Shown here in pieces: positions 1 through 32,595 of a stretch of 32,595 nt of DNA. The notes beneath the pieces were generated by a model. That model ran no database searches. It saw only the letters and a list, made by a program, of their open reading frames with translations, and was not told the DNA's origin. How positions within the stretch are numbered: position 1 is the stretch's first letter; every line of letters starts with the position of its first letter. The position numbers were made by a program, and so were the translations under genes. This DNA comes from Lachnospiraceae bacterium (GTDB lineage: Bacteria; Bacillota; Clostridia; Lachnospirales; Lachnospiraceae). The stretch spans positions 1 through 32,595 of the forward strand of contig JAETON010000031.1 of NCBI GenBank assembly GCA_021771695.1. Reading direction: 5' to 3'.

Positions 1-193
1 AGAGTTCCTTTTGGTCCTGTTTTTCTGGATTGGATCTGCATTCTTCTTCAAACCGTTTGATCCAGCTTCGAACGGTTCCTTCGCCTAGATTGTATTCTTC
101 ATTTACACTTTTGATGGTACGGCCTTCGTCCAATACAAGACGGACAACCATTTCCTTAAATTCCGGTTCATAAACTTTGTGTACTTTTGCCAT
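1..193 (-). CDS. IS3-family transposase OrfA, N-terminal part (runs off window)
   Basis: Reading leftward from the ATG at 193, the frame stays open to the window edge for 64 residues. The start MAKVHKVYEPEFKEMVVRL followed by a helix-turn-helix (about residues 25-50, with GRTIKSV and LGEGTVRSWIKRF) matches the small DNA-binding OrfA protein (transposase_8 / HTH_Tnp_1) of IS3-type elements. OrfA is normally made alone or as an OrfAB fusion with a DDE integrase-like OrfB that would lie to the left, outside the window. The start is supported by similarity; the ribosome binding site is only a weak GAAGGTG stretch. A transposon end lies just upstream, near 247. Family assignment is fairly sure; activity cannot be judged from this fragment. 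Confidence 0.75.
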   Translation of the reverse strand, partial: MAKVHKVYEPEFKEMVVRLVLDEGRTIKSVNEEYNLGEGTVRSWIKRFEEECRSNPEKQDQKEL

Positions 194-194
194 G

Positions 195-247
195 TGTAAC
201 ACCTTCACTTTCTTAATTATTATAACTTATCCAGTGTTAGTGTTACA
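195..247. repeat. Putative terminal end of the IS3-type element
   Basis: On the minus strand the sequence just outside the OrfA start begins TGTAACACTAACAC, a typical TG-starting IS end. TGTAACAC at 195-202 is repeated as its reverse complement at 240-247, so the end can fold into a hairpin. To the right, from about 255, an istB reading frame begins in mid-gene, as expected if 247 is the insertion boundary. The exact boundary and a target-site duplication cannot be confirmed because the other end is outside the window. Confidence 0.5.
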
Positions 248-254
248 ATTTTAA

Positions 255-758
<504 letters not shown>

Positions 759-794
759 TTGTACATTTTTATATAATATTTTTTGTACATTGGG
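759..794. repeat. IS21-like terminal direct repeats downstream of istB
   Basis: TTGTACATT occurs at 759-767 and again at 783-791, directly after the istB stop codon, with TGGG following the second copy. IS21-family elements often carry several short repeats inside their ends just beyond istB, so this is probably the old right end of the element. The left end is missing. Confidence 0.45.
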
Positions 795-1140
795 TCTTGA
801 CATTTTATACAGTATCTTCACGCCTTCCATGGTCTTCGTCAGAAAGCCAGTGACTCGACTCCCTTTTTTTCCCCGAAGGGCTAACGTAACGATGCTACAG
901 GATTCACTTAATGTTACGGACTATTAACTTGCACCTATTTCTCATAGGCTTACACCGCTTCAGCACAATCGGTCACCCAAAAGCACTGGATGCTTGCTAC
1001 GGAGCTCACTGGCGATTACTCCGACCAGACTTTCACTGGCAAGCTGTTGACAGCTTGCAGAACACACGACTTACACCCGTTAGAGCGTGCCCATGGCGCG
1101 CAAGCAAAAATAGAAGCGTTGCATTTTGCAACGCCCCCTC
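795..1140. other. Non-coding block rich in inverted repeats, richer in G+C than its flanks
   Basis: No credible protein is seen; the short frames here lack a ribosome binding site and recognisable motifs. The block is visibly richer in G+C than the DNA on either side and holds several exact inverted repeats. These are GCAAGCTG/CAGCTTGC closing a TTGA loop (1039-1058), GCGTTGC/GCAACGC (1116-1134), CGTAAC (885-890) with GTTACG (913-918), and GCCAGTGA (846-853) with TCACTGGC at both 1006-1013 and 1033-1040. It may be a mobile-element non-coding end or a remnant of a structured RNA. I do not recognise it. From 1140 to 1340 the DNA is plain AT-rich sequence in which I see nothing. Confidence 0.4.
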
Positions 1141-1350
1141 TAAAATATTTTTATAACAATTTTGCTTTTATATGTATAAAACAAAATAAATATAGAATAT
1201 TTTATAACAATATATTGAATAACTATTTTCCGGTGACATCTAAAATTACATATTTATTTTTTTATAACCATAATTCAAAAAAGATAAAAATAAATGGATG
1301 ATAGAAACAAAATCACCGCTGGAAGGATAAAAAAGAAAAACCTCCTAAAA

Positions 1351-3240
1351 TTATCCAATCACATTTCCTGTATATAACTGGTAATAACGTCCTTGTTCTT
1401 CCATCAATTGTTCATGGGTTCCGCGTTCAATGATTTTTCCCTGCTCTAATACCATAATACAGTCGGAATTTCGTACGGTAGATAATCGATGGGCAATGAC
1501 AAAAGTAGTTCTGCCATGCATTAACTTATCCATACCGTCTTGAACAATGCGTTCTGTTCTTGTATCAATGGAGCTGGTAGCTTCATCTAAGATTAGAACC
1601 GGAGGATCTGCTGCTGCTGCTCTTGCAATGGATAAAAGCTGTCTTTGGCCTTGACTTAGGTTTGCACCGCCGCCGTGAAGCATTGTATCATAACCATTTG
1701 GGAGACGCCGGATAAATCCATCTGCATTTGCCAATTTAGCTGCTGCAATGATTTCTTCTTCTGATGCATCTGGATTTCCATAACGTATATTTTCTTTTAC
1801 TGTTCCGGTAAATAAATTGGTATCCTGCAGAACAATTCCTAAAGAACGCCGTAAATCTGCTTTTTTAATTTTATTGATATTAATTCCATCATAGCGTATT
1901 TTCCCATCCTGGATATCATAAAAACGATTGATAAGATTCGTAATCGTGGTTTTTCCAGCACCTGTGGAGCCGACAAATGCAATCTTTTGACCGGATTTTG
2001 CAAATAGCTGAATATCGTGCAGGACTATTTTGTCATCGTTATAGCCAAAATCTACACTATCAAAGACAACATCGCCTTTTAATTCGATATAATCAACAGA
2101 TTGGTCTGCTTGGTGTACATGTTTCCATGCCCATTGTCCGGTATGCTGGCGGCATTCCTGCAATTTTCCATTCACTTTTGTAACATTGACCAGTGTTACA
2201 TAACCTTCATCTGCCTCTTCTTCTTCATCCATAAGACGAAAAATACGCTCTGCACCTGCCATTGCCATAACAACTGCATTTAACTGCATACTAATCTGGT
2301 TAATCGGCATTGAGAAGCTTTTGTTAAATGTAAGGAAACTTGCCAGACCTCCAAGGGTAAATCCTCCTACATGATGCAATGCTAAAATCCCTCCGGTAAT
2401 GGCACAGACAACATAGCTGACATTTCCAAGCTGCGCATTAATCGGGCCTAAAAAATTGGCAAATGTATTTGCACGATTAGCACTTATAAAAAGTTTATCA
2501 TTTAATTCTTTAAATTTTTGATTGGTTTCTTCTTCATGACAAAAGACTTTTATAACTTTTTGACCTTCCATCATTTCTTCAATGTAACCATTTACAGCTC
2601 CCAAATTCATCTGCTGTTCTAAAAAGTATTTTCCGCTTCTTCCAGCAGAAGTTTTAGAAGCTGCAACCATGATTCCAACCATAATGAGTGTAACAAAAGT
2701 TAAAGGAATATTTAAAATCAGCATACTTATGAGAACGCTGACAATGGTAATGGCACTATTGATAAATTGAGGAATACTTTGACTAATCATCTGCCGAAGT
2801 GTATCAATGTCGTTGGTGTAAATGGACATAATATCTCCATGGGCATGAGTATCAAAATATCGAATAGGCAGCCGTTCCATTCTTGAGAAAAGATCATTTC
2901 TCATTTTCCGTAAAGTTCCCTGCGTAACTTCTACCATGATTCGGTTATAAAGATAAGAAGCCAAAACACCGGCACCATAAAAACCGGCAACCCTCCCGAT
3001 AGCATGAGCTAATGGAGTAAAATCCGGATATTTGGATAATAACAGCGGTGTAATATAATTATCAATTAGATTTTTTGTAAACATCGTACCTTGAACATTG
3101 GCAAGAACACTTATCAAAATTAAAATAACAACCAAAGCACAATGAATCCCATATGATTGAAAAATATATCCCATCAGTCTGCAAAACTGTTTCATGTGAT
3201 GTTTGATCTGGACTTTTGAATTTCCTTTGAATCGTGCCAT
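1351..3240 (-). CDS. ABC exporter subunit with canonical ATP site
   Basis: This 629-residue half-transporter has an N-terminal six-helix ABC_membrane domain (about 30-330) and a C-terminal nucleotide-binding domain. It has Walker A GSTGAGKT (424-431), signature LSQGQ (528-532), Walker B LILDE with catalytic Glu553, and switch His584, all intact. An acidic linker of about 50 residues (337-385, ending WAWKHVHQAD) sits before the NBD, as in LmrD/BmrD/TM288-type partners. The ATG at 3240 follows AGGCAGGTG and lies 1 base after the partner's stop. A longer frame to 3318 would overlap the partner and is rejected. Substrate unknown; drug or lipid-like compounds are usual for the family. Confidence 0.9.
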   Translation of the reverse strand: MARFKGNSKVQIKHHMKQFCRLMGYIFQSYGIHCALVVILILISVLANVQGTMFTKNLIDNYITPLLLSKYPDFTPLAHAIGRVAGFYGAGVLASYLYNRIMVEVTQGTLRKMRNDLFSRMERLPIRYFDTHAHGDIMSIYTNDIDTLRQMISQSIPQFINSAITIVSVLISMLILNIPLTFVTLIMVGIMVAASKTSAGRSGKYFLEQQMNLGAVNGYIEEMMEGQKVIKVFCHEEETNQKFKELNDKLFISANRANTFANFLGPINAQLGNVSYVVCAITGGILALHHVGGFTLGGLASFLTFNKSFSMPINQISMQLNAVVMAMAGAERIFRLMDEEEEADEGYVTLVNVTKVNGKLQECRQHTGQWAWKHVHQADQSVDYIELKGDVVFDSVDFGYNDDKIVLHDIQLFAKSGQKIAFVGSTGAGKTTITNLINRFYDIQDGKIRYDGININKIKKADLRRSLGIVLQDTNLFTGTVKENIRYGNPDASEEEIIAAAKLANADGFIRRLPNGYDTMLHGGGANLSQGQRQLLSIARAAAADPPVLILDEATSSIDTRTERIVQDGMDKLMHGRTTFVIAHRLSTVRNSDCIMVLEQGKIIERGTHEQLMEEQGRYYQLYTGNVIG

Positions 3241-3241
3241 T

Positions 3242-4990
3242 TTATTCACCTGCCTTTTCATCGAAATCTCCGCCGCCGCGGGTTTGCACGTCATAGACTT
3301 CTTTGTAAATTTCATCATGTTTCAATAATTCCTCATGGGTACCAAAGCCATGAATACATCCTTCATCCATAACAATAATTCGATCAGCATTTTGAACACT
3401 GGAAATTCTTTGTGCAATGATTAGTTTTGTAGTATCTGGAATTTTTTCTAAAAATGCCTGACGGATTTTGGCATCAGTTGCGGTATCCACAGCACTGGTA
3501 CTATCATCTAAAATTAAAATTTTTGGCTGCTTCAACAGTGCACGTGCAATACAAAGACGCTGTTTTTGGCCGCCGGAAACATTGTTCCCGCCTTGTTCAA
3601 TATGTGTTTCGTATCCTTGAGGGAAACGATTGATAAATTCATCTGCACATGCCAGACGACAGGCTTCCTTACATTCTTCCAGTGTCGCATCCTTGTTTCC
3701 CCATCTTAAATTTTCAAGAATTGTTCCTGAAAATAGAACATTTTTCTGTAATACGACAGAAACTTGGTTACGCAAAACTTCCATGTCATAATCTCTGACA
3801 TCGACTCCGCCGACCAATATCTGTCCGGCAGAAACATCATATAATCGGCTGATTAAATTTACAAGGCTGGTTTTAGAGCTTCCGGTTTGGCCGATGATTC
3901 CAATGGTTTCTCCGGAATGAATGTTTAAATTAATATCCTTCAACACAGGTTCCATGCCCTCTTTATTGTAAGCAAAGTATACATGACGAAATTCAATACT
4001 TCCATCAGCAACTTCATAAACCGGATGTTTTGGATTCTTTAAATCACTTTCTTCATTTAGAATTTCAACAATACGTTTTGCACTGGCACTGCTCATGGAA
4101 ATCATAACAAATACCATAGAAAGCATCATAAGACTCATTAAAATATTCATGCAGTATGCCAGCAGACTCATCAGTTCTCCGGTCTGCAATGTGTCAGAAA
4201 CGATCATTTTTGCGCCAAGCCAGCTGATTAATAAAATACAGCCATAAACGGTAAACTGCATAATCGGCATGTTGTAAACAAGATTACATTCAGCCTTTAC
4301 AAAAATACGGTAAATAATATCACTTGTTTTCTTAAATTTAGATATTTCTTCATCTTCTCTTACAAAGGCTTTTACCACACGAATTGCAGAGACGTTTTCT
4401 TGAATGGATGCATTCATATCATCATATTTTGGAAATGCCTGACGAAAATATTTTGTCGCATGGGACATAATCACAATTAAAATAATGCCCAAAATAATGA
4501 CTGCAGCCAAATATATGCAAGACAGTCTTGCATTGATAGAAAATGCCATAATCATGGCACAGATCATGCTTGCAGGTGCACGGGTAAACATCCGAAGTAT
4601 CATTTGATAAGCATTTTGAATATTGGTAACATCTGTTGTCAAACGGGTAATCAATCCTGCGGTGCTGTATTTATCAATGTTGGAAAAAGAAAACTTTTGT
4701 ATGTTAAAAAACATGCTTTCCCGCAGATTTTTAGCAAAACCGCAAGATGCAAGGGCACCATATCTTCCCCCGCCAAGTCCTGCCAGCAGACCAATAAATG
4801 CTGCAGCAATCATAATTGCACCGACTCGGTAAATATGTTCAATATTTCCTGTTTCCACTCCATTGTCGATAATAGATGCCATAAGAAATGGAATCATGGT
4901 TTCCATGAAAACTTCTAAAATCATAAATAAAGGAGTGATAATCGAAGCTTTTTTGTATTCTTTCACTTCTTTTAAAAGTGTCTGTAACAT
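3242..4990 (-). CDS. ABC exporter subunit with degenerate ATP site
   Basis: This 582-residue half-transporter is the partner of the gene ending at 1351 and is transcribed first. Membrane domain about 15-300; NBD about 330-575. The Walker A is GQTGSSKT (367-374), with Ser where the last Gly is expected. The signature VSGGQ (471-475) is intact. The catalytic Glu of Walker B is Asp496 (ILILDDSTSAVD), and the switch His is Gln527 (IIAQRISS). This pattern is typical of the LmrC/BmrC/TM287 half of heterodimeric type IV exporters, where only one of two ATP sites hydrolyses. The two proteins therefore very likely form one asymmetric exporter. No regulator or export substrate gene is adjacent. Confidence 0.9.
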   Translation of the reverse strand: MLQTLLKEVKEYKKASIITPLFMILEVFMETMIPFLMASIIDNGVETGNIEHIYRVGAIMIAAAFIGLLAGLGGGRYGALASCGFAKNLRESMFFNIQKFSFSNIDKYSTAGLITRLTTDVTNIQNAYQMILRMFTRAPASMICAMIMAFSINARLSCIYLAAVIILGIILIVIMSHATKYFRQAFPKYDDMNASIQENVSAIRVVKAFVREDEEISKFKKTSDIIYRIFVKAECNLVYNMPIMQFTVYGCILLISWLGAKMIVSDTLQTGELMSLLAYCMNILMSLMMLSMVFVMISMSSASAKRIVEILNEESDLKNPKHPVYEVADGSIEFRHVYFAYNKEGMEPVLKDINLNIHSGETIGIIGQTGSSKTSLVNLISRLYDVSAGQILVGGVDVRDYDMEVLRNQVSVVLQKNVLFSGTILENLRWGNKDATLEECKEACRLACADEFINRFPQGYETHIEQGGNNVSGGQKQRLCIARALLKQPKILILDDSTSAVDTATDAKIRQAFLEKIPDTTKLIIAQRISSVQNADRIIVMDEGCIHGFGTHEELLKHDEIYKEVYDVQTRGGGDFDEKAGE

Positions 4991-5108
4991 TTTATAATAT
5001 CCTTCCTAATTATTTTCTTATTCTAATATCATTATATTCAATATAATTCAAAATTTTTTTAACTGCAAGTAAAATATCAAAGGGGGAAGGCATTTGAGAA
5101 TGTTTTAC

Positions 5109-5150
5109 AATAAAAAGGAATCCCCCTCTGGATTTCACTACAGAGGGGGG
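5109..5150 (-). terminator. Intrinsic terminator of the lctP-etfA2 operon
   Basis: An exact 9-bp stem, CCCCCTCTG (5122-5130) with CAGAGGGGG (5141-5149), is followed on the minus strand by ATTCCTTTTTATT. It lies 38 bases past the etfA2 stop, so it most likely ends the lactate/acyl-CoA operon and shields the ABC genes. Confidence 0.75.
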
Positions 5151-5187
5151 AATGGTAAATATGCATTAAGCATAAAAACACGCTGAT

Positions 5188-6180
5188 TTATTGAGCTTCC
5201 TTTATCTTTTTGATTTCCTCAATCATAATCGGAAGCACTTTTTTTACATCTCCAACAATTCCTACATTTGCGACCTCAAAAATAGGTGCATCTTCGTCCT
5301 TGTTGATTGCTACTATATAATCGGAATTCATAATTCCTGAAATATGCTGAGTTGCTCCAGAGATTCCGCATGCGATGTAAAGTTTTGGAGCAACGATTTT
5401 TCCAGATTGTCCAACCTGATGTATTTTTGAAATCCATCCCTCTTCAATGGCTGGTCTGGTAGCACCTACAACTCCGCCAAGGAGATTGGAAAGATCTTCT
5501 ACCATTTTAAAATCATCTTTATTTCCCATACCGCGTCCACCAGAAACAATAACTTCTGCTTCTTCCAAATTAACAGATTCTGCAATTTCTTTTACGGTTT
5601 CTACAATATTGGCATGGATACAATCATTAGAGATGGAAACCTGCTTTTCTATTATTTCACCTGTGGTTGAATCTTCTAACTTTGGGAATGCACCAGAACG
5701 AAGCACTGCAATTTTAGGGAAACTTGTAATTTCTATATCCTCTAAAATAGTTCCGCCGTACAACGGACAGGTGAATACAATTTTTCCTGTATCATCAATT
5801 TTGATATTCATAACATCTGATGCACATCCTGCCTCAAATTTTGAAGAAAGAATTGGAGCAAGATCTTTTCCATCCTGAGTTCCTCCAATAAATAAGACTT
5901 CAGGAGATATTTCTTTCATTAAATTTGCTAAAACGTCTGCATAGACATCCATATTATATTTTTCGTATTCCGGTGCATCTATCATAAGCACTTGATCAGC
6001 TCCTGCTTGTGCAATTTTTTGTGCTGCATCATGAATATTATTTCCAATGACAACAGCAATTACTTTTCCACCTTTTGCATCGGCAAGTTCTTTTGCTGGA
6101 GAAAGCATTTCCAAAGCTACCTTTACTGGATTTCCTTCTGCAGTTTCCACATATACCATAATATCCTTACAATCTGCCAT
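5188..6180 (-). CDS. etfA: Electron transfer flavoprotein alpha subunit, second copy (no Fe-S domain)
   Basis: This 330-residue EtfA has the usual N-terminal alpha/beta domain (about 1-195) and a C-terminal FAD domain. The FAD domain carries SGGRGMG (about 210), GATRPAIEEGW, QVGQSGKIVAPKLYIACGIS and VAINKDEDAPIF, all standard FAD-binding stretches. Unlike the copy at 12924 it has no N-terminal cysteine-rich extension, so no Fe-S cluster is expected. It pairs with EtfB 19 bases upstream and is the last gene before a terminator. The start follows AAAGGAG. It should shuttle electrons between flavoenzymes, with the acyl-CoA dehydrogenase and dehydrogenase genes upstream as the obvious partners. 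Confidence 0.93.
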   Translation of the reverse strand: MADCKDIMVYVETAEGNPVKVALEMLSPAKELADAKGGKVIAVVIGNNIHDAAQKIAQAGADQVLMIDAPEYEKYNMDVYADVLANLMKEISPEVLFIGGTQDGKDLAPILSSKFEAGCASDVMNIKIDDTGKIVFTCPLYGGTILEDIEITSFPKIAVLRSGAFPKLEDSTTGEIIEKQVSISNDCIHANIVETVKEIAESVNLEEAEVIVSGGRGMGNKDDFKMVEDLSNLLGGVVGATRPAIEEGWISKIHQVGQSGKIVAPKLYIACGISGATQHISGIMNSDYIVAINKDEDAPIFEVANVGIVGDVKKVLPIMIEEIKKIKEAQ

Positions 6181-6199
6181 GTCCTTTGTTCTCCTTTCT

Positions 6200-7003
6200 T
6201 TAAAATACTTTGGCCTCTGCCATCATAGCAACAGCCTTTAAAGCAGAATCTTCATCTGTCTCTTCTTGAATCTTTACTCCTGCTTCTTTCTTCGGCGGTT
6301 CATATAACTTGATAGCATTTACCAAGGTATTTTCTTTTCCGACTTTCTCAGCTTTTATGTTGGTCATATCGCTCATAGTAATATTTCCGATTGGTTTTTT
6401 TCTAGCTGCCATTTTATTTTTAATGGTTGGATAACGTGGATCATACTCTGGTTTTGAAACGGTAACAACACATGGAATCTTACTTTCTACGGTACGGTAT
6501 CCTTCTTCTGTTTCCTGCTTTGCAGTTACTTTATCTGTATCCAGTTGAATATCAATGAGATTTGTGATAACGCCGACACCTAATTCCTCTGCAAGCATTG
6601 GACCAACTTGTCCAAGTGCTGCATCGGTTGCCTCCTTCCCGCAGAAAATTAAATCAAATTTCTTATCAGTATCTGCTTCGATTTTTTTTGCAGCATTTTT
6701 TAAAACGTGAGTAATGCCTCTTGTATCGGAATCTTCAAATGCAGCATCATTTATTAAGAATGCATAATCGGCCCCTACAGCCAGGCAGTTTTTTAAAGAA
6801 TTTTTTGCACTGGCATCACCCATGCATACAACCGTAATTTCTCCTTCTGAAGATTCTTTTAAACGTGCTGCCATTTCCAAAGCATATGTATCAAATGCAT
6901 TTACAACTGGTGTAATATTTTTAAGATCTGGTTTTCCTTCTGCATTTAAATGTACTTCTACAGAATCATCTGGAACCTGTTTAATACAAACTAAAATGTT
7001 CAT
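6200..7003 (-). CDS. etfB: Electron transfer flavoprotein beta subunit, second copy (atypical nucleotide motif)
   Basis: This 267-residue EtfB starts MNILVCIKQVPDD, with the family N-terminus and NAFDTYALE segment. The nucleotide-binding loop reads CGKEATDAALGQVG (121-134). The other copy in this window has CGKQTTDGDTAQVG, and DGDTAQ is the form linked with flavin-based electron bifurcation. Asp-Ala-Ala-Leu-Gly in place of DGDTA suggests altered binding of the second FAD (or of AMP/NADH), so bifurcation is doubtful here; that is inference. The gene sits 25 bases after the acyl-CoA dehydrogenase and 19 before etfA2, with an AAGGAG site. Identity as EtfB is sure; the redox mode is not. Confidence 0.92.
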   Translation of the reverse strand: MNILVCIKQVPDDSVEVHLNAEGKPDLKNITPVVNAFDTYALEMAARLKESSEGEITVVCMGDASAKNSLKNCLAVGADYAFLINDAAFEDSDTRGITHVLKNAAKKIEADTDKKFDLIFCGKEATDAALGQVGPMLAEELGVGVITNLIDIQLDTDKVTAKQETEEGYRTVESKIPCVVTVSKPEYDPRYPTIKNKMAARKKPIGNITMSDMTNIKAEKVGKENTLVNAIKLYEPPKKEAGVKIQEETDEDSALKAVAMMAEAKVF

Positions 7004-7028
7004 CTCTTACTCCTTCTATTCACTGTTT

Positions 7029-8165
7029 TTATCTGCCGATGGTATTGTTAGCAATAACGATTCTCTGTACTTCATTACTTCCTTCAAAAATCTGGAAAAT
7101 CTTAGCATCTCTTAACAGTTTTTCTACCGGATATTCTCTGCTGTAGCCATAACCACCGAACATCTGAATTGCTTCAGAAGCCACTTCCATAGCAATGTCA
7201 GAAGCATAGCATTTTGCAATGGCAGCTTCCTTTGAATGAGGCAGACCAAGATCCATTTTTGTCAATGCATGGGCCACCATCTGACGGGCAGTTTCTGTCT
7301 TGATTGCCATATCAGCAACTTTAAACTGCATAGCCTGATTTCTAATGACAGGTTTTCCAAACTGAATTCTTTCTTTTGCATAAGCAATACCTTCATTAAT
7401 TCCACGCTGTGCAATTCCTGTAGCAACACAGCCCATCCATGCTCTTGCCTGATCCAGTGTCTTCATTGCAATACTAAATCCTTTTCCTTCCTGTCCAACT
7501 AAGTTGGCAGCAGGAATTCGGCAGTCTTCTAAAACAACGTCACAAGTATTGGATGTACGGATACCCATTTTATTTTCTTCATTTCCTGTGCTTAATCCAG
7601 GAGTTCCAGCATCTACCAGGAACATAGAAATTCCTTTGACACCTTTTGATTTATCTGTCATAGCAGTAATACAATAGAAAGAAGCAATTCCTCCGTTAGT
7701 AATGAAACATTTTCTTCCGTTTAATACATATTCATCACCATCTTTTACTGCAGTAGTTGTTCCAGCACTTGCATCAGATCCGGCACCTGGTTCTGTTAAA
7801 CAGAAGGCACCAAATCCACCATCTATAATCTTTTGGCATACATGTTTTTTCTGTTCTTCATTTCCTGCAATTAAAACTGGTTTTGTACCAAGTCCACTGG
7901 CAGAAATTGTAGTTGCGAATCCAGCATCGGCAATAGCCATTTCTTCGATTAATGCTGCAACATCAACTCTAGATAACCCAGGTCCGCCGTATTCTTCCGG
8001 AACCTCTAAAGAATGAAGCTGCATTTCAATTGCTTTATCATAAATTTCTTTTGGCCATTCTCCACTTACGTCATATGCTTTACACTGTTCTTTTACTTCA
8101 TTTTCACAAAACTCATGTACGTCCTGTAATAAATCTTTTGCTTCTTCTGAAATTAAATATGCCAT
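7029..8165 (-). CDS. Short-chain acyl-CoA dehydrogenase (enoyl-CoA reductase type)
   Basis: 378 residues, the usual length, with N-terminal helical, middle beta and C-terminal helical domains. FAD/substrate motifs include CLTEPGAGSDA (about 120-131) and CFITNGG. The catalytic base region reads IFEGSNEVQR near the C-terminus, matching the Glu of IYEGTSEVQ in butyryl-CoA dehydrogenases. With EtfAB it would oxidise an acyl-CoA or, in fermenters, reduce crotonyl-CoA or acryloyl-CoA. The neighbours are lactate genes, not the usual thl-crt-hbd set, so butyryl-CoA dehydrogenase, acryloyl-CoA reductase (as in lactate-to-propionate fermenters) and caffeyl-CoA reductase (CarC-like) are all possible. 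Start follows AAGGAGG. Confidence 0.93.
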   Translation of the reverse strand: MAYLISEEAKDLLQDVHEFCENEVKEQCKAYDVSGEWPKEIYDKAIEMQLHSLEVPEEYGGPGLSRVDVAALIEEMAIADAGFATTISASGLGTKPVLIAGNEEQKKHVCQKIIDGGFGAFCLTEPGAGSDASAGTTTAVKDGDEYVLNGRKCFITNGGIASFYCITAMTDKSKGVKGISMFLVDAGTPGLSTGNEENKMGIRTSNTCDVVLEDCRIPAANLVGQEGKGFSIAMKTLDQARAWMGCVATGIAQRGINEGIAYAKERIQFGKPVIRNQAMQFKVADMAIKTETARQMVAHALTKMDLGLPHSKEAAIAKCYASDIAMEVASEAIQMFGGYGYSREYPVEKLLRDAKIFQIFEGSNEVQRIVIANNTIGR

Positions 8166-8214
8166 TTTGATATCCTCCTTGGGTTTTAATTTTGGTAGTT
8201 TTATAATTTAAATT

Positions 8215-9642
8215 TTATAATTTGTAACAAATTTTTCCTGGGTTTAAAATCATATTTGGATCAAATACTTTTTTGATTTCTTCCATAACACGCATCTGTA
8301 CTGGTCCAAGTGATTCTGCAAGATAATCCATCTTTCCGTGTCCAATTCCATGTTCACCTGAAATCATTCCGCCGTATTCTGTAGCTTTTGCATAAACTTT
8401 ATCCATGAAAACTGCAACCTGTTTTTTGAATTCATCTAATTCCATATCATTGCTGCATGTATAAATATGTAAATTTCCATCACCTGCATGTCCAAAACTC
8501 TTTACTCTAAAATCAGATTCGGATTCCAGTGATTTTGTATATGTCAAAAATTCTGCAATTTTATTTATTGGAACAACAACATCACATTCATCCAGTAATG
8601 TTGTATCAGCTTCAATTGCTTCCAATAATGCACCGCGGACAGACCATGCATCTTTTTTTAAAGCGGGTGTATCAGCGACTAATACATCAATAGCTCCCGC
8701 TTCTACAACAATTTCAGCAGCCTGTTCAATGATATCTTCTAATTCTTCTTCTGAATTTCCGTCAAAAGTCGCTAAAAGGTATGCACCAACTTCTATTCCT
8801 TCCATTTCCTTTGGATAAACTTGTTTTCCAAGAAATTTTTCCGTGTCCATAACAACTTCTTTTTCCATAAATTCCAAGGCTTGTGGATTTAAATGGTTCA
8901 TAAAGAATTTAGGAACTGTGGCAATACAATCTTCCAGATTTTCATATGGAATAATTAAACTAATGACAGATTTTGGTGCAGGAATAATTTTTAATGTAAG
9001 TTCTGTAATGATGCCAAGAGTTCCTTCTGATCCAACCATCAGATTTAATAAGCTGTATCCGGAACTTGTTTTAGAAACAGTTGCACCTAAATTTACAATT
9101 TCTCCCGTTGGAAGAACAACCGTCATCGCACGCACATAATCTCTTGTACATCCATATTTTACTGCACGCATTCCTCCAGCGTTGGTAGCAACATTTCCTC
9201 CTACTGTTGCGAATTTCTCACCTGGATCCGGCGGATATAAAAGTCCCTGTTTTTCTGCATCTTGTGCCAGATCATTTAGCAAAACACCGGATTGAATTTT
9301 AACAACAAAATTCTCTTTATCATATCCAAGAATTTTGTTCATCTTTGTCATAGAAATCATAACTCCTCCGCCAATGCTGACTGCTCCTCCAACTAATCCT
9401 GTTCTGGCGCCACTCGGTGTAACAGGAATTTTGTTTTCATTACAAATTTTCATAACCGCAGCAACCTCTTCGGTAGTCAGCGTTTCCACAAGAACTTCCG
9501 GCTTCGCTTTTCCGTAAATTGCCATTTCGTCATGTGAGAAATCATCATTGATTTCATCCCCGACTAATACACGTTTTGGGGCAATTTCTTTTAGATGCTC
9601 AATGATCTTTGGTGTTATCTTATTGTACTGATACTCATTCAT
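8215..9642 (-). CDS. FAD-linked 2-hydroxyacid (lactate) dehydrogenase, second copy, GlcD/LctD family
   Basis: 475 residues: an N-terminal PCMH-type FAD domain (about 35-215; [37 protein letters not shown]) and a C-terminal FAD-oxidase domain with the metal-site motifs [11 protein letters not shown] and SGEHGIGHGK. It is clearly paralogous to the gene at 11517, with long shared stretches. Family members oxidise D-lactate, glycolate or D-2-hydroxyglutarate and pass electrons to Etf or Fe-S partners. Here the following genes are an acyl-CoA dehydrogenase and an Etf pair. Substrate and stereochemistry cannot be told from sequence. Starts after AAGGAGG, 46 bases past lctP. Confidence 0.93.
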   Translation of the reverse strand: MNEYQYNKITPKIIEHLKEIAPKRVLVGDEINDDFSHDEMAIYGKAKPEVLVETLTTEEVAAVMKICNENKIPVTPSGARTGLVGGAVSIGGGVMISMTKMNKILGYDKENFVVKIQSGVLLNDLAQDAEKQGLLYPPDPGEKFATVGGNVATNAGGMRAVKYGCTRDYVRAMTVVLPTGEIVNLGATVSKTSSGYSLLNLMVGSEGTLGIITELTLKIIPAPKSVISLIIPYENLEDCIATVPKFFMNHLNPQALEFMEKEVVMDTEKFLGKQVYPKEMEGIEVGAYLLATFDGNSEEELEDIIEQAAEIVVEAGAIDVLVADTPALKKDAWSVRGALLEAIEADTTLLDECDVVVPINKIAEFLTYTKSLESESDFRVKSFGHAGDGNLHIYTCSNDMELDEFKKQVAVFMDKVYAKATEYGGMISGEHGIGHGKMDYLAESLGPVQMRVMEEIKKVFDPNMILNPGKICYKL

Positions 9643-9688
9643 CTATTTTCCTCCTTAAAATTAGTTACTGCTTTACCGCATTGCAATG

Positions 9689-11236
9689 TTATATAAATTT
9701 AACTCCTATATAACAAACCAATCCATAAATGATTACAAATAATACAAAGTATTTGATAACTTTCGTTAAAATTTCACTTTCTTTTCCAACAATTGAGGTA
9801 GCCGCTGTTGCTACAGCAATACTCTGTGGAGAAATAATCTTACCTGCAGTGCTTCCTACTGTATTAGCTGCTACCAGCCACATTTGGTTAATAGAAAGTG
9901 TTGCTCCTGTGCTTGCTTGAAGTTTTGAGAACAAAACACTGCTGGATGTGGAACTTCCTGTTACAAATGTTCCAATAGAACCAATGAGTGGTGCTACTAA
10001 TGGATAAAATGTTCCAGTTACTCCTACAATGAAGACCGCAATAGACTGGGTCATTCCACTATATCCCATAATTTTTGCCGTTGCTAAAACAGCCATAATG
10101 GTAATAATTGTTTTTGACATTTGTTTTAGTGTATTCCAAAGTACCTGGAAGATTTCTTTCATCGGACATTTCTGAATAAGACCGCCGATAAAAGCGGCAA
10201 TTAAAATTAATACGCCAGGAGTTGCAATCCATGTAAAGGTGTATGGAGCCGCTTCATTTCCCGTATAAATTGGAATATCAGATTTTATTGCAATCAATGG
10301 ATTATGAATGGCTGGAACCAAATCTGAAGTAATCAATAAAAAGATAAGAACTAAAATAAATGGACTCCATGCAATAACGGCATCCTTGACAGATAAAGAT
10401 ACATGATCTTCCTCTAATTCAACATCAAATTTACTGGTTTTTCCTTTTAAGATAACCTTCGATAAAATAATGGTTACCGCCATGCAGCATACAGAACCAA
10501 TCACTGCCGGAAGTTCTGCCCCAACAAATTTTGCTGTAAAATACTGTGGAACTACAAAAGAGATACCTGACATGAAAGTAATAAATAAAATTTCTTTATA
10601 TTCCCCTAATCCTTTTGCTCCTTCATGCTTTCCAGTCATAAACACTACAAGAAATGGAACAAGGATTACCATCACAGCCAGTTGTATAACCACATAAGCA
10701 GCTGTTAAGTTTGGATCCATGCCTGTAACATTTGCTGCTGTTACTGTAGGAATACCAATAGATCCGAATGCAACTGGCGTTGTATTTGCTACGAGACATA
10801 CGGTAGCCGCAAAAATCGGATCAAAGCCAAGTCCGCACAAAATTCCCGCCGGAATTGCAACTGCAGTTCCAAAACCGGCCATTCCCTCCATGAATCCTCC
10901 AAATCCCCATGCAATGATTAATACAAGGACTCTTTTATCTTTAGAAACAGATGTCAGCATTTTTTTAATCAATTCCATGTTTTTTGTATGTACTACTAAA
11001 TTGTACGTAAATACAGCTGCAACGATTACAAGACAAATCGGCCATAAAGCCATTGCAAATCCTTCCAGACCTCCGGTTAAAACATCAGTAAGTTTTTGTC
11101 TCCACAAAAACAAGGCTTCAGCGGCTGCAATAATTAACGCAATTGGACAGGCTATATGCCCAGCCATTTTTAATCCACATAACGCAATAATCAGCCAGAT
11201 AATTGGAAGCATTGCTAAAATAAATTGTATGAACAT
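9689..11236 (-). CDS. lctP: L-lactate permease family transporter (LctP)
   Basis: This 515-residue polytopic membrane protein belongs to the LctP family, which imports lactate (and often glycolate) with protons. There are a dozen or more hydrophobic segments. The family stretches WGFGGFMEGMAGFGTAVAIP and VANTTPVAFGSIGIP are visible, as is GSIGTFVTGSSTSSSVLF toward the end. The start at 11236 follows AAAGGAG. A longer frame to 11311 would begin within the operator region and is rejected. It heads a transcription unit with its own promoter and two GntR-type operators, followed by the second dehydrogenase, acyl-CoA dehydrogenase and Etf genes. Confidence 0.94.
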   Translation of the reverse strand: MFIQFILAMLPIIWLIIALCGLKMAGHIACPIALIIAAAEALFLWRQKLTDVLTGGLEGFAMALWPICLVIVAAVFTYNLVVHTKNMELIKKMLTSVSKDKRVLVLIIAWGFGGFMEGMAGFGTAVAIPAGILCGLGFDPIFAATVCLVANTTPVAFGSIGIPTVTAANVTGMDPNLTAAYVVIQLAVMVILVPFLVVFMTGKHEGAKGLGEYKEILFITFMSGISFVVPQYFTAKFVGAELPAVIGSVCCMAVTIILSKVILKGKTSKFDVELEEDHVSLSVKDAVIAWSPFILVLIFLLITSDLVPAIHNPLIAIKSDIPIYTGNEAAPYTFTWIATPGVLILIAAFIGGLIQKCPMKEIFQVLWNTLKQMSKTIITIMAVLATAKIMGYSGMTQSIAVFIVGVTGTFYPLVAPLIGSIGTFVTGSSTSSSVLFSKLQASTGATLSINQMWLVAANTVGSTAGKIISPQSIAVATAATSIVGKESEILTKVIKYFVLFVIIYGLVCYIGVKFI

Positions 11237-11297
11237 TGAAATTGTTCTCCTTTCCATCAAAAATAACTGTTGCCGAATTCTTGCGTATACGCTCTTT

Positions 11298-11312
11298 ATT
11301 GGTTCTACCAAT
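11298..11312. promoter_or_regulatory. GntR (LldR-like) operator, lctP promoter, downstream site
   Basis: ATTGGTTCTACCAAT is a palindrome matching the two sites at 14960 and 15025 except for one central base. It lies just after the predicted lctP transcription start, where bound repressor would block elongation or initiation. The core TTGGTnnnACCAA resembles the known LldR operator of Escherichia coli. Confidence 0.8.
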
Positions 11313-11325
11313 TTCTTGACGTCTA

Positions 11326-11355
11326 TATGGTAGGACCAATTTACAAAAAAGTCAA
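11326..11355 (-). promoter_or_regulatory. lctP promoter with overlapping operator
   Basis: On the minus strand TTGACT (11350-11355) is followed after 17 bases by TACCAT (11327-11332), a usable sigma-A promoter. The -10 and spacer overlap a second palindrome, TATGGTAGGACCAAT (11326-11340), one base off the consensus arm. It is centred 28 bases from the other site, so a dimer pair could close the promoter. The rest of the spacer up to 11516 is AT-rich with no clear hairpin. Confidence 0.65.
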
Positions 11356-11516
11356 GTAATTCTTTTTATAAAATTTCAAATTTTCTTAACTTTTTTGTAT
11401 ATATTGTACAAATTTTCATCTTATATTCCCAAATTATAGAAATTTCAAAATAAATTTTCATCAATTTCTACAAAATTAAAAAAATAAACAAAATTGAAAG
11501 ATATTTATTATATAAT

Positions 11517-12920
11517 CTAAGCCTGAAATACTTTATGAGGGTTCAAAATATTTTTCGGATCAAATGCTTTCTTGATACCGTTCATTAATTCGATGGTCTC
11601 TGCATCCAAAGATTCTTTCAAATATGGTTTCTTTGCAAAACCGATTCCATGTTCTCCGGATACCTGTCCGCCAAGTTCATTGGCTTTTTTATAGATTTTT
11701 TCCATAGCAAGTTCCATACGCTTCTCAAATTCTTCTTTGCTTAAATCATCCTGAAGAATATAGGAATGTAAATTTCCATCACCTGCATGTCCAAAACTTT
11801 TAATGCGGATGTTGACTTCTTTATGTAAATTATGAAGATAATCTACCATTTCATTAACTTTATTACGCGGAACAACCATATCTACCTCATCCATATAGGT
11901 AGTTGAGCCTTTGATAGCCTCCAGAAAGGCACCTCTAGCTTTCCATATTGACTCTTCTCTTTCTTCTGTGTCAGAGATTAGAACATCCAATGCTCCCTGC
12001 TCTAAACAGAGTTTTGCAACATTATCATAAGCTGCCTCGATTTCCTCTATAGAATTTCCATCAAACTTCAGCAGGAGATATGCATCAGACTGTGAGTCTG
12101 GAAATTGTTTTCCAAGGTACTGTTCGGCATCAATAATGACCTCCCTCTGCATGAATTCAATTGCTGTTGGAATTGCTTTTGATTTAATGATAAGCGGAAC
12201 AGTATCGATCGCTTGATTAAGAGAAGGAAATGGTATCAGTAAACTAATAGCCTTTTTGGGCAGAGGGAGCAGTTTTAGCACAGCTTTTGTAATAAAACCA
12301 AGAGTTCCTTCGGAACCAATCATTAAGTCTTTTAGTGAATACCCGGAACTGTTTTTTACAACCTTTCCTCCGAATTCAACAATTTTTCCATTTGGAAGAA
12401 CGACTTCAAGTCCACGTACATAGTCACGTGTTACACCATATTTCACAGCACGCATTCCTCCGGCATTGGTACTGATATTTCCTCCAATAGTAGCTGATTT
12501 CTCTCCTGGATCCGGAGGATAAAAGAAATCGTGATCTTCTACATATGATGAAAGTTCCATAAGAAGAACGCCTGGTTCTACTGTAATTGTGAGATTTTCT
12601 TCATCCAATTCCAAAATATGATTCATTAAACTTGAATCAATCATAATTCCATGTTCCATGGCAACAGAAGACCCAACTAAACCTGTCCCTGCGCCTCTCG
12701 GTGTAACTGGAATGTTATTTTCATAAGCATATTTCATAATGTCTGATATTTCCTGGGCAGATAATGCTTTTACGACAATATCAGGATAACTGTTTGTTCC
12801 ACTCAGTTCATCATGACTATATTCTTCATTAATATTTTCTCCATATAAAATTCGTTCTGGATCATTTATAATTTTCTGGATTACTTCTAAGTCATTTTTA
12901 TCAAATTTTTTATAATTCAT
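11517..12920 (-). CDS. lctD: FAD-linked lactate dehydrogenase, Etf-coupled (LctD type)
   Basis: 467 residues. N-terminal FAD-binding domain ([39 protein letters not shown]; about 35-215) and C-terminal oxidase domain with [11 protein letters not shown] and [10 protein letters not shown], the usual metal-site residues. The gene order etfB-etfA(Fe-S)-dehydrogenase and the length match lctBCD of Acetobacterium woodii. There the complex oxidises lactate with NAD+ by using reduced ferredoxin as co-donor (electron confurcation). The start lies 3 bases after the etfA1 stop with an AGGGG/AGGAT site, so it is cotranslated with etfA1. No lactate racemase gene is seen in the window, so the usable lactate isomer is open. 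Confidence 0.94.
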
Positions 12921-12923
12921 ATC

Positions 12924-14117
12924 CTATGCCCCTTTCGCTGCTTTAATTTTTTCAATCAGCTTTGGTATAATGTCATATAAATCTCCTACCAGACAATAAT
13001 GTGCTGTTTTAAAAATCGCTGCTTTTTCATCTGTATTGATGGATACAATACAATCAGAATTGTTCATACCTGCAATAAATTGAATGGCACCAGAGACACC
13101 ACATGTAATAATTAATTTTGGACGGACGGTTCTTCCGCTTAATCCAACCTGACATTTTGCATCCACCCATCCGGCTTCTGCCAAAGGTCTTGTACAGGCA
13201 ATTTGTCCGCCTAATAAATCAGCCAATTCCTGAATCATTGAAAGATCTTCTTCTTTTTTTACACCACGTCCCGCAACAACTAATACATCTGCAGATTCAA
13301 TAAACTGTTCCTGCTCTTTCATTACAATATCAAGAACATCAACATTTGATTTTAATTTCTCTTCATCTATTGCACATGGAATAATTTTTCCATGGGTTGT
13401 TTCCATACGGTCTGGTGCATTCATTACTTTATAACGTACCGTAGCCATTTGCGGACGATTGTTTGGAGTTAAAATGTGTGCCATAATATTTCCGCCAAAA
13501 GCCGGACGGATTTGAGATAAATCTGTATTTTCATCCATTTCAAGAATTGTACAGTCGGCAGTTAAACCAGTTCTCATTCTTGCTGCAACTCTTGGTGCCA
13601 GCTGCCGGCCCACCGTTGTGGCTCCTGTAAGAATCGCTGTAGGCTGCTGTTTCTTTATAAAATCTTCAAATACAGCCGTATAAGGTTCTATTTTGAATCG
13701 ATCCAGCTGTGGATAGTCATATACAAAAACTTTGTCAACACCATAATGAAGAAGTTCTTCCGCTTTTTTTTCTATCTGGCTTCCCATAAAAAGTGCGTAT
13801 ACTGGATGTTTGATTTTTGAAGCAAGTTCTCTTGCTTTTCCAATTAATTCATATGTAACAGGATGAATTTCTCCATCTACATGATCTACATAAACAGTAA
13901 TTCCCTGCCACTGGCTTTTATCGATGGTCTCTTTTTTCTCATCCTCTACATATTCTACTGCGCCAGCAGGTCCTTTTTTGACACATAATCTGCACATTTT
14001 ACACGCAGCATTAATGCTGACTTTACCGTCTTTTTCTTCCATTGCTTCAAATGGACAAATTTCAGTCAATGCTTTCGGATCATTAATTTTTTCCTGATGT
14101 ATTACTAATTTTGGCAT
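12924..14117 (-). CDS. lctC: Electron transfer flavoprotein alpha subunit with N-terminal ferredoxin domain (LctC type)
   Basis: 397 residues, about 65 longer than the second copy because of an N-terminal ferredoxin-like domain. Cys21 (CPFEA) plus Cys39, Cys42 and Cys45 (CKMCRLC) can hold one [4Fe-4S] cluster. Gly49 stands where the fourth cysteine of the second CxxCxxCxxxCP motif would be, and the first CxxCxxC is gone, so only one cluster is predicted. The rest is standard EtfA: VVAGRGV (about 280), ACTRPLAEAGW, CQVGLSGRTVRPKLIITCGVSG and SINTDEKAAIF. The cluster would pass electrons from ferredoxin in lactate oxidation. Start follows TAGGAGG. Confidence 0.94.
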   Translation of the reverse strand: MPKLVIHQEKINDPKALTEICPFEAMEEKDGKVSINAACKMCRLCVKKGPAGAVEYVEDEKKETIDKSQWQGITVYVDHVDGEIHPVTYELIGKARELASKIKHPVYALFMGSQIEKKAEELLHYGVDKVFVYDYPQLDRFKIEPYTAVFEDFIKKQQPTAILTGATTVGRQLAPRVAARMRTGLTADCTILEMDENTDLSQIRPAFGGNIMAHILTPNNRPQMATVRYKVMNAPDRMETTHGKIIPCAIDEEKLKSNVDVLDIVMKEQEQFIESADVLVVAGRGVKKEEDLSMIQELADLLGGQIACTRPLAEAGWVDAKCQVGLSGRTVRPKLIITCGVSGAIQFIAGMNNSDCIVSINTDEKAAIFKTAHYCLVGDLYDIIPKLIEKIKAAKGA

Positions 14118-14129
14118 ATTTTTTTCCTC

Positions 14130-14918
14130 CTAGATAAATTTTAATTCTGAAATCATGTGGAATAATTTATCTGCAATCACGGTTCCGTCGTCATTCCATA
14201 CTTCCCTATGATCATTACTTTCTGGAGGGAAAATACGTTTTACTTGTGTTGGGGAACCATTTAAACCATAATGAGATTCGTCCTTGTCTCCCATATCATC
14301 TAATGAATAAACTTTTATTTCACGATCTTTTGTTTTCATTTTCTTCACATAGGATGGAAGTCTAGGCTGGAAAATATCTTTATCTGCAGATAGAAGACAT
14401 GGATATGCAACTTTTGCAATTTCTAATTCATTTGGTAAATCCATTTCAATCGTAATTCCATCTTTTTCAACTTTTGTAATTTTTCTGACATTTGATACAC
14501 TTGGAATATTTAACCATTCAGAAACTTCAGAACCCACTTGAGCTGTATCACCATCGGTCGTCTGTTTTCCACAAAGAATTAGGTCAAAATTTCCCATTTT
14601 TTGGATTCCCTGTGCCAGTGTATAGCTGGTTGCCAGAACATCTGCTCCGCCAAATCTACGGTCTGAAAGCAAAGCTCCTTTATCTGCACCCATTGCAAAA
14701 GCTTCTCGAATGACTGCTTTTGCCTGAGGTGGTCCCATACTAATGACGCTAATGATTCCTCCTGTATGCTCACGAATCTGCAGTGCAGTTTCCAGTGCGT
14801 ACAAATCATATGGATTCATTTTGGAATCAGCCCCGTTCCTTAACAATACACCAGTGACCGGATCAACTTCTACTTTGTTGGAAGCCGGTACTTGCTTGAT
14901 GCATACTAAAATGTCCAT
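14130..14918 (-). CDS. lctB: Electron transfer flavoprotein beta subunit, bifurcating type (LctB type)
   Basis: 262 residues from the ATG at 14918, which follows AGGAGGA and gives the family start MDILVCIKQVPASN. A longer frame to 14945 would swallow the ribosome site and is rejected. The nucleotide loop CGKQTTDGDTAQVG (116-129) keeps the DGDT(A)QVG form found in bifurcating Etf beta subunits that bind a second FAD and NAD(H). First gene of the lctBCD unit, behind a strong promoter and two operators. With LctC and LctD it should form the NAD-linked, ferredoxin-assisted lactate dehydrogenase. Confidence 0.94.
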   Translation of the reverse strand: MDILVCIKQVPASNKVEVDPVTGVLLRNGADSKMNPYDLYALETALQIREHTGGIISVISMGPPQAKAVIREAFAMGADKGALLSDRRFGGADVLATSYTLAQGIQKMGNFDLILCGKQTTDGDTAQVGSEVSEWLNIPSVSNVRKITKVEKDGITIEMDLPNELEIAKVAYPCLLSADKDIFQPRLPSYVKKMKTKDREIKVYSLDDMGDKDESHYGLNGSPTQVKRIFPPESNDHREVWNDDGTVIADKLFHMISELKFI

Positions 14919-14959
14919 AATTATTCCTCCTCTTTCTAGAATCAAAAATTTTTCGTTTT

Positions 14960-14974
14960 ATTGGTACTACCAAT
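14960..14974. promoter_or_regulatory. GntR (LldR-like) operator, lctB leader
   Basis: ATTGGTACTACCAAT is identical to the site at 15025-15039 and centred 65 bases from it, in the untranslated leader of lctB. A paired site within the leader would suit repression by looping. Confidence 0.8.
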
Positions 14975-15024
14975 TTAAAAAAGAAAAAATTTTGGATGAA
15001 ATTTTCATCCAATAACGCACTCTC

Positions 15025-15039
15025 ATTGGTACTACCAAT
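15025..15039. promoter_or_regulatory. GntR (LldR-like) operator at lctB transcription start
   Basis: ATTGGTACTACCAAT lies directly downstream of the predicted -10 (15050-15055), overlapping the start of transcription on the minus strand. This is a classic position for a repressor released by lactate. Confidence 0.85.
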
Positions 15040-15049
15040 TTATAGTTTA

Positions 15050-15078
15050 ATTATAAGGAGGCATATCATATCTGTCAA
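15050..15078 (-). promoter_or_regulatory. Consensus sigma-A promoter for lctBCD
   Basis: On the minus strand TTGACA (15073-15078), a 17-base spacer and TATAAT (15050-15055) give a full-consensus promoter. Such a strong promoter needs tight control, which the adjacent operators would supply. Transcription should begin near 15043. Confidence 0.85.
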
Positions 15079-15119
15079 GAGTTTTGACATATTAAAAATT
15101 TTTTTGTTAAAAATGCATA

Positions 15120-15149
15120 AAGGATATGCAAAAACATCTGCATATCCTT
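15120..15149 (-). terminator. Terminator at the end of the GntR regulator gene
   Basis: AAGGATATGCA (15120-15130) pairs with TGCATATCCTT (15139-15149), an 11-bp stem overlapping the regulator stop codon. It is followed on the minus strand by TATGCATTTTTAAC and further T runs. It would separate the regulator transcript from the lctBCD promoter. Confidence 0.65.
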
Positions 15150-15837
15150 ATAATTCTTTGTTGAGAATTCTATCAATCATATCAAAGTGTTCTTTCAATG
15201 CAATTTGTCCATTAATCACATCCCTCTTCATTAAACATTCTACCATTTGTTTATGCGATTCCTGCAGCATTCCTTTCCGCTTTTCTGTTCTAAGAATTTC
15301 TCGTCGCATATCTTCGATAAAAACATCCATTACCTCAGATAAAGCATTTAAAATATTTAAAATCAGTACATTTTTTGATGCTTTTGCAATAGCATAATGA
15401 ATTTTTTTATCCAATATAGTTTTCTCTTCATCATCTTTACTCTCGTCCAGCTCTATTACATATTGCTGCATCAAGGCAATCTCCTCATCTTTTGCATATT
15501 TTACTGCAAGTGCATAGGCTTCCATCTCAAGTCCTATACGAATTTGATGGACTTGATCATAATCTAGTTCATTAAGAATAAACATCATCGACAGTGTATC
15601 TACTAAATAAGATTCAAAATCACAGGAAATATAATTTCCAGCCCCCTGTTTACTAGAAATCACACCGACAACGCTCAAAATTTTTAGTGCTTCTCTTACA
15701 GAATTTCTACTGACACCTAATGCTTCAGAAAGTTCTCTTTCTGGAGGAATCGTCTCTCCAAGAACTAATTCCTGATCTAAGATTTGACGTTTAATATGAT
15801 CCATAACAATCTCATAAGCTTTTTTTTGCCTTTTCAT
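15148..15837 (-). CDS. lctA: GntR-family, FadR-type regulator of lactate genes (LctA/LldR-like)
   Basis: 229 residues. N-terminal winged helix (about 5-75; PPERELSEALGVSRNSVREALKIL is the GntR recognition region), then an all-helical FCD ligand domain. The FCD domain has the metal-site pattern DKKIH, ESHKQM and LKEHF. The position directly upstream of lctBCD, and four shared palindromes at both lct promoters, mark it as their regulator; by family knowledge lactate would be the inducer. Start follows GAAGGAG. The gene's own promoter region has a different palindrome (15850-15883), so autoregulation through the TTGGT site is not obvious. Confidence 0.92.
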   Translation of the reverse strand: MKRQKKAYEIVMDHIKRQILDQELVLGETIPPERELSEALGVSRNSVREALKILSVVGVISSKQGAGNYISCDFESYLVDTLSMMFILNELDYDQVHQIRIGLEMEAYALAVKYAKDEEIALMQQYVIELDESKDDEEKTILDKKIHYAIAKASKNVLILNILNALSEVMDVFIEDMRREILRTEKRKGMLQESHKQMVECLMKRDVINGQIALKEHFDMIDRILNKEL

Positions 15838-15849
15838 TTTTTCTCCTTC

Positions 15850-15883
15850 ATCATGATATTTATCATATCACAAATATCATGAT
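15850..15883. promoter_or_regulatory. Perfect 12-bp inverted repeat in the lctA promoter
   Basis: ATCATGATATTT (15850-15861) and AAATATCATGAT (15872-15883) are exact reverse complements with a 10-base spacer. The spacer region reads TGATATGAT on the minus strand, an extended -10 for lctA. It is unlike the TTGGT operators, so another regulator may act here. A half copy, TTTCATGATATTA, lies upstream of the TfoX-like gene at about 16163-16175. Confidence 0.55.
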
Positions 15884-15887
15884 TGTT

Positions 15888-16145
15888 CTACTTTTTATTC
15901 CATTGATAGAATTCTTTTAATTCTGCTTTTCTTTCATTTGGCAGCAAAGTCTTTTTCATCCCTTGAATTGCACCCTCCAATGCAAAAAGTCTATGAATAC
16001 AAGCAGACTCGTCGATTTCCTGTATCTTCAGCCATGCTTGTTCGGCACCTAAAGATTTCAGCTCTTCATAGTGATAAATTCCAACATCATTTAACTGCTG
16101 CTCTACTTTTACTCCAATATTAGGCAATTTTGCTAATTCTCCCAT
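15888..16145 (-). CDS. TfoX C-terminal-domain protein
   Basis: An 85-residue protein made only of the TfoX C-terminal domain: LPNIGVKVEQQLNDVGIYHYEELKSLGAEQAWLKI is a helix-hairpin-helix-like fold seen in this family. Full TfoX/Sxy proteins of Gammaproteobacteria, which act in competence, also carry an N-terminal domain absent here. Stand-alone copies are common in Bacillota and their role is unknown. Start follows AAAGGAG. It sits 50 bases upstream of lctA on the same strand, and both genes share a CATGATATT sequence near their starts. It could be cotranscribed with lctA, but I see no functional link to lactate. Confidence 0.8.
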   Translation of the reverse strand: MGELAKLPNIGVKVEQQLNDVGIYHYEELKSLGAEQAWLKIQEIDESACIHRLFALEGAIQGMKKTLLPNERKAELKEFYQWNKK

Positions 16146-16172
16146 TTATCTATCTCCTTTAATTTCATGATA

Positions 16173-17361
16173 TTATTTTTTTAACTCCTGTAATTTAGAA
16201 AGCCGCCTTAATGCTTCTTCCAAAGTTTTTTCCTCTCTTGCAAAATGTAATCGAATGAAATGATTGATATTTTCTTTAAAAAAACTGGAGCCGGGAACTG
16301 CTGCAACACCAATATTTCGGATCATCTATTCACAAAATTCTAAATCGGTATAGCCTTGAAATTGTGGAAGGTCTAAAAACTCTTGAATATCAATCAATAC
16401 AAAATATGTTCCTTGAGGTACATTATGTTTTAAACCAATTTGGTCCAGTCCATTTAAAAGATAATCTCTTTTTTTTGTATATTTATCCAAAAGTTCTTTG
16501 TAATAAGATGCAGGAAAATTTAGTCCGGTAACAGCAGCTTCTTGAAGAGGTGCCGCGGCACCTACGGTTAAAAAATCGTGTACTTTTTTGGCTGCTTCTA
16601 TGACTTCTTCCGGTCCAATCATATATCCAAGACGCCATCCTGTAATGGAAAAAGTCTTGGATAAAGAGTTACATGTAATGGTATGTTCAAACATTTCCGG
16701 AAGGGATGACATATATGTATGATGGTATGGTTCATAAACTAAATGTTCGTAAACTTCATCTGTAACGACATATGCATCATATTTAACTGCCATTCGTCCG
16801 ATGGATTCTAATTCTTCTTTTGTAAAAACTTTCCCGCAGGGATTGGATGGATTGCATACAATAATAGCTTTGGCACCTTGCCGGAATCCTTTCTCAATCA
16901 GTCGAATGTCAAAATTATATTCTGGAGGAATTAATGGAATATAAATTGGCTCAGCTCCTGATAAAATGGTATCCGCTCCATAGTTTTCATAAAAAGGAGA
17001 AAAGACCATAACTTTATCTCCCGGATTGCAAATCGTCATCATGGCACACATCATTGCTTCTGTTCCGCCGCAGGTAACGACAACTTCTGTATTTGGATTA
17101 ATTTCTCTGCCAATTGCCTGCCCCTGTTTTTTAGCTAATGCTTCTCGTAAATTCTGGGGCACCAAAAGTAATAGAATATTGGTGCGGCCCTTTATAAGCA
17201 GCTTTCGCTAAAGCATCCAGCATTTCTTTTGGAGGATCAAAATCGGGAAATCCCTGTGACAGATTTATGGCATGATATTGATCGCTGATACGAGTCATTC
17301 TGCGTATAACAGAATCTGTAAAAGTTTGTACACGGCTGCTTAATTTCTCTTGGTGATTCAT
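16173..17361 (-). pseudogene. Class I/II PLP aminotransferase, broken by a frameshift and a stop
   Basis: The intact parent would be about 395 residues. The N-terminal part (17361 leftward) reads LSQGFPDFDPP, typical of aspartate/methionine/kynurenine-type aminotransferases. At about 17150 an extra base breaks the frame, and the sequence resumes as NLREALAKKQG in the frame covering 17165-16326. The PLP lysine region SLSKTFSITGWRLGY and EVYEHLVYEP are present. That frame then meets TAG at 16326-16328, where Trp (TGG) is expected, and continues in frame as MIRNIGVAAVPGSSFF to a natural TAA at 16173. Two independent lesions make it a pseudogene unless the assembly is wrong. Confidence 0.9.
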
Positions 17362-17421
17362 AAATTATGCTCCTTCTTTCTAGTGGTTGTATGAATTCAT
17401 TAATATTTTCATATATGTTTG

Positions 17422-18309
17422 CTAGGAAAATTCTCTGTTTATACAATATTGTATCACAGATTCTATTTGAGGAGAAACCCATTTATCTCGATGATATAAT
17501 AATTGTTTCCATACTTTAATTTCAAAATCAGCTGGATTTAGATAAATTATTTTACCCTTCGCAATACTTTTGGCAGTAACATAGTCAGGTAAAAGAGAAA
17601 TGCCAGCTCCTTGTTCGATTAAAGAGCATATTAAACTTGTACTTCCGATTTCTAACACCGGTTGTATTTCTAAAGACATTTCTGCTAATTTTTCATCCAT
17701 TAATCTTCGATAACTCATACCTTTTTCCGTTAAAATAAATGGCTGTTGTATTAATTCTTGAATGGAAATTGTGTTTGCCTGCGCCAATGGACACTGAGGA
17801 CTGGCTACAAAGTGTACACCTACTTTTTCTTCTTTCACAATGACATATTCTGTATCATAAATATGGTTATCCAATGTTAAAATAAGGTCTGCTTCATTAT
17901 GATTTAATAATCGAAACATTTCTTCTGTTCCAGCTGCAATAATTTTTAAAGTGATTCCGGAATGCTGATTCCTGAAATCCAAAAATTTTTCATTTAATAG
18001 GGAATCACATAAAGAATCTGCCATGGCTAATCGAATGTGACCATTTACTCTTTGTTCATCTTGAATATTTTTTTCTAACTCCTGTGTCAGTTTATTAATT
18101 TGATGAGCGTATTCTAAAACTTCTCTTCCTTTTTCCGTGAGAGCAATCGTATGATTAATTCTTTCAAATAACTGTGAATCTAATTCAGATTCCAATTGTT
18201 TGATTTGAAAGGATATGGTGGATTGAGAATAGCCTAATGTTTTCGCAGCTTTTGTAAAGCTATTCAACTCTGCAACATGAATAAATGTAATTAAATTTTT
18301 AATATCCAA
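17422..18309 (-). CDS. LysR-family transcriptional regulator
   Basis: 295 residues, usual length. N-terminal winged helix (LNSFTKAAKTLGYSQSTISFQIKQLE, about 15-40) and a C-terminal periplasmic-binding-like effector domain. The start is TTG at 18309 after GGAG; no ATG gives a full HTH. It is divergent from the AGCS symporter gene at 18430, with a 9-bp inverted repeat between them, and upstream of the broken aminotransferase on the same strand. The natural guess is amino-acid-responsive control of the symporter and formerly the aminotransferase. Confidence 0.92.
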   Translation of the reverse strand: MDIKNLITFIHVAELNSFTKAAKTLGYSQSTISFQIKQLESELDSQLFERINHTIALTEKGREVLEYAHQINKLTQELEKNIQDEQRVNGHIRLAMADSLCDSLLNEKFLDFRNQHSGITLKIIAAGTEEMFRLLNHNEADLILTLDNHIYDTEYVIVKEEKVGVHFVASPQCPLAQANTISIQELIQQPFILTEKGMSYRRLMDEKLAEMSLEIQPVLEIGSTSLICSLIEQGAGISLLPDYVTAKSIAKGKIIYLNPADFEIKVWKQLLYHRDKWVSPQIESVIQYCINREFS

Positions 18310-18370
18310 TGCTTTTACTCCATCTATTTTCTCGATTCTTTATATTATAATTATTAATTTTACAGATACT

Positions 18371-18403
18371 TATTTCTACTATATACTAAATAGCGTAGAA
18401 ATA
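18371..18403. promoter_or_regulatory. Candidate LysR operator between divergent genes
   Basis: TATTTCTAC (18371-18379) and GTAGAAATA (18395-18403) form an exact 9-bp inverted repeat with a 15-base spacer in the 120-base gap between the LysR gene and the symporter gene. Position and size suit a LysR site. It ends 26 bases before the symporter start, so it could also form a leader hairpin. Confidence 0.55.
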
Positions 18404-18429
18404 CAAATATATGCAAGGAGAACGTACAA

Positions 18430-19818
18430 ATGAAGATAATTCAATTCATATATCATTTGTTGTGGGGTGATTTAATTACGCTTCCATTGCCTGGCGGAGG
18501 GTCTGTTGGATTTTCTATTTTGGTTTTGATTCTAATTCCTTCTGGAATTTATTTTACTATTCGGATGAGATTTCTTCCATTTCGTTTATTTCCAGAGATG
18601 CTTCGTGTTGCAACTGAAAAGAAAAGACGTTCCGAAAAAGGTGCAATTTCCGGAATTCAAGCATTGATTATATCAACAGCGACACGTGTTGGAATGGGAA
18701 ATTTAGTCGGTGTTGTTGCTGCCATTTCTGCTGGAGGTGCAGGTGCTGTTTTTTGGATGTGGGTTACTGCTTTACTTGGTTCTTCCACTGCTTTTATTGA
18801 AGCAACTTTGGCTCAGCTATACAAAGAAAAGGATCCGCTTTACGGCGGCTATCGAGGCGGACCTGCATATTATATTCATAAACTTTTTATAAAAGAAAAT
18901 TGTCCTAAAAAACATTCTATGATTGCTGTTTTATTTGCGGTTTCAGGACTGATCTGCTGGTGCGGAATCAGTCAGGTAATTGGAAATTCTGTTTCTTCTG
19001 CTTTTAAAAATGCCTTTGAAATCCCGCCAATTTATACGACCAGTCTTCTTGTAGTTATTGCAGCAATTATTGTGTTAAGAAAAAATGCTACCGTAAAGGT
19101 ATTAGATATCATAGTACCAATTATGGCAGGAATTTATTTCCTGATGACAATTTTTATTATTGTAAAAAATGCCGGGCAGCTCCCTTCTGTATTTCAAAGG
19201 ATATTCTCTGAAGCATTTGGTCTTCGTCAGGCAGCTGCCGGAGGTTTTGGAGCTGTTCTTATGAACGGTGCAAAGCGTGGATTATTTTCTAACGAAGCTG
19301 GATCTGGTTCTGCCCCTTGTGCTGCTGCAGCTGCGGATATCAGCCATCCAGCCAAAGAAGGACTTTTGCAGGCATTGGGAGTCTTTATCGATACAATCAT
19401 TATTTGCAGCTGTTCTGCAATGATTATGCTTTTGACTCCAGATAGTTTAACAAAAGGACAGACTGGAATGGATCTTCTGCAGACGGCAATGCATTACCAT
19501 ATCGGAGAATTTGGTGTTATTTTTATTGCCGTTATTTTATGGTTGTTTAGTTTTTCTACATTTATAGGAATTCTTTTTTATGCAAGATCCAATGTTGCAT
19601 ATTTATTTGGCAATCATTGGCTGTCCCAGACCTTATATAAAATTCTCGCCCTTATTATGCTTTTTATTGGAGGTCTGGCAGCCTATACATTTGTTTGGGA
19701 TTTAGGAGATATAGGAGTTGGATTGATGACAATTTTCAATATGATTGCACTTTTCCCATTATCTCATCATGCAATCAATGCACTTCATGATTATGAAAAA
19801 AGAAAGAAGGTACAATAA
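18430..19818 (+). CDS. Amino acid carrier, alanine/glycine:cation symporter (AGCS) family
   Basis: 462 residues with about 10-11 membrane segments. Hallmarks: GGGSVGF near residue 22, ISTATRVGMGNLVGVVAAISAGGAGAVFWMW (about 77-110, the conserved N-terminal signature), YGGYRGGPAYYI and GAKRGLFSNEAGSGSAP (about 280). The family imports alanine or glycine with Na+. It starts after AAGGAG. It stands alone on the plus strand, divergent from a LysR regulator that probably controls it, and ends at a hairpin terminator. Exact amino acid unknown. Confidence 0.93.
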   Translation: MKIIQFIYHLLWGDLITLPLPGGGSVGFSILVLILIPSGIYFTIRMRFLPFRLFPEMLRVATEKKRRSEKGAISGIQALIISTATRVGMGNLVGVVAAISAGGAGAVFWMWVTALLGSSTAFIEATLAQLYKEKDPLYGGYRGGPAYYIHKLFIKENCPKKHSMIAVLFAVSGLICWCGISQVIGNSVSSAFKNAFEIPPIYTTSLLVVIAAIIVLRKNATVKVLDIIVPIMAGIYFLMTIFIIVKNAGQLPSVFQRIFSEAFGLRQAAAGGFGAVLMNGAKRGLFSNEAGSGSAPCAAAAADISHPAKEGLLQALGVFIDTIIICSCSAMIMLLTPDSLTKGQTGMDLLQTAMHYHIGEFGVIFIAVILWLFSFSTFIGILFYARSNVAYLFGNHWLSQTLYKILALIMLFIGGLAAYTFVWDLGDIGVGLMTIFNMIALFPLSHHAINALHDYEKRKKVQ

Positions 19819-19842
19819 CGGATTTTAATCTATAAATCAAAG

Positions 19843-19880
19843 ACAAAGCACATCTTTTAGATGTGCTTTGTTAAGATATT
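19843..19880. terminator. Terminator between converging AGCS and thrS genes
   Basis: ACAAAGCACATCT (19843-19855) pairs with AGATGTGCTTTGT (19859-19871), then plus-strand TAAGATATTTTTATT. It best serves the symporter gene. thrS ends at 19882 from the other side, and the same stem could serve it too, though the minus-strand T run is weak. Confidence 0.75.
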
Positions 19881-19881
19881 T

Positions 19882-21804
19882 TTATTCTTTTTCAACCTTG
19901 CGGATTTCCTTTGTTGTAATTTCTTTTTGAATCATTGCAAGGAAGTCATCCATAGACATCTGCCCTTCATCTCCTTTGAAACGGCTTCTTACGGAAACAG
20001 CATTGTTTTCTTCTTCTTTTCCACCGACAACTAACATATATGGAATCTTATGAAGCTGTGCTTCACGAATTTTATATCCCATCTTTTCAGCTCTCGTATC
20101 AATTTCTGCACGAACTCCAGCAGCTTTTAATGCATCCAGCACTTTGTTTCCATATTCCAGATGCTTATCAGAAATAGGAATGACCTGTACTTGTATTGGT
20201 GCCAGCCATGTAGGGAATGCTCCAGCAAAATGTTCAATTAAGATACCGATGAATCGTTCAATAGAACCAAATGCTACACGGTGAATCATGATTGGGCGAT
20301 GCTTTTCTCCGTCTGCACCAATGTAATTTAAGTCAAATCTTAATGGAAGCTGGAAATCTAACTGAATGGTTCCACACTGCCATGTTCTTCCAATGGAATC
20401 TTCCAAGTGGAAGTCGATTTTTGGCCCGTAGAAAGCTCCGTCTCCTTCATTTACCACATAATCAAGTCCTAAGTCATCCAATGCACCGCGGAGAGACTCT
20501 GTTGCCAATTCCCAATCTGCGTCACTTCCCATACTGTCTTCTGGACGTGTAGAAAGTTCTACATGATATTTAAATCCAAACAGATTATATACCTCGTCAA
20601 TTAAGCCTGCAACACCCTTGATTTCATCTTTGATCTGTTCCGGTGTCATGAAAATATGTGCATCATCCTGTGTAAAACAACGGACACGCATTAATCCATG
20701 AAGCTGGCCGGATTTTTCATGACGATGAACCAATCCAAGTTCACCCATGCGCAGCGGGAGATCACGATAAGAACGTGGTTCAGACTGATATACTAAAACA
20801 CCGCCAGGGCAGTTCATTGGCTTGATAGCAAAATCTTCTTCGTCGATGATCGTTGTATACATATTTTCTTTATAGTGATCCCAGTGGCCGGATGTTTCCC
20901 ATAAGTGTCTGCTTAACATAATCGGTGTAGAAATTTCTACATAGCCTGCTTTGTTATGAATTTCTCTCCAGTAATCTAATAAAGTGTTTTTAAGAACCAT
21001 TCCTTTTGGCAGGAAAAATGGGAAGCCAGGTCCTTCATCTCTCATCATAAACAGACCAAGCTCTTTGCCAAGTTTTCTATGATCACGTTTCTTTGCCTCT
21101 TCCATCATAGTTAAATAATCTTTTAATTCAGATTTTTTAGAAAAAGCTGTTCCATAAATACGTGTCAGCATTTGATTCTTTTCACTTCCACGCCAATAAG
21201 CACCTGCAATGCTGGTTAGTTTGAAAGCTTTCACTGGTTTTGTTGTCATCAAATGAGGCCCTGCACATAAATCAACAAATTCTCCCTGTTGATAAAAACT
21301 AATGACAGAATCTTCCGGAAGATCTTCAATCAATTCCACTTTATATGGTTCATTGCGTTCTTTCATAAATGCAATCGCTTCATCTCTCGGTTTTGTAAAG
21401 CAGGTAAGTTCTAAACCTTCTTTGACAATTTTTTTCATTTCTTTTTCGATTTTTTCTAAATCATCCTGTGTAAATGGAGTATCCTTTTCCATATCATAAT
21501 AAAAACCATTGTCAATGGATGGTCCAATTGCCAGTTTTGTTTCCGGATACAGACGTTTGACTGCCTGTGCTAAAATATGGGAAGCTGTATGGCGAAAGGC
21601 ATGTTTTCCTTCATCAGAATCAAAAGTTAAAATGTTCAATTCACTGTCTTCTTCAATTACAGTTCTTAAATCAACAACTTCTCCGTTAACTTCTCCTGCA
21701 CATGCAGCTCTTGCAAGTCCCTCACTAATATCCTTTGCAATGTCAATAACAGACATGCTCTGTTCGTATTCTTTTACAGAACCATCTTTTAATGTAATTT
21801 TCAT
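19882..21804 (-). CDS. thrS: Threonyl-tRNA synthetase
   Basis: 640 residues, normal for bacterial ThrRS. Order: TGS domain (1-62), editing domain with HTASH (72-76) and CAGPH (180-184), class II core with MNCPGG, the motif 2 region MRVRCFTQDDAHIF and motif 3 IHRVAFGSIERFIG, then the anticodon-binding domain (LAPIQVQVIPIS onward). The zinc ligands (Cys of MNCPGG, His of HRHEKSG, His of HRVAFG) are present. It charges tRNA-Thr and clears Ser-tRNA-Thr. The ATG at 21804 follows AAAGGAA; a longer frame to 21864 runs back toward the terminator and is rejected. Controlled by the T-box leader upstream. Confidence 0.97.
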   Translation of the reverse strand: MKITLKDGSVKEYEQSMSVIDIAKDISEGLARAACAGEVNGEVVDLRTVIEEDSELNILTFDSDEGKHAFRHTASHILAQAVKRLYPETKLAIGPSIDNGFYYDMEKDTPFTQDDLEKIEKEMKKIVKEGLELTCFTKPRDEAIAFMKERNEPYKVELIEDLPEDSVISFYQQGEFVDLCAGPHLMTTKPVKAFKLTSIAGAYWRGSEKNQMLTRIYGTAFSKKSELKDYLTMMEEAKKRDHRKLGKELGLFMMRDEGPGFPFFLPKGMVLKNTLLDYWREIHNKAGYVEISTPIMLSRHLWETSGHWDHYKENMYTTIIDEEDFAIKPMNCPGGVLVYQSEPRSYRDLPLRMGELGLVHRHEKSGQLHGLMRVRCFTQDDAHIFMTPEQIKDEIKGVAGLIDEVYNLFGFKYHVELSTRPEDSMGSDADWELATESLRGALDDLGLDYVVNEGDGAFYGPKIDFHLEDSIGRTWQCGTIQLDFQLPLRFDLNYIGADGEKHRPIMIHRVAFGSIERFIGILIEHFAGAFPTWLAPIQVQVIPISDKHLEYGNKVLDALKAAGVRAEIDTRAEKMGYKIREAQLHKIPYMLVVGGKEEENNAVSVRSRFKGDEGQMSMDDFLAMIQKEITTKEIRKVEKE

Positions 21805-21833
21805 TTTTATGTTCCTTTCTTTAATTATTATGA

Positions 21834-22072
21834 AATAAAAAATCCCATGGATATAAAAATCCATGGGACGAATGATCGCGGTTCCACCCTGGTTGCCAAT
21901 AAATCACTGGCCTCTCAAATGACGATAACGGTGTCAGCCGGGCTGGTTTACAGCCGCTTCGAGGTGGTCTTCATCTGCTATGATACTTAAGATACTTTCA
22001 GCACTGGGTATCTCTCTCTGGAAGTCTTTCACAGACTACTCTTCTCTTCAACGCTTTTCCTATTTCTCACAC
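21834..22072 (-). promoter_or_regulatory. T-box riboswitch (tRNA-Thr sensing) leader of thrS
   Basis: On the minus strand the T-box sequence AGGGTGGAACCGCG lies at 21877-21890. After it comes a terminator stem, TCCCATGGAT/ATCCATGGGA (21843-21868), and a T6 run. The long upstream part has Stem I features, including an AGAGAGAG stretch. ACC threonine triplets in GAAGACCACCTC (21961-21972) are the likely specifier. Uncharged tRNA-Thr would pair with the specifier and with UGG-type T-box bases and favour antitermination. Confidence 0.92.
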
Positions 22073-22101
22073 ATTATAACACCGATGAATTCTGAAATCA
22101 A
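22073..22101 (-). promoter_or_regulatory. Promoter of the thrS T-box leader
   Basis: TTGATT (22096-22101), a 17-base spacer and TATAAT (22073-22078) on the minus strand directly precede the T-box leader. The gap to the metallophosphatase gene is only 15 bases, with no terminator seen, so some read-through into the leader is possible. Confidence 0.7.
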
Positions 22102-22116
22102 TCCTAAGTTTAAAAA

Positions 22117-23313
22117 TTATGATTCTTTCAAAGTAACTTTAATCGAACAGATTTCAGCAATGGTTCCAACACGCATATTGGGACCAAACAATCCAACTCC
22201 GGAAGTTACAATATTGTGCATATTTCCTTTTTTCAAATATCCGCAGGAATTTTCCCATAAACAACTTGTAATGATGTTTCCAGGAAACATCTGTCCATCA
22301 TGGGTATGCCCGCATAAATCCATATCAACTCCTGCTTTCGCAAGTTCCTCCAGCTCTCTTGGTTCATGGTCAATGACAATCACAGGTTTTGACATATCCA
22401 ATGATTTGGTAATTTCGTTTGGTGTTTTTCTTTTGTTTATTCCACGCCCCGGACGTTCATAATCCGGTCTTCCATATAAATAAAAACTATCATCAATCAA
22501 AACCGCCTCATCCATTAAAAGATGAATTCCGGCTTCTTGTAAAAATAGATCCATCCTTGGATCGCTGGCTTTTTTCTTTTCTCCCCCAAAAGTAAATCCT
22601 GCTAAAATTTTTTCTTCAATGTCATGGTTTCCGTAAACTGCATAAACCCCATATTTACTTTTAATTCCCTTTAAAATAGAAGCCAGCTTTTTGGGATGAT
22701 CCAATGCCTTATATTCATTGTCAAAAATGTCACCGGCAATCACGACCAAATCTGGATGCTGCTTATTGATTTTTCGGACCATTTGTTTCATATGCAGACA
22801 GCCGATATTGTATCCTAAATGTAAATCCGCAGCAAGAACAATCTTTAGTTCTTTTTTATTTTTCACTTTTTTCGGAATCGATACTTGATATTTTGTTGTG
22901 TGAATTGTTCTTGCATTTGCCACACCCCATAGACTGGTAGTAAGAACAATTGCTGCGCAGATGCTTCCAACCAACGCAAATACTTTTTTTGTACATAATT
23001 TTCTATGCTCTGGTTTCCGTATATTTAGATAAATAATACGAAGTAAATCTGCAGCTACGATAGCGGCAACCATGTACATGAAAACTCCAAGCCAATAATT
23101 ACTGATTAATTTTATGATCCGACGCAGCTTTCCTGACGGCAGTAAAAATGCAATTAACATAGACATGGCAAAAAAAACATAAACAATCACTATCATTATA
23201 CGGAAGCGTTTTTTCTTTAACGTGTCATGGAAATTTTCCAGCCATTTTATAATTCGATATAAAAGATAACCATTGATTAAAAAATAAAATGGAGATAAAA
23301 AAACTGCAATCAT
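22117..23313 (-). CDS. Membrane-anchored calcineurin-like metallophosphatase (YkuE-like)
   Basis: 398 residues from the ATG at 23313, whose ATGA overlaps the stop of the radical SAM gene and is spaced 10 bases from AGGAG; a GTG 6 bases earlier is too close to that site. Four hydrophobic segments (about 4-24, 40-60, 75-98, 112-132) precede a phosphoesterase domain. Metal ligands: Asp163 and His165 (DLHLG), Asp195 (GDIFD), Asn229/His230 (GNHD), His316 (DHEP), His336 and His338 (GHTHDG). Relatives act on lipid or envelope phosphoesters such as UDP-sugars or phospholipids; the substrate here is unknown. Last gene of the run starting at 29738. Confidence 0.9.
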   Translation of the reverse strand: MIAVFLSPFYFLINGYLLYRIIKWLENFHDTLKKKRFRIMIVIVYVFFAMSMLIAFLLPSGKLRRIIKLISNYWLGVFMYMVAAIVAADLLRIIYLNIRKPEHRKLCTKKVFALVGSICAAIVLTTSLWGVANARTIHTTKYQVSIPKKVKNKKELKIVLAADLHLGYNIGCLHMKQMVRKINKQHPDLVVIAGDIFDNEYKALDHPKKLASILKGIKSKYGVYAVYGNHDIEEKILAGFTFGGEKKKASDPRMDLFLQEAGIHLLMDEAVLIDDSFYLYGRPDYERPGRGINKRKTPNEITKSLDMSKPVIVIDHEPRELEELAKAGVDMDLCGHTHDGQMFPGNIITSCLWENSCGYLKKGNMHNIVTSGVGLFGPNMRVGTIAEICSIKVTLKES

Positions 23314-25040
23314 AGGCACATTTCTCCTGTATTTATCGGAATTACAAAAGCTTGATGATTTAAAGGATTACGTTTCTGATAATCAAACAATAAAATAGTT
23401 TCTTTTTCAATGCCCGTTTCATGCACATCGTATTTGAACTTTTCAATATGCATCATCTTCCGCATGTTTTTTTGTGCATAAGATGCAAGATTTGGTGTTT
23501 TTGAAAGAATTTCATCGTAGATATAATAAAGTTCTTCTTTTCCAATCGAATATTCTCCAGTAAACTTTGGACGATTTTTAATATTTTCTCGTAAATATAA
23601 ATCAAAAGTCAAAAGTTCACGGTAAAAAGATATTCTATGATTTTTTACATTTTGCTTTATAAAAGCATATAAAATTTCATATCTGGAAATTCTGGAGTGA
23701 TTTATTTTGTGATAATTATTTTCTTCATAAAATTCTCCAAGTTTTTGGTACATTTCAAAAGGAGAAGAAAATTCCTGCTCCAAATATTTCATCGTATATG
23801 AAAATTGACCGCTGTTGTAATAAGTCTCTACCATATTTTCAACAGATTTAAGTATCAGTATGTTCTCATATGAGAGCCATTTTGTATATAAAACCTCATA
23901 AGGCGGAATATCTTTATATACTAAACCATATGCCTCTTTTTGTTCTTCCATATAAGAACCCTTTAAAACTTTTAAAAAACCTAGCTGCAGTTGTTCAGGT
24001 TTCACTGCATAGACATCATTAAATGATTGCTCAAAGCTTGACAAATCTTCGTAAGGAAGTCCAGCGATTAAATCCAAATGCTGATGTATATTCTTCCCTG
24101 CATTGATTTGTTTCACGATTGCTGCCACTTTTTTAAAGTCCATCTTCCGGTGAATTTCGTCAATTGTCTCTGGATTTGTAGATTGAACACCGATTTCCAA
24201 CTGAATCAATCCGGGACGCATGTCAGAAATTAACAAAAGTTCTTCTTCATTTAGTAAATCTGCTGCTACTTCAAAATGAAAATTAGTAATCCCATTATCG
24301 TGTTCTTTGATATAACTCCAAATGGTCATGGCATGTTTATGATTGCAGTTAAAGGTACGATCTACAAATTTCACTTGAGGTACCTGATGATCTATAAAGA
24401 ACTGCAACTCTTTTTTTACCATTTCAAGATTACGGAACCGAAGGCATTTGTCCACGGAAGATAAACAATAACTGCAGGAAAATGGACATCCACGGCTGGA
24501 TTCATAATAAATAATTTTATGCTGAAAATCTTCCATATGATGATAAACAAATGGCACTTTGCTTAAATCTATCACAGGACGCCATGGATTTTCAATGATC
24601 TTTGTTTCCTCTCGATAAGTAATTCCGCCAATTTGAGCTAAATCTTCTCTTTTACCATGGTAATAATCCATAACTTCTAAGAAGGTTTCTTCCCCTTCTC
24701 CCTTCATTACACCAGTGACTTGCGGAAGTCTTTCTAAAACATTTTTTGCATCATAAGAAACCTCCGGGCCGCCAAGCCAAACCGGCATGGCAGGAAAAAG
24801 TTTTTTTACTTCCCGAAGGATTCGTTCTACATATTCAATATTCCATATATAACAGGAAAAACAAAGAATATCCGGTTTTTTCTTATATAAGTCCATTAAA
24901 ATATCATCTGTTTGCTGATTGATTGTATATTCTGCAATTTGGATATCAGCTGTATAAGGTTTTGCATATGCCCGCAGTGAATAGACAGCCAAATTGGAAT
25001 GGATATATTTTGCATTAATTGCAGTTAATATAATGTTCAT
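23310..25040 (-). CDS. B12-binding-domain radical SAM protein (DUF4080 type)
   Basis: 576 residues. N-terminal cobalamin-binding-like Rossmann domain (1-130; the usual DxHxxG base-off motif is not seen). Radical SAM core with Cys185, Cys189 and Cys192 in GCPFSCSYC, followed by the TIM-barrel stretch to about 400. The C-terminal part looks like DUF4080. INAKYIHSNLAVYSLRAY is the family start. The reaction is unknown; such proteins methylate or rearrange unactivated carbons. It begins 55 bases after the AspA-like gene, with an AAAGGAT site, and overlaps the metallophosphatase start by 4 bases. Cotranscription with the ATP-grasp cassette is plausible. Confidence 0.9.
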   Translation of the reverse strand: MNIILTAINAKYIHSNLAVYSLRAYAKPYTADIQIAEYTINQQTDDILMDLYKKKPDILCFSCYIWNIEYVERILREVKKLFPAMPVWLGGPEVSYDAKNVLERLPQVTGVMKGEGEETFLEVMDYYHGKREDLAQIGGITYREETKIIENPWRPVIDLSKVPFVYHHMEDFQHKIIYYESSRGCPFSCSYCLSSVDKCLRFRNLEMVKKELQFFIDHQVPQVKFVDRTFNCNHKHAMTIWSYIKEHDNGITNFHFEVAADLLNEEELLLISDMRPGLIQLEIGVQSTNPETIDEIHRKMDFKKVAAIVKQINAGKNIHQHLDLIAGLPYEDLSSFEQSFNDVYAVKPEQLQLGFLKVLKGSYMEEQKEAYGLVYKDIPPYEVLYTKWLSYENILILKSVENMVETYYNSGQFSYTMKYLEQEFSSPFEMYQKLGEFYEENNYHKINHSRISRYEILYAFIKQNVKNHRISFYRELLTFDLYLRENIKNRPKFTGEYSIGKEELYYIYDEILSKTPNLASYAQKNMRKMMHIEKFKYDVHETGIEKETILLFDYQKRNPLNHQAFVIPINTGEMCL

Positions 25041-25095
25041 AGTAAATTATCCTTTAAAAATTTTTTATACAGATAGTTTACCATAAAACAGCTTC

Positions 25096-26046
25096 TTATT
25101 GTTGAAAATATTCTGCTTCCGGATCTTGAATAATTTTTACTACAGCTGTATTAGAGTAAATTAAAGGATTGGACCCATGATAAAAGATTCTTCCGCTGCA
25201 TGGTGCTTTGATTTCTTCGATGGTATGTCCTTCATAGGTATCTAAAATTTCACCAATAATTTGTCCTTCTTTTATATGATCACCACAGTCACAATTTAAA
25301 AATAAAATACCAGATTGATTGGTACGAACAGTTACCAATTCCTGTTCTTCAATGATTCTGCTGCAGTGTCCGCCATCTTTTGAAATATGGATCAATCCTT
25401 GATTTGCCAAAAATCTAAGTACCGCATTGATACCTTCATTTGCCTGTGCTTTATCAATTTGATCTGTCCCCGGAGTATATAGAGAAAACGCCTGTGTTCC
25501 CCATAACTGCCATTCATAATTTAAAGTGGTTGTATCATATGGTTTTGGATTTCGCAGCATAATATACGGCATTCCGAATTCTCTTGCGATTTCCGTATTT
25601 TCAAATCCTGTTTTCATGATTCGTACATGTGGTGTGAAATTTCCTTCCAGATAAAAACTGGTAAAATGAATCCCATAAATATAGTCATTCACTTTCTTGA
25701 AAAATCCATCTGCAATTCTTTGTGTTGTTTCTCCTAAATCATATCCCGGAAACATGCGGTTAATATCTGTGTTATCCGTTGCCCAGAATCTGGTATTCGT
25801 ATTTAAAGAATATGGATTGATAGATGGAACAATCATAATCCCGCGATTTGTATCTATTTGTCCGCGATTTTCCAAGAGGTTTAAAATTCTCACTAATTGA
25901 GAACACATATATAATTGCTGTACTTCATTTCCTCTGATGGCACCAACAATACATACCGTTTTTTCACTACCGCCGAATTGATATCCATATATTTTTAAGG
26001 AATCCCGATATAAAGATTTTAATTCATATAATTGTACTTTTTTCAT
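25096..26046 (-). CDS. AstE/AspA-family metallopeptidase-fold protein, probable pseudoenzyme
   Basis: 316 residues, paralogous to the next gene upstream (314 residues): both have NRMFPG/NRIFPG at the same position and a C-terminal lipoyl-like barrel (about 225-300). Active-site residues of the M14-like fold are changed. Arg38 (AIRGNE) stands for the first zinc His (His42 of the paralogue), and Tyr190 (SLYTPG) for the catalytic Glu191. Glu41 and His127 remain. The nucleotides read AGA for Arg38. It may regulate or scaffold its active paralogue or bind a ligand. ATGA overlap with the upstream gene shows tight coupling. Confidence 0.85.
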   Translation of the reverse strand: MKKVQLYELKSLYRDSLKIYGYQFGGSEKTVCIVGAIRGNEVQQLYMCSQLVRILNLLENRGQIDTNRGIMIVPSINPYSLNTNTRFWATDNTDINRMFPGYDLGETTQRIADGFFKKVNDYIYGIHFTSFYLEGNFTPHVRIMKTGFENTEIAREFGMPYIMLRNPKPYDTTTLNYEWQLWGTQAFSLYTPGTDQIDKAQANEGINAVLRFLANQGLIHISKDGGHCSRIIEEQELVTVRTNQSGILFLNCDCGDHIKEGQIIGEILDTYEGHTIEEIKAPCSGRIFYHGSNPLIYSNTAVVKIIQDPEAEYFQQ

Positions 26047-26987
26047 GCAATCACTTCATTCCTTTCCAGTATTCTTCCAAGTAAAGAACCTTCGCTAACC
26101 ACAGGATACTCACGCAAGGTAAATAAAATCCCGTCGCAGTCGGAAAAAATCTCTTCTTTTATAATTCCTTCCAGCGGATCAATAATTTCTCCGATTTTAT
26201 CTCCTTTTTTTACAGAAGTCCAATGTTCTACCGTTGGAATAAAAACGCCTGCATATCCTGCGTTTAAATAGTGCACTTCTCCGTCTGTAGAAATAATTGG
26301 TTTTTTGGGTTCTATAATACTGCCCTGCCAGATACCTAAATCTTTCATTTCAACGAAAATTCCATCGACAAGTTCTTTGCAGTATTCCCTGGTAACACGC
26401 ATTCCTACTCCCATTTCTACAACTAATACAGGAGTTCCAATAGAATTCAGAGAATGAGCAAAGGTGGCTTCTAAAACCGTAGCTGTACCATGAACCCAGA
26501 TATAATCAATATTCAAACGTTTCGCAAATGGTACTAAAGTGTCTGCACACATTTCATTAATTCTAACTTGCGGAATTTCACGGAGAAAAATATTGCTTGC
26601 ATGGATATCCACACATAAATCAGAACCTTGTACATCATTGATGATTTTTGATGCAATATATTCTGCCATAGAACCTTCACTGTTTCCCGGAAAAATGCGG
26701 TTCATATCTAAATCAAAATGTGGAATTCCTCTGGTAATCGAATCAATTCCCAATGGATTTAGTGCCGGATAAATATCAACAATTCCTGTTAGCAATTCCG
26801 GATGTTCATTGATTCTTTGCTGGATTTCATAGCATACATACTGTCCTTCCAGTTCATCTCCATGAATCCCTGTAACAATGCTGATTCGTTTTTCATTTCC
26901 CAATAAATTTTCCGGCTGTAATCTTTGTTTTTTTACAATATAGTTTTCGGCTGCCGGAAGAGGAGCCGCTGCTACTGTCTGTATCAT
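26043..26987 (-). CDS. AstE/AspA-family zinc deacylase/carboxypeptidase-like protein
   Basis: 314 residues. Intact catalytic set of the succinylglutamate desuccinylase/aspartoacylase family: His42 and Glu45 (GIHGDE), His129 (DIHAS) and Glu191 (VVEMG), with NRIFPG at 96-101. Family enzymes split an amide bond of N-acyl amino acids or short peptides. The C-terminal part (about 235-310) is a small beta barrel. The gene overlaps the transglutaminase gene upstream (ATGA) and the pseudoenzyme copy downstream (ATGA). Within this cassette it may trim or deprotect the amide product made by the ATP-grasp protein; this is inference. Confidence 0.88.
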   Translation of the reverse strand: MIQTVAAAPLPAAENYIVKKQRLQPENLLGNEKRISIVTGIHGDELEGQYVCYEIQQRINEHPELLTGIVDIYPALNPLGIDSITRGIPHFDLDMNRIFPGNSEGSMAEYIASKIINDVQGSDLCVDIHASNIFLREIPQVRINEMCADTLVPFAKRLNIDYIWVHGTATVLEATFAHSLNSIGTPVLVVEMGVGMRVTREYCKELVDGIFVEMKDLGIWQGSIIEPKKPIISTDGEVHYLNAGYAGVFIPTVEHWTSVKKGDKIGEIIDPLEGIIKEEIFSDCDGILFTLREYPVVSEGSLLGRILERNEVIA

Positions 26988-27772
26988 TTGATTTCCTCCA
27001 CCAATACTTTAATTTCCTGTGCCTCATGGCACCTTCCTAAATAAATTCCTTTATTAATGATGCAATCGGCACTATCCCGTCCTCGTGCAAAAACAATATA
27101 TAAATCATCGACCAACAGATGGTTGGTAGGATCAAATCCATACCATTTCCCATCACTGAAAATTTCCACCCATGCATGAGAAAACCCTTCTCCAATCATT
27201 GCACCAGAGACATATCTTGCCGGAATTCCAAGCTGACGGCACATTCCAATCATAACGTGGGCATAATCCTGACATACCCCTTTCTTAAGAGAAACGGCTT
27301 GTTCCGCTGTTGTATAAATACCAGTGACTCCTTTGGTATAAGTGAAATAATTATAAATCCGATCCATAATTTCGCAGGCTTTTCCATAAGCTTTTGGCTT
27401 TTTTTGTATATAAGGTGCAATATGGTCCAAGTAATTTTTCATAGAAATGCCGGGGATTGTTAAAGGAGTCTGCGTTAAAAACAAATGATTATAATGGTCA
27501 TCTCCATCATAAATCCTCCAATCTGTTTTTGCTATTCCGGAAACAAGGATATAAAATTGTTGATGCTGGTTGTTCATCGTTCCATAAATTGTCCGGCTGC
27601 CAAAACCATCCTGTCCAAATGCCCAGTAGTCACAAGGAGAAATTTTAACATTTAAATCTGTAATTTCCTGTCTTGGTTCACTTTTCGGAACACAGCGGTA
27701 AGCAAAATGATGATTGACCACTGGTTCTTGAAAATGGATTTTTTGTTCATAGAGAAATTTTAATTGATGCAA
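26984..27772 (-). CDS. Transglutaminase-like cysteine peptidase/amidase
   Basis: 262 residues with an N-terminal beta domain (1-115) and a transglutaminase core. The catalytic triad is Cys167 (GVCQDYAH), His199 (FSHAWVE) and Asp214 (GFDPTNH). No signal peptide, so it acts in the cytoplasm. The start is TTG at 27772, 8 bases after AAGGAG that lies inside the alpha-E gene; no ATG occurs early enough. This protein type travels with ATP-grasp and alpha-E genes in many bacteria and is thought to cut or transfer amide bonds of the product. It overlaps both neighbours. Confidence 0.9.
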   Translation of the reverse strand: MHQLKFLYEQKIHFQEPVVNHHFAYRCVPKSEPRQEITDLNVKISPCDYWAFGQDGFGSRTIYGTMNNQHQQFYILVSGIAKTDWRIYDGDDHYNHLFLTQTPLTIPGISMKNYLDHIAPYIQKKPKAYGKACEIMDRIYNYFTYTKGVTGIYTTAEQAVSLKKGVCQDYAHVMIGMCRQLGIPARYVSGAMIGEGFSHAWVEIFSDGKWYGFDPTNHLLVDDLYIVFARGRDSADCIINKGIYLGRCHEAQEIKVLVEEIK

Positions 27773-28443
27773 TGATACTTCTCCTTAATAATTGTTTCGC
27801 TTACCTTTACTCCATCCCAATAATCGATTTGGCTGGATGTTACATTCATCCCCAGACGATCCAAAGCATCTTTATCATAATCGAGATAGCCTTTCCGCAG
27901 TCTTGCTACCAGCATATGAAAAGGTTTCATCATACATTCTTTGCTTTTCCTTAGCCTCAAATATAAGTTTAACCGTTCCAAATGACGTCCAGCTTTAATA
28001 ACGGAACGAATCTGTTCACTGTCAATATAATCGTCAGTACATGCCCAAAATGCCAATATATAATCCAAAACTTTTTGAAGGTCCAATAGTTCTATCTCGC
28101 TGTTTTTCGCATTTCTTAATTGATTCAGTGCCAGTTCCATATAGGATAAAGTTTCTGTTCCAAGAGTATGGCGAAGCACAATTGCATTGTCATATGCACG
28201 ATTCAAATTTGATAAAATAGAATCTGGATTTTCTTCGTCAAAAGCATATTTTAAAAGAAAATCTGCTGCTGATGTATAACAATTTGGAATTGTAAAATCC
28301 CTGCAATAAGTAATATAAAATTCCGGATCTTCAATCATCCGGTCTCTGCCCTTAAAATAATATAGGATGGTCGTATATACTCGTTCTGTATACCTTCCAA
28401 GCCAGTAAATGTGATTCATTTCTTCTACTGAGATAATATCCAT
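27760..28443 (-). CDS. Alpha-E domain protein (DUF403)
   Basis: 227 residues, all helical. The N-terminal IYWLGRYTERVYTTI corresponds to the FWLGRYxERAENxAR signature of the alpha-E family; LGTETLSYMELALNQL and AGRHLERLNLYLRLRKS are further helices. It is shorter than the 300-residue proteins usual for the family, so part of the helical repeat may be missing. The function is unknown; it is a constant partner of circularly permuted ATP-grasp proteins. Starts after AGGAGG and overlaps the ATP-grasp gene by 19 bases, so the two are cotranslated. Confidence 0.85.
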   Translation of the reverse strand: MDIISVEEMNHIYWLGRYTERVYTTILYYFKGRDRMIEDPEFYITYCRDFTIPNCYTSAADFLLKYAFDEENPDSILSNLNRAYDNAIVLRHTLGTETLSYMELALNQLRNAKNSEIELLDLQKVLDYILAFWACTDDYIDSEQIRSVIKAGRHLERLNLYLRLRKSKECMMKPFHMLVARLRKGYLDYDKDALDRLGMNVTSSQIDYWDGVKVSETIIKEKYHCIN

Positions 28444-29738
28444 GTGTCTTTAAAACCTCCTCCTTGAGATGAGTTTACAACAAAGGAATCTGGATTCCTT
28501 GTAAATCTTGTTAAACCGCTTTTCCATACTTTTGTTTCTTTTCCTGAAAGGACAAATACTCTTAAATCTGCTTTCCGGTCAACTAGAAATTGGTCATCTA
28601 AAATTCCCATATCTTGAAAATCAATAACTTCTTGCGCAATAAACCGTCTGGATTCTAAATGTATTTTTTCTTTCATTTGCTGTTTTTCTTCCTTGCTTAG
28701 CTGATTTCCAAAAACAACTCCGTATCCGCCGGCTTCGGCAACGTCTTTGATCACAAGATTTTCAAAATTTTCTAATACATACCTTCGATCTTTTTCAAAA
28801 AATGGAAGATAGGTTGGTGCATTATGAAGAATTGGTTCTTCTCCAAGATAATAACGAATCATTTCCGGTACGAAATAATAAATTCCCTTATCATCTGCAA
28901 TACCATTTCCCGGAGAATTAATTAATGCAACATTTCCTTTGCGGTAGACTTCCATCAAATGCGGAATACCAATCAAAGAGTCTTCACGAAATGCCATTGG
29001 ATCCAGAAAATCATCGGACACCCTGCGGTAAATTGCACCAACTTTTTTCTTCACTCCATTATATGTTTTATAGTACAAATAATCTCCATTGACTTCTAGA
29101 TCATTTGGAAATGCCAAAATGGAGCCTGTTTTTTCAGCAAGATAAGAATGCTCAAAAAAGGCAGCATTATATCTTCCGGGAGTAAATACCACATTGATTC
29201 CGCCAGTGTTAACATCATCCATTACTGTCCGAAGCATAGAACCATAATTACGATTATCTTCTACATTATTTTCACGAAATGTATTTGGACTTGCCTTTCG
29301 GCATAAATTTCTGGCAATCATCGGATAAGAGGCTCCAGACGGCACCCTTAAATTATCCTCTAAAACATACCAAATTCCATCTTTTCCTTTAACTAAATCA
29401 ATCCCGGCGATGTGTGCAAAGATATTCTGTGGCGGCACAATTCCTTGACATTCTGATAAAAATCCAGGTGATACAAAAATAAATTCTTCTGGAATCACTC
29501 CATCTTTTACAATTTGTTGTTCTGTATAAATATCCAGAAGAAAGCGATTCAATGCGTCCACTCTTTGAATCAATCCTTTTTCCAACTCTTTAAATTCTTC
29601 ATGCTCTATGACTCTTGGAATTGGATCAAAGGGAAACAGTTGTTCATGAAATTCATTGTTTTTATAGATGCCGAATTTCACACCATAACGGGCAAGCAGC
29701 TGGTTAATTTCATCTTTGAGTAAAACCAATTTTTCCAT
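28425..29738 (-). CDS. Circularly permuted ATP-grasp protein (DUF404/DUF407 type)
   Basis: 437 residues. Family stretches: AGIDLVKGKDGIWYVLEDNL (about 111-130) then RVPSGASYPMIARN, TPGRYNAAFFEHSYLAEKTG, AIYRRVSDDFLDP, LINSPGNGIADDKGIYYF and VIKDVAEAGGYGVVFG. ATP-grasp enzymes activate a carboxylate as acyl phosphate and join it to an amine. Published comparative work (Iyer and colleagues on amidoligases) predicts peptide-like products for such operons. First gene of the cassette, preceded by AGGAGGATTT. The region 29739-29834 upstream has ACTTTA/TAAAGT (29810-29827), an inverted repeat that could be an operator; no clear promoter is seen. Confidence 0.9.
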   Translation of the reverse strand: MEKLVLLKDEINQLLARYGVKFGIYKNNEFHEQLFPFDPIPRVIEHEEFKELEKGLIQRVDALNRFLLDIYTEQQIVKDGVIPEEFIFVSPGFLSECQGIVPPQNIFAHIAGIDLVKGKDGIWYVLEDNLRVPSGASYPMIARNLCRKASPNTFRENNVEDNRNYGSMLRTVMDDVNTGGINVVFTPGRYNAAFFEHSYLAEKTGSILAFPNDLEVNGDYLYYKTYNGVKKKVGAIYRRVSDDFLDPMAFREDSLIGIPHLMEVYRKGNVALINSPGNGIADDKGIYYFVPEMIRYYLGEEPILHNAPTYLPFFEKDRRYVLENFENLVIKDVAEAGGYGVVFGNQLSKEEKQQMKEKIHLESRRFIAQEVIDFQDMGILDDQFLVDRKADLRVFVLSGKETKVWKSGLTRFTRNPDSFVVNSSQGGGFKDTWILSQ

Positions 29739-29834
29739 ATAAATCCTCCTTTATTTGCGAATAATATATATCCCTGCGGAGCGTTTTTGTTTCATGGAAA
29801 GGCTTCTTTACTTTAGCGTGATAAAGTCTTTCGT

Positions 29835-29874
29835 ATGAAAAAAAGACGCTCTGTTTTATAAACAGAACGTCTTT
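29835..29874 (-). terminator. Terminator after the flavin reductase-rubredoxin gene
   Basis: AAAGACG (29842-29848) with CGTCTTT (29868-29874), and TCTGTTT (29850-29856) with AAACAGA (29860-29866), form a 14-bp stem with one mismatch. A run of seven T follows on the minus strand. It ends the OLD/rubredoxin unit and insulates the ATP-grasp cassette. Confidence 0.85.
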
Positions 29875-29942
29875 GCTTTGCTTAGATATATCATAGAATA
29901 GATTCCTACAATTGTCAAGATGCTGCTGCTAACAAAATATAG

Positions 29943-30548
29943 TTATATTTTTTCAAAATCTTCTGCACCATGTTTGCAAAGTGGACATATAAAATCTTTT
30001 GGAAGTTCTTCTCCTTCGTAAACATAGCCGCAGATTTTACATCTCCATCCGGTTTTTTTTGTTTCTTGAGGTTTTGGCTTGATATTTTTATGGTAATATG
30101 CGTATGTAACAGACGCAGTTTCATTTAATACATCTCCATCTGTTACATCTGCAAGAAATAAAGTATGAGTTCCCAAATCAATGGTATGGAATACTTTTGC
30201 ACTTAAATAGGCGTTTGTGCCTTTCGTTAAATAGAAAATACCGTTATCTGCAATTTCATAATCTGTGAATCCTTTCATTTTGTCTACGGTTTTGCCGCTT
30301 TGAAATCCAAAATGTTGAAATGTATCAAAAGCTGCATCTTCAGATAAGATCGATACATTAAATGTTCCGGTACTCATGATCATATCATGGGTATAATTTT
30401 CTTTATTTACTGCAGCTAAGATTCGATTTGGGGATGTAGTTACCTGCTGTACTGTATTTACAATGCAGCCATTACTTTTTTCACCGTCTTTTGCAGATAG
30501 TACAAAAAGACCGTAGCTCAATTGAAACATTGCGTTCTTATTCTTCAT
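29943..30548 (-). CDS. Flavin reductase-like protein fused to rubredoxin (high-molecular-weight rubredoxin type)
   Basis: 201 residues from the ATG at 30548, 7 bases after AAGGAGGG. An FMN-binding split-barrel domain (1-160; SYGLFVLSAKDGEKSNGCIVNTVQQVTTSP is the family start) is joined to a C-terminal rubredoxin with two CxxC pairs, CKICGY and CPLCKH, holding one iron. Similar proteins (Hrb of Moorella) pass electrons from NAD(P)H to flavodiiron or peroxide/NO-reducing enzymes in anaerobes. Here it overlaps the end of the OLD nuclease gene by 11 bases. The longer frame to 30629 lies inside that gene and is rejected. Confidence 0.92.
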   Translation of the reverse strand: MKNKNAMFQLSYGLFVLSAKDGEKSNGCIVNTVQQVTTSPNRILAAVNKENYTHDMIMSTGTFNVSILSEDAAFDTFQHFGFQSGKTVDKMKGFTDYEIADNGIFYLTKGTNAYLSAKVFHTIDLGTHTLFLADVTDGDVLNETASVTYAYYHKNIKPKPQETKKTGWRCKICGYVYEGEELPKDFICPLCKHGAEDFEKI

Positions 30549-32403
30549 AAAATGCCCTCCTTCTATTTTGAAAATAAATAAAATGGTTAATTGCATCCAA
30601 AATATCTTGAAAATCTTTTTTGGGTGCAATGGTAATATATTTTTTTAACAACTCTTTTTCATCTTTTTTATACGGACCATAAAAAATATCAAACAGATTA
30701 TGTCCCCGCAGATAAATTTTTATTTCTTCTATATGATTTTGTATATCTTTTGGAGATTGAAAATCATATCCAAGAATTTCTGTAAGGTGTTTTCCACTTT
30801 TGATTCTATGAAGATATTCTTTCCATTTTTCAAATAAAATTTCGTAAAAGCTGGATTCTGTAGATAGAATACCCAATTGCACCATCACAGCTGGATTTAG
30901 AAAATAATTCTCAAATGAATAATATTTTAAAATCAATACATTTTCTCTTCGGACTTTCGGCAAACGGTCTGCATCCGAAAGGTTTCTTTCATCATAGTAT
31001 TTACAAAGCTGTCTTCCAAGCTCTTCCGGATTCTTTCCATCACTGTCTCGAATCATCAAAAACTGATCTTTCATATATGTCTGATTCATATATTTTAAAT
31101 TTGCATAGGTTTTTATATTCGTACAACTGTTGGTTGTGATAATTGCTACACGGTTTAACTTTCCATTTTCATCATATATTTCAGAATAGTAATGTTCCAA
31201 AAGCAGCGGAAGCCGGTTTTTATCCTGCTTTCCTTCTACAATAAATACAAAATTAACATTCATTAAATCTGCAGCCGTATATCCTAAATCATCTAAAATG
31301 GTACTAATATTTGTTTTCTCTTTTGCAATGGAATAAAAATTTTCGTCCAAAATAATCTGCCGGATTTGACGGCTGTTGAAGTTTGATAAAAGATTTGGTG
31401 AATGCGTTGTAAAAATTACTTGGTTTTTCTGAGATAATCGATATAAAATCTCACTGGAAGTTTTCTGAAGCTGCGGATGCAGAAACATTTCCGGATCTTC
31501 TACCATAATCATAGATGGCAGAATGTTTTTCTCAGCTACATAGGCCTCCAGCAAAGATAACATATAAATGCTTTTCATACCTCTTCCAAGATGTTCCACA
31601 GAGATTGTCTGTTCCCTGACTCTGTTTCGTGCATGGGCTTGTACTTGAAGAATCTGATTCACATCATAATTCATGGAAAACAAAATATCTTCATAACCTC
31701 CATTTTTATGGAAACTTTCATTAACTCTTTTTTCAAAATCATCGATATTCTGCTGATACAGTTTGTATTCGAAAAGCTTTGATGCTTCAAATGCATTTAA
31801 TTCTTCTGGTGTTTTCTGATTAATTAATCCAATACAATGGAAACAATGGCTGCATGATTTTGCACGATCGAACATACAACAGTTTGTACGCATAAGCTTC
31901 AATAAGTTATTTTCTTGGAGCATCAAAAGATCTTCTTGTATTTTCTGCATATTCCTCTCGGTTCCAATAAAATAAATATCTGGCAATACTTTTGGAATAT
32001 ATTTATTATTTTTTTTTACGCCATCATAAAATCTAATTTTCCCTTCTTTGTTTGCAATAAATGTAAAATTTAAAATTCCATCACGATAAGAGGGCAGACG
32101 GTTTTGAAAATCCTTTTCCCATAAATCATATTTCTTATATTGGCTGACAATTCCCTTTTCATGGAGTATATGTTTATCATTTGGGGTAATTGATAGGGAG
32201 ACATTGATTTCTATATTCTGCATACTTTCATTAAAATCTTCTGGTGTGATTTGATAGGATCCACTGACTGCACGTAAAGCATGAATCACAGAAGATTTTC
32301 CTGCATTATTTTTCCCTACTAAAATGAATGCATTTTCTATATTTTGCAGTTTCATATCCCGAATGGATTTGAAATTTTTAATATGAAGATTCGTAATCTG
32401 CAT
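30538..32403 (-). CDS. OLD-family ATPase/TOPRIM endonuclease with cysteine cluster
   Basis: 621 residues from the ATG at 32403, after GGAGAA. N-terminal ABC-type ATPase: ITNLHIKNFKSIRD, Walker A GKNNAGKSS (30-38), signature-like SVEHLGRGMKS, Walker B MIMVEDPEMFLHP and switch TTHSPNLL. A C-terminal TOPRIM domain has VEGKQDKNRLP (Glu) and MIRDSDGK (DxD). Between the ATPase halves is a cysteine cluster: Cys175/176, Cys184, Cys187 and Cys190, able to hold zinc or Fe-S. OLD proteins act in phage defence or DNA repair, often with a helicase (Gabija); no helicase gene is next to this one within the window. The downstream partner is the flavin/rubredoxin gene. Confidence 0.9.
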   Translation of the reverse strand: MQITNLHIKNFKSIRDMKLQNIENAFILVGKNNAGKSSVIHALRAVSGSYQITPEDFNESMQNIEINVSLSITPNDKHILHEKGIVSQYKKYDLWEKDFQNRLPSYRDGILNFTFIANKEGKIRFYDGVKKNNKYIPKVLPDIYFIGTERNMQKIQEDLLMLQENNLLKLMRTNCCMFDRAKSCSHCFHCIGLINQKTPEELNAFEASKLFEYKLYQQNIDDFEKRVNESFHKNGGYEDILFSMNYDVNQILQVQAHARNRVREQTISVEHLGRGMKSIYMLSLLEAYVAEKNILPSMIMVEDPEMFLHPQLQKTSSEILYRLSQKNQVIFTTHSPNLLSNFNSRQIRQIILDENFYSIAKEKTNISTILDDLGYTAADLMNVNFVFIVEGKQDKNRLPLLLEHYYSEIYDENGKLNRVAIITTNSCTNIKTYANLKYMNQTYMKDQFLMIRDSDGKNPEELGRQLCKYYDERNLSDADRLPKVRRENVLILKYYSFENYFLNPAVMVQLGILSTESSFYEILFEKWKEYLHRIKSGKHLTEILGYDFQSPKDIQNHIEEIKIYLRGHNLFDIFYGPYKKDEKELLKKYITIAPKKDFQDILDAINHFIYFQNRRRAFYEE

Positions 32404-32434
32404 GGCATTTCTCCTTTGGAATGAAATCATTTTT

Positions 32435-32466
32435 ATTATATCATATTTTCACCTGTGTGATATAAT
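32435..32466. promoter_or_regulatory. Divergent extended -10 promoters forming a 9-bp inverted repeat
   Basis: ATTATATCA (32435-32443) and TGATATAAT (32458-32466) are exact reverse complements. Each reads as an extended -10 (TGATATAAT), one driving the OLD gene leftward, the other a transcript to the right. Good -35 hexamers are not evident. Confidence 0.5.
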
Positions 32467-32595
32467 AAATGGAGAGTTAAATAATCTCTCGGAATCCTGA
32501 GTGATTATAGCCAGCATAGCTGGCATCGAACTTTGAAAAGTAAATATTATCCGAAAAGAATAAAAATAGACATGAGAAACAGACATAACTGTCGC
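32467..32595 (+). ncRNA. Possible hairpin-rich leader or small RNA, cut by window end
   Basis: Downstream of the rightward -10 the sequence holds GAGAG/CTCTC (32473-32491) and GCCAGC-ATA-GCTGGC (32510-32524) and no reading frame of note. It could be a 5' leader (attenuator or riboswitch) of a gene beyond the window or a small RNA. I could not match it to a known riboswitch class. Confidence 0.3.

Follow-up and report, generated by a model that had tools for sequence, protein, structure and literature searches.

In a 32,595-nucleotide contig of a Lachnospiraceae bacterium (JAETON010000031.1; hereafter the window), five adjacent genes encode an ATP-grasp protein, an alpha-E protein, a transglutaminase-like protein and two AspA-like proteins, and this five-gene set is a conserved unit in many related gut bacteria. 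Going beyond an earlier note on this DNA, we recognised the first three genes as the trio of the published Anbu operon, here without Anbu. We propose, with evenly balanced confidence, that the five genes form a variant Anbu-type amidoligase cassette, in which an AspA enzyme and a pseudoenzyme act as the hydrolase, and which would synthesise and turn over an amino-acid conjugate joined through an amide or isopeptide bond.

Organization of the cassette

The cassette is a minus-strand run of five open reading frames (ORFs) at positions 25096–29738, with overlaps of 19, 13, 4 and 4 bases. From its upstream end, it encodes a circularly permuted ATP-grasp protein of 437 amino acids, a predicted carboxylate-amine ligase (28425–29738; Pfam PF14403/PF04174, E 4.8e-138 for PF14403), a short-form alpha-E protein of 227 amino acids (27760–28443; PF04168, E 4.1e-15, positions 7–168 of 294), a transglutaminase-like cysteine enzyme of 262 amino acids with a TTG start (TG; 26984–27772; PF01841 and PF08379), ASP1, an AspA/AstE-type metallo-hydrolase predicted to be active (26043–26987; PF24827, E 3.1e-21), and ASP2, an AspA paralogue devoid of metal ligands and catalytic glutamate (25096–26046; PF24827, E 8.4e-16). 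The ORFs, re-derived on the minus strand, reproduced exactly the coordinates, all four overlaps and the TTG start given in the earlier note, and the Pfam matches agree with its gene identities. A purine-rich stretch precedes each start (GGAGG or GGAG, with a weaker GGAA before the last gene), which makes the TTG start of TG plausible.

Junctions were compared in relatives with start codons picked by a simple scripted rule. ATP-grasp and alpha-E genes overlap in 77 of 78 cases (the median being the same 19-base overlap), TG and ASP1 in 37 of 70 and ASP1 and ASP2 in 46 of 70 (median 4 bases in both), but the alpha-E and TG genes, which share 13 bases in the window, overlap in 10 of 77 cases with a median gap of +12, so that overlap is not a conserved feature. 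The overlapping junctions and the order kept in relatives bear out the operon-like packing that had been claimed.

A terminator-like hairpin (29842–29874, minus strand; 15 pairs, 3-base loop and a T run) lies upstream of the cassette, with a putative promoter-like site, TTGACA-17-TATGAT, directly upstream of it (29890–29918, minus strand; 11/12 matches). The terminator described earlier stands in part: the 15-pair hairpin is present and recurs upstream of the cassette in a close relative (L036), but it was not seen in the stretch of another relative (L037), and the four terminator-like sites found by the scan, against 4.0 expected in shuffled sequence, are not above chance in number. Nor do promoter-like sites in the region exceed chance, with 25 found against 29.8 expected. 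No known RNA leader was recognised on the cassette, the only matches in the window at Rfam gathering scores being a T-box before thrS and a piece of a group II intron, and a defence system was also rejected, as none of the five proteins has a PADLOC match.

The ATP-grasp, alpha-E and transglutaminase-like proteins

The ATP-grasp protein is related over nearly its full length to the solved structure 3n6x (E 1.2e-110), whose label, 'putative glutathionylspermidine synthase', is the depositor's prediction, and a comparison of 23 proteins from Bacillota, Pseudomonadota and Bacteroidota shows 79 positions that never vary. The alpha-E protein, which lacks about 80–110 residues relative to the longer forms seen, was modelled with a pLDDT of 92.6; the model has no fold match in the PDB at E <= 0.001, and the protein is probably a helical partner of the ligase. 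In TG, Cys167, His199 and Asp214, which we take to be the catalytic triad, are kept in 19 of the 19 members compared. Gene fusions of ATP-grasp with alpha-E (L241) and of alpha-E with TG (L149) tie the members of the trio together.

One intact and one degenerate AspA-type protein

Eight catalytic-site residues were checked in ASP1, and all are intact in the window protein and in 68 of 68 cassette relatives. The site residues include His42, Glu45, His129 and Glu191, with Arg86, Asn96 and Arg97; by the roles assigned in the aspartoacylase family, we assume that the His-x2-Glu pair and the further histidine are the metal ligands, accompanied by a catalytic glutamate and an Asn-Arg motif. A residue test for AspA/AstE metallo-deacylases includes ASP1 and excludes ASP2, whose metal ligands and catalytic glutamate are gone in 66 of 66 cassette relatives, the position of the first histidine being occupied by arginine and that of the catalytic glutamate by tyrosine or phenylalanine in all 66. 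These residue patterns uphold the earlier description of one intact and one degenerate AspA.

Nevertheless, ASP2 retains the substrate-binding residues corresponding to Arg86, Asn96 and Arg97 of ASP1, and its model (pLDDT 87.3) has the AspA fold, with 3cdx as the top PDB match (E 4.8e-19). Plain decay of ASP2 was rejected, since 73 of its 316 positions are nearly invariant across 69 aligned rows. ASP1 and ASP2 form one clade each, which points to an old duplication after which both copies were retained. With this conservation and the binding residues kept, ASP2, the degenerate copy, looks from its sequence like a working subunit.

Conservation and distribution

Of 80 related loci, 70 carry the complete five-gene order, 59 of these 70 with every frame whole by the rule of our script, and five stop at a contig edge; among groups clustered at 90% ATP-grasp identity, 47 of 51 have the complete order. 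Among 200 genomes of the same family, a full-length ATP-grasp protein is found in 25 (own genome included), every one with a tandem AspA pair, which adjoins the ATP-grasp gene in 23. The AspA genes are thus conserved with the trio in relatives, in keeping with the grouping proposed in the earlier note. Counting any ATP-grasp match, the pair is present in 27 and absent from 4 of 31 genomes with a match, and present in 19 and absent from 150 of the 169 without one (Fisher p 4e-17, uncorrected for kinship).

In a wider set from the phylum, eight other genomes have a strong ATP-grasp match, with the AspA pair adjacent in five, two of these with an ATP-grasp protein only about 41% identical; the adjacency is present in four further families of the phylum. 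The remaining three lack an adjacent pair, and the Anbu search gave no match in these genomes either. The trio itself is known from at least four phyla.

An alternative, which we regard as rather unlikely, is that the pair and the trio are two modules with separate tasks that merely share a transcript. The 19 family genomes with a tandem pair and no ATP-grasp match indicate that the pair has another life, and 13 of 20 retrieved pairs away from the trio lie beside or near purL; such paralogous pairs apart from the trio speak against tight coupling. The trio also occurs without AspA genes in four, perhaps five, of the 80 loci: two lineages (L085; L086, L099 and L109) account for four loci in genomes lacking any PF24827 gene, so the pair is not required, and in L106 no AspA gene was found in the 1293 bases remaining past its trio. 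Independent modules would, however, fit poorly with the presence of the pair in all 25 genomes with a full-length ATP-grasp protein and with the recurrence of the adjacency in other families. In ASP1 copies away from the trio the site varies (Arg97 in 12 of 20, His42 in 17 of 20), and its invariance within the cassette would fit a constraint set by the trio.

Comparison with the Anbu operon and other known systems

The Anbu operon, described in PMC6376114 and PMC5666114, has the same first three families in the same order, and both arrangements combine predicted amide formation with a hydrolase in fourth place. The cassette differs in having, instead of Anbu, two AspA-type proteins, one of them catalytically degenerate; on a Klebsiella plasmid, Anbu occupies the slot held here by the AspA pair. 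A profile search for PF00227 gave no match in the cassette's own genome (10 of 14 control genomes were positive), and a Klebsiella Anbu query, which found itself as a control but, as a single query, could miss distant Anbu, gave none in 13 Bacillota genomes. Seven plasmid neighbourhoods read among 117 records, with incomplete gene tables, have an annotated AspA in none and an annotated Anbu in one, and the case for AspA having replaced Anbu in this slot therefore draws on few Anbu examples.

In PMC5491218, PMC8050072 and PMC6376114, genes of the trio or Anbu are tied to nitrogen in Pseudomonadota, with reported induction by nitrogen limitation; this link stems from phyla other than that of the cassette's host. 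According to PMC6376114, a 2017 study, the tested Anbu proteins were without peptidase activity, no specific interaction was found between proteins of the operon and the role of the trio was unconfirmed. Our literature search found no paper joining ATP-grasp, aspartoacylase and transglutaminase (the amidoligase paper of Iyer and colleagues, 2009, lay outside its coverage), nor any pairing 'alpha-E domain' with ATP-grasp.

Two systems are informative for the AspA pair. The cyanophycin dipeptide hydrolase CphZ (8ein, 8eip) shares the AspA fold, the ASP2 model matching 8eip with E 2.2e-18 at only 14% identity; unlike in the CphZ setting, the Cyanophycin_syn domain (PF18921) is absent from the genome. 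AspA-annotated enzymes are reported in PMC10206079 to be beta-Asp-Arg/Lys dipeptidases. The top NCBIfam match of both ASP1 and ASP2 is TIGR02994, the N-acetyl-diaminobutanoate deacetylase DoeB/EutE (solved relatives 6twl/6twm), at 40.7 and 33.2 bits, respectively, far below the cut-off of 402.7, and neither is therefore DoeB/EutE.

These relatives bear on protein tagging, one hypothesis already published for the Anbu operon (PMC6376114). In the cassette, the trio would load proteins with amino acids or short peptides, which ASP1 and ASP2 would remove. Protein-modifying ATP-grasp ligases do exist, as RimK acting on RpsF (PMC12239564), and we saw no precursor-like ORF common to the neighbourhoods. 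We nevertheless hold protein tagging to be unlikely, as small-molecule deacylases (DoeB, 6twl/6twm) are among the solved structures related to ASP1 and ASP2, the fold of ASP2 resembles that of the isodipeptide hydrolase CphZ and no result points to any protein target.

Neighbourhood of the cassette

No neighbouring gene or short ORF is common to more than 16 of the 80 loci, and a conserved sixth gene was rejected, the largest extra cluster (16 loci) lying on mixed sides and strands. Another ORF cluster occurs in 10 loci, downstream on the same strand in eight. The window's own neighbours were also rejected as cassette parts, since they have no match beside the cassette in the 80 loci, except for a 29-residue match to a flavin-reductase-like protein in L087. 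Among clusters of ORFs of at least 40 amino acids, not overlapping longer ORFs and within 8 kb of the 80 loci, no conserved precursor peptide of a graspetide or other RiPP cluster was found, in line with the earlier remark that none is visible. A pathway for a secreted, peptide-like specialised metabolite seems improbable in spite of the patchy spread (full-length ATP-grasp in 25 of 200 family genomes), the flanks varying between loci and the apparent loss through internal deletion in some genomes, because these cluster counts suggest that no conserved exporter, carrier or precursor accompanies the cassette.

Proposed function

In the variant Anbu-type cassette that we propose, the ATP-grasp protein would use ATP to activate a carboxylate for coupling to an amine, alpha-E acting as a helical partner dedicated to it, and the transglutaminase-like protein may cut or exchange an amide of that product. 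The two-protein AspA module would perform the hydrolytic step proposed elsewhere for the Ntn hydrolase Anbu: ASP1 as a metal-dependent amide hydrolase, probably acting on an isopeptide or N-acyl-amino-acid, and ASP2 as a non-catalytic partner that would still bind the carboxylate-bearing substrate, in a complex with ASP1 that, like the chemistry and the physiological role, we infer. The product would most likely be a small amide- or isopeptide-linked amino-acid conjugate, made and then broken down in a cycle perhaps tied to nitrogen stress.

In cyanophycin breakdown, one same step is performed by the Ntn enzyme IaaA or by an AspA-type enzyme, depending on the bacterium. Drawing on this parallel, a more specific and quite tentative reading is that gut Bacillota run a cycle of an isopeptide amino-acid reserve or conjugate, whose bonds would be made by the Anbu-operon trio and cleaved by an AspA enzyme/pseudoenzyme heteromer, an isopeptidase replacing Anbu.

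The cassette links a little-understood amide-bond trio to two aspartoacylase-like proteins and thereby gives new clues to the trio's product. AspA-type enzymes cleave amides adjoining a free carboxylate and, with the hydrolase slot held by a family of well-understood chemistry, the search for that product is narrowed. ASP2, a conserved pseudoenzyme with its binding residues kept, may serve as a ligand trap for it and, if the isopeptide-cycle reading is true, ASP1 would be the first practical handle on the product of the trio.

Layout of the cassette

The five minus-strand ORFs at 25096–29738 overlap exactly as an earlier note had described, and its gene labels were upheld by Pfam: a circularly permuted ATP-grasp, an alpha-E and a transglutaminase-like protein (hereafter the trio), followed by two AstE_AspA_cat proteins, ASP1 and ASP2, which share 23% identity over 290 columns. 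Ribosome-binding sites are plausible at all five starts, the weakest being that of the last gene, and the terminator-like hairpin located upstream of the cassette is present again in a close relative (L036). In the genome contig scan, the closest ATP-grasp relatives (90% and 86% identity) both belong to Lachnospiraceae metagenome genomes.

Directly 3′ of the cassette, on the same strand, a B12-binding radical SAM protein bearing DUF4080 is encoded (23310–25040), for which no counterpart adjoins the cassette in 80 relatives. The window also contains a T-box leader (21861–22060) upstream of a threonyl-tRNA-synthetase-like gene (19882–21864), a match to the group II intron domain RF02003 (909–1042) and an OLD/GajA-like AAA ATPase (30538–32430; PADLOC Old, E 9.7e-37), possibly a defence-type nuclease.

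Conservation of the five-gene order

Using the ATP-grasp protein as query against genome contigs, 186 relatives were retrieved, and the best 80 were analysed. The complete five-gene set, in the same order and on one strand, is present in 70 of these 80 loci, in agreement with the proposal that the AspA genes go with the trio; the rule of our script scored every frame as intact in 59 of these sets, and one or two genes have a stop or a short frame in the other 11. Five further loci (L063, L070, L098, L101 and L102) lie on contigs that stop less than 250 bases past the last gene found. AspA genes are absent from four of the 80 (L085, L086, L099 and L109), whose sequence continues for over 8 kb, and from the remaining 1293 bases of L106; PF24827, the AspA family, had no match in the genomes of those four long-flank loci (0/4), against 4/4 comparison genomes. 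At 90% ATP-grasp identity the 80 loci form 51 groups, 47 of them with the complete set. The flanking genes differ among loci: beyond the five, the biggest neighbour cluster occurs in 16 of 80 loci, with sides and strands mixed, and a LysR-like gene (judged by eye) is upstream of the cassette on the opposite strand in eight of the 80.

We also surveyed 200 genomes of the family, own genome included, in which PF14403 (ATP-grasp) matched in 36 and PF24827 in 73. Removal of five genomes with weak ATP-grasp hits alone left 31, 25 with a full-length gene (counting G188, though its ATP-grasp reaches a contig end) and six with a broken or fragmentary one. All 25 contain a tandem AspA pair, within 5 kb and on the same contig and strand as the ATP-grasp gene in 23; in G114 and G076 the pair, maybe not the cassette's own, is on a different contig, and the transglutaminase gene is near, or cut by, a contig end. 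Among the other six, G037 has an internal gap in its ATP-grasp gene and an adjacent AspA pair, G094 has its pair elsewhere, and no tandem pair was found in G124, G019, G083 and G025. The truncated ATP-grasp stretch is directly followed by an AspA gene end in G124 and G025, and by a transglutaminase gene end in G019 (loci L026, L027 and L030). These junctions resemble the scars of internal deletions, in which case, barring assembly faults, most of the cassette would have been lost in one stretch in at least two genomes. Of the 31 genomes with an ATP-grasp hit, 27 have a tandem pair and four have none, against 19 and 150 of the other 169 (Fisher p 4e-17, uncorrected for kinship).

Across the phylum (398 genomes), PF14403 matched at any strength in 38; the match is strong (E below 1e-100) in nine, own genome included, and the 29 with weak matches (E 1.7e-11 or worse) were left out. 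An AspA pair adjoins the strong ATP-grasp in five of the other eight (G492, G535, G446, G523 and G501), two of which (G523 and G501) have an ATP-grasp with an identity of only about 41% to that of the window; G221, G418 and G368 have no adjacent pair.

ASP1 and ASP2

Residues were compared in an alignment of 206 proteins, after dropping those with internal stops or shorter than 280 residues (2 and 4 of 70 rows for ASP1 and ASP2, respectively). By analogy with the aspartoacylase family, we take His42, Glu45 and His129 (ASP1 numbering) to be metal ligands, Glu191 to be catalytic and Arg86, Asn96 and Arg97 to bind substrate. These seven residues and Asp127 are all kept in 68/68 cassette ASP1 and in 5/5 ASP1 from the phylum set. 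ASP2 had been called a degenerate paralogue, and in fact His42, His129 and Glu191 are missing from 66/66 cassette ASP2: His42 is replaced by Arg in all, His129 by Thr, Ala or Pro, and Glu191 by Tyr (65) or Phe (1), with Gln or His at Asp127. Glu45, Arg86, Asn96 and Arg97 are retained in 66/66. In G523 and G501, ASP2 has both His ligands and a Met in place of Glu191, a pattern which suggests that loss of the catalytic base may have preceded that of the metal site.

A 104-protein tree, with 16 cassette loci (two chosen, 14 random draws), places ASP1 and ASP2 in separate clades (100/97 and 98/92, respectively; bootstrap unsettled and root for drawing only), each including phylum members. Three rows labelled outgroup group with the ingroup instead; two duplicate existing rows and the third (L180) is one member of a further pair from G045. 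The ASP2 model (mean pLDDT 87.3, below 50 at residues 86–93, beside the binding motif) has the AspA fold (top match 3cdx, E 4.8e-19). The simplest reading is that ASP2 is conserved as a putative non-catalytic partner, predicted to be still able to bind substrate. A methyltransferase domain is fused to an ASP2 homologue in a single relative belonging to the same class (L150, 2169–3704).

AspA pairs are also found away from the trio. Own genome has a further tandem pair on contig 9 (L035, 10884–12772), with a Na/H-exchanger-type gene on one side and a purL-like one (judged by eye) on the other; in the first member of this pair, His42, Asn96 and Arg97 are replaced by Tyr, Ser and Thr, respectively. 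Nineteen of the 200 family genomes have a tandem pair without any ATP-grasp hit, and purL homologues are beside or near 13 of 20 fetched non-trio pairs (12 directly, one with a single ORF between). His42 is present in 17 and Arg97 in 12 of the 20 non-trio ASP1, indicating a weaker constraint than in the cassette. Since trio-free and purL-side pairs exist, and cassette and non-trio copies are intermixed in the tree, the AspA pair can work, or may once have worked, without the trio.

The trio and its relation to the Anbu operon

The 23 ATP-grasp proteins compared, drawn from Bacillota, Pseudomonadota and Bacteroidota, share 79 invariant positions, and 19/19 transglutaminases retain Cys, His and Asp. 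ATP-grasp/alpha-E and alpha-E/transglutaminase fusions, in a Tsukamurella plasmid and in G368, respectively, indicate that the trio is probably one machine. The alpha-E protein of the window (27760–28443) is short (227 aa, covering 7–168 of 294 model positions), with longer forms elsewhere; its model is confident (pLDDT 92.6) and has no match among PDB folds at E 0.001 or better, and so may represent a fold not yet in the PDB.

The cassette is a discrete, conserved variant of the Anbu-type cassette. The Anbu operon is described as comprising ATP-grasp, alpha-E, transglutaminase and Anbu, a proteasome-like Ntn hydrolase (PMC6376114, PMC5666114), an order also found in a Klebsiella plasmid. Among seven plasmid neighbourhoods (of 117 matching records, with incomplete gene tables), one has an annotated proteasome-type protease and none an annotated AspA gene. 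Own genome gave no match to the proteasome family, nor did a Klebsiella Anbu query match any of 13 Bacillota genomes, including G221, G418 and G368. We found no description of the AspA version in the portions of literature searched, a scope outside which the key 2009 paper falls.

A precedent for Ntn and AspA-type enzymes sharing one step is offered by beta-Asp dipeptides, since AspA-annotated proteins are reported to be beta-Asp-Arg/Lys dipeptidases and the same step is elsewhere performed by the Ntn enzyme IaaA (PMC10206079). Cyanophycin itself is an unlikely product, as no Cyanophycin_syn domain was found in own genome. Three studies link the trio to nitrogen supply: a Burkholderia cluster is lowered in an ntrC mutant (PMC5491218), expression in P. 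putida is higher on nitrate than on ammonium (PMC8050072), and an association with urea domains was observed in marine metagenomes (PMC3597751). We propose that the cassette would both make and hydrolyse a single amide-linked product, which is the best mechanistic reading and one that we consider about equally likely to be right or wrong.
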